From assembly GCF_013302895.1 (NCBI RefSeq), contig NZ_VJOK01000001.1:477357-527597 (forward strand): a stretch of DNA of 50,241 bases, given 5' to 3'. The DNA is from Streptomyces albus subsp. chlorinus (GTDB lineage: Bacteria; Actinomycetota; Actinomycetes; Streptomycetales; Streptomycetaceae). Below the pieces are notes generated by a model. It was not told where the DNA came from, did no database searches, and worked only from the letters and a program-made list of their open reading frames with translations. The position numbers were made by a program, and so were the translations under genes. This document shows, in pieces, positions 1-50,241 of the stretch; position 1 is the stretch's first letter; every line of letters begins with the position of its first letter.

Positions 1-17
1 GGCGCGCGGCGGCCCGG

Positions 18-323
18 TCACGGCCGGGGGTCGGTGCGGTGCCAGCGGGGGCGGGCGTCGGCGCCCCGGCGGCCCGCGACCGACGCGCAGCGGGGGCAGA
101 CCCGCTGTACGCGGTCCGCGGCTCCGCCGGAGTCGGGGAAGATGTCCGGCCACCCGATGTGGGGGAACCGCACCAGCTGGGAGCGGCTGAGTGAGAGGCC
201 GCAGACGGTCTGGTTGAGGCCCTGTTCCCAGGCGTGCACCTCGCCCGCGGGCAGACGGCGGCCGTCCTCCTCGTCCACCCACCTGCCGGATGCCGCGACC
301 GCGTAGCGCTTCGATGCTGCCAT
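18..323 (-). CDS. Small conserved actinobacterial protein with Cys pair
   Basis: The 101-residue product starts at ATG on the minus strand, with GAGGAGG about 11 nt upstream. The middle carries a CGLSLSRSQLVRFPHIGWPD segment and a FPDSGG motif, followed by a VCPRC pair near residue 77. I recognise this as a type of short Streptomyces protein of unknown function. The C-terminal tail is Arg-rich and probably disordered. The CxxC and the earlier Cys could bind a metal, but this is inference. It lies downstream of the catalase gene on the same strand. An octanucleotide tandem repeat sits directly upstream of its ribosome binding site. No function is known to me. Confidence 0.72.
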   Translation of the reverse strand: MAASKRYAVAASGRWVDEEDGRRLPAGEVHAWEQGLNQTVCGLSLSRSQLVRFPHIGWPDIFPDSGGAADRVQRVCPRCASVAGRRGADARPRWHRTDPRP

Positions 324-340
324 GTGTGCTCGCGCCTCCT

Positions 341-404
341 CGCGTTCCCGTGTCCCCGTGTCCCCGCGTTCCCGTGTCCCCGCGTTCCCGCGTTTCCGCG
401 TTCC
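341..404. repeat. Octanucleotide tandem repeat, eight units
   Basis: Eight head-to-tail 8-nt units run from 341 to 404. They alternate between CGCGTTCC and CGTGTCCC, with one CGCGTTTC. A ninth, degenerate unit follows. The array lies in the catalase/small-protein intergenic region, just upstream of the small protein's ribosome binding site (minus strand). It is therefore either leader or promoter DNA for that gene. Confidence 0.9.
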
Positions 405-501
405 CGCATCCGGCGCGGTGGCCGGAGGGCCGGCGGTGGTCGCCGGCCCTCCGCGTCGAGCCGTGGGCGCGGCCCGTCGGTGCGGCCCGTGGGCCGGCCC
501 C

Positions 502-2160
502 TCAGCGGGTGACGACGTGCCTCTCGTCGGGGACGCAGTGGGTCATGGTGAGACCGGTGACGTCCCTCGGGGGGTTGTCGCCGAGGTTGGCGAGCCGCTC
601 ACGGTCCTCGTCGGTCAGGCTCTGGCCGGCCAGCGGTTCGAGGTGGGCGACGTCCCGCGGGCCGATGCCGAGCCCCTCCCCGACCCGCAGGCCGAGGTCG
701 TTCTCGACCAGCAGGAAGTGCCACACCATCCGCTCCTGGACGGCACGGTCGGCCTGGGAGATGAGGGTGACGAAGTTCTTCACCAGGTCGTCGCGCTCCC
801 AGTCCTCCATGAGGCGGTAGCGCTGGCCCGCCTGGAGGTAGTCGTTGGTGCGCGGGATGCGTTTGCGGGTCACCCGCCCCCGGATCTCCGGCCCCTCGTC
901 GTCGGAGGTCGGGTACTGGGCCTCGTGCAGTCCCCCGGTGATCGACGGCTCGTAGTTGACCTCCGGGTCGCCGCCGTGCGGGTCCTGCTCGTAGGTCATC
1001 AGACCGTCGCGCTGGTTGGTGTGCACCGTGGCGTTCTTGGCGCGGTTGACCGGGAGCTGGAGGTAGTTCGGACCCACCCGGTAGCGCTGGGTGTCGCTGT
1101 AGGAGAAGGTCCGCCCGACGAGCATCTTGTCGTCGGAGAAGTCCAGGCCGTCGACCAGAACACCGGTGCCGAAGGCGACCTGCTCGTTCTCGGCGAAGTA
1201 GTTGCCGACCGTGCGGTCCAGGACCAGGCGGCCCACCCGCTTGGGCGGGAAGTCCTGCTCCGGCCACGTCTTCGTGTCGTCCAGCGGGTCGAAGTCCAGT
1301 TCGGGATGCTCGTGGTCGTCCATCATCTGGACGAGCAGTTCCCACTCGGGGTGGTCGCCGCGCCGGATCGCCTCGTACAGGTCCTTCGTCGCATGCCCCA
1401 GGTCCTGCGCCTGGACGGCCGCCGCGTCCTCCTCGGTCATGCTGCGTACCCCCTGCCTGGGCATCCAGTGGTACTTGACCAGGACGGTCTTCCCCTCGCT
1501 GTTCACCCACTTGTAGGTGTTCACACCGAAGCCCTGCATGTGCCGGTAGTCGGCGGGGATGCCACGCGGGCTGAAGAGGTTGACGAGCATGTGCATCGAC
1601 TCGGGGGTCTGCGACATGAAGTCGAAGATCCGGGCCGGCTTCTGCTCGTGCGAGACCGGGTCGGGCTTGAGGGCGTGGATGACGTCGGGGAACTTGATGG
1701 CGTCCCGGATGAAGAAGACGCCCAGGTTGTTGCCGACCAGATCCCAGTTGCCGTCCTCGGTGTAGAACTTCACGGCGAACCCGCGCGGGTCGCGGGCCGC
1801 CTCGGAGGAGTCCCGGCCGCCGATGACGGTGGAGAACCGTACGGCCACATCGGTGCGCTTGCCCCGCTCCTGGAACAGCTTCGCCCGGGTGTAGCGGCCG
1901 ATGGGCTCGTTGCCCCACTGTCCGTAGCTCTCGAAGTAGCCGTAGGCGGTGACGCCGCGGGCGTGGACGACCCGCTCGGGGATGCGCTCCCGGTCGAAGT
2001 GGCTGATCTTCTCCAGGAACTGGTAGTTCTCCAGCGTGGCCGGTCCGCGCGCGCCGACGGTCCGCTGGTTCTGGTTGTCGTAGACCTTGTGTCCCTGCCG
2101 GTTGGTGAGCACCGGGCGGTCGTCGCCGGGTGTGGGGCCCTGGCTTGCTACGTCTGTCAC
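502..2160 (-). CDS. kat: Monofunctional haem catalase
   Basis: This 552-residue protein should convert hydrogen peroxide to water and oxygen in the cytoplasm. The GTG start at 2160 has AAGGAAA 9 nt upstream. The catalytic His is in RVVHARG (His66). The active-site Asn is in the GNN of [13 protein letters not shown] (about residues 143-145). The proximal haem Tyr is Tyr354 in [11 protein letters not shown], followed by the [11 protein letters not shown] signature. A C-terminal catalase-related domain (about residues 445-510) is present. At 552 residues it is somewhat longer than typical small-subunit catalases (about 480-500), because of its N- and C-terminal extensions. No CatR or OxyR regulator is adjacent. 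The family assignment is secure; which paralogue it is cannot be told. Confidence 0.97.
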
Positions 2161-2418
2161 TGCTCTCGGTTTCCTTCGCCACTCGAAGGCGCTCGGTCCG
2201 CGCCGGGGGTTGGACTCGGATGAACACGAGTACCCGTTCGGACGGCATTGGCGCGGACACTCACCTCTTCAGTGCAATCGCTCCGGCACCGGGGTGGGTG
2301 GCGCCGCCGATACCGGACCGTTGTGATCGGGAGGGGGCCGCGGGGCAACCTCCGGGCCCGCGGCGGGGTCACCTGGATACCCGAACCGGTCGGGTGTCTT
2401 GCCGGAAGGACCACCATC

Positions 2419-3144
2419 GTGACCCACCAGCTGCGCAGGACCGCCGTCACGGCGGCCGCTTTCTCCCTCGCCGCCACGGCGGTCCTGGCGGGGTGCTCGT
2501 CCGACGACTCCTCCGAGAAGGACGGTCCCCCCGGGAAGCGTGACGGCAGGAGCACCTCCCAGGCCGCTCCCCCGTCGCAGGCCCCGCTCGGCAGGGCGGC
2601 GCTGAAGAAGGCGCTCTTGCGCGAGGGGGACGTCAAGGGGGTCGATGTCGAGCCCCTGCCGGGGGACGAGGCGGAGGCGAAGCTCGCGCTGGCGGCGGGC
2701 GGCGCGAGACCGGCGGTGTGCTCGCCGCTGGTGCACATGGCCGCGCACACCTCGGTCCCCGCGCCGAAGTCCCGCGGGGCCGTCACGACCAGCCGGGAGG
2801 ACGGCCTGGTCACGTCCGTGGGGCTGATGGGCCACGAGGCGGCGGACGCGGCGAGGATCGTCGCGGCCCTCCGGACCGCCGTGGAGAAGTGCGGTGACGG
2901 CTTCAAGGACGAGGTGGGTTCCTACCGGGGCCTCGCCGCGCTGCCGGACCCCGCGCAGGGCGACGAGGGGGTGTCCTACCGGCTGAAGAGCACGATGGAC
3001 GGCGAGACCGTGCCCCTGACCTTCACCGTGATCCGCTCCGGCGGCACGCTCGCCGTTTTCTTCGGCACCAATCTCGTCGAGCCGGACAGGACGAAGCCGG
3101 CACCCGAGGTGGTCCGCGCCCAGCTCGCCAAGCTGCCCGGCTGA
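2419..3144 (+). CDS. Hypothetical lipoprotein
   Basis: The likely start is the GTG at 2419, with GGAAGGA about 10 nt upstream. It gives a 241-residue precursor with a classical lipoprotein signal: basic N-terminus, hydrophobic core and lipobox LAGC with Cys26. A Ser/Asp/Lys-rich linker follows, then a folded domain (about residues 60-241) with two further Cys residues (PAVCSP and VEKCGDG). The general layout resembles actinobacterial surface lipoproteins of the LpqN or PknH-sensor type, but no diagnostic motif is seen. The in-frame opening upstream to 2248 has no good start. It is divergent from the catalase gene across about 260 bp. Confidence 0.8.
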   Translation: MTHQLRRTAVTAAAFSLAATAVLAGCSSDDSSEKDGPPGKRDGRSTSQAAPPSQAPLGRAALKKALLREGDVKGVDVEPLPGDEAEAKLALAAGGARPAVCSPLVHMAAHTSVPAPKSRGAVTTSREDGLVTSVGLMGHEAADAARIVAALRTAVEKCGDGFKDEVGSYRGLAALPDPAQGDEGVSYRLKSTMDGETVPLTFTVIRSGGTLAVFFGTNLVEPDRTKPAPEVVRAQLAKLPG

Positions 3145-3170
3145 GGCACCCCCGCCGGAGTGCCCCCGTG

Positions 3171-3209
3171 CGGCCTCAGTCACCGGCGGACGGCCTCAGT
3201 CACCGGCGG
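3171..3209. repeat. 19-nt direct duplication over the TetR stop codon
   Basis: The 19-mer CGGCCTCAGTCACCGGCGG occurs at 3171-3189 and again at 3191-3209, separated by one base. The second copy contains the stop codon of the minus-strand TetR gene (TCA at 3196-3198). The duplication therefore repeats the 3-prime end of that gene without altering the protein. Confidence 0.9.
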
Positions 3210-3819
3210 TCCCCTCGCCGGGATCCTTGCGCCGTACCAGGCCGACCACATGGGCGGCCAGTGTGTCCAGGACGGCGGCGGCGTCCTGCCCGTCGCCGAG
3301 GACGAGGTAGTTGAGGGTGAGGCCGTCGATCGCGGACGCCAGGTAGCGCACCAGGGTCTCGGCGGGGACGAGGAGTTCGAGGCCGAGGTCCGTGCACAGG
3401 CGGTCGAGGAGTTCCCGGCTGGCAGCGGCGTACTGCTCGTACTGGCGCCTGGCCAGGTAGCCGAAACCGGGCCGGCGCAAGGCGTACTGGGTCAGTTCGT
3501 AGGTCAGCATGTGCTCGTCCGGGTGGGCGAGCACATGCGCCCAGTAGGTGTGCAGGGCGGTGCGGACGTTCTCGCGTACGCCGGCCGCCGGGTGGATGCG
3601 CGCGGCGACCGGTGTCGCGGAGTGCGCGGTGATGGTCTCCATGACGTTCTCGATCAGTTCCTGCTTCGAGGCGAAGCAGTAGTGGAAGACGCTGAGCGAG
3701 ACGCCCGCCTCGGTGCAGATGGAGCGGGTGGTGGCCTTCCCGGCACCGTCGCGGGTCATCACCCGGATCGCCGCCTCGACCAGTTGTCTGCGCCGTTCCG
3801 ACGACGGCAGCCGTTCCAT
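3196..3819 (-). CDS. TetR-family transcriptional regulator
   Basis: This 207-residue protein has an N-terminal helix-turn-helix (about residues 10-55). It contains the typical TetR pattern: RRQLVEAAIRVMTRDG, TTRSICTEAGVSLSVFHYCF and KQELIENVM. A BetI-like all-helical ligand domain follows, with YAL and YLASAIDGLTLNYL segments. It is divergent from the secreted acylase gene at 4146. A perfect 8-bp inverted repeat at 4023-4051 lies in the shared upstream region and is a candidate operator, so it may control the acylase, itself, or both. The ligand is unknown. Confidence 0.92.
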   Translation of the reverse strand: MERLPSSERRRQLVEAAIRVMTRDGAGKATTRSICTEAGVSLSVFHYCFASKQELIENVMETITAHSATPVAARIHPAAGVRENVRTALHTYWAHVLAHPDEHMLTYELTQYALRRPGFGYLARRQYEQYAAASRELLDRLCTDLGLELLVPAETLVRYLASAIDGLTLNYLVLGDGQDAAAVLDTLAAHVVGLVRRKDPGEGTAGD

Positions 3820-4145
3820 GGGGTGCTCCTCGGGTGCGGGCCGCCCCGGCCGTCACCGATGGGCGGTGAAGACCCGGTGAAGGCGAGGGGGAGAGTACGG
3901 GCGGCGGGCGCCGGGCAGGTCCCGCACGCCGGGATGCTCACGGTTTCGCGGGTCGACGCCCGACGCCTACGGCGGCGGACGCGGACACAGGCAGCGGTCC
4001 GAGGTTGCGTCAGGACAGCTTTCAGGTCAAGCGTCCAGGACGATTGACCTGTTCATGCCGTGGCGGCAAGCTGTGCCGGTCAGGACCCGGGAGGCCGGTT
4101 TCCGCGGCGAGCCCGTCGAGCAGCGACCGCCTGAAGGAGCGCCAG
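3820..4145. other. Divergent intergenic region, TetR / acylase
   Basis: This 326-bp stretch between divergent genes holds no convincing coding sequence. It contains the candidate TetR operator at 4023-4051 and the acylase ribosome binding site GAAGGAG just before 4146. Most of the left part is plain high-GC sequence with no recognised element. Confidence 0.7.
4023..4051. promoter_or_regulatory. Inverted repeat, candidate TetR operator
   Basis: CAGGTCAA at 4023-4030 and TTGACCTG at 4044-4051 form a perfect 8-bp inverted repeat with a 13-nt spacer. The right arm contains TTGACC, which could also act as a -35 element for the acylase gene starting about 95 nt downstream. The link to the neighbouring TetR protein is inference from position. 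Confidence 0.55.
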
Positions 4146-7070
4146 ATGCGACAACGATGGACCGGCCTCGTCACGTCAGCCTGTCTGGTGGTGACCGCGG
4201 CGCCCTCACTCGCGCTCGCCGCCCCCGCCGCCCCCGCCGCGCGGGAGCGTCCCGCCGCCGCGTCCGGGCAGGCGGCCGGCTCGTCCGGCGAGGTGACCGA
4301 CCACTGCCGGGGCCAGTGCCACGACGTCCTGCCGCCCGGCGAGAACGGCTCGGCCACCGCGGCGCAGATCATCCTCAACAAGATCACCGGCGCCAAGCCC
4401 AAGCACAGCGACGACCAGTTGGGCAAGTACGCCGATCTGGTGGACAACTACGCGGGGCTGACCAACGGCAAGCTCAGCACCTTCTTCAACGACGCCTCCT
4501 TCGGTGTGCCCGAGGGCCAGGCGGAGAGCAGGAAGAACCCGGGCGGCCGCGCGGACGTCACCATCACCCGGGACAGGTCCGGGATCCCGCACATCAAGGG
4601 CACGACCCGCTTCGGCACCGAGTACGGCGCCGGGTACGCGGCAGGCCAGGACCGGCTGTGGATGATGGATGTGTTCCGGCACATAGGGCGGGGCGAGCTG
4701 ACCTCCTTCGCGGGCGGCGCGGAGGGCAACCGCCAGCTGGAGCAGCAGTTCTACCTGGGCGGCGCCTACAAGGAGAGCGAGCTGCGGGCGCAGGTGGACC
4801 GGGTGAGGGACTCCGGGCCGCGCGGACAGCAGGCGTACGAGGACGTCACCGCCTATCTGAAGGGCCTCAACCGCTACATCGACGATGCGAAGAAGGGGCT
4901 GTACTTCCCCGGCGAGTACGACCTGACGGGGAACGCCGACATCCTCACCGGCGAGGGGATCGAGCCGTTCAAGGCCACTGACCTGGTGGCCATCGGCACG
5001 GTCATCAGCGCCCTGTTCGGCTCCGGCGGCGGCGACCAGGTGGCCGCCGCACTGGTCAAGCAGGCCGCCGAGCGCAAGTACGGCAAGGAGGAGGGCGAGA
5101 AGGTCTACCGGGCGTTCCGGATGCAGAACGACCCGGAGGCCGATCTCACGCTCCACGACGGCCAGCGGTTCGACTACGCGGCGAGCCCCGGGAATCCGCG
5201 CGGGGTGGCCCTGCCCGACCCGGGCTCGGTGAGCGAGCAGCAGGTGGTGTACGACCCGACAGGGTCGGCCGCTCGGGGGAAGGCGGCGAAGCGGGCGGCC
5301 GGCACGGGCGAAAAGGGCTCCGGCACCGGGGCCGCGGCCGAGTCCGCGCGGGACCGGTCGGCCACCTCCGGCGCCAACCTGAGGCACCGGCCGGAACTGG
5401 CGAAGGCCAAGGGCGCGCTGTCCGGCGGCGTGCTGCCCAAGGACCTGTTCGCGCGCAAGCACGGCATGTCGAACGCACTGGTGGTGTCCGGCAAGCACAC
5501 CGACACCGGCAACCCGGTGGCCGTCTTCGGCCCGCAGACCGGCTACTTCGCGCCGCAGCTGCTCATGCTCCAGGAGATCCAGGGGCCCGGGCTGAGCGCA
5601 CGCGGCGCCGCCTTCGCCGGGCTCAACATGTATGTGCAGCTGGGCCGGGGACAGGACTACGCCTGGAGCGCCACCTCGGCGAACCAGAACATGACCGACA
5701 CCTACGCCGTGGACCTGTGCAACACCGACGGCAGCCCGGCGACGAAGGACTCCACCGCGTACGTGTTCCACGGCAGGTGCACGCCCATGGAGAAGCTGGT
5801 CCGCGAGAACGCCTGGCGGCCCACCCTCGCCGACGGCACCAGGGCGGGCTCGTACAAGCTGGTCGCGCACCGCACCAAGTACGGGGTGGTCCGCTACCGG
5901 GCCACGATCGACGGCAAGCCCGTCGCCTACACCGCGCTGCGCTCCACGTACCACCACGAGGTCGACACGCTGATCGGCTTCCAGATGTTCAACGACCCGG
6001 ACGCGGTCACCGGCCCGGAGAGCTTCCAGAAGGCGGCCTCCCGGATCGGCTACACCTTCAACTGGTTCTACGCCGACGCACGGCACACGGCCTACTACAA
6101 CTCCGGCCTCAACCCGACCCGCCGCCCGGACGTCGACCCCAACCTGCCGATCCGGGCGAACGAGGGGACCGAGTGGCAAGGCTGGGACCCGGAGACCAAC
6201 ACCGTCCCCAACACGCCGTTCGCCGCGCACCCCCACGACATCGGCCAGGACTACTACGAGTCCTGGAACAACAAGATAGCCAAGGGGTACACGGTGGCCG
6301 GCTTCGGGAACGGGCCCGTCTACCGCAGCAACCTGCTCGACGAGAGGATCAAGTCCCTGATCAGCGACGGCAAGAAGGTCTCCCGCGCCTCACTGACCCG
6401 GGCCATGGAGGACGCCGCGGTCACCGACCTGCGCGGCGAGGCCGTACTGCCCCTGCTGCTGAAGGTCATCGGCACGGAGAAGGTCACCGACCCCGGCCAG
6501 AAGGAGGCCGTCGACAGCCTGCGCAGCTGGCTGGACGACGGCGCGAAGCGCAAGCAGACCGGTCCGGGCAGCAGGACCTACGCCCATGCCGACGCGATCC
6601 GCCTCATGGACGCCTGGTGGCCGCTGCTGGTCGAGGACGAGTTCCGCCCGAACCTCGGAACGGACCTGTACGACGCCCTCACCCGCGCGCTCCAGATCGA
6701 CGAGACGCCCTCCACCCCCGGCGACGGGGTGGGCCACAAGGGGTCGGCCTTCCAGCAGGGATGGTGGTCGTACGTGCACAAGGACCTGCGCAACGTGCTC
6801 GGCGAGAAGGTGCCGGGCGCCGCGCCCCGGAAGTTCTGCGGGGCGGGCGATGTCGCGCAGTGCCGCCGCACCCTGCTGAGCACGCTCGCCGAGGCGGCGC
6901 GGACCCCGGCCGCGAAGACCTACCCGGGCGACGACGTGTGCGAGGCCGGCGACCAGTGGTGCGCCGACGCCGTCCAGCAGCGCCCCCTCGGCGGCATCAC
7001 CCACGCTCTGACCAGCTGGCAGAACCGGCCGACCTACCAGCAGGTGGTGCAGTTCCCCTCCCACCGGTGA
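4146..7070 (+). CDS. Secreted penicillin-acylase-family Ntn hydrolase
   Basis: The ATG at 4146 follows GAAGGAG and gives a 974-residue precursor. Residues 1 to about 26 form a Sec signal peptide. The alpha-chain region (about 90-370) has DVTITRDRSGIPHIKG and YGAGYAAGQDRLWMMD segments typical of penicillin amidases. A low-complexity linker (about 375-435) precedes KHGMSNALVVSGKHTDTGNP. Ser442 there is the expected autocatalytic N-terminal nucleophile of the beta chain. Later segments (WSATSANQNMTDTYAVDL and FNWFYADARHTAYYNSG) also fit. The enzyme should cleave an amide bond outside the cell; substrates in this family include beta-lactams, acyl-homoserine lactones and lipopeptides, and which applies cannot be told. 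It is divergent from a TetR regulator. Confidence 0.93.
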   Translation: MRQRWTGLVTSACLVVTAAPSLALAAPAAPAARERPAAASGQAAGSSGEVTDHCRGQCHDVLPPGENGSATAAQIILNKITGAKPKHSDDQLGKYADLVDNYAGLTNGKLSTFFNDASFGVPEGQAESRKNPGGRADVTITRDRSGIPHIKGTTRFGTEYGAGYAAGQDRLWMMDVFRHIGRGELTSFAGGAEGNRQLEQQFYLGGAYKESELRAQVDRVRDSGPRGQQAYEDVTAYLKGLNRYIDDAKKGLYFPGEYDLTGNADILTGEGIEPFKATDLVAIGTVISALFGSGGGDQVAAALVKQAAERKYGKEEGEKVYRAFRMQNDPEADLTLHDGQRFDYAASPGNPRGVALPDPGSVSEQQVVYDPTGSAARGKAAKRAAGTGEKGSGTGAAAESARDRSATSGANLRHRPELAKAKGALSGGVLPKDLFARKHGMSNALVVSGKHTDTGNPVAVFGPQTGYFAPQLLMLQEIQGPGLSARGAAFAGLNMYVQLGRGQDYAWSATSANQNMTDTYAVDLCNTDGSPATKDSTAYVFHGRCTPMEKLVRENAWRPTLADGTRAGSYKLVAHRTKYGVVRYRATIDGKPVAYTALRSTYHHEVDTLIGFQMFNDPDAVTGPESFQKAASRIGYTFNWFYADARHTAYYNSGLNPTRRPDVDPNLPIRANEGTEWQGWDPETNTVPNTPFAAHPHDIGQDYYESWNNKIAKGYTVAGFGNGPVYRSNLLDERIKSLISDGKKVSRASLTRAMEDAAVTDLRGEAVLPLLLKVIGTEKVTDPGQKEAVDSLRSWLDDGAKRKQTGPGSRTYAHADAIRLMDAWWPLLVEDEFRPNLGTDLYDALTRALQIDETPSTPGDGVGHKGSAFQQGWWSYVHKDLRNVLGEKVPGAAPRKFCGAGDVAQCRRTLLSTLAEAARTPAAKTYPGDDVCEAGDQWCADAVQQRPLGGITHALTSWQNRPTYQQVVQFPSHR

Positions 7071-7097
7071 GATGACGCGGTTCCCCTCCCACCGGTG
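7052..7097. repeat. 18-nt direct duplication over the acylase stop codon
   Basis: GTTCCCCTCCCACCGGTG is present at 7052-7069, covering the last codons of the acylase, and again at 7080-7097. The period is 28 nt. It is a recent-looking duplication of the gene end in front of the terminator. Confidence 0.88.
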
Positions 7098-7133
7098 GGG
7101 TGGCGACGGGAGGACCCGCCGCGAGCGCGGCGG

Positions 7134-7166
7134 CGAGGGGGTACCGGCCCGTCCGGTACCCCCTCG
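7134..7166. terminator. Hairpin terminator between convergent genes
   Basis: A perfect 14-bp stem (7134-7147 with 7153-7166) and a 5-nt loop lie 64 nt after the acylase stop. The minus-strand lipoprotein gene ends at 7292, so the hairpin may serve both strands. There is no T-run, as is common in Streptomyces. Confidence 0.8.
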
Positions 7167-7291
7167 GCCCTGTGCCGCCGCCGGTCACCGGCAGGGCCGC
7201 CCTCCCGGTGGCCGGTACGGGTGCACCTTACGGAGAGGCCGGGGCGGCCGGGGGGTGCCGGCCGGAGCGACCGGCCGGGCCCGGTGGCCGG

Positions 7292-7852
7292 TCACGAGAC
7301 GAGCCGGAGGACCGCGGTACCGTCCGGCCCGGATGCCACCTGGAGCACGACCGCGCCGTCCACCTTCTCGGGCGGCTCCTCGCCCGCCGCGCCGCACGAA
7401 CTGCTGCTGCCGCCGCTGCGGAAGACGGCGACACAGCCGCTGCCCTCACCGCCGGCCTCGCCGCTGGTCCTGCTGCTGCCCGACGTCACCTTGTAGGCGA
7501 CCTTGTTCCTGCCGACCTCGCTCAGGGACAGCTTCGCGGAGCGGCCCGCGATCTCGAAGCGGACGGTCACCGGTTCGGACACCGCGATCTCGCAGTTCCC
7601 GTCGGAACACGCCCGCGGGTCGCTCCCGTCGGCGGCCGTCACCGAGGGAGAGGGGCGGGGCGAGGAGGACGACGCTCTCTTGGCCGGGTGGGGGGCCGAG
7701 GAGTCGCCGTCGCCGGTTCCGGCGTCCGAGCCGCCGCATCCCGCGACGGCCATCGCGCAGAGAGCGGCCACCGCGCAGAGGGCAGCCGGCACGGTGCGGC
7801 CCGCCCCACCTCGGCGGTGTCCTGCCGTGGTCCCGCCGGGCATGGCGTTCAT
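7292..7852 (-). CDS. Hypothetical Ser-rich lipoprotein
   Basis: The ATG at 7852 has GAGGGGG immediately upstream; a second ATG three codons later is also possible. The 186-residue precursor has an Arg-rich N-terminus, a hydrophobic core and a lipobox VAGC (Cys39). A Ser/Pro-rich linker (about 45-80) leads to a compact beta-rich domain with two Cys pairs (ACSDGNCEI and GCVAVFRSGGSSSSCG). These probably form disulphides outside the cell. I do not recognise the domain. The stop codon overlaps a GC-rich 8-bp inverted repeat at about 7269-7293 that may help terminate transcription. Confidence 0.8.
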   Translation of the reverse strand: MNAMPGGTTAGHRRGGAGRTVPAALCAVAALCAMAVAGCGGSDAGTGDGDSSAPHPAKRASSSSPRPSPSVTAADGSDPRACSDGNCEIAVSEPVTVRFEIAGRSAKLSLSEVGRNKVAYKVTSGSSRTSGEAGGEGSGCVAVFRSGGSSSSCGAAGEEPPEKVDGAVVLQVASGPDGTAVLRLVS

Positions 7853-8139
7853 CCCCCTCGCGTCTCCTCGGAGCACTGTCGTGGCGCGTCGCGGCGCGCT
7901 CCGCGGCCAGCCTACTGGGCGGCCGCCGGTGCGGAACCCCTGCCGCGCAAGGGAACTCACCGCGTCGTCGGCGTCCCGCCTCTGCTGTGATTGCTTTGCT
8001 GCGGTGGGGAAACCCCGGTGCGTGAGGCGCTCGAGGAGCGGGCAGCGAGTGACGTGCGGGAGGTGCGCGTGTGCGGACGGTGACATCGAGGGCGGTCCGT
8101 GCGCGTGGCAGCCGCGCCGGTGAGTGACGGGAGTCGTCC

Positions 8140-8595
8140 ATGGACGCGAGCCAGCCCATGCCGGTCTTCACCACGCTGGACGCGCTCACCCGGCTGGTCA
8201 CCCGCCGCAGCCATCTGTACGTGCGCTGGTCACGGGGCCCCGCCGTCGATCTGGAGCGGTCCTCCAGCATGGACGACCTGACGGGTGCCGCGATGCCGGG
8301 GCTGTCCGCCAGCCCGCTCGACGTCGAGGAGTGGTGGGAGGACCGCCCCGTCCACGTGTGGGTGGCGCGCCGGCTCTACGACTACTCCCACCTCCCCCGG
8401 GTCAAGGACCCGCGCGCCCGCCCGTGGGTGCTGGCCGGACAGGAGCGGGGACGCGGCCCCGACAACGAGCCGCTGGTCCGGCACGTGGAACCGCTCGGCT
8501 GGATCGGGCCCCAGGTGCTCACCCAGGCAACCGCCGTCATCACTCGCCAGCCGGGCCGCTGGGGTCCTCTGCACCGGGGCGAGAACACGCCCTGA
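8140..8595 (+). CDS. DUF6098-like conserved protein
   Basis: This 151-residue soluble protein begins MDASQPMPVFTTLDALTRLV. It carries a run of conserved segments: LYVRWSRGPAVDL, LPGLSA-type SASPLDVEEWWEDRP, VWVARRLYDYSHL and GRGPDNEPLV. I remember these as the actinobacterial family DUF6098; the family number is from memory. No catalytic motif is evident and the function is unknown. It lies upstream of a decayed sigma-factor gene on the same strand, which may reflect an older operon. Confidence 0.82.
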   Translation: MDASQPMPVFTTLDALTRLVTRRSHLYVRWSRGPAVDLERSSSMDDLTGAAMPGLSASPLDVEEWWEDRPVHVWVARRLYDYSHLPRVKDPRARPWVLAGQERGRGPDNEPLVRHVEPLGWIGPQVLTQATAVITRQPGRWGPLHRGENTP

Positions 8596-8610
8596 GGCGT
8601 ACCCGTCCGG

Positions 8611-9028
8611 GCACGGCCCCGGGGAGACCGGCCCGGAGCGGCAGGCGCTGCCGTGCGACGCGGCCGGGCCGGCACTGCTGGCGGTGCTGGACTCGCCGCG
8701 CCCGGCGGAACGGCCGGCCTTCGTGCTGCGCGGTCTGTCCGGCCGGCCCTTCGACGGGATCGCCCGGGTCACCGGCCGCACGCCCGTCGCCACCCACAAG
8801 CGCGCCAGCCGGGCCCGCCTCCGCGTCCGGAGCACCGCACCCGCACCCGACCCGGATCCGGTCGCCCAACACCGTGCGGTGGACGCCTTCCTGACGGCCG
8901 CGCGCGGAGGCGACCTCGAGGGCCTGCGGCCGTCCTCGGCCCCGGCATCGTGCTGCGGGCCGACGGCGGCAGGCTGCTGCCCGGCGGCATGAAGGTGCTC
9001 CGCGGCACCGAGTGGACCGTGGACACGA
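8611..9028 (+). pseudogene. ECF sigma factor (SigJ-like) remnant
   Basis: In one frame from about 8660 the translation reads ALLAVLDSPRPAERPAFVL, PFDGIARVTGRTP and HKRASRARLRVR, the region-4 helix-turn-helix of a SigJ-type ECF sigma factor. AVDAFLTAARGGDLEGL follows, the start of its SnoaL-like C-terminal domain. At about 8924-8929 the frame breaks. The next frame continues the homology with AVLGPGIVLRADGGRLLPGG and then stops matching near 9010. The region-2 part that binds the -10 element is absent upstream. I read this as a gene truncated at both ends with an internal frameshift. Confidence 0.8.
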
Positions 9029-9260
9029 CGTGTAACCACCGCTGGACGCCCGCGAGTTCGCCGGGCGCCGCACCCGAGTGGGCCGCTCCCGAGCCGCCGG
9101 GCCGCCCAGGCGGCACGGACCAGCCGCGATCGCGGGGTTTCGCCCGCGCCGCGGCGTGCGATCCGGGAAGTCCCGGGCGTACGGGGGCACTTGCATGCGA
9201 TTGCCCAGGGTAGCGACTCATCGCTTACAGTAGTGGCAAGGAGAGTGGACGGAGGGCGCG
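9029..9260. other. Upstream region of the efflux pump
   Basis: This stretch has no recognisable gene. It holds an imperfect operator-like inverted repeat at 9210-9228 and the pump's ribosome binding site GGAGGG at about 9251. Confidence 0.6.
9210..9228. promoter_or_regulatory. Operator-like imperfect inverted repeat
   Basis: GTAGCGA and TCGCTTAC are inverted around a 4-nt centre, about 30 nt upstream of the efflux pump start. A weak -35-like TTGCCC (9201-9206) and -10-like TACAGT (9226-9231) flank or overlap it. A repressor site controlling the pump is plausible. No regulator gene is adjacent. Confidence 0.4.
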
Positions 9261-10772
9261 GTGCGACGATGGATGGTTCTGGTCGTGCTGTTGTCCGGCG
9301 TGTTCCTGGCGAACCTCGATGTGTTCATCGTGGTCGTGGCCATGCCCGAGATCCGCCGGAGCCTCGGCGCCGGCGAGGGCCAGCAGCAACTCGTCCTCGC
9401 GGGCTACCAGTTGGTGTACGGGCTGGGGCTGATCGCGGGCGGACGGCTGGGCGACCACACCGGCACGCTGCGCACCTTCCGTACCGGCATGGTGCTGTTC
9501 ACCGCCTCCTCGGTGGGCTGCGCGCTCTCCCCGTCCGCCGGGCTGCTGGTGGCGTTCCGGCTGGCCCAGGGGCTGGGCACGGCGCTGCTGGTGCCGCAGG
9601 TGTACCGGTCGGCCCAGACGCTGTTCACCGGCGCGGGCAGGCGCAGGGCCCTGGCACTGACCGGCGGCGTGATGGGGCTCGGCGCCGTGTGCGGGCAGCT
9701 GTTCGGCGGATGGCTGCTGACCGCCGATCCGGCGGGCCTGGGCTGGCGTTCGGTCTTCCTGGTGAACGTACCGGTGGGAGTGGCGGCGCTGGCCGCGCTG
9801 CCGTGGGCCGCCGGCACCTCAGGCTCCGCCTCCCACACCCCGGCCGGAGCGCCGGGCCCCGCCCGGGAAACGGACGCGCCGGGCCCCGCCCGGGACGCGG
9901 CGGACACCCCGCGTGCCCGTGGCGCCTCGCGCACCCGCGCCCGGCTGGACCTGCCCGGGACGGGTCTGGCCGCGCTCGCTCTCGGACTGCTCATCGGCCC
10001 TGTGCTGCTCGGCGGCCACTCCGGTCCGGGGCCGTGGTCCCTTCCCCTGCTCGCCGCCTCGGTCCCGGTCGCGCTGCGCTTCCTCAGGTACGAACGTGCG
10101 GTGCACGCGCGCGGGGGCGATCCGCTGCTGCCCCCGGCCCTGCTGCGCTGCCCCGGGTTCGGCCGGGGGCTCGCCGTGGTGGCCGTGGTCAACGGCGGCC
10201 TCGGCGCCTTCATCCTCACCCTCGGTCTGCTGCTCCGACAGGGGCTGGGCTGGTCACCCCTGATGACCGGCGTGGGGATGGTGCCGACGGCCGCCGCGTT
10301 CGCGCTCGCCTCCCTCCTGGTGCCCAGAGTCCGGCGGGTGCCCCAGCCGTGGCTGCTGTGCGGTGCGGCCGGGCTCGCCGCCACCGGGTATCTCGGCTGC
10401 GCGGTGAGCGCCGCGGGCCTCGGGGCGGGGACGCTGATGTGCTCGCTGGGGGTGGCCGGCGCGGGACTGGGGCTGTTCGTCGGGCCGGTGCTGACGGCCA
10501 CGCTGCGCCACGTGCCGGAGGACATCGCCGGTGCCGCCTCGGGAGTGGTCGCCACGGTGCAGCAGCTCGGCGCGGCGCTGGGCGTCTGCGCTCTCGGTGC
10601 CGTCTTCTTCGCGCTCCTGGACTCGGGCAGCGGTTTCTCCACCGCGTTCGCGGCGACCGCCGCGGCGATCGCCGTCACCACCGCCGCCGGTGGTCTGTGG
10701 GCACGGGGCATCCGGCCCGCCGCACGCACGCCGGACACCACCGCCGCCCTCCCCCGCGCCGCCAGACCCTGA
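9261..10772 (+). CDS. MFS efflux transporter, DHA2 (EmrB/QacA) type
   Basis: The GTG at 9261 follows GGAGGG. The 503-residue protein has the layout of a 14-helix drug:H+ antiporter. Helix 1 contains FLANLDVFIVVVAMPEIRR. The motif-A-like loop reads GGRLGDHTG (about residues 72-80), and a motif-C-like segment is GVMGLGAVCGQLFGGWL. A central cytoplasmic loop (about 190-230) is filled with Pro/Ala/Arg-rich imperfect repeats (GPARETDAP / GPARDAADT). It likely exports a hydrophobic compound across the membrane. The isoprenyl-synthase gene follows on the same strand after 124 bp, so export of an isoprenoid is one possibility (inference). Confidence 0.93.
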   Translation: MRRWMVLVVLLSGVFLANLDVFIVVVAMPEIRRSLGAGEGQQQLVLAGYQLVYGLGLIAGGRLGDHTGTLRTFRTGMVLFTASSVGCALSPSAGLLVAFRLAQGLGTALLVPQVYRSAQTLFTGAGRRRALALTGGVMGLGAVCGQLFGGWLLTADPAGLGWRSVFLVNVPVGVAALAALPWAAGTSGSASHTPAGAPGPARETDAPGPARDAADTPRARGASRTRARLDLPGTGLAALALGLLIGPVLLGGHSGPGPWSLPLLAASVPVALRFLRYERAVHARGGDPLLPPALLRCPGFGRGLAVVAVVNGGLGAFILTLGLLLRQGLGWSPLMTGVGMVPTAAAFALASLLVPRVRRVPQPWLLCGAAGLAATGYLGCAVSAAGLGAGTLMCSLGVAGAGLGLFVGPVLTATLRHVPEDIAGAASGVVATVQQLGAALGVCALGAVFFALLDSGSGFSTAFAATAAAIAVTTAAGGLWARGIRPAARTPDTTAALPRAARP

Positions 10773-10896
10773 CGCCGCGTCGCCGCCCTGTGCGGCGGAC
10801 GTCGTCGCGGCCCGCCCGACGCCGGGCCGCCGCCCGCGGACGGCCGGTATCCGGTCCGCTCCGCGATTCCCTGTCACCCGACAACGGAGGCACCTC

Positions 10897-11940
10897 TTGC
10901 CCCCCGCCACGCAGTCCCCCGCACCGCCCCGCTCCCCCGTCGCGGAGGAGCGACTGACCCGCGTCTTCCCGCTGGTACGCCGGTACGTCGCCGGACTCCT
11001 CGACGCGTACCTCCCCGGACAGGCGCATCTGCGGGAGCCGCTCGGCCGGCTCGTCGCGGAGGGCAGGGCCTCGCCGCATGAGCTGTCCCTGCCGCTGCTG
11101 GTGCACGCCTCCATGACCGGCGACCCGGCCCCGGCCGTTCCGGTCGCCGCCGTGCACGCGCTGTGGTGGCGCGCCGCCAACGCCTTCGACGACCTCGCCG
11201 ACGACCACGGCCGGCCCCGCCTGTACGGGATGCCCGGCGGCGTCGTGCTGACGGCGGCGCTGGAGTGCGGTTACGCGCTGCCGCTGCGGGCGCTGGCCGC
11301 CATGGAGGCTCCCGGCCCCGTCCGCGAGGACCTGACCAGGACGTATCTGGACGGTTGGACCACCGCCAGCAACGGCCAGCTCGGAGACCTGCTCACCCGG
11401 CCCGACAGCTCCGGCCCGCGCGACGTGCTGGCCGTCTACCGGGACAAGAGCGGGGCGATCTACGCGATGGCCTGCGCCATGGCCGCACGGCTCGCCATCG
11501 GCACCGGACACCCCAGCCGGGGGGCCGCCGAACGGATCGCCGGCTGGCGGCGCTTCGGCCAGACCCTCGGCCTGCTGGCGCAGTTCCGCAACGACGAGGA
11601 CGACCTGCACGGGGGCCCTGGCGAGGACCTGCGCAACCAGACGCCCACCTATCTGCTGGTCCACCTGCTGAGCACCCTGACCGGCCGGCGCCGGGAGCGG
11701 GCCCTGGCCCTGCTGCGCCAGGCGCCGGTCTCTCAGGCCAGCCGTGCGGAACTGCGGTCGATGATGACCGAGCCGACCGTGCTGCGTGCGTACCACGCGC
11801 GCCTGGCCGGCCTGCGCGACGAGGCGTACGAGCTGCTCGGCACCCTCGCTCCCGACTGCCCCTTCGGAACCGCGCTCGGCTCCCGCGTCCACGCGGAGAC
11901 GCACTTCCTGCCCCCAGGGCCCGACGACCGGCGGCCGTGA
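10897..11940 (+). CDS. Atypical class-1 isoprenyl diphosphate synthase
   Basis: The start is TTG at 10897, preceded by GGAGG at spacing 6, giving 347 residues. The all-alpha synthase fold is indicated by the first Asp-rich motif FDDLADD (Asp98-Asp103), NGQLGDLL (about 160-165), YRDKSGAIYAMACAMAA (about 181-197) and a second motif QFRNDEDDL (about 229-237). The second motif has Asn in place of the first Asp. The N-terminal GGKRLRP motif of ordinary chain-elongating synthases is not seen. The enzyme should bind an allylic diphosphate and Mg2+. It may elongate prenyl chains, transfer a prenyl group (ComQ-like), or be inactive for elongation. The gene lies behind an efflux pump gene. Confidence 0.83.
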   Translation: MPPATQSPAPPRSPVAEERLTRVFPLVRRYVAGLLDAYLPGQAHLREPLGRLVAEGRASPHELSLPLLVHASMTGDPAPAVPVAAVHALWWRAANAFDDLADDHGRPRLYGMPGGVVLTAALECGYALPLRALAAMEAPGPVREDLTRTYLDGWTTASNGQLGDLLTRPDSSGPRDVLAVYRDKSGAIYAMACAMAARLAIGTGHPSRGAAERIAGWRRFGQTLGLLAQFRNDEDDLHGGPGEDLRNQTPTYLLVHLLSTLTGRRRERALALLRQAPVSQASRAELRSMMTEPTVLRAYHARLAGLRDEAYELLGTLAPDCPFGTALGSRVHAETHFLPPGPDDRRP

Positions 11941-12007
11941 CCCGCGTCCGGACGGTGGGCGGGGCCGGTGCCGGTTCGGGAAAGAGGGGGCCGCGGGGTC
12001 GCCGTCG

Positions 12008-12709
12008 TCAGGAAGGGTGTCCGGCCAGCGCCGCGTCGACGGCGGCCTCCGCGTGCAGCCGGGCGGTGGGGAAGACCGGGACCGGGCTGTGCTCCGGGCC
12101 GATGAGGAGTTCGATCTCGGTACAGCCCAGGATCACCCCTTCGGCTCCCTGGGCGACGAGCTCCCCGATGACCCGCTGGTAGGCGGCGCGTGAGTCCTCG
12201 CGCACGATGCCCGCGCACAGCTCTTCGTAGATCACCTTGTGCACGAGGGCGCGTCCCTCCGCGCCGGGGACTCGCACATCGAGGCCGGCCGCCTCCAGGC
12301 GGCCGCGGTAGAAGTCCTGTTCCATCGTGAACGCGGTCCCCAGCAGTCCGATACGGCGCAGCCCGGCGGCGCGCACCGCTTGGGCGGTGGTGTCGGCCAG
12401 GTGCAGCAGGGGAACCGAGACGGCGGCCTCGATGTGCGCGGCGACCTTGTGCATGGTGTTGGTGCACAAGAGCACCATGTCGACGCCCGCGCTCTGCAGC
12501 GACCGGGCGGCGGCGGCCAGCAGTTCGCCGGCCTCCTCCCAGCGCCCCTGGACCTGTAGCCGCTCGACCTCCGCGAAATCGACGGAGTACAGCACGCACG
12601 GGGCCGAGTGCAGTCCGCCGAGCCGGGACCGGGTCAGCTCGTTGAGCATCCGGTAGTACTCCGCCGTCGATTCCCAGCTCATCCCGCCGATCAGCCCGAT
12701 CGTCCTCAT
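12008..12709 (-). CDS. Aspartate/glutamate racemase family protein
   Basis: The ATG at 12709 follows GAAGAGGGG and opens MRTIGLIGGMSWEST, the usual N-terminus of this family. At 233 residues the length is typical. Both catalytic cysteines are present: Cys82 in LLCTNTMHK and Cys196 in ILGCTEIELL. A cofactor-independent two-Cys amino-acid racemase (YgeA-like) is expected, acting in the cytoplasm. It could supply D-amino acids for cell wall or secondary metabolism; the substrate is not determined. It is convergent with the isoprenyl synthase gene. An unusually AT-rich upstream stretch (12785-12835) with CTTATCCATAAG may contain its promoter. Confidence 0.92.
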   Translation of the reverse strand: MRTIGLIGGMSWESTAEYYRMLNELTRSRLGGLHSAPCVLYSVDFAEVERLQVQGRWEEAGELLAAAARSLQSAGVDMVLLCTNTMHKVAAHIEAAVSVPLLHLADTTAQAVRAAGLRRIGLLGTAFTMEQDFYRGRLEAAGLDVRVPGAEGRALVHKVIYEELCAGIVREDSRAAYQRVIGELVAQGAEGVILGCTEIELLIGPEHSPVPVFPTARLHAEAAVDAALAGHPS

Positions 12710-12784
12710 GGCCCCTCTTCCGCCCGCCTCGTGCGTGCGCTGTTCCGCGCCGCTTCCTGGTGGCAAGAGCGTGCGACAGAACCG

Positions 12785-12835
12785 ACCTCAAAGCAATTCA
12801 AGATTTTCTGGGCTTATCCATAAGTGAACCTGATG
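12785..12835 (-). promoter_or_regulatory. AT-rich patch upstream of racemase gene
   Basis: This is one of the few AT-rich patches in the window. It lies between the hydrolase stop and the racemase start, both on the minus strand. It includes CTTATCCATAAG (12813-12824), 5-bp arms around CC. It probably holds the racemase promoter, but no clear -35/-10 pair was identified. Confidence 0.4.
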
Positions 12836-12845
12836 GCGTTCCCGG

Positions 12846-13748
12846 TCAGGCGTGCCGCAGCTGGTCGCGCAGTTCGCGGGCGACCTGGCCCATCAGCGCC
12901 TCGGCTCCCGGCTGGCTGGCGGCGGGAACGAGGGACTCGGTGAGGGCCGCGACGGCGAAGACGTCCCCGTCCTCGTGTTCCACGACCCCGACCTCGTGGC
13001 GCAGGTTCACCAGTGTTCCCGTCTTCGACGCCCAGGTGGCCGTGTCGGAGCTGAAGTCGGGTGCCAGCCGCTGGCGCATGACATTGTCGGCCATGAGGGA
13101 CCGTATCCGCGCGGCCACCTCGGAGGGGACGGCCGAGGGTGTCCAGAGGGCCTCCAGCAGATCGGTGAAGGCGCGGGCGGTACCGGTGTTGGTGCGCGAG
13201 ACGTCCAGCTGCGGCAGACGGTGGCCGTGGCCGCTGGTGCCGGCGGCGATGGCGAGGGAGTGCGCCAGGTGCGCGGCCTCGGGCGGGAGGTCTTCGAGGG
13301 GGGCGTCGGTCAGTTCGCCCAGGGCGTGGCGGACCGTGATGCCCCGCAGGCCCAGCTTCCGCGGCAGCGCGTCCACGTCGGCGGGCGGCGTGAGGCCGAA
13401 CAGGGCGTTCGCGGCGACGTTGTCGCTGAGCGAGGTGCTCAGGTAGAGCAGGTCGTCGAGGGCGACCCGGGCGGGGTGCCGGAAGCGGGTCAGCCCGGTG
13501 GGGCCGGGCCTGGTCTCGCGGCCCGGTTGCACCTCCAGCGTCTGCGCCCCGTCGAGTTCGCCGCGCCGGACGCGGTCGAGCGTGGCGAGTGCGAGGGGGA
13601 TCTTGACGAGGGAGGCCACGGGCAGCTCGGTGTCCGGGTCGATGCCCAGCTCTTCGCCGGAGCGCAGGTCACGCACCAGGAAGGAGCCGCGCAGTCCTCC
13701 CTCCCGCAGGGTCCGGCGCAGCTCGCGCAGCAGGCGGTCGGCGGTCAC
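12846..13748 (-). CDS. Beta-lactamase-fold serine hydrolase, no signal peptide
   Basis: The GTG at 13748 overlaps the stop of the LysR gene by 4 nt. The 300-residue product has the penicillin-recognising triad: Ser46-x-x-Lys49 (ASLVK), Ser108-Asp-Asn110 and Lys242-Thr-Gly244. The N-terminus VTADRLLRELRR is charged, so no signal peptide is seen. I find no ExxLN (Glu166) motif of class A beta-lactamases where it should follow SDN. It may therefore be a cytoplasmic class-A-related hydrolase or binding protein rather than a resistance enzyme. The LysR-plus-serine-hydrolase pairing recalls the beta-lactamase regulator arrangements of streptomycetes. Co-expression with LysR is nearly certain from the overlap. 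Confidence 0.88.
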   Translation of the reverse strand: MTADRLLRELRRTLREGGLRGSFLVRDLRSGEELGIDPDTELPVASLVKIPLALATLDRVRRGELDGAQTLEVQPGRETRPGPTGLTRFRHPARVALDDLLYLSTSLSDNVAANALFGLTPPADVDALPRKLGLRGITVRHALGELTDAPLEDLPPEAAHLAHSLAIAAGTSGHGHRLPQLDVSRTNTGTARAFTDLLEALWTPSAVPSEVAARIRSLMADNVMRQRLAPDFSSDTATWASKTGTLVNLRHEVGVVEHEDGDVFAVAALTESLVPAASQPGAEALMGQVARELRDQLRHA

Positions 13749-14698
13749 GTCTTCCTCTCTCCCCTCACCGGCACGCCGTCTTCCCCGGCATCCCCGTCCT
13801 CCCCGGCATCCCCGGCCGCACCGGCCGCACCGGCCGCGCCCAGGCACTCCGCGAGAGCCCCGCCCAGGCGGGTTCCGAGACGTTCGGCGTCGCCTTCCTC
13901 GACGGCCAGCAGGCCGAAGGTCCGCTCCAGCCGCAGCTCCCCCACCGGGCGCCAGTGCAGGCCGAACTCCCGGGCCTGGAGCGGCGTGCACAGCAGCAGG
14001 TCCTCCGAGGTGAACACCTCGGAGGCTGCCTGGGCGAGGCTCGTCGCCACCGCCAGCTGTGCGGGGCGCAGCCCGACGGCGTCGCGCACCCGCACGACCC
14101 GGTCCCTGACGTGCGGGACGTCGTCCTCGGGCTGGAGCCAGACGCGGCGGGGCGGGCCCTGGTCGGTGCGCCGGGGGCGCAGTGTCTCCAGGTAGACGCG
14201 CCGGGCCCGCGGCGGTGCGACCCCGGCGAGCCCGAGCGGCACGGACCAGCGCGCCTGGTCGGGCGGCACGGTGACGACCGCGGCCCGCACCTGCTGGGAG
14301 CGGACGAGGTGCGGACGGGCAGCGGGGGCGGCGGTACGCACCTCCAGGGCGATGCCCTGGGCGCGGGCCGCGGCCACGAGGCGGGCGAGGCCGGGCGCGG
14401 GGCAGGTTTCGGGGAGGGCCAGCCGGACGGGCCTGCGGCGGGCGGTCTCCGCCTCGTGCTCCAGTTCCTCCGCGGCCGTCATCAGCTGCCGGGCGGCGGG
14501 CAGCAGCTCGCGGCCGAAGGGTGTCAGCCGCGCCTGGCGGGAGCTGCGCTCGAACAGCCGCTCGCCCAGGTGCCGCTCCAGGGCGGCGACGCGGCGGCTC
14601 GCCACCGACTGCGACATGTGCGCGGCGGCGGCACCGAGCGTGAAACTGCCGCGTTCGCTCACGTACACGAACGCGCGGCAGGCACCCACAAGATCCAC
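13745..14698 (-). CDS. LysR-family transcriptional regulator
   Basis: This 317-residue protein has an N-terminal winged helix-turn-helix (about residues 5-65), including FTLGAAAAHMSQSVASRRVAALE and LGERLFERS. A periplasmic-binding-like effector domain follows. The C-terminal tail (about 285-310) is a Gly/Ala/Asp/Glu repeat encoded by short tandem DNA repeats at 13782-13840. It overlaps the downstream hydrolase gene by 4 nt (GTGA), so both are translated from one message. It is divergent from the YciO/Sua5-type gene. The likely target is its own operon; the effector is unknown. Confidence 0.93.
   Translation of the reverse strand: MDLVGACRAFVYVSERGSFTLGAAAAHMSQSVASRRVAALERHLGERLFERSSRQARLTPFGRELLPAARQLMTAAEELEHEAETARRRPVRLALPETCPAPGLARLVAAARAQGIALEVRTAAPAARPHLVRSQQVRAAVVTVPPDQARWSVPLGLAGVAPPRARRVYLETLRPRRTDQGPPRRVWLQPEDDVPHVRDRVVRVRDAVGLRPAQLAVATSLAQAASEVFTSEDLLLCTPLQAREFGLHWRPVGELRLERTFGLLAVEEGDAERLGTRLGGALAECLGAAGAAGAAGDAGEDGDAGEDGVPVRGERKT
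13782..13840. repeat. 18-nt and 9-nt coding repeats in the LysR tail
   Basis: TCCCCGGCATCCCCG occurs at 13782-13796 and 13800-13814, giving a period of 18. Three 9-nt units GGCCGCACC, GGCCGCACC and GGCCGCGCC follow (13814-13840). All unit lengths are multiples of three, so copy-number change would alter only the length of the Gly/Ala/Asp tail. Confidence 0.85.
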
Positions 14699-14733
14699 GC
14701 TGTCACTCTACGGGCCCGGTGGACCGGTGCTGA

Positions 14734-14783
14734 TCGCGCATGGGAGCCGGTGGACCGGTCGCGCATGGGTGCCGGTGGACCGG
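14734..14783. repeat. 25-nt tandem repeat in divergent promoter region
   Basis: Two adjacent 25-nt copies (14734-14758 and 14759-14783) differ at one base and share the core GCCGGTGGACCGG. A partial earlier copy of the core is at about 14715-14725. They occupy the 196-bp space between the divergent LysR and YciO/Sua5 genes, where duplicated regulator sites would be expected. Confidence 0.85.
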
Positions 14784-14894
14784 ACGTGTCCGGCATGGCG
14801 GGCTGGCGGGCGACGTGCCGGGGCTGCCGGACCGGTGGGGCCGGACCGGGGCCGGGTTTCTCCCGCGCGGCCGGCGGGCGCATAGGCTCGACGG

Positions 14895-15515
14895 ATGGCA
14901 AAGTACTTCGACGTCCACCCCGAGAACCCGCAACCGCGCACCATCCGTACCGTGGCCGACAGTGTGCGGGCGGACGCGCTCATCGCGTACCCGACCGACT
15001 CGTGCTTCGCTCTGGGATGCCGGCTGGGCAGTCACGACGGCGTGGCCCGCATCCGGTCCATCCGCAACCTGGACGAGCGGCACCACTTCACCCTGGTGTG
15101 CCAGAACTTCGCCCAGCTCGGCCAGTTCGTGCACGTGGACAACGACGTGTTCCGCGCGGTCAAGGCGGCGACGCCCGGCCGCTACACCTTCATCCTCCCG
15201 GCGACGAAGGAAGTGCCGCGCAAACTGCTGCACCCCAAGAAGAAGACGGTCGGGGTCCGCATTCCGGATCATGTCGTCACCCAGGCGCTGCTGGCCGAAC
15301 TGGGCGAACCGCTGCTGTCCAGCACGCTGCTGCTGCCGGACGAGGAGGATCCGCTGACGCAGGGCTGGGAGATCAAGGAACGGCTCGACCACGTGGTGGA
15401 CGCCGTCGTCGACTCGGGCGACTGCGGCACCGAGCCGACCACGGTGGTGGACTTCTCCGGTGACGAGCCCGAGATCGTGCGGCGGGGAGCGGGTGACGTG
15501 ACGCGGTTCCTGTGA
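14895..15515 (+). CDS. YciO/Sua5/YrdC-type protein
   Basis: The 206-residue protein spans one YrdC domain. Conserved pieces are LIAYPTDSCFALGCRLG (ATP/threonine-binding start), RIRSIRNLDERHHFTLVC, PGRYTFILPATKEVP and KKTVGVRIPDH. There is no C-terminal Sua5 domain, so it is nearer YciO than full-length Sua5. The family makes threonylcarbamoyl-AMP for tRNA t6A modification, but YciO-type members may have another or weaker role. It is cytoplasmic and apparently a single-gene unit ending at the hairpin at 15622. Confidence 0.88.
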   Translation: MAKYFDVHPENPQPRTIRTVADSVRADALIAYPTDSCFALGCRLGSHDGVARIRSIRNLDERHHFTLVCQNFAQLGQFVHVDNDVFRAVKAATPGRYTFILPATKEVPRKLLHPKKKTVGVRIPDHVVTQALLAELGEPLLSSTLLLPDEEDPLTQGWEIKERLDHVVDAVVDSGDCGTEPTTVVDFSGDEPEIVRRGAGDVTRFL

Positions 15516-15621
15516 CCGGGACCGGGGTCTGTTCCGGGACCGGGGCGGGGCGTGTTCCGGTGCCAGGGGCTGAGGCGCCCCGGAGGACCGTCGGCCCGGC
15601 GGGGCCGCCGCCCGCCGGGGT

Positions 15622-15658
15622 CCGGCTCCCCCGCCTCCGCGCGGTGCGGGGGAGCCGG
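15622..15658. terminator. Bidirectional hairpin terminator
   Basis: A perfect 13-bp stem (15622-15634 with 15646-15658) and an 11-nt loop sit between the convergent YciO-type and GH2 genes. The placement between two stop codons supports use on both strands. Confidence 0.85.
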
Positions 15659-15681
15659 CGGCGTCCGGGGCCGGCGGCCGG

Positions 15682-18312
15682 CTACCGGTCGCAGGTGAGG
15701 GTGCCGTCGGCGGCGCCCTCGATCAGCTTCCTGTGGGCCGCCCTCAGCCGGTCCACGTCGGGCTTCACCACCTCGCGGTCGTAGGTGAGCAGGCCGTTCA
15801 GTTCGCCCTCCAGGTCGGTGATCTGGGTGTAGACGGCCCCGCTGCTGCCGTCACATGCGGCGTACCGTTCCACCTCGCCCAGCTTGGCGAGGTACTCGTC
15901 GGTGTACCTGTCCTTCTCCACCCCGACGTAGGTGTGCCGTACCGGCCAGGCGTGCCCCGGCACGGCGAGCCCGAGGCCGCCGTACTCGCCGCTGACCAGC
16001 GCCCGCTTCCCGTCCGCCCGGGGCAGTTGCGCGCTGGGGTAGCCGTGCGCGTCGGACACGTCGCCGTTGCCGCCGTCCACGGCGCCGCAGCAGTTGTGGC
16101 CGCTCATGTTGTTGACGAGGCGGGTCGGGTCGAGGCCCTTGGCATAGTCCGCGATCCGTGCCTGGTCGTACTGGCCCCAGCCCTCGTTGAAGGTGACCCA
16201 CATGACCACCGACGGGTGGCTGTCGTGCTGCCGGATCATCTGCTTCATCTCGTGCTCGTACTGCGCCCGCGCCGCGCTGTCGGGCCTGCGGTCGGACCGC
16301 ATGGAGGGCATGTCCTGCCACACGAGCAGGCCGAGCCTGTCCGCGTGGTAGAACCAGCGGTCGGGCTCCACCTTGATGTGCTTGCGCACGGAGTTGAAGC
16401 CCATCCGCTTGTGCTCCTTCAGATCGAAGGCGAGGGCCTCGTCCGTGGGGGCCGTGTAGAGGCCGTCGGGCCAGAAGCCCTGGTCGAGGGTGGCCATGGA
16501 GAAGACCGGCTTCCCGTTGAGCACGATGCGCCGCTTGCCGTCGACCGTCTCCACGCCGACCTGCCGCATGCCGAAGTAGCTCTCGACGGTGTCGGCCGAG
16601 CGCCCCTGGCCGACCCGCAGCTCGACGGTGTAGAGGTGCGGGTCGTCGGGTGACCACAGGTGCGGGTCGGGTACGGGCACGTCGAACGGCTCGCTGCCGT
16701 GGCCCGTGGCCCGTCCGACCTTCTTGCGGCCGTCGCGGACCACGGCGGTGACGGGCACCCCGTCGCGGACGCCGCGGGCCGTGACCGCGACCTTCTCGCC
16801 CGAGATGTCGGGGGTGGTCTTCACCTCCGTGGTGTGGTCGGCGGCCACCGGTTCCATCCACACCGTCTGCCAGATCCCGGACGAGGGGGTGTACCAGATG
16901 CCCTCCGGGCTCAGCCGCTGCTTGCCGACGGGTGGATTGGGGCCGTCCGCCGCGTCGGTCGGGTCCCAGACGCCGACGACCAGCTCCTGGCGGCCACCGG
17001 CCCTCAGCGCGTCGGTCACATCGACGGTGAAGCGGTCGTAGCCGCCCTTGTGGGTCGCGACGCGTCTCCCGTTGACGTAGACCGTGGCCTGCCAGTCGAC
17101 GGCGTCGAAGTTGAGGTGCAGCCGCTTGCCCGCGGCGCGGGAGCCGACCTTCCAGTCCCGGGGCACGGTGAACGTCCGCTTGTACCACATGCGTTCCTCG
17201 TGCCGCTCCACACCGGAGAGCCGGGACTCGACCGGGTAGGGCACCAGGATCTTCTCCTCGAGCCGCTTGCGGGTGCCGACCGGCGGCTGCTCGCCCCGCT
17301 CGGCACCGGCGAACTGCCAGGTGCCGTTCAGGTTCCGCCACCTCTCGCGCTTCAGCTGGGGCCGCGGGTACGCGGGCAGGGCGTTGCCGGGGCCGACCTG
17401 CCTGGCCCAGCGTGTCGTGAGCTGGTGCTCGGAGCGGTTGTCGCCGCTGGTCCAGAAGCCGCCGACCGCCGTGCCGTCGGCGCCGGTCAGCCCGCCTTCG
17501 CCGTCGTAGCGGATCTCGGCGGTGCCGCCCCGGCCGACGACGGGTTCGGTGAGCGGGACGAGCAGCGCGTACGGGTCCTCCGCGGCGCGCCGGGGCGTGC
17601 CCAGCGGCCACTCGGCGCCGCCGATGACCGCCTGGAGGTGGTCGCGCAGTCCGGCGGGCGGTGCGTCGAGCGGCCGCGGGAAGCGGAGCTGGAGGGTGCG
17701 GCCGGAGGCGAGGACGTGGGCCTCGGCCGGCCCGTCGTACGCGAAACCGTCGGGCAGGGTGAGGGCGGAGCGGGGCACGGCGGTCTTCTGCCCGCCGGGC
17801 GGCGTCCAGCGCACGTGGAGGTTGGAGCCGCCCACCTCCTCGAAGTACTCGACCTTCACGTCATAGGCGGTGCCGGCCGTCAGGTCGACGGGCGCCGAGT
17901 GCTGTTCCCGGTCCCAGTCGGCGACCCAGTGGTCGATGACGAGCTTGCCGCCGACCCACAGGCGGAAGCCGTTGTCACCGATGATGTGGAAGGTGTGTTC
18001 CCCGCTCTTGTCGGGGGTGAGCTTGCCGGTCCAGCGGACGCTGACGTGGTCGGACCGGCCGGCGCGTTCCCCCAGCCGGGGTTCCAGATCGTCGAAGTCG
18101 AGCCCGGGGTCGAAGGCGGTGGCCTTCAGGGTGCCGAAGTCGTAGGCGCCGGGGGCCGACTGCGTCCAGTACTCGCCCTTGAGGCCGTGCACCGCGGGCG
18201 GGTCCGGCTGGGCGGCGGCGGCCGGGGGCGAGGAGCCGAGTGCGGCGGCGAGCAGGGCGAGGAGGGCGAAAGCGGCGGTGAGCGCCGCCGGCCAGGGGTG
18301 TGCGCGTCTCAC
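15682..18312 (-). CDS. Secreted PA14-GH2 glycoside hydrolase
   Basis: The GTG at 18312 has GGAGG 5 nt upstream, giving 876 residues. A signal peptide covers about residues 1-33 (hydrophobic run ending AAAAQ). A PA14 carbohydrate-binding domain follows (about 38-180; SGEHTFHIIGDNGFRLWVGG, YDVKVEYFE). Then come the GH2 sugar-binding, Ig-like and TIM-barrel domains. The proposed acid/base is Glu710 in VTFNEGWGQYD and the nucleophile Glu776 in VSGEYGGLG. It cleaves glycosides outside the cell. GH2 includes beta-galactosidases and, in Streptomyces, beta-galactofuranosidases. The divergent LacI regulator and the neighbouring importer of ytfQRT-yjfF type make a galactofuranosidase attractive (inference). 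Confidence 0.92.
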   Translation of the reverse strand: MRRAHPWPAALTAAFALLALLAAALGSSPPAAAAQPDPPAVHGLKGEYWTQSAPGAYDFGTLKATAFDPGLDFDDLEPRLGERAGRSDHVSVRWTGKLTPDKSGEHTFHIIGDNGFRLWVGGKLVIDHWVADWDREQHSAPVDLTAGTAYDVKVEYFEEVGGSNLHVRWTPPGGQKTAVPRSALTLPDGFAYDGPAEAHVLASGRTLQLRFPRPLDAPPAGLRDHLQAVIGGAEWPLGTPRRAAEDPYALLVPLTEPVVGRGGTAEIRYDGEGGLTGADGTAVGGFWTSGDNRSEHQLTTRWARQVGPGNALPAYPRPQLKRERWRNLNGTWQFAGAERGEQPPVGTRKRLEEKILVPYPVESRLSGVERHEERMWYKRTFTVPRDWKVGSRAAGKRLHLNFDAVDWQATVYVNGRRVATHKGGYDRFTVDVTDALRAGGRQELVVGVWDPTDAADGPNPPVGKQRLSPEGIWYTPSSGIWQTVWMEPVAADHTTEVKTTPDISGEKVAVTARGVRDGVPVTAVVRDGRKKVGRATGHGSEPFDVPVPDPHLWSPDDPHLYTVELRVGQGRSADTVESYFGMRQVGVETVDGKRRIVLNGKPVFSMATLDQGFWPDGLYTAPTDEALAFDLKEHKRMGFNSVRKHIKVEPDRWFYHADRLGLLVWQDMPSMRSDRRPDSAARAQYEHEMKQMIRQHDSHPSVVMWVTFNEGWGQYDQARIADYAKGLDPTRLVNNMSGHNCCGAVDGGNGDVSDAHGYPSAQLPRADGKRALVSGEYGGLGLAVPGHAWPVRHTYVGVEKDRYTDEYLAKLGEVERYAACDGSSGAVYTQITDLEGELNGLLTYDREVVKPDVDRLRAAHRKLIEGAADGTLTCDR

Positions 18313-18411
18313 GGGGGCCTCCGGATGAGGTCTGCTGTGTGTGGATGCGACTCCGCCCGGGACCGGCCGTCGGGCCGGTGCCGGGGCTCGGGTGCGGGCC
18401 GTTCTCCGGAT

Positions 18412-18445
18412 CCAGGGGCAGGACCGGTCGCGGTCCTGCCCCTGG
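18412..18445. repeat. 14-bp stem inverted repeat
   Basis: CCAGGGGCAGGACC at 18412-18425 is perfectly inverted at 18432-18445 around a 6-nt loop. It lies about 100 nt inside the GH2 transcript leader if the promoter is near 18545. It could be a leader hairpin of the GH2 message or a terminator for antisense reading. Confidence 0.8.
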
Positions 18446-18462
18446 TCCGGTCCTGGGCCCAC

Positions 18463-18522
18463 GTGTTGGGCTCAGGTGTCCGGGCCCAGGTGTTCGGACC
18501 CAGGGGTTGGGTCCGGTGTTGG
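18463..18522. repeat. Degenerate 12-14-nt tandem repeat
   Basis: Four to five successive units follow the pattern GTGTTNGGNCCCAG: GTGTTGGGCTCAG, GTGTCCGGGCCCAG, GTGTTCGGACCCAG, GGGTTGGGTCCG and a partial GTGTTGG. They lie between the hairpin and the candidate LacI operator. Confidence 0.75.
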
Positions 18523-18539
18523 TCTGTGGGCGTCCGACG

Positions 18540-18561
18540 TTTTGTATAACGTTGGAAACAA
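18540..18561. promoter_or_regulatory. Candidate LacI operator / promoter
   Basis: This AT-rich 22-mer contains AACGTT (18548-18553) and the block CGTTGGAA. The complement, TTCCAACG, recurs upstream of the sugar-binding-protein gene (19807-19814). It includes TATAAC on the plus strand and TATACA on the minus strand as -10-like hexamers for the two divergent genes. LacI-family sites often centre on an AACGTT-like core. Binding is inference. Confidence 0.5.
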
Positions 18562-18643
18562 GGGCAGTTGGCATGACAGCACGCGTCGTCGGAGCCTGTC
18601 CAGGGTGCGTGACGGACACAAGGACACAGGAAATGGGGCCCAG

Positions 18644-19669
18644 GTGAGGGTGAGTCTCAAGGACGTGGCGGAACACGCGGGTGTTTCGATCAAGACGGTC
18701 TCCAATGTGGTGAACAACTACCAGCACGTCACCCCGGCCACCCGGCAGAAGGTGCAGCGGGCCATCGACACACTGGGCTACCGGCCCAACCTGACCGCCC
18801 GTCACCTGCGCAAAGGCCGCACCGGCATCATCGCCCTGGCCGTCCCCGAACTGGGCAACCCCTACTTCGCGGAGCTGGCGGGCGCGGTCATCGACGCCGC
18901 CGCCGAGCACGACTACACCGTCCTGCTCGACCACACCCAGGGCCGCCGGGAGCGCGAACTGCTGGTCGCCCAGGGCTTCAGCACCCGGGTCATCGACGGG
19001 CTGATCCTCAACCCGCTCGAACTGGAGGCAGAGGACCTGGCGGCCCGTACCGACGACGCGCCGCTGGTGCTCATCGGCGAGCGGCGCTACGACCTGCCCT
19101 ACGACCACATCGCGATCGACAACATCGCCGCGGCCCGTGCCGCCGTGCGTCATCTGCTCGACCTCGGCCGCCGCCGGATCGCCTTCCTCGGGGCCCGCCG
19201 CGACCGCCCCAGCCAGCCCGCCCATCTGCGGCTGCTGGGCTGGCAGGCGGAGCTGGCCGCCTCCGGGGTCGCCGCCGACGAGGCGCTGGTGGCGCGGGTG
19301 GAGGGCTGGGACCGGGCCGACGGCGCCGCCGCGATGGCCGCCCTGCTGGACGACGGGCAGCGCCCGGACGCGGTCTTCGCCTACAACGACCTGGTCGCCA
19401 TCGGTGCCATGCGGGTGATGGCCGAGCGGGGGCTGCGGGTACCGGAGGACGTGGCGGTGGTCGGGTTCGACGATCTGACGGAGGGGCGGTACGGAATGGT
19501 GACCCTCACGACCGTCGCCCCCGACAAGCAGGCGATAGCCCGGCTGGCCGTCGAGTCGCTGGTCGGCCGGCTGTCGGGGGAGCTGGCCGCCCCGGGGCGG
19601 CCCCGGCAGCTCCAGCCGCACTTCACCCTGCTGGAGAGGGAGAGCACGCTGGGCCGCGCACCCCGGTGA
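18644..19669 (+). CDS. LacI-family transcriptional regulator
   Basis: The 341-residue protein starts at GTG 18644; GTG 18650 is an alternative. The helix-turn-helix SLKDVAEHAGVSIKTVSNVV covers about residues 3-23, and the hinge helix YRPNLTARHLRKG follows. The sugar-binding core (about 60-335) has GIIALAVPELGNPYFAEL, FAYNDLVAIGAMRVM and VAVVGFDDL. It lies between the divergent GH2 gene and the four-gene ABC importer, and probably represses both until a sugar is present. A TTCCAACG motif upstream of both units supports this. Confidence 0.95.
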   Translation: MRVSLKDVAEHAGVSIKTVSNVVNNYQHVTPATRQKVQRAIDTLGYRPNLTARHLRKGRTGIIALAVPELGNPYFAELAGAVIDAAAEHDYTVLLDHTQGRRERELLVAQGFSTRVIDGLILNPLELEAEDLAARTDDAPLVLIGERRYDLPYDHIAIDNIAAARAAVRHLLDLGRRRIAFLGARRDRPSQPAHLRLLGWQAELAASGVAADEALVARVEGWDRADGAAAMAALLDDGQRPDAVFAYNDLVAIGAMRVMAERGLRVPEDVAVVGFDDLTEGRYGMVTLTTVAPDKQAIARLAVESLVGRLSGELAAPGRPRQLQPHFTLLERESTLGRAPR

Positions 19670-19702
19670 GCCCCGGGGCCGCCCCGGGCCCACGCGGACA
19701 TG

Positions 19703-19733
19703 TCCCGTACGGGCCCCGACCGCCCGTGCGGGA
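19703..19733. terminator. Hairpin after the lacI-type gene
   Basis: TCCCGTACGGG (19703-19713) pairs with CCCGTGCGGGA (19723-19733) with one mismatch and a 9-nt loop, 34 nt past the regulator stop. It separates the regulator from the transporter operon. Confidence 0.7.
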
Positions 19734-19793
19734 CGCGGGGAGCGAGGCCCCACCGAACTTCGCGTATGCACGGGGCAGTTGACGTACCGAGTA

Positions 19794-19822
19794 TTTACAC
19801 GTGCCGTTCCAACGATGTAAAA
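19794..19822 (+). promoter_or_regulatory. Candidate operator/promoter of importer operon
   Basis: TTTACA (19794-19799) and TGTAAA (19816-19821) are inverted around 16 nt. The interior contains TTCCAACG (19807-19814), shared in reverse complement with the GH2/lacI-type region. A TTGACG -35-like hexamer is at 19779-19784. The start codon at 19831 has no clear Shine-Dalgarno sequence, so a near-leaderless message is possible. Confidence 0.5.
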
Positions 19823-19830
19823 CCACCGGC

Positions 19831-20913
19831 ATGAAGCCGCTCGCAAGACGCCTCACGGCGACGACAGCGCTCCTCACCACTCTCACCCTTTCCCTCGCCT
19901 GCGCCAAGTCCGAGGACGACGCCGACGGCACGAAACCGGAATCGGCGAACGCCCGGGAGAACAGCGGACAGGTGGCCGCCGAACCCGCCAAGGGCGCGAA
20001 AACCTGCACCCTCGCCCGGTACGGCGGAAAGAAACTGGATCTCGACGACGCGACGGTCGGCTTCTCCCAGTCGGAGAAGGAAGCCAATCCCTTCCGTATC
20101 GCGGAGACCGCCTCCCTCAAGGCCGAGGCGAAGAAACGGGGGGTGGAACTGCTGACGGCCAACGCGCAGTCGCAGTTCTCCAAGCAGATCAGCGATGTGC
20201 AGGACCTCATCGCCAAGGGCGCCGATCTGCTGGTCATCGCGCCGCTGAACTCCGACGGCTGGGAGCCGGTCCTCCAGCGGGCCGCCGACAAGAAGATTCC
20301 CATCGTCACCATCGACCGCAAGATCAACGCCAGGCCCTGCAAGGACTTCGTGAGCTTCATCGGCTCGGACTTCGTGGCCCAGGGGCGCCGCGCGGCGGAC
20401 CAGGTGATCAAGGCGACGGGCGGCAAGGGCGAGGTCGCCATTCTGCTCGGCACGCCCGGCAACAACGTCACCACCGAACGCACCAAGGGTTTCCGGGAGC
20501 GGATCAAGAAGAAGGCGCCCGGTCTGCGGGTCGTCTTCCAGCAGACGGGTGAGTTCTCGCGGGAGAAGGGCCAGCAGGTCACCGAGCAGCTCATCCAGTC
20601 CGAGCCGGGAATCGACGCCGTCTACGCGGAGAACGACGAGATGGGCCTCGGCGCGGTCAACGCGCTCAAGGGCGCGGGGAAGAAACCCGGCGAGGTGAAG
20701 ATCGTGACGGTGGACGGCACCCGCAACGCGGTGCGGGGCGTGGTCGACACGTGGATCCACGCCGTCATCGAGTCCAATCCACGCTTCGGACCGCTCGCCT
20801 TCCAGACCCTGGAGGACTTCACCCGGGGTGAGAAGGTCGGTCAGGACATCGTCATCAAGGACAGCGCCTACACTCCCGCCAACGCCGAGCGGGACCTGAA
20901 CAAGGCCTACTGA
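19831..20913 (+). CDS. Sugar ABC transporter binding lipoprotein, YtfQ-like
   Basis: I chose the ATG at 19831 because it opens a clean lipoprotein signal (MKPLARRLTATTALLTTLTL then SLAC, Cys24); a GTG at 19801 is in frame. The 360-residue protein has the two-lobed periplasmic-binding fold. It shows VGFSQSEKEANPFR, ADLLVIAPLNSDGWEPVL, IVTIDRKIN, FIGSDFVAQGRRAAD and IDAVYAENDEMGLGAVNALK. The segments match YtfQ-like binding proteins of the CUT2 group. In E. coli YtfQ binds galactofuranose, so a furanose ligand is likely but unproved. It overlaps the ATPase gene by one base (TGATG). Confidence 0.93.
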   Translation: MKPLARRLTATTALLTTLTLSLACAKSEDDADGTKPESANARENSGQVAAEPAKGAKTCTLARYGGKKLDLDDATVGFSQSEKEANPFRIAETASLKAEAKKRGVELLTANAQSQFSKQISDVQDLIAKGADLLVIAPLNSDGWEPVLQRAADKKIPIVTIDRKINARPCKDFVSFIGSDFVAQGRRAADQVIKATGGKGEVAILLGTPGNNVTTERTKGFRERIKKKAPGLRVVFQQTGEFSREKGQQVTEQLIQSEPGIDAVYAENDEMGLGAVNALKGAGKKPGEVKIVTVDGTRNAVRGVVDTWIHAVIESNPRFGPLAFQTLEDFTRGEKVGQDIVIKDSAYTPANAERDLNKAY

Positions 20914-22475
20914 TGGAGGCCCTGTCCGTCCGCCGGCTGACCAAGCGCTTCCCCGGCGTGCTGGCCCTGGACGAGGTGGACTTCGCCGTCTCGCCCGGCG
21001 AGGTGCACGCGCTGGTCGGGGAGAACGGCGCGGGCAAGTCGACGCTGATCAAAGTGCTCACCGGGGTCCACCGCCCCGATGAGGGAGAGCTGCGCCGGGA
21101 CGGCGAACCCGTCACCTTCGACACCCCGATGGCCGCCCAGCGGGCCGGGATCTCCACCATCTACCAGGAGGTCAACCTCGTCCCGCTGATGAGCGTGGCC
21201 CGCAACCTCTACCTCGGCCGGGAGCCGCGCGGCCGCCTGGGACTGATCGACTTCTCCCGGATGCACCGCGAGGCCGCCGAACTGCTGCGCGGTTACGGCG
21301 TCAGCGCGGATGTGCGCCGCCCGCTGGGCGAACTCGGCGTCGGGGCCCAGCAGATGGTGGCGCTGGCCCGCGCGGTCTCCGTGGCGGCCCGCGTGGTGAT
21401 CATGGACGAGCCAACTTCCTCGCTGGAGCCCCGCGAGGTGGAGACGCTGTTCGGCGTCATCCGCGCTCTGCGGGAGGAGGGCGTGGCCGTCGTCTACGTC
21501 AGCCACCGGCTGGACGAGCTGTACGCCGTGTGCGACACGGTCACCGTGCTGCGCGACGGCCGCCGTGTGCACACCGGGCCGCTGCGGGAACTGGAGCGGC
21601 TGCGGCTGGTCTCGCTGATGCTGGGCCGGGAGGCCGGCGAGGTGCGGGCCGAGGGCACCACCAGGTTCGGCGGGGAGCACGCGGCCACCGCGCGCGAGCC
21701 GGTGCTGCGCGCCGAGGAGCTGACCGTCCCCCACCAGCTGCGCCGGGTCTCCTTCCAGGTGCGGCCGGGTGAAGTGGTGGGGCTCGGCGGGCTGTTGGGC
21801 TCGGGCCGCAGCGAGACCGTCAAGGCGGTCTCCGGCGCCCTCCCCCTCGGTTCCGGCCGGGTACTGGTGGCCGGTGCCCCGCTGCGCACCGGATCGCCGC
21901 CGGCCGCCATCCGGGCGGGCGTCTCCCTGCTGCCCGAGGACCGCAAGACCGAGGGCATCGTTCCCGGCCTGTCGGTACGCGAGAACATCGCGCTCGCGAT
22001 CCTCCCCCGGCTCTCCCGGGCCGGGCTGGTCTCCGAGGCGCGCATCGACGCGCTCGTGGACACCTTCATCGAACGCCTGCGCATCAAGGCGTCCTCGCCC
22101 CGGCAGAAGGCGGGCGAACTGTCGGGCGGCAACCAGCAGAAGGTGCTGCTCGCGCGGTGGCTGGCCACCGCGCCGAAGGTACTGCTGCTGGACGAGCCCA
22201 CCCGCGGCATCGACGTCGGCGCCAAGGCCGAGGTGCAGAAACTCGTCGACGAACTCGCCCGCGACGGCCTCGGCGTGGTGCTGATCTCCTCCGACCTGGA
22301 GGAACTGGTGGCGGGCTCCGACCGGGTGGTGGTCCTGCGGGACGGCGCCGTGGTCGGCGAGCTGTCCGGGACCGAGGTGACCGAGGACCGGCTGATGGAG
22401 ACCATCGCCGCGGCGGCGGAGCACGACGGCCCCCGCCCCGGCATCCCGCCGAACGAGGAGGCGCCGCATGGCTGA
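20913..22475 (+). CDS. Sugar ABC transporter ATPase, YtfR/MglA-like
   Basis: The 520-residue protein has two fused nucleotide-binding domains. The first has Walker A GENGAGKST (36-44), signature region LGVGAQQMVALARA (about 143-156) and Walker B VVIMDEPTSSL (about 162-172). The second has a degenerate Walker A GLLGSGRSE (about 291), signature LSGGNQQKV (about 402) and Walker B VLLLDEPTRGIDVG (about 424). This asymmetry is normal for CUT2 ATPases. It powers uptake of the sugar captured by the upstream lipoprotein. The gene is translationally coupled at both ends. Confidence 0.96.
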   Translation: MEALSVRRLTKRFPGVLALDEVDFAVSPGEVHALVGENGAGKSTLIKVLTGVHRPDEGELRRDGEPVTFDTPMAAQRAGISTIYQEVNLVPLMSVARNLYLGREPRGRLGLIDFSRMHREAAELLRGYGVSADVRRPLGELGVGAQQMVALARAVSVAARVVIMDEPTSSLEPREVETLFGVIRALREEGVAVVYVSHRLDELYAVCDTVTVLRDGRRVHTGPLRELERLRLVSLMLGREAGEVRAEGTTRFGGEHAATAREPVLRAEELTVPHQLRRVSFQVRPGEVVGLGGLLGSGRSETVKAVSGALPLGSGRVLVAGAPLRTGSPPAAIRAGVSLLPEDRKTEGIVPGLSVRENIALAILPRLSRAGLVSEARIDALVDTFIERLRIKASSPRQKAGELSGGNQQKVLLARWLATAPKVLLLDEPTRGIDVGAKAEVQKLVDELARDGLGVVLISSDLEELVAGSDRVVVLRDGAVVGELSGTEVTEDRLMETIAAAAEHDGPRPGIPPNEEAPHG

Positions 22476-23433
22476 GGCAGCGGTCCACCGCGGGGCAGGG
22501 GCCGACCGGACGGCCCCCACCGCCTGGCTGCGGTCCTACGGCGTCTACGCGGGCCTCGCGGTGCTGCTCGTCTTCAACGTCGCCTTCACCGAGCACTTCC
22601 TGTCCGCAGAGAACTTCCGCACCCAGGCCGTACAGGTCGCGCCGACGCTGATCGTCGCGCTCGGCATGGCGCTGGCCATCGGTTCGGAGGGCATCGACCT
22701 GTCGGTCGGCTCGGTGATGGCGCTCTCGACCTCACTGGTCGCGCTCTACCTGGGCTACGGGCCGGTGACGGCGCTGCTGGCCGCGGTGGCCGGCGGGGTG
22801 CTGGTGGGGCTCGTCAACGGCTCGCTGATCGCCGTCGTCGGGGTGCAGCCCATCGTGGCGACGCTGGCGCTGATGGTCGGTGGCCGGGGGCTCGCCCTGG
22901 TGCTGGTGCCGCAGCTGGAGGACGTCCGCAACCCCGCGCTGCGCTCGCTCGGTTCCGGAGACCTGCTCGGGATCCCCTACCCGGCGCTGATCGCGCTGGC
23001 CCTGGTGGTGCTGGTCGCCTTCACCGTGCGGCGCACCACTTTCGGGCGCCAGCTCCTCGCGATCGGTGACAGCCGCCCGGCGGCCCGGCTCGCGGGGCTG
23101 CCGGTGCGGCGCGTGCTGCTCTGCGTGTACGCCGTCTCCGGCGCGCTGGCCGCGCTCGCCGGGTACCTGGCCACCGCCCGGCTGCAGGCCAGCGACCCGA
23201 CCTCGCTGGGGACCCTGATGGAGCTGTCCGCGATCACGGCGGTGGTCGTGGGCGGTACGCCGCTCAGCGGCGGAAAGGTGCGGATCAGTGGAACGGTCGC
23301 GGGCGCCGTCCTGATCCAGCTGCTGACGGCCACGCTCGTCAAACACGATCTGCCGCCCTCCTGGACGCAGATCGCCCAGGCCGTCGTCATCGTGCTCGCG
23401 GTCTGCGCGGCACGCGGGAGGGGGAAGCAGTGA
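22468..23433 (+). CDS. Sugar ABC transporter permease, YtfT-like
   Basis: This 321-residue permease overlaps the ATPase gene by 8 nt. It has 8-10 hydrophobic helices, with the CUT2 motif ALGMALAIGSEGIDLSVGSVMAL (about residues 67-90), the conserved GNR-like loop TTFGRQLLAIGDSRPAARLAG and the late TAVVVGGTPLSGG. It is one of two different permeases in the operon, as in the E. coli ytfT/yjfF pair, and likely forms a heterodimeric channel with the next product. Confidence 0.95.
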   Translation: MAEAAVHRGAGADRTAPTAWLRSYGVYAGLAVLLVFNVAFTEHFLSAENFRTQAVQVAPTLIVALGMALAIGSEGIDLSVGSVMALSTSLVALYLGYGPVTALLAAVAGGVLVGLVNGSLIAVVGVQPIVATLALMVGGRGLALVLVPQLEDVRNPALRSLGSGDLLGIPYPALIALALVVLVAFTVRRTTFGRQLLAIGDSRPAARLAGLPVRRVLLCVYAVSGALAALAGYLATARLQASDPTSLGTLMELSAITAVVVGGTPLSGGKVRISGTVAGAVLIQLLTATLVKHDLPPSWTQIAQAVVIVLAVCAARGRGKQ

Positions 23434-24503
23434 GCGCGACGCGTACGACCGAGCGCTCGCCCGGCCCGCCGCCACAGGGCGCGGCCGGAAGGCCGCCGTG
23501 GACGAGGAGGCCCCTGAGCGGCGCGGGCGGCAGGCGGGCCGAGCGGCTGAGCGCCTTCGCGCAGCGGCACGGCGCGCTGGTGGCCCTGCTGCTGACGGTC
23601 CTGACCGCCTCGGTGTCCTTCGACTCCTTCGCCGACGCCGGGAACCTGAAGAACCTCGCCGTCTCCTCCGCGTTCCTGGCGATCGTCGCGCTCGGCATGA
23701 CCTTCGTCATCGTCTCCGGAGGCATCGACCTGTCGGTGGGCTCCGTCTTCGTCCTCGGCGGCGTGCTCGCCGCGTGGGGCTCCCGGTACGGTCCGGTGGC
23801 CGCACTGGCACTGCCGCTGGCGGTGTGCGGGGGCATCGGCCTGGTCAACGGTCTCCTCGTGGCGCGGCTGCGGCTGGCGCCGTTCATCGTCACGCTCGCC
23901 ACGATGCTCGGCGCCCGGGGCCTCATGCTCAACCTCACCGACGAGGGCGCCGAGACCTATCTGGTGGCCAAGGGCTCGCTCTTCGCCGACCTGGGCCGCG
24001 GCACGGTGCTGGGGATCGGCGTACCGGTGTGGATCACGGTGGCGCTGTTCCTCCTGGGCGGGCTGCTGCTGCGCCGCACCCGGTTCGGACAGAACGTCTA
24101 CGCGGTGGGCGGCAACGAGGACGCCGCCTCGCTGATGGGCGCCTCGGTGGCCCGGACCAAGGTCGCGGTCTACATCCTGTCGGGCCTGCTGGCCGGACTC
24201 GCCGGCGCCCTCAACGCCGCCTGGCTCGCCTCCGGGGTGACGATCCTTGGGCAGGGCATGGAGCTGGAGGCGATCTCGGCCGTGGTGATCGGCGGCACGC
24301 TGCTGAGCGGCGGTATGGGGTTCGTGAGCGGCTCGCTGGTCGGGGTCCTGCTGCTGAAGGTCATCCAGAACGTCATCAACCAGATCGGCTCGCTGGACTC
24401 CGCCTACCAGCAGGTCGTCAGCGGGGCCTTCCTCGTCCTCGTCGTGATCGTCCAGACCTGGCTGGGCCGCCGCCGCAGGGCCCGGCTGACCACACCGGGC
24501 TGA
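23430..24503 (+). CDS. Sugar ABC transporter permease, YjfF-like
   Basis: The GTG at 23430 overlaps the previous stop by 4 nt. The 357-residue protein has a Pro/Arg-rich cytoplasmic N-terminus (about 1-45), then the CUT2 permease core. Key segments are ALGMTFVIVSGGIDLSVGSV, TRFGQNVYAVGGNEDAASLMG and ISAVVIGGTLLSGG. It completes the four-gene importer and the operon ends in a hairpin at 24566-24609. The two permeases are clearly different proteins, not a recent duplication. Confidence 0.95.
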   Translation: MSATRTTERSPGPPPQGAAGRPPWTRRPLSGAGGRRAERLSAFAQRHGALVALLLTVLTASVSFDSFADAGNLKNLAVSSAFLAIVALGMTFVIVSGGIDLSVGSVFVLGGVLAAWGSRYGPVAALALPLAVCGGIGLVNGLLVARLRLAPFIVTLATMLGARGLMLNLTDEGAETYLVAKGSLFADLGRGTVLGIGVPVWITVALFLLGGLLLRRTRFGQNVYAVGGNEDAASLMGASVARTKVAVYILSGLLAGLAGALNAAWLASGVTILGQGMELEAISAVVIGGTLLSGGMGFVSGSLVGVLLLKVIQNVINQIGSLDSAYQQVVSGAFLVLVVIVQTWLGRRRRARLTTPG

Positions 24504-24565
24504 CCGCGGCGGGCCGACCGCGGCGGAACGGCGGCACCGGCCCTGCGGCGACCCGGCCGGCGGCG

Positions 24566-24609
24566 CCGGGGCGCGGGGCCTCACTGGCGTACGAGGCCCC
24601 GTGCCCCGG
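24566..24609. terminator. Hairpin terminator between convergent genes
   Basis: A 17-bp stem (24566-24582 with 24593-24609) with one G-T type mismatch and a 10-nt loop lies between the permease gene and the minus-strand MmpS-like gene. Confidence 0.85.
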
Positions 24610-24649
24610 CTGCCGCGCGGGCTTCCGGCGCTTCCGGCGCCGGGAGTGC

Positions 24650-25090
24650 TCAGGAGCCCCTCAGCGTGTACTTGCAGCCCTGCGAACTCTCCCCGCCGGG
24701 GTTCTCGTCCACCTGCTTGCCGTCCACCTCGATGGCGCAGGAGGGGAAGACGAACGTGCCGTCGGCGCCCTTCACGGACTGCGGGGTGACGTAGATCTGC
24801 ACGCCGGCCTTCAACTCGGCGCCCTGGAGGGTGACTTGGGCCGTCTTCTTCCAGGGGAGGTCCGCCGTCTCGAAGTGGTTGTCCCCTGCCGCCCATCCGA
24901 TCTGCGAGGAGCCCGTGCCCTTCACCTCGAACGTCACCTTGTGGGTCTCGGGCGGCCCCCACTTCTTCTTCGGCTTCGCCGCCGAGGCGGACTTGCCCTC
25001 GCTCTTCCCGCCGTCCCCCGAGTCGCCGCCACAGCCGGTCAGCAGAATCCCGGCCATGATCAGGGCCGCTCCCGTGATGGTCCTGCGCAT
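24650..25090 (-). CDS. MmpS-like lipoprotein
   Basis: The 146-residue precursor has a lipoprotein signal with lipobox LTGC (Cys20) and a Gly/Ser/Lys-rich linker. Its beta-sandwich domain contains HKVTFEVKGTGSSQIGWAAG and LPWKKT, the hallmark pattern of the MmpS superfamily. In mycobacteria MmpS proteins assist MmpL exporters in the cell envelope. No mmpL gene is adjacent here, so it may act alone. Two Cys residues (PSCAIEV and QGCKYTL) probably form a disulphide. The minus-strand start is ATG preceded by GAGGAGAAGAGG. Confidence 0.85.
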   Translation of the reverse strand: MRRTITGAALIMAGILLTGCGGDSGDGGKSEGKSASAAKPKKKWGPPETHKVTFEVKGTGSSQIGWAAGDNHFETADLPWKKTAQVTLQGAELKAGVQIYVTPQSVKGADGTFVFPSCAIEVDGKQVDENPGGESSQGCKYTLRGS

Positions 25091-25313
25091 CCTCTTCTCC
25101 TCCTCGTCGACGGCCAGGCGTTCCCCCGGGCCGACCGACGGGTGAGCCTAGTGGGACGGGCGGTTGTTGGTGAGCACAATGAGCCGGAAGAGGAAGCGGA
25201 CCGTCCTGTCCTTCACCGGACGGTCACCATCGGGCCGTCCCCGGACGGACTCCGGTGAGCACAAAGGTGCTTGCCCGGGGAGGAACCGGACAAGCACCCT
25301 GTCGGCACGATGC

Positions 25314-25342
25314 GCCCGGTACGGGGCCTCCCCGTACCGGGC
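25314..25342. terminator. Hairpin terminator of small secreted-protein gene
   Basis: A perfect 13-bp stem (25314-25326 with 25330-25342) and a 3-nt loop lie just past the stop of the minus-strand gene ending at 25351. A second, weaker 8-bp inverted repeat (25266-25273 / 25291-25298) lies further on. Confidence 0.85.
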
Positions 25343-25350
25343 CGGCGGGC

Positions 25351-25638
25351 TCAGCGCCAGTAGATCAGCTCGACCCCCTGGTTGCCGGCCATCTCGGTGC
25401 ACCTGGTCTGGTAGCCGCTCTGCTCGTAGGACTTCCTGGCCTCGTAGCAGGCCTTCCAGGTGGCCTCACGGCTGGGGTACTGGCTGTAGAAGAAGACGTA
25501 ACCGCTCTGCCGCACGGAGACCGCGGAGGTGTCGGCGGGCGAAGGCGCCCCGTCCGTCGCCGCCTGGGCGGCCGGGACCACGGCGGACACGAGAGCGAAG
25601 GCCGCGGCACTCGTCGCGGCGGTCTTGAGCATGCGCAC
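25351..25638 (-). CDS. Small secreted protein
   Basis: I take GTG 25638 as start (GGGAG nine bases upstream); ATG 25632 is in frame but poorly spaced. The 95-residue precursor has a signal peptide ending near AQA (about residue 26). The mature part, about 69 residues, is rich in Tyr and has two Cys (KACYEARKSYE and QTRCTEM) likely to be disulphide-bonded. The pattern YVFFYSQYPSREATWKACYE is typical of short exported streptomycete proteins of unknown role. It is divergent from the lipoprotein gene at 25885. Confidence 0.75.
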   Translation of the reverse strand: MRMLKTAATSAAAFALVSAVVPAAQAATDGAPSPADTSAVSVRQSGYVFFYSQYPSREATWKACYEARKSYEQSGYQTRCTEMAGNQGVELIYWR

Positions 25639-25830
25639 TGTCGGAAGCTCCCCGTAGTGGGTCGGAAGGTTCTGCGGAGGGAGGGGCGGTCGCGTCCGAT
25701 GCCGCGGTGCCCGCCGTCCTCGCCCCCGGTCCCGGCCAGCCTGCCCGCCTCCCGCACCCCCCGCCATACGTACAAGTACGCAGCAACCGCCGTGCCGCCA
25801 GCCGCCATCCAACGGGGCGTGACCGGTCAG

Positions 25831-25860
25831 CGTGCCGCCACGCCTCCGCGTGGCGGCACG
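25831..25860. promoter_or_regulatory. Perfect 13-bp hairpin just upstream of a start codon
   Basis: CGTGCCGCCACGC (25831-25843) pairs perfectly with 25848-25860 around the loop CTCC. It ends 24 nt before the GTG at 25885 and about 10 nt before its ribosome binding site. It could be a leader hairpin, an operator, or a barrier to transcription entering from upstream. Confidence 0.75.
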
Positions 25861-25884
25861 CGGGGAAGCGGAAGAAGGAGAAGC

Positions 25885-27162
25885 GTGCGCGGTACGGAGA
25901 ACGCAGGACACGGGCCCGGGAGGGCGCTGCTCACGGTCGGGGTGCTCGGCGCCGTCCTCCTGACCGGCTGTGCGGACGAGGAACCGGAACCCGAGGAGCC
26001 CGCCCTCACCATCCGGGGGACGGCCCAGGCGGTCGAGCGGTCCGAGGTGCTGCACTGGAAGGGCGCGTGGAACTGGCGCACCGGTTCTGCTCCCGACGCG
26101 CCCACCACCCGTGTCACCGCCGATCTGCGGGCCCTGCCGGCCGGTGATGTCCACGGCACGCTCCGGGCGGACGGGCACACCGCGACGGTGGCGCACATCG
26201 CCCAGGCGTCCACCTTCGTCAAGGCGGACCGGACGATGTGGCGGGAGGTCTTCGGCACGGACGGCGACCGGACCGACGCGTTCGCGGGCCGCTGGGTGGA
26301 GATCCGCGGTGCCGGCGACACCGCCGGCACCGGAGGGGTCCTCGGTCTCGACCTGGGCTGGTTGTCACCCCGCAGCCAGGGCACGGAGTTGAGCTCCTAC
26401 CACCCCGACGGCGACGACGCCCCCTGGACACCCGCGCGCTCGGCACCCTCCCGCTTCTCCCGGCCCCCCGGGGTCCCCTCCGACGCGCTGCGGTTCCGCA
26501 CCAGGGCCCGGGACGGCGTGAGCGAGGAGGGGGTCTACTGGGTGGACGCCGAACGTCCGCGGCGGCTCCTCGGCTACACGGGCATGGACGCCCGGGTGAC
26601 CGACCAGAGCCCCGCCGCGCAGTCGCGCGCGGGCATGGTGCGCCTGTCCGTACGGGAGGAGGACGCGCGCGCGGCGAAGCGCGCCTATGCCGGGCTGCGT
26701 TCCGCGGTGGCCGGACTGGGCCGTACCGTGCCGGTCGAGACGGAGCGTGGAGACGACGGTGTCCAGGTGGACGAGGGCTCGGAGGCGTGCGGGCCCGAGT
26801 GCTCCTCGGTGGCCGTGCCCGTCACCGTGGAGAACACGATGGAGGAGGAGCGGGTCCGCCCCCGGGTGGAGGTCACGCTGAGCGGCGGCGAACCCGGCAC
26901 CCTGCCGGATTTCTTCCCCGAACTCGGCACCTGCCGCCTCCGGCTGGGGGAGCTGGCTCCGGGCGCGAAGGCCGAGGGCGGCTGCACCGTCACCGGCCGG
27001 AAACTGAGGAAGGCGGTCGAAGAGGCGGGGAAGACCGGTCCCGTCGTCAACATCGACTTCAAGGTGGAGACCGCTCTCTCCAGCGAGATCCACGCCCCCA
27101 GCCACAAGGACGAGGTGGCGAAGGCACTCCGCAACAACGCCGCCGACTCGGCGGCGGGCTGA
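25885..27162 (+). CDS. Large hypothetical lipoprotein
   Basis: The GTG at 25885 follows GAAGAAGGAG and gives a 425-residue precursor. The lipobox LTGC places the lipidated Cys at 29, followed by an acidic linker (ADEEPEPEEP). The next about 250 residues look beta-rich (HWKGAWNWR, ADGHTATVAHIAQASTFVKADRTMWREVFG, RWVEIRG), reminiscent of LppX/LprG-type carrier lipoproteins. This likeness is weak. The last 150 residues include ACGPECSSVAVPVTVEN, an Ig-like beta-sandwich candidate with two Cys. The role is unknown. The upstream in-frame opening is not coding. Confidence 0.78.
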   Translation: MRGTENAGHGPGRALLTVGVLGAVLLTGCADEEPEPEEPALTIRGTAQAVERSEVLHWKGAWNWRTGSAPDAPTTRVTADLRALPAGDVHGTLRADGHTATVAHIAQASTFVKADRTMWREVFGTDGDRTDAFAGRWVEIRGAGDTAGTGGVLGLDLGWLSPRSQGTELSSYHPDGDDAPWTPARSAPSRFSRPPGVPSDALRFRTRARDGVSEEGVYWVDAERPRRLLGYTGMDARVTDQSPAAQSRAGMVRLSVREEDARAAKRAYAGLRSAVAGLGRTVPVETERGDDGVQVDEGSEACGPECSSVAVPVTVENTMEEERVRPRVEVTLSGGEPGTLPDFFPELGTCRLRLGELAPGAKAEGGCTVTGRKLRKAVEEAGKTGPVVNIDFKVETALSSEIHAPSHKDEVAKALRNNAADSAAG

Positions 27163-27175
27163 GTCCCGGGCGGAC

Positions 27176-27206
27176 CTCCGTGGAAGGGCTCCCCGGCCCC
27201 ACGGAG
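27176..27206 (+). terminator. Hairpin terminator after lipoprotein gene
   Basis: CTCCGTGG (27176-27183) pairs with CCACGGAG (27199-27206), 14 nt past the stop. An 18-bp perfect palindrome of GC sequence (27245-27262) follows and may add to termination. Confidence 0.6.
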
Positions 27207-27354
27207 TTCGCCACTCCCTCTTCTCCCCCGTACCTCCGCGCCCCGCGCCGGGCGCCCGGCGCCCGGGAAGCACAGCGCCCGTGGAGCCGTTGCGGGGGTT
27301 CTGTGCTGTTCAGCACGGGTTCTTCCGCGTGATCGACTCTTTCGTTCCCACCTC

Positions 27355-27384
27355 TTGACGGTGTCGCTCGGAGAAAACTACGTT
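27355..27384 (+). promoter_or_regulatory. Vegetative-type promoter of the NCS1 operon
   Basis: TTGACG (27355-27360) and TACGTT (27379-27384) are separated by 18 nt and lie in an AT-rich patch. This is the best sigma-70-type promoter I see in the window. The expected start point is near 27391, giving a leader of about 65 nt before the ATG at 27457. Confidence 0.6.
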
Positions 27385-27403
27385 CTGGCCAGCGAAATCC
27401 TCC

Positions 27404-27418
27404 TTCCATTTCGTGGAA
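27404..27418. promoter_or_regulatory. Inverted repeat in the NCS1 leader, IclR-like
   Basis: TTCCATTTCGTGGAA is a perfect inverted repeat, TTCCA and TGGAA around five bases. It lies about 15 nt downstream of the predicted start point. The TGGAA/TTCCA half-site is common for IclR-family repressors of catabolic genes. No such regulator lies in the window, so this is inference. Confidence 0.5.
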
Positions 27419-27456
27419 ACATCTGAACGCTCCCCTCCTCCCTCCCCGGAGCCCCT

Positions 27457-28938
27457 ATGCCTGCTGTGGATGAGCGGCCGTCCGTGGAGACCGGCGGTGC
27501 CGCCAGCACCGGTCTCTACACCTACGACCTCGCCCCGACGAAGAAGGAAGGGCGCCGCTGGGGCGCCTACAACGTCTTCACCCTCTGGGCCAACGACGTG
27601 CACAGCCTCGGGAACTACGCGTTCGCCATCGGCCTGTTCGCGCTTGGCCTGAACATCTGGGGCATCCTGGCGGCCTTCGCGCTCGCCTCCGTGCTGCTCT
27701 TCCTCCTGCTGACCCTCTCCGGGGTCATGGGCCACAAGACCGGCGTCCCCTTCCCGGTCATGAGCCGGATCGCGTTCGGCATCAAGGGCGCGAAGGTACC
27801 GGCCGGTGTCCGGGGTGCCGTCGCCATCGCCTGGTTCGGCATCCAGACCTATCTGGCCTCCTCCGTGCTCACCGCCCTTCTCACGGCGATGTTCCCCGGC
27901 CTGCGCGGCCTGGACTCCAACTCCCTGCTCGGCCAGTCGACGCTCGGCTGGATCACCTTCCTGGCGCTGTGGGCCCTCCAGGTGCTCATCGTCAGTTACG
28001 GGATGCAGATGATCCGGCGCTACATGGCCTTCGCGGCGCCCACCACGCTGCTCACCATGTGCGCGCTCGCGGTCTGGATGTTCTTCCGCGCCGACGGCTC
28101 GGTCTCGCTGTCCGTGGACGAACCGCTCACCGGCGGGGCGATGTGGCTGCAGATCCTGCAGGGCGCCGCGCTGTGGGTGGTGGTCTACGGGACCTTCGTG
28201 CTGAACTTCTGCGATTTCACCCGCTCCGCCAGGAGCCGCGGCGCCATCGTCCGCGGCAACGTGATCGGCATTCCGCTGAACATGCTCTTCTTCGCGGTCA
28301 TCGTGGCGGTCCTCAGCGGCGCCCAGTTCACACTGGACGGCCGCGTCATCACCAGCCCGACGGACATCGTCAGGACCATTCCGAACATGTTCCTGCTGGC
28401 CCTCGCCTCACTGGCCCTCATCGCCCTGACGGTGGCGGTGAACCTACTGGCCAACTTCGTCGCGCCCATCTACGCGCTGGTGGACCTGTTCCCCCGCCGG
28501 CTGAACTTCCGCAGGGCGGGCGTGGTGAGCGCCGTCCTCGGCCTGGTCATCCTGCCCTGGAACCTCTACAACAGCCCGGTCGTGGTCAACTACTTCCTCG
28601 GCGGACTCGGCGCCCTGCTCGGCCCCCTCTTCGGAGTGATCATGGCCGACTACTGGCTGCTGCGCAGGTCCCGGGTGAACGTCCCCGACCTCTACACCGA
28701 GGACGCGCACGGCGAGTACCACTACCGCCGGGGCTACAACCCCAGGGCCGTCGCGGCGTTCGCCCCCAGCGCCGCCGCCGCGGTCGTCCTCGCCCTGGTG
28801 CCCTTCTTCCACGCCGTGGCCGGATTCTCCTGGTTCATCGGCGCCCTCCTCGCCGCCGTGCTCTACGCGGTCATCGCGGACCGCACCGCTTCCTTCCAGG
28901 ACGTGGACGGCGAGGCCATCGCCGTCGCCGCCGAGTGA
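27457..28938 (+). CDS. NCS1-family nucleobase/hydantoin/allantoin transporter
   Basis: The 493-residue protein has about 12 membrane helices. The family start region LYTYDLAPTKKEGRRWGAYNVFTLWANDVHSLGNYAFAIG includes the Trp-Asn region that binds substrates in Mhp1-like transporters. PFPVMSRIAFG and FVLNFCDFTRSA are also typical. It is a sodium or proton symporter for purines, pyrimidines, allantoin or hydantoins. The racemase gene begins 23 nt downstream, so the pair form an operon and point to a chiral five-membered amide such as a hydantoin or allantoin (inference). A promoter and an IclR-like site precede the gene. Confidence 0.93.
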   Translation: MPAVDERPSVETGGAASTGLYTYDLAPTKKEGRRWGAYNVFTLWANDVHSLGNYAFAIGLFALGLNIWGILAAFALASVLLFLLLTLSGVMGHKTGVPFPVMSRIAFGIKGAKVPAGVRGAVAIAWFGIQTYLASSVLTALLTAMFPGLRGLDSNSLLGQSTLGWITFLALWALQVLIVSYGMQMIRRYMAFAAPTTLLTMCALAVWMFFRADGSVSLSVDEPLTGGAMWLQILQGAALWVVVYGTFVLNFCDFTRSARSRGAIVRGNVIGIPLNMLFFAVIVAVLSGAQFTLDGRVITSPTDIVRTIPNMFLLALASLALIALTVAVNLLANFVAPIYALVDLFPRRLNFRRAGVVSAVLGLVILPWNLYNSPVVVNYFLGGLGALLGPLFGVIMADYWLLRRSRVNVPDLYTEDAHGEYHYRRGYNPRAVAAFAPSAAAAVVLALVPFFHAVAGFSWFIGALLAAVLYAVIADRTASFQDVDGEAIAVAAE

Positions 28939-28961
28939 ACCGACCAGCGGAAGGCCGCACC

Positions 28962-29687
28962 ATGCGCATCCTCGTCGTCAATGTGAACACCACGCGGTCC
29001 CTCACCGACGCGATCGGCCGGCAGGCGGCCGACGCGGCGGCGCCCGGCACCGAGATCGTTCCGCTGACCCCGTCCTTCGGCGCGGAGTCCGTCGAGGGCA
29101 ACTACGAGAGCTATCTGGCCGCCGTCGCCGTGATGGAAGCCGTCCGCGCCCACCCGGGGCCGTTCGACGCGGTGATCCAGGCCGGGTACGGCGAACACGG
29201 CCGGGAGGGGCTGCAGGAGCTGCTCGACGTCCCCGTCGTCGACATCACCGAGGCCGCCGCGAGCACCGCGCAGTTCCTCGGCCGCAGCTACTCCGTCGTC
29301 ACCAGCCTCGACCGTACGGTCCCCCTGATCGAGGAGCGCCTCCACGTGGCCGGGCTGAGTGCCCGCTGCGCCTCCGTGCGCGCCAGCGGACTGGCCGTGC
29401 TCGACCTGGAGCGGGACGAGAAGGCCGCCGTGGACGCCATCGCCGAACAGGCCGCCCGCGCGGTGGAGGAGGACCGCGCGGAGGTGATCTGCCTGGGCTG
29501 CGGTGGCATGTCCGGGCTGACCGAGCGCGTCGTCGCCCGTACCGGGGTGCCCGTGGTCGACGGTGTGACGGCCGCCGTGAAGATCGCCGAGTCCCTCGTC
29601 GGCCTCGGCCTGTCCACGTCCAAGGTGCGCACCTACGCCCCGCCCCGGCCCAAGAAGATCCTCAACTGGCCTCCGCCCCTGGGGTGA
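28962..29687 (+). CDS. Asp/Glu/hydantoin racemase family, first Cys replaced
   Basis: ATG 28962 opens MRILVVNVNTTRSLTD, typical of hydantoin racemases; the length, 241 residues, also fits. Two Cys normally act as the acid/base pair. The second is present (Cys180 in ICLGCGGMSGL). The first motif reads VIQAGYGEHG, with Gly75 where hydantoin racemases have Cys. Arylmalonate decarboxylase also lacks the first Cys. The protein may therefore be a decarboxylase-, isomerase- or allantoin-racemase-like relative rather than a plain hydantoin racemase. It is co-transcribed with the NCS1 transporter and ends before a 21-bp hairpin. Confidence 0.88.
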   Translation: MRILVVNVNTTRSLTDAIGRQAADAAAPGTEIVPLTPSFGAESVEGNYESYLAAVAVMEAVRAHPGPFDAVIQAGYGEHGREGLQELLDVPVVDITEAAASTAQFLGRSYSVVTSLDRTVPLIEERLHVAGLSARCASVRASGLAVLDLERDEKAAVDAIAEQAARAVEEDRAEVICLGCGGMSGLTERVVARTGVPVVDGVTAAVKIAESLVGLGLSTSKVRTYAPPRPKKILNWPPPLG

Positions 29688-29769
29688 CGAAGGGCCGACG
29701 GGCTCCCCGGCGGTGGGCCGGGGGGGCGCTCTTTTCGGACATCGACCGCGCCTTTCGGTGGGCTCGGGA

Positions 29770-29814
29770 ACGCGTGGGTGACGGCGGTGCGCGGCACCGC
29801 CGTCACCCACGCGT
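29770..29814. terminator. 21-bp perfect hairpin terminator
   Basis: Arms 29770-29790 and 29794-29814 pair perfectly around a 3-nt loop, 83 nt after the racemase stop. It is the longest perfect stem in the window and should end the NCS1/racemase message. Confidence 0.85.
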
Positions 29815-29816
29815 CT

Positions 29817-29828
29817 TGGTGTAGACCA
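29817..29828. promoter_or_regulatory. DasR-type (dre-like) site 1
   Basis: TGGTGTAGACCA differs at one position from the dre core TGGTCTAGACCA recognised by DasR, the GntR-family N-acetylglucosamine regulator of streptomycetes. It abuts the hairpin at 29770-29814. Confidence 0.5.
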
Positions 29829-29956
29829 ATAAACGCGCCCTCAGCGTAGCGGCCCGTGTCAAGGCCTGATCCGCCGCTCTTCTTTGCACGTCGGGAGGCC
29901 GGGAAGGGTGACGCGAACCCATCGCCCGTGCCGTGGGCGGGAGTTGGCATTCGATT

Positions 29957-29968
29957 TGGTCTAGTCCA
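29957..29968. promoter_or_regulatory. DasR-type (dre-like) site 2
   Basis: TGGTCTAGTCCA differs at one position from the dre core. It lies 140 bp from site 1 and about 350 bp upstream of the five-gene oxygenase operon. Confidence 0.5.
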
Positions 29969-30035
29969 ACTTGGGTGAGGCGCGAGTCACAGCAGAGGCA
30001 CGTGTGGCCCGCGTTCCGTCATCACGGGGCGCGGG

Positions 30036-30072
30036 GCTCACCTCGCGGCTGCCCCGGAGCCGCGAGGTGAGC
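30036..30072. repeat. 15-bp perfect inverted repeat
   Basis: GCTCACCTCGCGGCT (30036-30050) pairs with 30058-30072 around a 7-nt loop. It stands alone in non-coding DNA about 250 bp before the oxygenase gene. It may be a terminator of an unseen short transcript or an insulating element. Confidence 0.75.
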
Positions 30073-30320
30073 GGTCGCAACCCGACACGCACCCGTGGCC
30101 CGAGAGCGGCCGCGGACCTCCGTGCCGTCCACGGCGGCGGGGAGCCGCCACCCCGCACGTCGCCTGGCCGCCGTCACCCGCGCACAGCTCCGCCGGACAG
30201 CCACCAAGCGGGCCCCGACCGCCCGCGCATCCGCTCACACGCATCCGCGCGATCACCCGTTCGTTCAGACTGCCGCTCCCCGGCCGAGCCAGGGCGACAG
30301 TGAGCACCTGGAGTACCGTC

Positions 30321-31394
30321 ATGGCGACCTCAGACCGCTATCTCCACCGAGCCGCATCGGACATCCCCTATTTCAGTGCCGACGGCGACACCTACCTCGC
30401 CCGCACGGCGCTGCGCGACCTCCGCAAGACGCGTCCCCTGCGGGTGCTGTCCGAGGAGGACTTCTCCTTCTGGCAGACCTGGGGCTACATCGTCGTCAAG
30501 GAGGCGGTACCCGCCTCGGCCGCCCGGCGCCTGCTGGACTTCGCCTGGGAGTTCCAGGGCCTCGACCCGGACCGCCCGGACACCTGGTACGAGGAGCGCC
30601 GGTTCCGCTCCGACCTCGAACGGGAACTGCACGTCTACGGCTTCGTCGAGGCGTACCACCACCAGCTCATCTGGGACAGCCGCCAGACGCAGCGGGTCTA
30701 CGACGCGTTCGCCGACGTGTGGGACTGCGAAGAGCTGTGGGTCACCCTGGACCGGCTCAACCTCAACCCGCCCAACGTCCGCAACCGCGCCAGGTCCCTG
30801 ATCGGGCACCGGGAGCGCGGCTTCGACATCGAGCTGCACTGGGACATCGACACCTCGCTCGGCATACCGCCCCAGCGCGTCCAGGGCATCATCGCGCTCA
30901 ACGACACCGAACCCGAGCTGGGCGGCTTCCAGTGCTGCCCCGAGCTGTTCCGGCGGTTCGACAGGTGGAAGGCCCTCCAGCCCGAGGACCGCGACCCGAT
31001 CCGGCCCGCGGTCGACCGGGAGGAGATGCCCGTCGTACGGCCCGAGCTGGAGGCCGGCGACCTGCTCATCTGGAACGGCCTGCTGGCGCACGGGGTGGCT
31101 CCCAACACCTCCCGGAAGGGCGTGCGCGCGGTCCAGTACCTGTCGATGATGCCGGCGCTGGAGACCCACCGGACGCTGCGGCGGTCGCGGATCGACTCCT
31201 GGCGCCGGCTGAGCACCCCCGACTGGAACGCGACGCTGCTCGGCGACGCCAGGAAGCACGAGTCGCTGCGCTACGGGCCCGCCGAACTGACCGGGCTGGG
31301 CGCCAGGCTGCTGGGGCTCGACTCCTGGCACGGGCAGGACGGCGCCGACCAGGCCGAGGTCACCGGGGATGAGACATGCGCCGTATCTGTCTGA
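30321..31394 (+). CDS. PhyH-type Fe(II)/2-oxoglutarate oxygenase
   Basis: ATG 30321 has GGAG 7 nt upstream; the GTG at 30300 is less likely. The 357-residue cytoplasmic protein belongs to the phytanoyl-CoA dioxygenase superfamily. His173 and Asp175 (IELHWDID) and distal His257 (LLAHGVAPNTS) would bind iron; Arg269 (VRAVQY) would bind 2-oxoglutarate. EPELGGFQCCPELFRRF and EAGDLLIWNG are typical. It probably hydroxylates or otherwise oxidises a small molecule or amino acid. It is the first of five overlapping genes, ending 19 nt inside the next one. The decarboxylase homologue in the operon suggests a basic amino acid or its product as substrate (inference). Confidence 0.92.
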   Translation: MATSDRYLHRAASDIPYFSADGDTYLARTALRDLRKTRPLRVLSEEDFSFWQTWGYIVVKEAVPASAARRLLDFAWEFQGLDPDRPDTWYEERRFRSDLERELHVYGFVEAYHHQLIWDSRQTQRVYDAFADVWDCEELWVTLDRLNLNPPNVRNRARSLIGHRERGFDIELHWDIDTSLGIPPQRVQGIIALNDTEPELGGFQCCPELFRRFDRWKALQPEDRDPIRPAVDREEMPVVRPELEAGDLLIWNGLLAHGVAPNTSRKGVRAVQYLSMMPALETHRTLRRSRIDSWRRLSTPDWNATLLGDARKHESLRYGPAELTGLGARLLGLDSWHGQDGADQAEVTGDETCAVSV

Positions 31395-32704
31395 CGCTGC
31401 CCACCAACAGGCCCTGTGCGCACACGATCACGGCCGTCGGTGAGGAGGCGGCCCACGCCGTCGAGCACTTCGACGCCGAGGTCCATCTGCTGGTCCTCGA
31501 CTCCTGCGCACCGGCGGTCCGCGCCGAGCACGCCGGGGCCGTACGGCGGCTCCCCGCCTCGTCCCGCCTCACGGTGCACCACCTCGACGAGGCACGGCAG
31601 CGGGATTTCCTCCAGCGGGTCGTCGAGCGGGCCGGGAGCACCAAGCCGGAACTGCTGCTGGACCTGCTGCTTCCGGACGGACTCTCCTACGGGGCCTGCA
31701 CCGACCGGGCGTTCCTGGCCGCCGCCGCGCTGGGCTGCGAGTCGGTCCACCGCAGGGACTCCGACAGCCGGTACCAGACCGTGGAGGGCCGCCCGGTCTT
31801 CCCCGTCCACCACGAGCTGCGTTCGCTCGGCAAGCGCGCCGCCGACGCCGCGGCGGGCGTGAGCGAGACGGCGCTGGCGGCACAGTACGCGCAGCGCCCG
31901 GTCGCGATGGTGGGCAGCTCCTTCGTGGGCGAGCTGTCCGTGGACATCGGGGAGATCCGGGCGGCCGACCCGGAGATCTACCGGCAGGTCGTCGGCCTGT
32001 GGGCGCCCGCGCACTGGCCCGCCGAGCGGAAACGGGGGCTTGCCGAGGAGTCGTTCCGCGGGGCGGGTACGCGGCCGTTCGAGCGGGACCACTCGGTACT
32101 GACGCTGGTGGACCCGATGCGCGTGGACATGTGCAACATCAGCTTCCACGGGGTCCAGGAAAGAGTGCCGCTGCCGCCCGCGCGGGACACCATCGGCAGC
32201 GACTACTTCCTGCTGCACCTGGTGCGCGAGGCCCGGTTGCCGGGCGTCCTGCACAACCGGAACGTGGTCAACTACTACACCGCCGAGCGCAGGACGGACG
32301 CCGGTTTCCTGGCCTACCAGCTGCGCTTCGCCAAGTTCCTCCTCTCGATGCTCCACTTCCACTCCGTCTACGCCGGGATGCGCGAGGCCGGTGACACGCT
32401 GCTGGACGAGCTGGGACAGGTCCGCGCCCCGGCCGTCGCCGCGCTGGCCAGGGAGAGCGCCCGGCTCGACCAGCGGGAGAACGTGGAGCGGCTCGACGTC
32501 CTCGGTTCCGCCTACCGGCGGCTGGGCGGGCGGTACGCGGTCTTCGCCGACCGGCTCGACGCCCGCCGGGAGCGGCTGCTCGCCGAAGCCCGCGGCGACA
32601 TCGAGGACTTCGCGCTGCTGACCGAGGCATGGGGCGGGCTGGTGGCCGCCGCCGCGGACACGCCCCTCGATCCGTACGGCCGGCCGGGGACGGTGGGCCG
32701 GTGA
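31376..32704 (+). CDS. Uncharacterised GT-A-like protein (DUF6271-like)
   Basis: This 442-residue soluble protein is read from ATG 31376, inside the oxygenase gene. The N-terminus MRRICLTLPTNRPCAHTITA and HLLVLDS look like the start of a Rossmann-type nucleotide-sugar fold. GLSYGACTDRAFLAAAALGCE followed by HRRDSDSRY gives a DxD-like pair (Asp128, Asp130), as used by GT-A glycosyltransferases to hold metal and nucleotide sugar. VDMCNISFHGVQERVP and DTIGSDYFLLHLVREA follow. I associate it from memory with the actinobacterial family DUF6271; its reaction is unknown to me. Its GTGA junction couples it to the decarboxylase gene. Confidence 0.78.
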   Translation: MRRICLTLPTNRPCAHTITAVGEEAAHAVEHFDAEVHLLVLDSCAPAVRAEHAGAVRRLPASSRLTVHHLDEARQRDFLQRVVERAGSTKPELLLDLLLPDGLSYGACTDRAFLAAAALGCESVHRRDSDSRYQTVEGRPVFPVHHELRSLGKRAADAAAGVSETALAAQYAQRPVAMVGSSFVGELSVDIGEIRAADPEIYRQVVGLWAPAHWPAERKRGLAEESFRGAGTRPFERDHSVLTLVDPMRVDMCNISFHGVQERVPLPPARDTIGSDYFLLHLVREARLPGVLHNRNVVNYYTAERRTDAGFLAYQLRFAKFLLSMLHFHSVYAGMREAGDTLLDELGQVRAPAVAALARESARLDQRENVERLDVLGSAYRRLGGRYAVFADRLDARRERLLAEARGDIEDFALLTEAWGGLVAAAADTPLDPYGRPGTVGR

Positions 32705-33972
32705 CGAGCACGGGAACGGTGCCGGCCCCGGCGGCGGCGGACACCGCGCGGCTCGGCCCGTACCTGGCCGCTGCGCTCGCCGCGGCCGACGAGGACCGGA
32801 TCGTCTACGACCTGGCCGGCATCGGGGAGCGCTACGCGGCCCTGTGCCGCCAACTGCCGAGGGCCCGGGTCAGGTTCGCCATGAAGGCGTGCCCGGTCGA
32901 CGACGTACTCACCCTTCTCGCGCACCGGGGCGCCGGGATCGACGCGGCGAGCCCCGGCGAGGCGGAGCGGGCGCTGCGGGCGGGGATCCCCGCCGGCCGG
33001 ATGCACTACGGCAACACCGTCAAGTCCGACCAGGACATCGCCGCCGCCCACCGGCTGGGCATCCGGGACTTCGCCACCGACAGCCGGGAGGACGTGGCCG
33101 CCCTCGCCGCCCACGCTCCCGGCGCCCGCGTCTTCTGCCGGGTGACGACCAGCGGCGACGGCGCCGTGTGGGCGCTCGGGGAGAAGTTCGGGTGCCCGCC
33201 CGGCGAGGCGGTGCGGGTGCTGGAGCGGGCGCGCCAAGCGGGCCTGGTGCCCGCCGGGCTGTCCGTGCACGTCGGCTCCCAGCAGCTGACCGCCCGGGCC
33301 TGGCACGACGCGCTGGCGGTGCTGGCGGAGGTCCTGCGCGCCCTGATGCGGCGCGGGATCCGTCCGGAATACGTCAACCTCGGGGGCGGCCTGCCGGCAC
33401 TGGGCTACCTCGGTGACGACGGACGGCCGCTGGAGCCGCCCCTCGACACGATCTTCGCGGTGATCCGGGACGGCATGGCCGGCCTGCGCCGGATCGCGGG
33501 CGGCTCCCTGGGGTTCGTCGTCGAACCGGGCCGCCACCTCGTCGCCGACCACGGAGCGATCCGTGCCCACGTCGCCCGCCTCGCGCGGCGGAGGATGCCG
33601 GACGGCGGGCGCCGGTACTGGCTCTATCTCAGCTGCGGCAAGTTCAACGGCCTCTACGAGATGGACGACGTGCGCTACCGGCTGGTGTTCCCCGGCCGCA
33701 CCGGCCCCTATGTCCCGGCGGTGGTCGCGGGCCCCACCTGCGACAGTGCCGACACCTGCTCCCCCGCGCGGGGGCTCGTCCCGGTGCCGGAGACCCTGGC
33801 GTCGGGCGACCCGGTGTGGGTGCTGTCCTGCGGCGCGTACGCGACCAGCTACATGACCCGCGGCTTCAACGGCATCGCCCCGCTCCCCTGCTTCGTGACG
33901 GGGCCCCAAGGACCGCGGCCGGGGCGTCGGGCCACCGGGCGGGCGGCGGACGAGGACAGCCGCCATGGCTGA
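32701..33972 (+). CDS. PLP-dependent fold-III decarboxylase, ornithine/DAP type
   Basis: The GTG at 32701 overlaps the previous stop by 4 nt. The 423-residue protein has the alanine-racemase-like barrel. Lys62 in RFAMKACP is the PLP lysine, and LSVHVGSQ, YVNLGGGLP and FVVEPGRHLVADHG are the usual phosphate-binding and active-site strands. The second domain has Cys347-Asp348 in GPTCDSADT and GAYATSYMTRGFNG. This is the pattern of eukaryotic-type ornithine, lysine, arginine and diaminopimelate decarboxylases, active as dimers. It should remove CO2 from a basic amino acid, perhaps one modified by the oxygenase. It overlaps the GNAT gene by 8 nt. Confidence 0.92.
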   Translation: MTSTGTVPAPAAADTARLGPYLAAALAAADEDRIVYDLAGIGERYAALCRQLPRARVRFAMKACPVDDVLTLLAHRGAGIDAASPGEAERALRAGIPAGRMHYGNTVKSDQDIAAAHRLGIRDFATDSREDVAALAAHAPGARVFCRVTTSGDGAVWALGEKFGCPPGEAVRVLERARQAGLVPAGLSVHVGSQQLTARAWHDALAVLAEVLRALMRRGIRPEYVNLGGGLPALGYLGDDGRPLEPPLDTIFAVIRDGMAGLRRIAGGSLGFVVEPGRHLVADHGAIRAHVARLARRRMPDGGRRYWLYLSCGKFNGLYEMDDVRYRLVFPGRTGPYVPAVVAGPTCDSADTCSPARGLVPVPETLASGDPVWVLSCGAYATSYMTRGFNGIAPLPCFVTGPQGPRPGRRATGRAADEDSRHG

Positions 33973-34588
33973 GGCCGTGCGCGTACGCCGCATCGCCCCC
34001 GGCGACTGGGACGCCATCGTGGAACTGGAGCGCGACGCCTACGCCCCGCTCGGCCTGTCCGAGGGGCGGGCGGCGCTGCAGGACAGGGCGTCCGTCTCGC
34101 CGGGCACGTGTTTCCTGCTGGACGTCGGCTCGCGCTGCGCGGGCTACGCGCTCGCCCTGCCCTGCCCGCCCTTCCACTACCCGGAACTGGGACGGAGGGA
34201 GGGCGCCGGGCCCATGCGGTCGGGGCGCGGCGGCGGGCCGGGGCGGGAAGAGGGCGCCGGGTTCCGCACCGGGAACCTCCACCTGCACGACATCGTCGTC
34301 GCACGGCCCCTGCGCCGCCGGGGGCTCGCCCAGGTGCTGCTGCGCCACCTCGGCCACGCGGCCCGGGCACGTGGGGACGCACGCCTTTCGCTGATCGCCG
34401 TCGGCGGCAGCGCCGGATTCTGGTCCGCGCGCGGCTTCGTCCCCCACCCGCGGGTGCTGCCCCCCGGCAGCGGCTACGGCACCGACGCGGTGTACATGTC
34501 CAAACCGGTGCCGCCCGGCCGTACCGGACCGCCCGCGACGGGAAGCGCTCCGCAACGCCGACCGTCCCCGCACCACGAGGTGAGCTGA
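33965..34588 (+). CDS. GNAT-family N-acetyltransferase
   Basis: The 207-residue protein has the GNAT fold. RIAPGDWDAIVELERDAY forms the first helix, and the acetyl-CoA pyrophosphate loop is RRRGLAQVLL (about residues 116-125). A late strand/loop is GFWSARGFVPHP. An insertion rich in Gly, Arg and Glu (about 78-98) separates two strands. It likely acetylates an amine, which would suit the polyamine-like product of the preceding decarboxylase (inference). It overlaps the decarboxylase gene by 8 nt and the exporter gene by one base. Confidence 0.88.
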   Translation: MAEAVRVRRIAPGDWDAIVELERDAYAPLGLSEGRAALQDRASVSPGTCFLLDVGSRCAGYALALPCPPFHYPELGRREGAGPMRSGRGGGPGREEGAGFRTGNLHLHDIVVARPLRRRGLAQVLLRHLGHAARARGDARLSLIAVGGSAGFWSARGFVPHPRVLPPGSGYGTDAVYMSKPVPPGRTGPPATGSAPQRRPSPHHEVS

Positions 34589-35811
34589 TGCACCAGTCCC
34601 GCGACCACGACGTCCGCGCCGGCGACGGCGGCCCCACCCCGGCACCGGCCCGCCGTGCCTTCCTCCGCGGCCAGTTGGCCATCGCCGCGCTGTTCTGCTC
34701 CCTCGGGTTCCAGTACGCCACCTGGGCCTCGCGCATCCCGGCCCTCAAGAAGGACCTCGGGCTGACAGCCGCGGAGGTGGGCGTCCTGCTGATGGCCGCG
34801 GGAGTCGGTGCCGCGGTCTCGTTCCCCCTGGTGGCGATGCTGATGCGGCGGCTGGGCTCGCGGCGGCTCGCCCTCGCCTCCCACCTGGCCCTGGCGCTGC
34901 TGCTCCTCGCCCTGGCGGCGGCGCCGGACTACCCGGTGGCGCTGCTGGTGATGTGCGTGGACGGGGTGTTCGTCGGATGCCTCAACGTCGCGATGAACGC
35001 CCAGGGCGCCGCGCTGGAGACGGGACACGGCCGCAACGCCATGGCGAGGCTGCACGCCACCTTCAGCGGCGGCTCACTGCTGGCGGCCCTGCTCGCCTCC
35101 GTCACGACGCTGGCGACTCCCTCGGTCACGGCCCACTTCGGCGTGGCCGCCGCCCTCCTCCTGCTGCTGGGCGCGTACGCGCGCACCGGGCTGCTCGCGG
35201 ACGAACCGGCCGCGCGCGAGGCGGAGGCGGGGAGCAAGAAGGGCCGCCGGTGGGCCGTCCCGTCCCGTATGGCGCTGTGGATGTGCTGCGCCATGGTGTT
35301 CGGCACCATTGCCGAGGGCGCCATGAACGACTGGTCCACCCTCTACATGAAGGAGGTAGCCAAGGCATCTGCCGAGGTGGCGCCCCTGGGGATCGCCGTA
35401 GTGTCGGGAATGATGGTGCTCGCCCGCCTCTTCGCCGACGGCTGGCGCGGCAGATGGGGGGACGGGCGCGTCGTCCTTCTCGGCAGCGCGCTGGCCGGTG
35501 CCGGGCTCGCCTTCGCCCTGGTGAGCGGCGGCGTGGTGCCGGCCCTTCTCGGCTTCGCCTGTGTCGGACTGGGGATCGCCGCCGTCACCCCGTGCGTCTA
35601 CGCCGCCGCGGCCCGGCTCGGCTCGGACTCGCTGACCCTCGTCGCCGCCATGGGGACGACCGGACTGCTGGCCGGCCCGCCGCTCATCGGCTTCCTCGCG
35701 AGCGCGAGCAGTCTGGCCTGGGGCATGGCCGCGGTCGCGGCGTCGGCCGCCGTGGTGTCCCTGTGCAGCACCAGGATCCGGTGGACACCGGTGGTCGCGG
35801 CGACGAACTGA
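34588..35811 (+). CDS. MFS exporter of the five-gene operon
   Basis: The ATG at 34588 shares its A with the previous TGA. The 407-residue membrane protein has 12 predicted helices. It resembles the YbjJ/FucP-like branch: FQYATWASRIPALKKDLGLTAAEVGVLLMAAGVGAAVSFPL, DGVFVGCLNVAMNAQG and GTIAEGAMNDWSTLYM. The long cytoplasmic loop (about 210-225) is basic. Placed last in a biosynthetic-looking operon, it most likely exports the product, though sugar-like uptake cannot be excluded for this branch. A hairpin at 35852-35868 ends the operon. Confidence 0.9.
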   Translation: MHQSRDHDVRAGDGGPTPAPARRAFLRGQLAIAALFCSLGFQYATWASRIPALKKDLGLTAAEVGVLLMAAGVGAAVSFPLVAMLMRRLGSRRLALASHLALALLLLALAAAPDYPVALLVMCVDGVFVGCLNVAMNAQGAALETGHGRNAMARLHATFSGGSLLAALLASVTTLATPSVTAHFGVAAALLLLLGAYARTGLLADEPAAREAEAGSKKGRRWAVPSRMALWMCCAMVFGTIAEGAMNDWSTLYMKEVAKASAEVAPLGIAVVSGMMVLARLFADGWRGRWGDGRVVLLGSALAGAGLAFALVSGGVVPALLGFACVGLGIAAVTPCVYAAAARLGSDSLTLVAAMGTTGLLAGPPLIGFLASASSLAWGMAAVAASAAVVSLCSTRIRWTPVVAATN

Positions 35812-35851
35812 GAGCGTGGCCGGGGCCGGGGCGAGCCCAGTGGGTGGCGGA

Positions 35852-35868
35852 CCCGGCCGGCGGCCGGG
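35852..35868 (+). terminator. Hairpin terminator of the five-gene operon
   Basis: CCCGGCC (35852-35858) pairs with GGCCGGG (35862-35868) around a 3-nt loop, 41 nt after the exporter stop. Confidence 0.6.
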
Positions 35869-36063
35869 CTGTGGCTGCCTGGACCCCGGGCGGCCGGAGG
35901 GGGAATCATTCCGTTTTGAGGGTTCTGGACACCTTGCTCCCTCTACGGAAGGCCCCGCCGAGTACTGCCGACGGAGCCGCCTCGGCTGGTTGGTCGGTAA
36001 GCATGTGAGGCATGTGGACAGCGAACAGTGAGAAGGACTGCAACCGATCTCGTACCTGGGTAG

Positions 36064-36330
36064 TCATGACAGCCGGCTGCTCGTGGACTTGGCGACCGCC
36101 GCCGGGTGGACGGATTTAGGCGGCGGCGGTCCCCACACGTCGGGGCCGCCGCCGCGCCACTCGATCAGTCCGGGGTCGTCCAGGGCTGTGTCGTCGGGGT
36201 CTAGGCCGGCGCGGCGGAGGAATTCCAGAAGGTCGGTGGTGCTGAAGGCGCGGCCGAGGATCGTGTCGGACGCGCGGACGCGGCGCCCGCCCTCTTCATC
36301 GGGCGCATGGACGACGATCGGTGCAGCCAT
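36064..36330 (-). CDS. Small conserved hypothetical protein
   Basis: I take ATG 36330, giving an 88-residue protein starting MAAPIVVHAPDEEGGRRV. The central part, ILGRAFSTTDLLEFLRRAGL and LDDPGLIEWRGGG, is a pattern I remember from short actinobacterial proteins next to XRE regulators. Its role is unknown. It is divergent from the XRE-type regulator at 36478 across about 150 bp and probably belongs to the same locus. The ribosome binding site is weak. Confidence 0.7.
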   Translation of the reverse strand: MAAPIVVHAPDEEGGRRVRASDTILGRAFSTTDLLEFLRRAGLDPDDTALDDPGLIEWRGGGPDVWGPPPPKSVHPAAVAKSTSSRLS

Positions 36331-36477
36331 GACACCACGGTGCGGCCAGTCGTCGGCCACCGCATCTCGGCGTAGGGGTAGCCAGCCACCCGAATGAGGT
36401 CACACAAGCCTCAGCCTTAACGGACCGCGAATACCCGGCGTAGCGTGGAGAGCACAGACTCTCTGGCGGGGGTAGAC

Positions 36478-37698
36478 ATGAGCGACCACATCGGTGCGCG
36501 CATCGCCAAGCTGCGCGACTTCCGAGGCGAGATGACTCAAGAGCAACTGGCCGAGCAGGCGGGCGTGTCCGTGGACACAATTCGGAAGCTGGAGCAAGGC
36601 CGCCGGACCACCGCCCGGATCGGTACTCTGCGAAAGATCGCGTCCGCCTTGGACGTGGAGCTGGAGCGACTTCTGGGGCAGCCCACCGTGACGCAGCACT
36701 CCCAGACTGACGACGGAGGGCTCCTTGCCCTCCGCGACGCCATCCAGGACGTGGACGCGCTTCCAGGCGTCTTGGCGGACACCGCGTTGAACGAGGCCCC
36801 CGACGCGGACGAGTGGATGGACGCGGTCCGTGAGGCGACCTCCCTGTACTGGGCGGGTGCCTACAGCACTCTGGCCGGACGGCTCCCTCTCATTCTCCGC
36901 GACGGCAACCGGCTAGTTCGGGAGCTGACGGGCACGGGCGCCGAGAAAGCGTGGGCACAGCTGGCGCTCTCGTACCAGCTGGCGGCGTCTCTCTCGACTC
37001 AAGCTGGTCATGCCTCCTGGGCGTTCGACGCCGTCCGAAAACAACTGGAGGCGGCCGAGCGTGCCTCCGATCCGCTGATGTCTGGCATGGGCGTGAGCAC
37101 ACTGTCCTGGGTCCTGCTGAGACAGGGGCGCTGGGAACAGGCCCAGCAAGTGGCCGAGCGAAAAGCCGAAGCGCTGGAGCCATCATTCAGCAGAGCCAGG
37201 CCCATCGAATTCGCCGTGTTCGGCAACCTCCTCGTCGCCGCTGCTACGCCAGCCGCGCGCCGAGACCGGCACGACGAAGCTCGTGGATACCTGAACCTCG
37301 CTGAAGCTGCTGCGGTGCGCTCCGGACCCGTCCGGGCTTACGGCACAGCGTTCTCGACCGTGGACGTGCTGACGCAGCAGGTGAACGTGGCCATTGCAGG
37401 TGAGCAGGCTGACCACGCCTATGCGCTGGAGGTGGCAGCTCGCGTAGACCGTTCCGCGATCTCCCGCCCTGTACACAGCGCCGCTCATCGGGTGGACGTT
37501 TCCCATGCCCAGTACGAGACAGGGGACTGGGACGGAGCGCTGGAAACACTGCTGGAGGTCGAGCGGGACCAGCCGGAGTGGATCAGGTACCAGACCCTCG
37601 CCGCGGCCACGGTGCGAGAGATGCTGGAGGCTGAGCGACGCCGCTCAACACCGCTCCGCGGGCTGGCCGCCCGCCTGGGTGTTGACCCTCTCCTATGA
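36478..37698 (+). CDS. XRE-type regulator with TPR-like C-terminal domain
   Basis: The 406-residue protein starts MSDHIGARIAKLRDFRGEMT. An XRE helix-turn-helix spans about 6-62 (MTQEQLAEQAGVSVDTIRKLEQGRR). The remaining 340 residues are all-helical repeats of TPR type (AWAQLALSYQLAASLSTQAG, LLRQGRWEQAQQVAER, HRVDVSHAQYETGDWDGALETLLEVE). This design is common for actinomycete regulators that sense peptides or partner proteins. Base composition is visibly lower in GC than the neighbours (many GCT, GAA and CTC mixtures), suggesting transfer. A palindromic operator candidate lies between it and the operon starting at 37932. TAGCGT at 36441-36446 is a likely -10. Confidence 0.9.
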   Translation: MSDHIGARIAKLRDFRGEMTQEQLAEQAGVSVDTIRKLEQGRRTTARIGTLRKIASALDVELERLLGQPTVTQHSQTDDGGLLALRDAIQDVDALPGVLADTALNEAPDADEWMDAVREATSLYWAGAYSTLAGRLPLILRDGNRLVRELTGTGAEKAWAQLALSYQLAASLSTQAGHASWAFDAVRKQLEAAERASDPLMSGMGVSTLSWVLLRQGRWEQAQQVAERKAEALEPSFSRARPIEFAVFGNLLVAAATPAARRDRHDEARGYLNLAEAAAVRSGPVRAYGTAFSTVDVLTQQVNVAIAGEQADHAYALEVAARVDRSAISRPVHSAAHRVDVSHAQYETGDWDGALETLLEVERDQPEWIRYQTLAAATVREMLEAERRRSTPLRGLAARLGVDPLL

Positions 37699-37823
37699 CC
37701 CTCGCTTCAGCTGATCTGTCGTACAACTCGACCACTTGGTAACCAAAAAAACCGTTCCACCAGGACAACACGTCCTAGTCGCGCGAGAATTGCGCACACG
37801 GATAGGTGACATAGTCCCTGTAA

Positions 37824-37852
37824 CGTGATCACGCGCTTCCATAGCGTGATCA
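37824..37852. promoter_or_regulatory. Palindrome plus inverted repeat, operator candidate
   Basis: CGTGATCACG (37824-37833) is a perfect 10-bp palindrome. TGATCACGC (37826-37834) is inverted perfectly as GCGTGATCA (37844-37852). Two TGATCA cores are thus spaced 18 bp apart, ahead of the small-gene operon. The XRE-type regulator is the obvious candidate to bind. Confidence 0.6.
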
Positions 37853-37860
37853 GCACAGCT

Positions 37861-37900
37861 GGTGCCGACCTGCACCCCCGCCAGAGGTCAGGTCGGCACC
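37861..37900 (+). promoter_or_regulatory. 12-bp hairpin in the leader of the small-gene operon
   Basis: GGTGCCGACCTG (37861-37872) pairs perfectly with 37889-37900 around a 16-nt loop, just downstream of the operator candidate and 31 nt before the GTG at 37932. It may be the terminator of the regulator gene or an attenuator of the following operon. Confidence 0.7.
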
Positions 37901-37931
37901 GCAAACGTGCAGACCAGGGAGCGCGAGACCC

Positions 37932-38465
37932 GTGACCATCGACGCAGTACCACTCCGACGTCCGTCCGGCGAACATCTACGCCGCGCACAGCTCGCTGAT
38001 GGCGCTGTCCACGGCTTGGGAGGACCCCCGCTCCAGTGGGTGGCCGCTACCGGCGCCAGCATCCCGCAGGTCCTCATCGCCTGGGACCGGGGTGACGTGG
38101 CCGAGCTGCCCGCCGGCCGCGCGTGGGATGTCGTCGCCGTCCCGTCCCGTGTCGGCTGGACGTCGGTGCTGCGCTACCTCAGCCGCATGGGAGCACCGGC
38201 CGGTCCCGTCCTCAGCACCGTGCGCGGCGTGCACTGGCTCGTCGCTCCCGGCACCGCTGACGGCTGGGACCTCCCGACCGGGGCTCTGCTGCCCGCCGGG
38301 TCCACGGTCACGGTTCCGCACCCGGTGGTCACCGCCCCGCACACCGTCCAGGGCCACTCCTGGATCGTGCCGCCCCGCGCACCCCTGATGGACGGGGCCG
38401 ACCTGTACGGGGCGTGCGCCGCCTACTCCGCCAGCCGCGCCCGACACCTTGGCAGGGCCTCATGA
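37932..38465 (+). CDS. Prim-pol-like domain protein, small form
   Basis: The GTG at 37932 follows GGGAGCG. The 177-residue protein resembles the C-terminal half of the streptomycete bifunctional primase/polymerase (prim-pol) N-domain. WDVVAVPSRVGWTSVL, GPVLSTVRGVHWLVAPG and a closing WIVPP have the same order. The catalytic DxD of active prim-pols is not seen, so it may be a non-catalytic relative; I hold this assignment loosely. It starts a run of coupled small genes. Its ATGA junction overlaps the next gene by 4 nt. Confidence 0.65.
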   Translation: MTIDAVPLRRPSGEHLRRAQLADGAVHGLGGPPLQWVAATGASIPQVLIAWDRGDVAELPAGRAWDVVAVPSRVGWTSVLRYLSRMGAPAGPVLSTVRGVHWLVAPGTADGWDLPTGALLPAGSTVTVPHPVVTAPHTVQGHSWIVPPRAPLMDGADLYGACAAYSASRARHLGRAS

Positions 38466-38701
38466 GCGCCCCTGCCCGAGGCGCCTACCTCGTTGACGAG
38501 GCCACCCGGCAACTCGTCCCGCCCGAGCCGCCCTGGGTGGGCCGCGTGCAGACGGTCATCGACGAGGACGAGGTCCGCCTCGTCACCCCGCGCGGCATCG
38601 AGTGGACCGCCCGCATCCAGCATCTGCGGCTGGCCACCGAGGAGGAGTGCGGGGCCTACGACGCCGCTGTGCCCCGGCAGGCCCAGGGGGTGCGGTCATG
38701 A
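38462..38701 (+). CDS. Small hypothetical protein
   Basis: The 79-residue product starts at ATG 38462, overlapping the previous stop by 4 nt. It begins MSAPARGAYLVDEATRQLVP and contains PPWVGRVQTVIDEDEVRLVTPRGIEW, a probable small beta-barrel (SH3-like) pattern. The C-terminus is acidic, then Ala/Gln-rich. The function is unknown. Coupled translation suggests that it works with its neighbours. Confidence 0.75.
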   Translation: MSAPARGAYLVDEATRQLVPPEPPWVGRVQTVIDEDEVRLVTPRGIEWTARIQHLRLATEEECGAYDAAVPRQAQGVRS

Positions 38702-38913
38702 GCGCCGGATGGTGCGCCTGGCACCGCGACAGAGCAGAGGACGTGGAGCCGATCTTCTACGAAGAGCGCGGCTCCGGCCCAGCCGCCGCGATCTCCGTAT
38801 GCCTGCCGTGCGCGCGGAAGATGCACGGCAGACCCTACGGCGAGGCCGGCCGCGCGGCCGTCAAGGCGCTGGAAGGGCGGGCGGCCGAATCCCGCAGCCG
38901 TCCCCGTGCGTGA
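38698..38913 (+). CDS. Small zinc-ribbon-like protein
   Basis: The 71-residue product starts at ATG 38698 (4-nt overlap). Cys6-x2-His9 (WCAWHRD) and a later CLPCARKMHG (CxxC) could bind one zinc. The family is unknown to me. The C-terminus is Arg/Ala-rich. The gene overlaps the next start by 8 nt. Confidence 0.72.
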   Translation: MSAGWCAWHRDRAEDVEPIFYEERGSGPAAAISVCLPCARKMHGRPYGEAGRAAVKALEGRAAESRSRPRA

Positions 38914-39277
38914 GCACAGGGTGCACACCCTCGTCCGGATCATGACCACTGCGCTGGAGCGGGACGGTATCGACGGCGCGCTGACGAGCTGTTTCCTCCG
39001 CACCCTCTGGGCGAACAGCAGCGCCGAGGAGCGGGCCAACGTGCTGGCCCGGCAGGCGTGGCGTGCCCGGGAGGCAACCGTCACGACGTCCAGAACCCGC
39101 GCGGCCTACCGCCTCACCCGGCAACTGCGGCGCGCCGCCCTCCAGCACATCAGGGACGGCAGCTCCTTCACCGTCGCCCGCACTGATTTGCCCGACGACC
39201 TGGCGGTCCAGCTGGAGACAGCGGTGCTCCTCCTCGACGCCAGCTGGAAGAACGACACATGGGAAGACGCATGGTGA
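38906..39277 (+). CDS. Hypothetical helical protein
   Basis: The 123-residue product is read from GTG 38906; ATG 38942 is an alternative start. It is predicted to be mostly helical and basic (RANVLARQAWRAREATV, YRLTRQLRRAALQHI). No motif is recognised. It overlaps the following gene by 19 nt. Confidence 0.65.
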   Translation: MREHRVHTLVRIMTTALERDGIDGALTSCFLRTLWANSSAEERANVLARQAWRAREATVTTSRTRAAYRLTRQLRRAALQHIRDGSSFTVARTDLPDDLAVQLETAVLLLDASWKNDTWEDAW

Positions 39278-39615
39278 CCACACTCACGACTGTCGGCTTA
39301 AGCGCCGTACCCGTCTGGTTCTGCTCAGGCGCGGCCATCCTCACCGCGATCGGCCGCGGCCCGGCCTTCGCGATGAGCATGCCCGGAGAGACCGAGCCAC
39401 CACCGCCCAAGGAGCGGCTCGACCGGCTGGGCATGTGGTTCTTCCAATGCCTCGTCTGGCCCCACGCCCTCTACCGATGGGCTCTCGGGTTCGGTGAGTT
39501 CCACGGCCACTTCGCGGCCGACTGCCCGCACCGTGTCGAGGTCCGCGGCGCCGACGAGGCGAAACCGCACTGGAACCGCTACCGGCACGGAACCGCGTGC
39601 CGCCGTCGGAAGTAG
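39259..39615 (+). CDS. Hypothetical protein with one membrane segment
   Basis: The 118-residue product starts at ATG 39259, with ATG 39271 as an alternative. An N-terminal hydrophobic stretch (about residues 6-30) could be a membrane anchor or signal. A Pro/Glu-rich linker and an aromatic segment (MWFFQCLVWPHALYRWALG) follow. The C-terminal part carries Cys and His residues (ADCPHRVEV, RYRHGTACRRRK). The family is unknown. A large nested hairpin follows the gene. Confidence 0.65.
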   Translation: MGRRMVTTLTTVGLSAVPVWFCSGAAILTAIGRGPAFAMSMPGETEPPPPKERLDRLGMWFFQCLVWPHALYRWALGFGEFHGHFAADCPHRVEVRGADEAKPHWNRYRHGTACRRRK

Positions 39616-39625
39616 CAGCCATCGA

Positions 39626-39688
39626 CTCCCACCCCGGCCGGACACCGTCCCCGGTGCTCCCCCTTGTGGCACCGGGCCGGCCGGGGTG
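39626..39688 (+). promoter_or_regulatory. Nested two-part hairpin inside the operon
   Basis: A perfect 14-bp outer stem (39626-39639 with 39675-39688) encloses a perfect 8-bp inner stem (39648-39655 with 39667-39674). The two right arms are contiguous. It lies between the 118-residue and 60-residue protein genes. It may terminate or stabilise the upstream message or separate expression of the two halves. Confidence 0.8.
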
Positions 39689-39728
39689 GGCCCCACCACC
39701 GCACCACCAGGAAGGCCAGAACCGCAGC

Positions 39729-39911
39729 ATGGGCAAGAAGAAGGACACGATCCGGGCCGCCAGGCAGGAAACGAGCCGCAGCGCCACGGGGAAGCCCGGT
39801 GAGACGCAGGGCCGGCTAGCAGACCGCTACATCCGCACCCACACCCCGGAGCGCCGCTACCCGCGCCCGGACGACTGGGACTCGGACTGGTACGACGACG
39901 GGGAAGAATGA
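39729..39911 (+). CDS. Very small acidic/basic hypothetical protein
   Basis: The 60-residue product starts MGKKKDTIRAARQETSRS. The first half is basic and probably disordered. The end is acidic and Trp/Tyr-rich (RYPRPDDWDSDWYDDGEE). Its ATGA overlap with the Nudix gene supports real translation. Nothing more can be said. Confidence 0.65.
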   Translation: MGKKKDTIRAARQETSRSATGKPGETQGRLADRYIRTHTPERRYPRPDDWDSDWYDDGEE

Positions 39912-40384
39912 GCCGCCACTCCTCCCCGCCCGGCTTCCCCGCCGCGGCCTACGGCCTGCTGACCGACCAGGCCCACCGGGTGCTGATCGTCCAGCCCCGG
40001 GGCGCGGACGACGGCACACCGTGGCGCCTGCCCGGCGGGCTCGTTGAAGCGGACGAGACGCCGCGTGACGCGCTGGAGCGGGAGCTGCGCGAAGAGCTGG
40101 CCCTGGACCGGCCGGCGGGCAGTCTCCTCGTCCAGGAGTGGGTCCTGCCCCTCACACCGGGCCGGCGGCCGCGCATGACGTTCCTGTTCGGCACCTCGCC
40201 GGTGACGCCTCAGGAGGCCGGCCGCATCCTGCTGGAGCACGGGGAGCTGGCTGCCTGCCGATGGGTGCCGCTGGAGATCGCGGTGGAGCTGCTGCACGAG
40301 CGGCACTCCTTCCGCCTCACCCGGGCCTGCGCCGGGCCCGTGCCCGCCTATCTCGAACACCGACCCCAGGAGAGACACCCGTGA
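39908..40384 (+). CDS. Nudix hydrolase
   Basis: The 158-residue protein carries the Nudix box from Gly44 to about Leu66. Glu50 is the first conserved Glu, and REL (58-60), Glu62 and Glu63 bind the metal. The usual Gly near the end of the box is Ala. LPGGLVEADETP is typical. It should hydrolyse a nucleoside diphosphate linked to another group (XDP-X); the substrate is unknown. The gene overlaps both neighbours by 4 nt and is directly coupled to the HemC paralogue. Nudix proteins also appear in Streptomyces mobile elements (for example the pSAM2 Pif factor), which may matter for this accessory-looking locus. Confidence 0.92.
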   Translation: MSRHSSPPGFPAAAYGLLTDQAHRVLIVQPRGADDGTPWRLPGGLVEADETPRDALERELREELALDRPAGSLLVQEWVLPLTPGRRPRMTFLFGTSPVTPQEAGRILLEHGELAACRWVPLEIAVELLHERHSFRLTRACAGPVPAYLEHRPQERHP

Positions 40385-41349
40385 CGACCGACTTCCCCGA
40401 GCGCGTGCTGCGGATCGGCACCCGCTCCAGCCCCCTGGCCCTCGCCCAGACCCAGCTGGTGGCCGACCTGCTGCACCAGCTCCTGCCCGAGCTGAGGATC
40501 GAGACGGTGCCGACCACCACCGAGGCCGACAAGTGGCAGGGCGACCTTGCCCGGCTCGGAGGGAAGGGCCTGTTCGTCAAGGCCATCGACCAGCAGCTCC
40601 AGCGCGGCGACATCGACATGGCCGTCCACTGCCTCAAGGACGTACCCGGCGACCAGCCGCTGCCCCAAGGACTGATCTTCGCCGCGATGCTGCCCCGCGC
40701 CGATGTGCGCGATGTCCTGGTCGTGCCGGACGGCAGCCCCGTCAAGTCCCTCGGTGACCTGCCCCCCGGCGCCACGGTGGCGACCACGGCGGTGCGCCGC
40801 AAGGCGCAGATCCTCGCCCGCCGCCCCGACCTGAACGTGGTGAGAGTTCGTGGTGCGGTCGGCACCCGGTTGGACAAGCTCGACGGGAAGACCGGTGACC
40901 TCCGGGCCGACGCCATGGTCCTCGCCCGCGCCGGCCTGGAACGCCTGGGCCTGACCGACCGCATCGTCTACGAGTTCCCGGTGCAGGAGATGCTGCCCGC
41001 CGTCGGCGCCGCCGTCCTGGCACTGGAGTGCCGCCGCGACGACGCCCCCGTCGCCGGCCTGCTGGAGCGACTCAACGACCCGAAGATGCAGACCGAAGCG
41101 ACCGCCGAGCGCGTCATGCTCCACGGCCTCCGCGGGCACTGCAACTCGCCGATCGCCGGGTACTGCACCACCGAACCCGACGGACAGCTCAGCCTGAGGG
41201 GAATGGTGTTCAGCAGGGACGGCTCCAAGTTCGCGCACGCCCACATCTGGGGCGAGACCTCCAACGACCCCGGCACACTCGGCTCCCGCGTCTGCGCCGA
41301 ACTGCTGCGCCAGGACGCCCGCGACATCATCGACGGCATCCCCCACTGA
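40381..41349 (+). CDS. hemC-like: Hydroxymethylbilane synthase paralogue (HemC-like)
   Basis: The GTG at 40381 overlaps the Nudix stop by 4 nt. The 322-residue protein keeps the HemC fold: VLRIGTRSSPLALAQTQLV, LARLGGKGLFVKAIDQQL and MAVHCLKDVP with catalytic Asp87. RRKAQILARRPDLNVVRVRG and the cofactor Cys254 in RGHCNSPIAGYC are also kept. Several near-invariant stretches are altered (RGHCNSP for the usual GGGCQ.P; RGAVGTRL for RGNVxTRL). Housekeeping HemC joins four porphobilinogens into hydroxymethylbilane for haem and sirohaem. This copy lies away from other hem genes, in a small accessory operon, so it may be a specialised paralogue. Confidence 0.9.
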   Translation: MTTDFPERVLRIGTRSSPLALAQTQLVADLLHQLLPELRIETVPTTTEADKWQGDLARLGGKGLFVKAIDQQLQRGDIDMAVHCLKDVPGDQPLPQGLIFAAMLPRADVRDVLVVPDGSPVKSLGDLPPGATVATTAVRRKAQILARRPDLNVVRVRGAVGTRLDKLDGKTGDLRADAMVLARAGLERLGLTDRIVYEFPVQEMLPAVGAAVLALECRRDDAPVAGLLERLNDPKMQTEATAERVMLHGLRGHCNSPIAGYCTTEPDGQLSLRGMVFSRDGSKFAHAHIWGETSNDPGTLGSRVCAELLRQDARDIIDGIPH

Positions 41350-41363
41350 CCGAGCGACGAACT

Positions 41364-41417
41364 CCCACCCGCCGGGAGCGACACCGACCAAACCCTGTGG
41401 GCGGCCCGGCGGGTGGG
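41364..41417. terminator. Hairpin terminator after the HemC-like gene
   Basis: CCCACCCGCCGGG (41364-41376) pairs perfectly with 41405-41417 across a 28-nt loop, between the convergent HemC-like and HxlR genes. Confidence 0.65.
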
Positions 41418-41480
41418 TCCCTCGGCTGTCCGGGAGCAGAGTGGGCGGTGGAGCCGTGGCGGTGCGCGCGGCGAAGGGGT

Positions 41481-41885
41481 TCAGCGCCCGGCGGGTCCGG
41501 GCGGCGCGGCGGCGCCCCAGTCCCAGAGCGCCTGGAGCACAGGGCCCAGCTCGCGGCCGTGTGGAGTGAGCCGGTAGCCGACGGTGGGCGGCCACCCCGG
41601 TTCGCGTTCCCTCACGACGACGCCGGCCGTGACGAGGTGGGCGAGCCGGTCGCTGAGCACCTTGTCGGAGAGCGCCGGAAGGCAGGCGGCCAACTCGCTG
41701 TAGGAGCGGGACTCCTCGCGGAGCAGTTCGCGCACCACGAGGGTGGTCCAGCGTCCGCGCAGGGCCGCGAGGGTGATCTCCACGGGGCAGCCCGGGGTCG
41801 GCGCGGTGCCCCGCGCGTGAGGGGCGTCGGGCAGCCCGGGCGTCGGAGGGGCCGGTGGGACCTGGCCTACCGTTCGGTGAGTCAC
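41481..41885 (-). CDS. HxlR-family transcriptional regulator
   Basis: GTG 41885 has AGGAG with an 8-nt spacer, so I prefer it to the ATG at 41960. The 134-residue protein has a single winged helix of HxlR type. CPVEITLAALRGRWTTLVVRELL (Cys about residue 33), YSELAACLPALSDKVLSDRLAHLV and YRLTPHGRELGPVL are diagnostic. It is divergent from a SnoaL-like gene and probably controls it. Paired CCTACCGTT direct repeats at 41866 and 41896 are candidate sites. The single N-terminal Cys could sense aldehydes or thiol stress, as in some relatives. Confidence 0.9.
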   Translation of the reverse strand: MTHRTVGQVPPAPPTPGLPDAPHARGTAPTPGCPVEITLAALRGRWTTLVVRELLREESRSYSELAACLPALSDKVLSDRLAHLVTAGVVVREREPGWPPTVGYRLTPHGRELGPVLQALWDWGAAAPPGPAGR

Positions 41886-41904
41886 GCGTGCGTCTCCTAC
41901 CGTT
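41866..41904. promoter_or_regulatory. Direct repeats in the HxlR control region
   Basis: CCTACCGTT occurs at 41866-41874 and 41896-41904, 30 bp apart, flanking the HxlR start codon. The second copy overlaps the HxlR ribosome binding site. Three helical turns apart, they could hold an autoregulating dimer. Confidence 0.45.
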
Positions 41905-41953
41905 GCCGCGTCCCGGGCGCCCACCCGACACGCACCGAAGAGGGATCGCAACG

Positions 41954-42367
41954 ATGACACATGCCCGCCCCACTGCTGCCCACTCCACCGCCGCCCGCCC
42001 GCTCCCGACGCGGGCGGAGGATGTTCCCGCCGCGTTCGCCGAGCGGTTCAACACCGGTGACCCGCGAGCCGTCGAGGAGATGTACGAAGGCGGGGCCGCC
42101 TTCGTGCCCCGCTCGGGTCCCGCCGTGCACGGCAGGGCCGGCATCGCCCGGCACAACGCCCCGTTCCTCGGCCTCGGACTGCCGATCCGGGTACGTCCCC
42201 GGCACGTGCACGTCGCGCACGACATCGCCCTGCTGATCGTGGACTGGGAGATCGAGGGCACGGTGTCGGGCACCGCCACGGATGTGGCCCGGCGCGGCCC
42301 CGACGGGTACTGGCGCTATGTGATCGACAGTCCCTTCGGCGCGGCCGGTGCCGACCACGACGGATAA
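41954..42367 (+). CDS. SnoaL/NTF2-like protein
   Basis: The 137-residue protein starts MTHARPTAAHSTAARP after GAGGGA. AFAERFNTGDPRAVEEMYEGGAAFVP, AVHGRAGIARHNAPFL and DGYWRYVIDSPFG fit the SnoaL/DUF4440 cone-shaped fold, which binds small hydrophobic molecules or acts as an isomerase/hydrolase. No catalytic residue can be assigned. It is divergent from HxlR across 68 bp. Confidence 0.85.
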   Translation: MTHARPTAAHSTAARPLPTRAEDVPAAFAERFNTGDPRAVEEMYEGGAAFVPRSGPAVHGRAGIARHNAPFLGLGLPIRVRPRHVHVAHDIALLIVDWEIEGTVSGTATDVARRGPDGYWRYVIDSPFGAAGADHDG

Positions 42368-42395
42368 GCCCCGGATCCTTCCGGACGTCCGGGGC
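42368..42395 (+). terminator. Hairpin after SnoaL-like gene
   Basis: GCCCCGGA (42368-42375) pairs with TCCGGGGC (42388-42395) around 12 nt, directly after the stop codon. Confidence 0.65.
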
Positions 42396-42718
42396 GGCGC
42401 CGTCCGCACCGGGGCGTGGACGGCGTGAGATGAATCACGAAGAATTCACCGAGCGGGTGGACAACTGCTCGGTGTTGCGCCTTATGCGCCCCCAATGAAC
42501 ACATTGCCGTTTTCCGGGACTTCAGAAAGCGCCAGGTCGACGCGTTTTCCCACGTTTACGCTGGAACTCCGGCCGCATCACCCGATGCCATACCCCGGCC
42601 GGCCCCACCCCACCGTTCGCCTTCTTTTCGCCCCTCTGGTCCCCGCCGTTCACCGGGTGTTCACCGTACCGCCCGATGAGCCCGTTCATTTCATTCCGCC
42701 TTATCGCCTGGATCGCCC
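42396..42718. other. AT-richer intergenic region before the GT2 gene
   Basis: About 320 bp without a convincing gene and with lower GC than its surroundings. An 8-bp inverted repeat CACCGAGC / GCTCGGTG lies at 42447-42454 and 42467-42474. It probably contains the promoter of the two-gene glycosyltransferase operon, but no clear -35/-10 pair was identified. Confidence 0.55.
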
Positions 42719-43684
42719 ATGTTCACACTTTCCGTCATCGTCCCGTGCCACAACGTGCAGGAATTCGCGGAAGACACGCTCAGAAGCCTCGCCAACAACG
42801 CCGGTCCGACGACCGAGTTCATCCTTGTCGACGACTGCTCCACCGACGCCACCCCGCGGATACTCGACCGGTGGAAGCAGCGGCTGCCCCACACCACGGT
42901 CATCCGGCACGAGGAGAACAAGGGCATCGCCCAGAGCCGCAACAGCGGGATCGACGCCGCCCGCGGCGCGTACCTCACCTTCCTCGACGGTGACGACTGG
43001 TACGGCCCCGGGTACCTCGACCAACTCGTCCGGACCATCGAGGAGCTGGACTGCGACTTCGTGCGGACCGACCACGTGCAGAGCACCGACACCCGACGAG
43101 TGGTGCGCCGCGCACCCGCTCCCGTGCGGGACACCGTGCTGCACCCCCGGGACGTGATCGCCCCGCCGCAGGCGGAGACCATGGTGGACTACCCGTTCGT
43201 GTGGGCGGGCGTCTACCGCCGCAGCCTGTTCGACCACGGCGCGATGCGGTTCGCGGCCAACCTGCGCACCGCGGAGGACCGGCTATGGACCTGGCGGCTG
43301 CACCTGCGGGCGCGCTCCTTCGCCGTGGCGGGACTGCTCGGCGTCTTCTACCGCCGCGGGGTGACCACCTCCCTCACCCAGATCCGCGACGCCCGGCAAC
43401 TGGACTTCATCCCCGCGCACGACGCCCTGCTCGCCGACCTCGCCGACGACCCCGAGGGCGACCGCTTCCTCCCCAAGGCGGTGCGCACCTACTGCGCGTT
43501 GATCGCCTTCCACCTCTCCCACGTCCGCCGCTACCACGCCCCCGTGGCCAGGCGGCTGAAGAAGATGTCGGCCGCCGCGCTGCGGGGCATGCCCCAGGAC
43601 GTGCTGGAGGAGACGCTGGCCGGCATGGACCACGAGCGCGCCGACAGGCTGCGGCGCCTCCACTCCGTCGGAAAGGCGGCCTGA
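42719..43684 (+). CDS. Family-2 glycosyltransferase
   Basis: The 321-residue protein is a GT-A glycosyltransferase. The N-terminus is LSVIVPCHNVQEFAEDTLRS, the nucleotide-binding motif VDDCSTD is at 37-43 and the metal-binding DGDD at 90-93. AEDRLWTWRLHLR supplies the likely catalytic ED. No membrane helix is seen. The next gene, encoding a polysialyltransferase-type enzyme, starts 2 nt after the stop. The pair probably builds a cell-surface glycan. Confidence 0.93.
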   Translation: MFTLSVIVPCHNVQEFAEDTLRSLANNAGPTTEFILVDDCSTDATPRILDRWKQRLPHTTVIRHEENKGIAQSRNSGIDAARGAYLTFLDGDDWYGPGYLDQLVRTIEELDCDFVRTDHVQSTDTRRVVRRAPAPVRDTVLHPRDVIAPPQAETMVDYPFVWAGVYRRSLFDHGAMRFAANLRTAEDRLWTWRLHLRARSFAVAGLLGVFYRRGVTTSLTQIRDARQLDFIPAHDALLADLADDPEGDRFLPKAVRTYCALIAFHLSHVRRYHAPVARRLKKMSAAALRGMPQDVLEETLAGMDHERADRLRRLHSVGKAA

Positions 43685-43686
43685 CC

Positions 43687-45048
43687 GTGTCCCAGCCCGT
43701 GCAGATCTTCGAGGTCTCCACGCTCTACGGGGCGGCGACCCTGGCCGCCTCCCTGGACGCGGGGCAGTTCGGGCCGCGGCACGCGGCCCGCAGGATCCTG
43801 CTGGTGTCCAGCAACGCCCCGACGCCGGAGGCGGCGACCGGGCTCGCGGCGATGAGCGGGTTCGCCGGCCTCGCGGAGCGGTTCGACGAGGTCGTCGACT
43901 GGAACGAGGCCATCCGCCCCTACCACCCGAGCGCCTGGTCCCCGCCCCGGGACGAATCGCCCGTGTGGGAGCGGATGTTCCGTCACCTGTGGCGGCTCGG
44001 GGACGCGCCGGTCGAGCTGGTCGTGGAGTCGGTCCATGTCAGTCCCGCCAAAGCGCTGGCCACCATCTTCGGCGGCAGCGCCGTGCACGTCTACGCCGAC
44101 GGCCTGATGAGCTACGGCCCCACCCGGGACCGGCTGCCCCAGTGGCTGGGCTGCCGCATCCGGCGGCTGCTGCACCTGGACCTGGTGCCGGGGCTGCGCC
44201 CGATGCTGCTGGCCGAGCACGGCGTGGCGCCCGAGATCGTGCCGGGTGACGCCTTCACCAAGGTGCTCGGCGAACTGGGCAAGGCCGCGGCCGGGGACCC
44301 GGAGCTGGCCCGCGTCGCGGCGGACCGCCCCACCGCCGTGCTGCTGGGCCAGTACCTCGCCGCGCTGGACATCCTCTCCTTCGAGGAGGAGGAAGAGCTG
44401 CACGCGCGGATGCTGCGCGGGGCGGTGGCGGCGGGTCACACATGCGTGGCGTTCAAGCCGCACCCGACCGCCCCGGCACGCTACTCGCGGGTGCTGGAGA
44501 AGACCGCCGCCCAGGAGGGGGTGCGGCTGCACATCCTGGACGGCCCGGTGCTGGCCGAGGCCGTCTACGAGCGGTGCCGGCCGACCCTGGTGGTGGGCTG
44601 CTTCTCCACCGCGCTGCTGACGGCGTCCACCTACTACGGCATCGCGATCGCCAGGGTGGGCACGGACGTGCTCCTGGACCGGCTGACGCCGTACCAGAAC
44701 AGCAACCGGGTGCCGGTGACCATCGTCGACTTCGCCGTCCCCGACCTGGAGAACGACACGGCCGGCGCCCCGGTTCCCGCGACGGTGACCGAGGAACTCG
44801 GCGCCCTGGTACGGACGGTGGGGTACTGCATGCAGGCCAAGCGCAACCCCCTCCTGCGTGAGGAAGCCGCCGCCTGGCTGGAGGCCCACCTCGACGAGGA
44901 CACCATGCGCTACTTCAAGCGCCGCCGCCTCACGGCGCTGGCGCTGCCCGGGGGCAGCAACTCGGTCCGCGCCCGGCTGCTGCGCACCAGCCCGACGGCG
45001 CGCAGGGCGGCACGCCGGGTCCGCGCGGTGCAGCGCAAGCTGAGCTGA
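43687..45048 (+). CDS. Polysialyltransferase-family glycosyltransferase
   Basis: GTG 43687 follows the GT2 stop by 2 nt. The 453-residue protein resembles bacterial alpha-2,8-polysialyltransferase-like enzymes. The N-terminus is QIFEVSTLYGAATLAASLDAG, then HVYADGLMSYGPTRDRLP, the FKPHP motif (about residues 254-258) and VVGCFSTALLTASTYYG. The fold is GT-B-like and the tail is basic. In actinomycetes such GT2/polysialyltransferase-like pairs are linked to surface glycopolymers; the sugar is not proved to be sialic acid. It is convergent with a membrane acyltransferase gene across a large hairpin. Confidence 0.85.
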   Translation: MSQPVQIFEVSTLYGAATLAASLDAGQFGPRHAARRILLVSSNAPTPEAATGLAAMSGFAGLAERFDEVVDWNEAIRPYHPSAWSPPRDESPVWERMFRHLWRLGDAPVELVVESVHVSPAKALATIFGGSAVHVYADGLMSYGPTRDRLPQWLGCRIRRLLHLDLVPGLRPMLLAEHGVAPEIVPGDAFTKVLGELGKAAAGDPELARVAADRPTAVLLGQYLAALDILSFEEEEELHARMLRGAVAAGHTCVAFKPHPTAPARYSRVLEKTAAQEGVRLHILDGPVLAEAVYERCRPTLVVGCFSTALLTASTYYGIAIARVGTDVLLDRLTPYQNSNRVPVTIVDFAVPDLENDTAGAPVPATVTEELGALVRTVGYCMQAKRNPLLREEAAAWLEAHLDEDTMRYFKRRRLTALALPGGSNSVRARLLRTSPTARRAARRVRAVQRKLS

Positions 45049-45087
45049 GCGCCCGGCTGAAAGGAGGGCACCGCACAGGGGTTGGGT

Positions 45088-45145
45088 ACGACGGGTGGCG
45101 GGCCGGCACCGGAGAGGTCTCCGGTACCGGCCCGCCACCCGTCGT
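45088..45145. terminator. 28-bp bidirectional hairpin
   Basis: Arms 45088-45115 and 45118-45145 pair with a single mismatch around a 2-nt centre. They lie between the convergent polysialyltransferase-type and acyltransferase genes. Confidence 0.88.
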
Positions 45146-45170
45146 GCCGTTCTCTTCGGCCCGGTGCGCG

Positions 45171-46292
45171 CTAGCCCAGTAGGCGCCGCAGCTTCAGCCG
45201 CCCCCACAGCATGCTCAGACCGAAGGACGGGAGCACCGTGAGGAGTGTCAGCGCGGCGGCGGCCCCCGCCGCGCCCAGCCACCCGTGGTCCGCGGAGACG
45301 AAGGCGGGCGAGAGCGTCTTCAGCAGCAGTACGTGGAACATGAAGGCCCCCAGCCCCGCGTCGGTCAGCCTGACCAGTACCGGGCGCACCCGTTCGGGGA
45401 TCCGCACCCCGTTGACGGCCATCAGCACGCAGACGCTGAGGGCGGCCACCAGGACGCTGGCGTTGGGGATCACGAAGTGGATGCGGTGCTGCGACCACAG
45501 CACCGCCGCCAGCGCCACGACCGCGCCGGCGAGCCACCAGCCGCGGTGCCCGCGCCGGGTGGCCGGCAGGCTGAGCAGCAGGGCGCCGATCACCGCGTAC
45601 ACGAGGGAATAGGTCCCGGTCTGCCATCCGAAGCGCGGGACGTCCCAGCCGGTCAGTTCGGCGAGGTCGCCGAAGGCCGTGGGCCCCGCCGCGACCACCA
45701 CGAGCGCCGCGGCCACTCCCCAGGGGCGCTTCCCCGCCTTCAGCAGCACCACGAAGCCCAGGATCAGGATCAGCGGGACGTGCGCGTAGAAGTACCACAG
45801 GTGGTAGGCGGGCTGGACGGTGCCGAAGACGGCCTCCAGCGCCAGCTTCGACGTCGGGCCGCCGTTCGTGTCCCGCCACCGCCCCCAGGCCAGGTAGACC
45901 GCCGACCAGACGCCCACCGGCACGATCATGCGCAGCGAGCGCTTGCGCAGCGTCCCCCCGTCGCGCGGAGGCGCTCCCACCAGCACCGCCCAGCCGGCGA
46001 TCGCGAAGTAGAGGGGGACGGCCCAACTCGTCACCGAGTCGAGGAAGAGCCCCGTCCAGTAGACCGCGCCGCCGTTGTGCGGGTCCTTGCCGACCGCCTG
46101 CACGCACTCGCCGCCGACGTGCCCGATGATGACCGAACAGGCGCAGACGACCCGTATCAGATCGATGTCGTACCGGTGTCCGCGCCGCGCCGGCTCCGCC
46201 CTCGCCTTCGCGGCGGGCGCGGAGTCCGGATGTGCTCCGGGAATCGCCGCTGTCCCGGTCACGGGTCTCACGGAAATGTTGTCAGCAGACAT
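45171..46292 (-). CDS. Membrane acyltransferase, family 3 (OafA-like)
   Basis: I take ATG 46292 (373 residues); in-frame ATG 46331 is also possible. About ten membrane helices follow a cytoplasmic N-terminus ending RRGHRYDIDLIRVVCACSVIIGHV, the RxxxxxH region that carries the catalytic His in acyltransferase-3 proteins. WAVPLYFAIAGWAV and HLWYFYAHVPLILILGF are typical. Such proteins O-acetylate or acylate extracellular glycans, lipids or antibiotics. Facing the two glycosyltransferase genes, it may decorate their product (inference). Confidence 0.9.
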   Translation of the reverse strand: MSADNISVRPVTGTAAIPGAHPDSAPAAKARAEPARRGHRYDIDLIRVVCACSVIIGHVGGECVQAVGKDPHNGGAVYWTGLFLDSVTSWAVPLYFAIAGWAVLVGAPPRDGGTLRKRSLRMIVPVGVWSAVYLAWGRWRDTNGGPTSKLALEAVFGTVQPAYHLWYFYAHVPLILILGFVVLLKAGKRPWGVAAALVVVAAGPTAFGDLAELTGWDVPRFGWQTGTYSLVYAVIGALLLSLPATRRGHRGWWLAGAVVALAAVLWSQHRIHFVIPNASVLVAALSVCVLMAVNGVRIPERVRPVLVRLTDAGLGAFMFHVLLLKTLSPAFVSADHGWLGAAGAAAALTLLTVLPSFGLSMLWGRLKLRRLLG

Positions 46293-46549
46293 GGCCAGCC
46301 CTGTGATGCGAGGTGAGGAATGGTGCGCCATCTCGCCGGTCACGGGCGAGCGGACCCACGCATCCTGTCAGGCACCACCGCGCGGAAAACTGTACGGAAG
46401 GGGAACAGCAGCGAAATTCCACGGCGGACACCGGAATTCCCGCTCCACGAGTTCCTCCGCGCGGTGAGGGGGCATGCCCCCGAGGGGAGGAAGGGAGAGC
46501 GCGGCGGTCGGCAAGGGATCGCGGCGGAGAAGGGGAAACCCGTGGCCGG

Positions 46550-46975
46550 CTACGCGGGCCCGGCCCCGGTGGAGGGCAGATGGATCAGTCCGGCGTCCGT
46601 GGGACGGAAACCGCAGGCGTGGACGTAGAAGTCCCGCAGGTGGGGCTCGAAGTCGACATGCAGCCACTCGCACCCGGCCGCGCGGGCGTGCGCCGCCGCC
46701 AGGCGGACGACGGCCGTGCCGATGCCGCGGCGCTGGTAGGAGCCGCGGGTCTTCGTGTCGAGCAGGAAGGCGTGGTCGCCGCCGTCCCAGGCGACGTTGA
46801 CGAACCCGACCAGCAGGCCGTCGCCGTCGCGGGCACCCACCCAGCCCAGACTGTGCGGCCGGACGCCGTCCCACCATCCCGGAACGGCCGCGCCCCCGTG
46901 CGAGCGGGCGAGGTCCAATATCTCGGCGTCGGTCACCGGGTCACGCCATCCGTAGGAGATCATCGAGGTGTTCAT
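46550..46975 (-). CDS. GNAT-family acetyltransferase
   Basis: The 141-residue protein starts MNTSMISYGWRDPVTDAEIL at ATG 46975. GLLVGFVNVAWDGGDHAFLLD and the acetyl-CoA loop QRRGIGTAVV, then HVDFEPHLRDFYVHACGF, are standard GNAT features. The substrate is unknown. The reading frame is open upstream to 47446 and continuous with an apparent histidine-kinase membrane remnant. The GNAT may thus be expressed from inherited sequences or even as a fusion. The ribosome binding site at 46975 is weak. Confidence 0.88.
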   Translation of the reverse strand: MNTSMISYGWRDPVTDAEILDLARSHGGAAVPGWWDGVRPHSLGWVGARDGDGLLVGFVNVAWDGGDHAFLLDTKTRGSYQRRGIGTAVVRLAAAHARAAGCEWLHVDFEPHLRDFYVHACGFRPTDAGLIHLPSTGAGPA

Positions 46976-47446
46976 CCGGACAGGTTCGCCCTCGCGGCCC
47001 CCGGTTTCCACCGGGTTTCGCGGCGGCCGCTGTCCGGCCTGCTCCCGGGCACGGGGAGCGGACGGGCCCGGCGGCGCGGACTCCGCCGCCCGGCCGGCCA
47101 GTTCGGGCCGACGGTCGCGCAGCCCGAGCACCGCCTCGACCGTGACGACCAGGTCGAGGCCCTGGCCGTCGTCGAGCCCGTGCAGGCTGAGACCGTGCAG
47201 CAGCCGCCAGGCCGTGAGGGTGATCACACACAGCAGCACGGTGGTGGTGTCCCGTTCGACGGCCACCGTGAACAGGGCCAGGGCGACACCCGCGCTGCCG
47301 AGCACCCCCGTCGCCCCGGCCGGCAGCGGGGCCGCGCCGACCGCGCAGGCCGCGACGACCAGCACCGGGCGGGTGCGCACAGCCAGGGCAACAGCCGCGA
47401 GGGACACCCGGCTTCCGGTCTGCGGCGGCGTGGCGGCCAGCGTCAA
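46976..47446 (-). pseudogene. Possible truncated histidine-kinase membrane domain
   Basis: The frame continues upstream of the GNAT gene for about 157 codons with no stop. It has Ala/Val/Leu-rich membrane-like segments (ALAVRTRPVLVVAACAVGA, SAGVALALFTVAVERDTTTVLLCVITLTA). VEAVLGLRDRRPELAGRAAE resembles the membrane-to-DHp linker of streptomycete sensor kinases. The kinase H-box and ATPase domain are absent. It may be a decayed kinase end or the N-terminal half of a 298-residue fusion protein. Confidence 0.4.
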
Positions 47447-47474
47447 GCGCCCCGGCCGCCACGTCCGCGTGCCG

Positions 47475-49859
47475 CTACACCACGGCCCCGGTGGGGTTCT
47501 TGGTGTCGCGCTGCCGGCTCGGCTGCTCCCGGCGCGCCTCGGGCTTCCACCGTTCCAGTACGACGGCCAGGGGCGTCGCCGTCAGCACGGTGGAGGTCAT
47601 GCCGAAGACCACTCCGGCCAGCAGCGCCACGGAGAAGTCGGTCAGCGAGTCACCGCCCAGGAAGGTGAGGGCGACGAGGATGAACAGCGCTCCCATACCG
47701 GTGTTGACCGTGCGCGGCAAGGTGCGCAGCACCGCGGCGTCGGCCAGGTCGGGCAGCGGTGTCCCGCGGTCCGCCCGCCGCATGCCGCGGAGCCGGTCGA
47801 GGACGACGACGGTGTCGTTGACCGAGTAGCCGATGACAGTGAGCAGCGCGGCCAGGAACACGCTGTCGACCGGCTTGCCGAGCCAGGCGAACAGGCCCAC
47901 CACCAGCACCACGTCCTGCACCATGGCCGCCACGGTCGCGGTGGCCATCGTCCAGCGGAACCTGATGCTCAGATACACCAGCTGGGCGCCCACGGCGACG
48001 GCCAGCGCGATCAGTGCCTTGTCCCGCAGTTCGCTGCCGAGGCTCGGCCCCACCCTCTCGTCCCGTTCGACCGTCACCTTCCCTCCGGCGGACTCCAGGC
48101 CCTCCCGGATGTGCTCCCGCTCCGTGTCGGTGAGCTTCTCGGTGCGTACGGAGATGCCGCTGTCCCCCGCCTCCTGCACCACCGCGCGGGGGAAGCCCGC
48201 GTCCGCGACCGCCTGGCGCGCGGTGTCGGCGTCGACGGGCCGGCTGGTGGTGTACTCCACCATGCGGCCGCCGGTGAACTCGACACCGAACTCCAGCCCG
48301 CGCAGACCGATCCCGGCGAGGGCCACCAGGACCAGCCCCGTCATGACGCCCAGCCACAGGCGGGGCCGCGACGCCAGGCGCGGTGTGCGTCCGGCGAGCC
48401 AGGCGCGCAGCCGGGAAGCTCCCGCCATGCCGGTGAGAAGGGGCCGCCGCCGCACCCAGTCGCGTCGTACGGCCCATTCGGCGAGCACCCGCGTGAGGAC
48501 CATCGCGGAGAGCATCGAGGTGAGGACGCCCAGGGACAGGGTCACGCCGAAGCCCTTGACGGGGCCGGTCGCGAAGAAGAACAGCAGGCCGGCCGCGAGC
48601 AGGGTGGTGACGTTCGAGTCGATGACGGCGCTGTAGGCCTGCTGGAACCCGGTGCGCAGGGACCGCCGCAGATCGCGCCGGCTCCGCGCCTCGTCCGGCC
48701 GCAGGCTGGGCCGGGTGTACTCCTCGCGGGCCCGTTCGAAGACGAGGACATTGGCGTCCACCGCCATCCCGATGGCCAGCACGAACCCGGCGAGCCCCGG
48801 CAGCGTCAGAGTGGCTCCGAGCGCCACGAGCGCCGCGTAGGAGATCAGCCCGTAGCAGGCGAGCGCGACCGTGGCCAGCGCGCCCAGCAGCCGGTAGACG
48901 ATGGTGACGAACAGCCCCGTGCACACCAGGCCGATGACCGCCGCCTGGGCGCTGGCCCGGATCGCGTCCGCGCCCAGCGACGGGCCGACCGTCTGCTGCT
49001 CGATCACGTCGACCGGGACGGGCAGCGCACCGCCCTTGATGAGCGCCGCGAGGTCCTTGGCCTCGTCGGCTTGGAAGTTCCCCGTGATCTGGGTGGAGCC
49101 GCCGGTGATACCGGTGCGGCAGGCCACGCTCTCCTGGATGCGCGGCGCGGAGACGATCCGGTCGTCCAGGACGATGGCCACCCGCCGCTGCGGGGAGTCC
49201 GGCGGCCGGCAGGCGGCCGCTCCCGTCAGCTCGGCCCACCGGTCCGAGGCGCCGCCCCGGAAGTCGACGGTCACGTTCCAGCCGCTGCCCTGCGCCGTAT
49301 CGAGCCGGGCCTCGGCGTCCTTGACGCCCTCCCCGGTCAGCGAGGTCTCCCCGAGCCGCAGATACGCGCCCTTGCTGTCGGGATCGGGCAGCACCCTGGC
49401 GCCGCCCTCGCCGTCCCCCCGCCGCGCGTCCCCGCCCGGCCGCTTCCCGGTCACCTCCTCCACGGGGTGGAAGGTCAGCTGGGCGGTACGGCCGATGACC
49501 TCGGCGGCCTCGCGGGGGTCCTGCACTCCGGGCAGTTCGACGACGATCCGCCTCTCGCCCGCGCGGGACAGCGACGGCTCGGCCACGCCCAGGGCGTCCA
49601 CGCGCTGGCGCAGCACCTCCAGCGCGCGGTCGGTCGCGGGCCCGTCGGCCCGCACCCCGGGACCGTCGCGGGTCTCCAGGACGATATGGGTCCCGCCCTT
49701 GAGGTCGAGGCCCAGCCGGGCCGGGGTGGTCAGGGCGAAGAAGAGCGAGACCCCCACGACGACGAGGGCGAGCAGCGCCCGCCACAGCGGCGCGCGGGAG
49801 CGGTGCGGAGCACCGGCGGAACGACCAGGGGTACGGGTACGGCGAGGCGTACGGGACAA
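47475..49859 (-). CDS. secDF: SecDF protein-export membrane protein, single chain
   Basis: I take TTG 49859 (GGAG with spacing 5); GTG 49865 and longer starts are possible. The 794-residue product fuses SecD (about residues 1-480) and SecF (about 495-750). The SecD half has a first helix at about 22-40, LGLDLKGGTHIVLE (about 50-63), a P1 domain and helices 2-6 beginning AVIGLVCTGLFVTIV. The SecF half repeats the plan with FGVEFTGGRMVEYTT (about 521) and FRWTMATATVAAMVQDVVLVVG. It uses the proton gradient to pull Sec substrates to the outside. Streptomycetes often carry such a fused copy besides separate secD and secF; whether they exist here is unknown. Confidence 0.95.
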   Translation of the reverse strand: MSRTPRRTRTPGRSAGAPHRSRAPLWRALLALVVVGVSLFFALTTPARLGLDLKGGTHIVLETRDGPGVRADGPATDRALEVLRQRVDALGVAEPSLSRAGERRIVVELPGVQDPREAAEVIGRTAQLTFHPVEEVTGKRPGGDARRGDGEGGARVLPDPDSKGAYLRLGETSLTGEGVKDAEARLDTAQGSGWNVTVDFRGGASDRWAELTGAAACRPPDSPQRRVAIVLDDRIVSAPRIQESVACRTGITGGSTQITGNFQADEAKDLAALIKGGALPVPVDVIEQQTVGPSLGADAIRASAQAAVIGLVCTGLFVTIVYRLLGALATVALACYGLISYAALVALGATLTLPGLAGFVLAIGMAVDANVLVFERAREEYTRPSLRPDEARSRRDLRRSLRTGFQQAYSAVIDSNVTTLLAAGLLFFFATGPVKGFGVTLSLGVLTSMLSAMVLTRVLAEWAVRRDWVRRRPLLTGMAGASRLRAWLAGRTPRLASRPRLWLGVMTGLVLVALAGIGLRGLEFGVEFTGGRMVEYTTSRPVDADTARQAVADAGFPRAVVQEAGDSGISVRTEKLTDTEREHIREGLESAGGKVTVERDERVGPSLGSELRDKALIALAVAVGAQLVYLSIRFRWTMATATVAAMVQDVVLVVGLFAWLGKPVDSVFLAALLTVIGYSVNDTVVVLDRLRGMRRADRGTPLPDLADAAVLRTLPRTVNTGMGALFILVALTFLGGDSLTDFSVALLAGVVFGMTSTVLTATPLAVVLERWKPEARREQPSRQRDTKNPTGAVV

Positions 49860-50241
49860 GACCACTCCAGGCTGAGGAGGCACCGCGTTCGGTACGCGGC
49901 GCGCAGGGCAGCCGGCCGCTCGCTCCGCACCGCGCACGCCGTGACGCCGGGGCCGTCACGGCTCAGGCCGGACGGCGGGGCGCCGGCGGTTCCCGGGAAC
50001 ACACCGTCCCGTGCCGTGCCGCGGCACCTCCGCACCGCGACGACGTACGCGGACGGCACCAGGGGAACGGCCCGTCGCGAGGACGGGAGGTGTCCGTCCG
50101 GTCACCGCGGCGGGCACACCCGTCGTGCGCGGGCACGGCCCTGTCGGCCGGTGGTCCGCGGCTACGGCGTGCCGCTGTCGTGCGAGGCGGAGTGAGCGCG
50201 AGCGGGCCAGGGGAGCCCGGGGCGCGGAGGGGAGCCGGCCG
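49860..50241. other. Upstream region of secDF to window end
   Basis: Around 380 bp of high-GC sequence with no gene I can support. The secDF promoter should lie here. No clear hexamers, repeats or RNA gene are recognised. Confidence 0.5.

Follow-up and report, generated by a model that had tools for sequence, protein, structure and literature searches.

An overlapping five-gene operon of Streptomyces with a DasR operator core, tentatively linked to a sugar-modified amine

Introduction

Five overlapping genes in Streptomyces albus subsp. chlorinus raise the question of whether an oxygenase, a DUF6271 protein, a decarboxylase, an acyltransferase and a transporter form one pathway, and what that pathway would make. 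The genes (A to E) lie in the window, the whole stretch of 50,241 nt that was analyzed (GCF_013302895.1, NZ_VJOK01000001.1 477,357-527,597, forward strand). An earlier note had read them as a complete route that hydroxylates, decarboxylates, acylates and perhaps glycosylates a basic amino acid and exports the product. Our tentative proposal, which we hold with slightly less than even confidence, is that the operon, with an exact operator core for the chitin-sugar regulator DasR ahead of it, turns a basic amino acid into a small amine that is sugar-modified and N-acylated, and exports this amine, in a GlcNAc-dependent manner.

Results and Discussion

Gene A (30321..31394, ATG start), gene B (31376..32704), gene C (32701..33972, GTG start), gene D (33965..34588) and gene E (34588..35811) are all on the + strand, and the ORF calls give successive overlaps of 19, 4, 8 and 1 nt, exactly as previously described. 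The span first given, 30321..35868, is right at its start, but the last stop codon of the block is at 35811. An in-frame GTG is also present at 30300, and the aligned orthologues of A begin at the ATG. The upstream permease/racemase genes (27457-29687) and the downstream HTH gene (36445-37698) were rejected as pathway members, having no relative at E 1e-10 across 80 related loci.

A is a putative Fe(II)/2-oxoglutarate oxygenase of the PhyH family, with a Pfam match of 42 bits (cut-off, 22) and a His-x-Asp...His facial triad; H173, D175, H257 and R269 are kept in 21/21 aligned sequences. Its profile found nothing better than E 0.09 among solved structures, and no fold is claimed from its AlphaFold model (21 close orthologues aligned), which had a pLDDT of 34. 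C matches Orn_Arg_deC_N (128 bits) and has K62, H190, E275, D322, C347, D348 and Y380 in each of the 79 aligned sequences covering the position. The PLP lysine, catalytic cysteine and aspartates point to a fold III basic amino acid decarboxylase, as had been suggested; D322 and D348 would be the aspartates that bind the omega-amine, as in ODC structures. The closest solved relatives of C are the lysine/ornithine decarboxylases 5gjm (Selenomonas type) and 2plj (E 3e-37 and 1e-35), and assignment as diaminopimelate decarboxylase (LysA) was rejected at 129.9 bits versus the TIGR01048 cut-off of 297.9. D and E are assigned by family match as a GNAT N-acyltransferase and an MFS transporter, and D has no relative among solved structures at E 0.1. 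The family calls of the earlier note (Fe/2-oxoglutarate oxygenase, fold III decarboxylase, GNAT and exporter) are correct and the catalytic residues of A and C intact, and the likely roles of the five proteins, including enzyme activity, substrate and metabolite, are read from sequence.

A survey of whether the genes are kept together had been named beforehand as the refuting test, and the linkage withstood it. Among 80 loci (the best by similarity to B among 138 found, overlapping in species with the genus sample), A-B-C-D-E occurs in the same order and on the same strand in 76, and gene order is conserved more than chance would give. The four exceptions are L020 and L073, where the available sequence stops within the block, L047, where the MFS gene is broken or inverted, and L075, which carries an alternative module. 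Among 150 sampled genomes of the genus to which the window belongs, the five-gene block (type 1) is found in 36, the window included, and 13 further loci (type 2) have A+B without C-D-E. Because an amino-acid:carrier-protein ligase, a carrier protein, a phosphopantetheinyl transferase and a condensation domain replace C-D-E in these 13 of the 49 A+B loci, which form a sister clade, the oxygenase and DUF6271 genes are the core, and C-D-E is an exchangeable module, one of two alternative finishes. The description of the five genes as a complete route is not supported as stated.

These genomic contexts also bear on a physiological alternative, in which the product of C is simply putrescine, cadaverine or agmatine, D acetylates this diamine to deal with polyamine or amino-sugar overflow, A and B act elsewhere, and the whole is a DasR-controlled operon for stress or nitrogen disposal. 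The closest solved relatives of C are ordinary lysine/ornithine decarboxylases with the motif kept, MFS and GNAT proteins are frequent in detoxification, and occurrence in many genomes of the genus under a carbon/nitrogen regulator is also compatible with physiology. This alternative is nevertheless considered unlikely, as the company of A+B in type 2 loci, carrier-protein and condensation enzymes, suits specialized metabolism, and the presence of DUF6271 is patchy (51/150 genus genomes).

B matches DUF6271 with 760 bits. Its DxD, seen in the earlier note, holds and is D128-S-D130 within an R-R-D-x-D motif, of which R, R, D and D, like H293, are invariant in 52/52 DUF6271 members; the label “uncharacterised” now gives way to a predicted GT75-like (NDP-pyranose mutase-like) GT-A fold. 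The predicted fold is shared with MtdL, Hyg20 and plant UAM-RGP (GT75) over 311 residues, into the C-terminal helices. In a hand alignment, rather than a superposition, D128/D130/H293 may correspond to MtdL Asp109/Asp111/His287, and candidate counterparts can be placed for the Mn2+ site of DxD and His, for the Arg that follows this His and for the base Asp, whereas the invariant R126-R127 pair preceding the DxD distinguishes B from GT75.

Sequence comparison gave no link to GT75. None of the 52 DUF6271 members matched PF03214 (RGP family) even at a threshold of E 1, and hhalign of these against six RGP proteins (local, low-mact and global) produced no credible alignment (probability, 5.7%). 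The acceptor/nucleophile Arg159 of GT75 (MtdL numbering) is autoglycosylated and conserved (PMC9937993) and is kept in 6/6 GT75 sequences. By hand alignment, its counterpart in B is not an invariant Arg; the nearest column, 174, has 19 R and 10 K in the close group (n=29) and is mixed in the 23 distant members. At position 273, the likely counterpart of Arg257, 49/52 members have I, L or V. B was not assigned to GT75; no significant sequence relation was found, and the hand alignment gave no match for Arg159 and Arg257. The same two arginines weigh against B being a true NDP-sugar pyranose/furanose mutase of the MtdL/Hyg20 kind, the enzymes whose fold it is predicted to share. The block would then make a furanosyl donor for an outside glycosyltransferase, and the product would contain a furanose; the block holds no other glycosyltransferase, and a mutase is judged somewhat unlikely.

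A bolder and quite improbable idea is that B is a new sugar transferase arising from the arginine-autoglycosylating GT75 fold, with the acceptor arginine now a free small substrate, and that the sugar goes onto the guanidine (or hydroxyl) of the free amino acid hydroxylated by A. If B acts in this way, A+B would stand at the base of a family of glycosyl-amino-acid metabolites, triggered by chitin and spread through the genus, with two finishes, decarboxylation plus acetylation or carrier-bound aminoacylation.

The region ahead of A contains an exact 12-base match to a dre (DasR operator) core, TGGTCTAGTCCA (29957..29968), and a second dre-like site with one mismatch, TGGTGTAGACCA (29817..29828). 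In 55 of the 62 listed sites, a TTGAC starts 13-14 nt ahead of the dre core; the window, whose site is one of the seven exceptions, has a -35-like hexamer, TTGGCA (29944..29949, + strand), in register with it. TGGTCTAGTCCA is one base off the core of the dre consensus A(G/C)TGGTCTAGACCA(G/C)T and is a predicted site here; according to PMC4398421, the dre upstream of scr5239 has the same 12-base core and is bound by DasR in EMSA. A dre was found in 59/79 loci, L007 having been excluded from the 80 (<150 bp upstream) and TGGTCTAGTCCA having joined the list of cores only after a 16-mer scan had revealed it. The standard dre 16-mer alone gave at least 11 matches in 91/129 upstream regions, versus 9.2 expected from shuffles. 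The two sites of the window make four matches, each being counted on both strands, versus 0.36 expected, and four were reached in 1/100 shuffles. With its exact operator core, the block in the window would be under DasR control.

Counting against the proposal, 14 of the 36 type 1 genus loci have no dre with ≤1 mismatch at a distance of ≤600 bp from A. An exact site occurs ~5 kb upstream, ahead of das-type transporter genes, in five of these, at about -650 to -670 in another two and at about -2.5 to -2.7 kb in L165 and L166; a further two have only a more distant one-mismatch site, and three have none. Three Actinokineospora loci (L064, L076 and L080) have the block without GH3 and without a dre at ≤1 mismatch within 600 bp.

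Most type 1 blocks are accompanied by a gene for a GH3 beta-N-acetylhexosaminidase. No GH3 was found in the window by tblastn at E 1e-5, and what is left of the neighboring gene is a remnant of its leader with the start codon (29740..29758, - strand; CATCGACCGCGCCTTTCGG on the + strand). L028, L041 and L057 have the identical 19-mer where their GH3 gene begins. Since GH3 is absent from 10/36 type 1 genus loci, the window included, and from 13/13 type 2 loci, it is not essential to A+B chemistry. Chance synteny, the first suspicion, is disfavored, and genuine linkage to the block is favored, because the next most shared flanking genes reach just 12/80 loci and GH3 occurs as two lineages in two orientations; the adjacency may still be hitch-hiking.

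Of the genomes with DUF6271, 19/51 have a GH3 that shares at least 60% identity with that of L003, versus 2/99 of those without DUF6271 (Fisher p 1e-8, a guide only because the loci are mutually related). This association, the intact catalytic KHFPG...DSH motif in 83/83 GH3 examined and the presence in G011 (C2 and C14) of the block-side GH3 as an extra paralogue beside that of the das-type locus could also mean that the product is an inhibitor of beta-N-acetylhexosaminidases or chitinases, with the extra GH3 as a second copy of the target that protects the producer. We regard such self-protection as very improbable, as 10/36 type 1 loci, the window among them, lack GH3, and the intact motif and the DasR control of the S. 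coelicolor beta-N-acetylhexosaminidase gene SCO6032, reported in PMC4398421, fit plain GlcNAc salvage equally.

The SCO6032-SCO6033 region is, among these promoters, the only one for which the excerpted PMC4398421 reports DasR binding, with a dre, cttggtctagtccatt, at -154/-278 between SCO6032 and its neighbor; only the hexosaminidase is named for the region in those excerpts. SCO6033 onward would be the counterparts of A-E. L018 and L019 resemble this region, with a divergent GH3 and an identical cttggtctagtccatt at an equal distance before A, whereas the window has lost GH3. In 13/43 loci with a divergent GH3, TTGGTNTAGACCAA is located between GH3 and A.

In the proposed pathway, whose substrate, order of steps and product we infer, DasR would hold the promoter repressed until glucosamine-6-phosphate rises. 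A would hydroxylate ornithine, lysine or arginine, and B would transfer sugar from an NDP-sugar donor (perhaps UDP-GlcNAc) to the hydroxyl thus formed or to a different nucleophile. C would remove the carboxyl group, D would acetylate an amine, and E would export the product, although C may instead work apart from A and B and provide an amine of its own. In type 2 clusters, A+B would give a similar core, which the condensation domain would couple to an amino acid bound to the carrier. The GH3 enzyme would be a source of GlcNAc or cleave the product after re-uptake.

No described pathway with the A-E set was found in the literature searched (some queries joined six terms and were weak tests), in keeping with the earlier statement that none was characterized, and DUF6271 was named in none of it. 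The search for the block returned PMC4398421, on DasR targets, as a related paper. The “glucosamine kinase” cluster of PMC6520443 was set aside as another gene set, its excerpts mentioning neither dioxygenase nor decarboxylase, and papers on kirromycin, a cupin survey and a Penicillium genome have other subjects by title and abstract. About a quarter of the genus sample (36/150), and 13 further genomes with the sister version, carry a biosynthetic operon without description in the literature searched. The type 1 block is not known to contain any hallmark gene of the kind on which cluster finders generally rely. The DasR operator would signal when the operon is expressed, so the product could be sought through GlcNAc addition or dasR deletion. 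For DUF6271, a fold is now predicted, a type of donor is likely and two genomic contexts are described. The earlier note had neither the DasR operator nor the GH3 partner nor the GT75-like fold.

Comparison with known systems

C resembles the lysine/ornithine decarboxylases in its PLP Lys, catalytic Cys and CD(S/G)xD motif but, unlike 5gjm and 2plj, sits in a tailoring operon. In collagen modification by LH3 and COLGALT1, a 2-oxoglutarate oxygenase is joined by a Mn-dependent GT-A transferase, and the new hydroxyl of hydroxylysine is glycosylated. Both proteins are low in the Foldseek list of B, belong to other families and act on a protein-bound substrate, with neither decarboxylation nor export. 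A and B may be likened to them by working principle, not kinship.

Conserved five-gene block

The forward-strand block consists of a PhyH oxygenase gene (A, 30321-31394), a DUF6271 gene (B, 31376-32704), a fold III decarboxylase gene (C, 32701-33972), a GNAT gene (D, 33965-34588) and an MFS gene (E, 34588-35811), each defined by an open reading frame and a family match. Reading-frame coordinates reproduce the junction overlaps of 19, 4, 8 and 1 nt claimed in the earlier note, and place the end of the block at 35811 rather than 35868. The catalytic residues described there also stand: the metal ligands of A (H173, D175 and H257) are intact in 21/21 sequences, and K62 and C347 of C are invariant, together with H190, E275, D322, D348 and Y380, wherever covered in 79 aligned sequences.

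Among the best 80 of 138 relatives of B in a species-level genome collection, A-B-C-D-E occurs in one order and strand at 76 loci, spanning Streptomyces, Actinacidiphila, Streptantibioticus and Actinokineospora. The genes are thus kept together in the kind of genome survey that the note had named, and the block is a conserved unit. At the four exceptions, the available DNA stops within the block (L020 and L073), the MFS gene is broken and inverted (L047) or a different module is present (L075). The closest database relatives of B with named sources are from Streptomyces. DUF6271 is present in 51 of 150 genomes drawn evenly from the genus of the window, and in five of 396 across the phylum, all five from that genus. 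The family also reaches beyond Actinomycetota, as four DUF6271 relatives (P0148, P0154, P0160 and P0176) are named as Clostridium/Clostridiales or Paenibacillus.

Two finishing modules around a common core

A directly precedes B in 49 of 51 loci in the genus sample; the other two (L113 and L114) have a distant DUF6271 without A. Of these 49, 36 are type 1 (A-B-C-D-E), with matches to all five genes in 33 and contig ends cutting the other three earlier. The 33 include L153, where the C match covers only 83 residues, and L157, where a contig end cuts E. The remaining 13 are type 2, in which C, D and E have no match; all 13 have divergent upstream genes for an aminoacyl carrier-protein ligase, a small acyl-carrier protein and a phosphopantetheinyl transferase, and a stand-alone condensation domain downstream of B. 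The ligase copy of L075 scored 100 bits against NCBIfam PRK07080, below the cut-off of 357, and an MFS gene of a different kind then follows at that locus. As both types share A and B, these form the core and the later genes are an exchangeable finishing module. Both modules would appear to end in amine acylation. In a tree of 134 B sequences, the 14 type 2 sequences form one clade (support 1.0), whose position inside or beside type 1 has support of only 0.61.

L153, from the same genome as L118, is a natural case in which most of C has been lost and the other four genes persist. Two type 1 loci (L143 and L158) have, downstream of E and ~4.5 kb from the B start, a phosphopantetheinyl-transferase-like stretch that shares 42-44% identity with the type 2 enzyme across 116 aa. 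The distant DUF6271 of L114 (27% identity) lies in a different biosynthetic context (L114:398-11912), with a family 2 glycosyltransferase, DegT aminotransferases, a histidine-phosphatase protein, a "possible lysine decarboxylase" (LOG-type) protein and an asparagine-synthase protein.

A predicted DasR operator upstream of A

A strongly conserved site precedes A. When 129 upstream regions were scanned with the standard 16-mer of dre, the DasR operator, 91 reached ≥11 matches (9.2 expected from shuffles). The cores TGGTCTAGACCA and TGGTCTAGTCCA were then scanned for on either strand, with ≤1 mismatch, within 600 bp of A. A site was present at 59 of 79 loci from the best 80 of 138 (53 exact), against 24 of 1,948 control tiles (10 exact). 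In the genus sample, 22 of 36 type 1 loci had a site (15 of 877 control tiles), as did 13 of 13 type 2 loci, none exact (0 of 340). The 14 type 1 loci without a core site in this interval comprise five with an exact site ~5 kb upstream, ahead of das-type transporter genes, two with an exact site at about -650 to -670, two (L165 and L166) with one some 2.5 to 2.7 kb upstream, two with only a more distant one-mismatch site and three with none, including L157, where the upstream DNA extends for just 197 bp.

In 55 of the 62 sites listed, TTGAC starts 13-14 nt ahead of the core, placing the operator just downstream of a -35-like hexamer. The window has an exact core at 29957-29968 and a -35-like TTGGCA at 29944-29949; a second site, with one mismatch, occupies 29817-29828. 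L045 carries TGGTCTAGTCCA twice in tandem, with a three-base gap, ~110 bp upstream of A.

Directly upstream of the dre in the window, an NCS1 nucleobase/allantoin-type permease gene overlaps an Asp/Glu/hydantoin racemase gene on the same strand (27457-29687); no relative of this pair adjoins the block in the best 80 of 138 loci. Downstream, an HTH_3 regulator with a TPR-like C-terminal region (36445-37698) is not conserved with the block.

Association with a GH3 gene

Of 75 loci with sufficient flanking DNA, from the best 80 of 138, 56 have a glycoside hydrolase family 3 (GH3; PF00933) gene upstream of A (42 divergent from and 14 co-directional with A). The best NCBIfam model for the L003 copy is beta-N-acetylhexosaminidase (184.5 bits versus a cut-off of 207), and the KHFPG...DSH motif occurs in 83/83 GH3 proteins examined. 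In the genus sample, 26 of the 36 type 1 loci have GH3 next to the block and none of the 13 type 2 loci does; the 10 type 1 loci that lack it show that GH3 is not essential. Divergent copies fall into a single clade (53 sequences, support 0.9), and 19 of 26 co-directional copies cluster with the GH3 that the window genome carries at a das-type locus of its own (support 0.995), so linkage of GH3 to the block was probably acquired more than once. That locus, at 5.11 Mb in the 7.6-Mb genome, has a DasR homologue, a sugar-binding protein and GH3 within 6 kb.

Twelve of the 36 type 1 loci have a gene for a DasR-like regulator nearby. Six genomes have a divergent DasR-like gene and, after it, genes for a sugar-binding protein, two permeases and GH3 that run directly into A-E; these six have no other homologue of the sugar-binding protein above 41% identity. 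The window has no GH3 gene. A 19-mer near its second operator (29740-29758) exactly matches the leader and start of GH3 in L028, L041 and L057, a relic indicating that the gene was most likely lost.

Proposed mechanism

The analysis shows the order of the genes, the intact catalytic residues, the exchange of modules, the operator core and the association with GH3. Beyond these, A-E is most likely a GlcNAc-triggered route from a basic amino acid to an exported product. GlcNAc or chitin products would raise glucosamine-6-phosphate, and DasR would then leave the operator, permitting expression. In one possible order, A would hydroxylate the amino acid, B may modify it with a sugar, C, whose best solved relatives are lysine/ornithine decarboxylases, would remove the carboxyl group, D would acetylate an amine and E would export the product. 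GH3 may supply GlcNAc or cleave a beta-linked product.

Comparison with known systems

The component families are already known. The earlier note knew of no characterised pathway with the five-gene set, and the literature searched likewise yielded none, nor any paper on the set or with DUF6271. As far as that search reaches, the novelty lies in the gene combination, in the predicted GT75-like nature of DUF6271, in the pair of finishing modules and in the link between the block and DasR.

PMC4398421 gives the dre consensus as A(G/C)TGGTCTAGACCA(G/C)T and reports binding of DasR, by EMSA, to a dre with the core TGGTCTAGTCCA upstream of scr5239. In four of its 10 ChIP-on-chip columns, DasR is reported between SCO6032 and SCO6033, where cttggtctagtccatt lies at -154 and -278; SCO6032 is identified as a beta-N-acetylhexosaminidase. 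L018 and L019 resemble this region, with the 16-mer cttggtctagtccatt ~279 bp before A and a divergent GH3 on the opposite side. By analogy, SCO6033 onward would correspond to the A-E block, and the DasR data in that paper agree with the operator reading.
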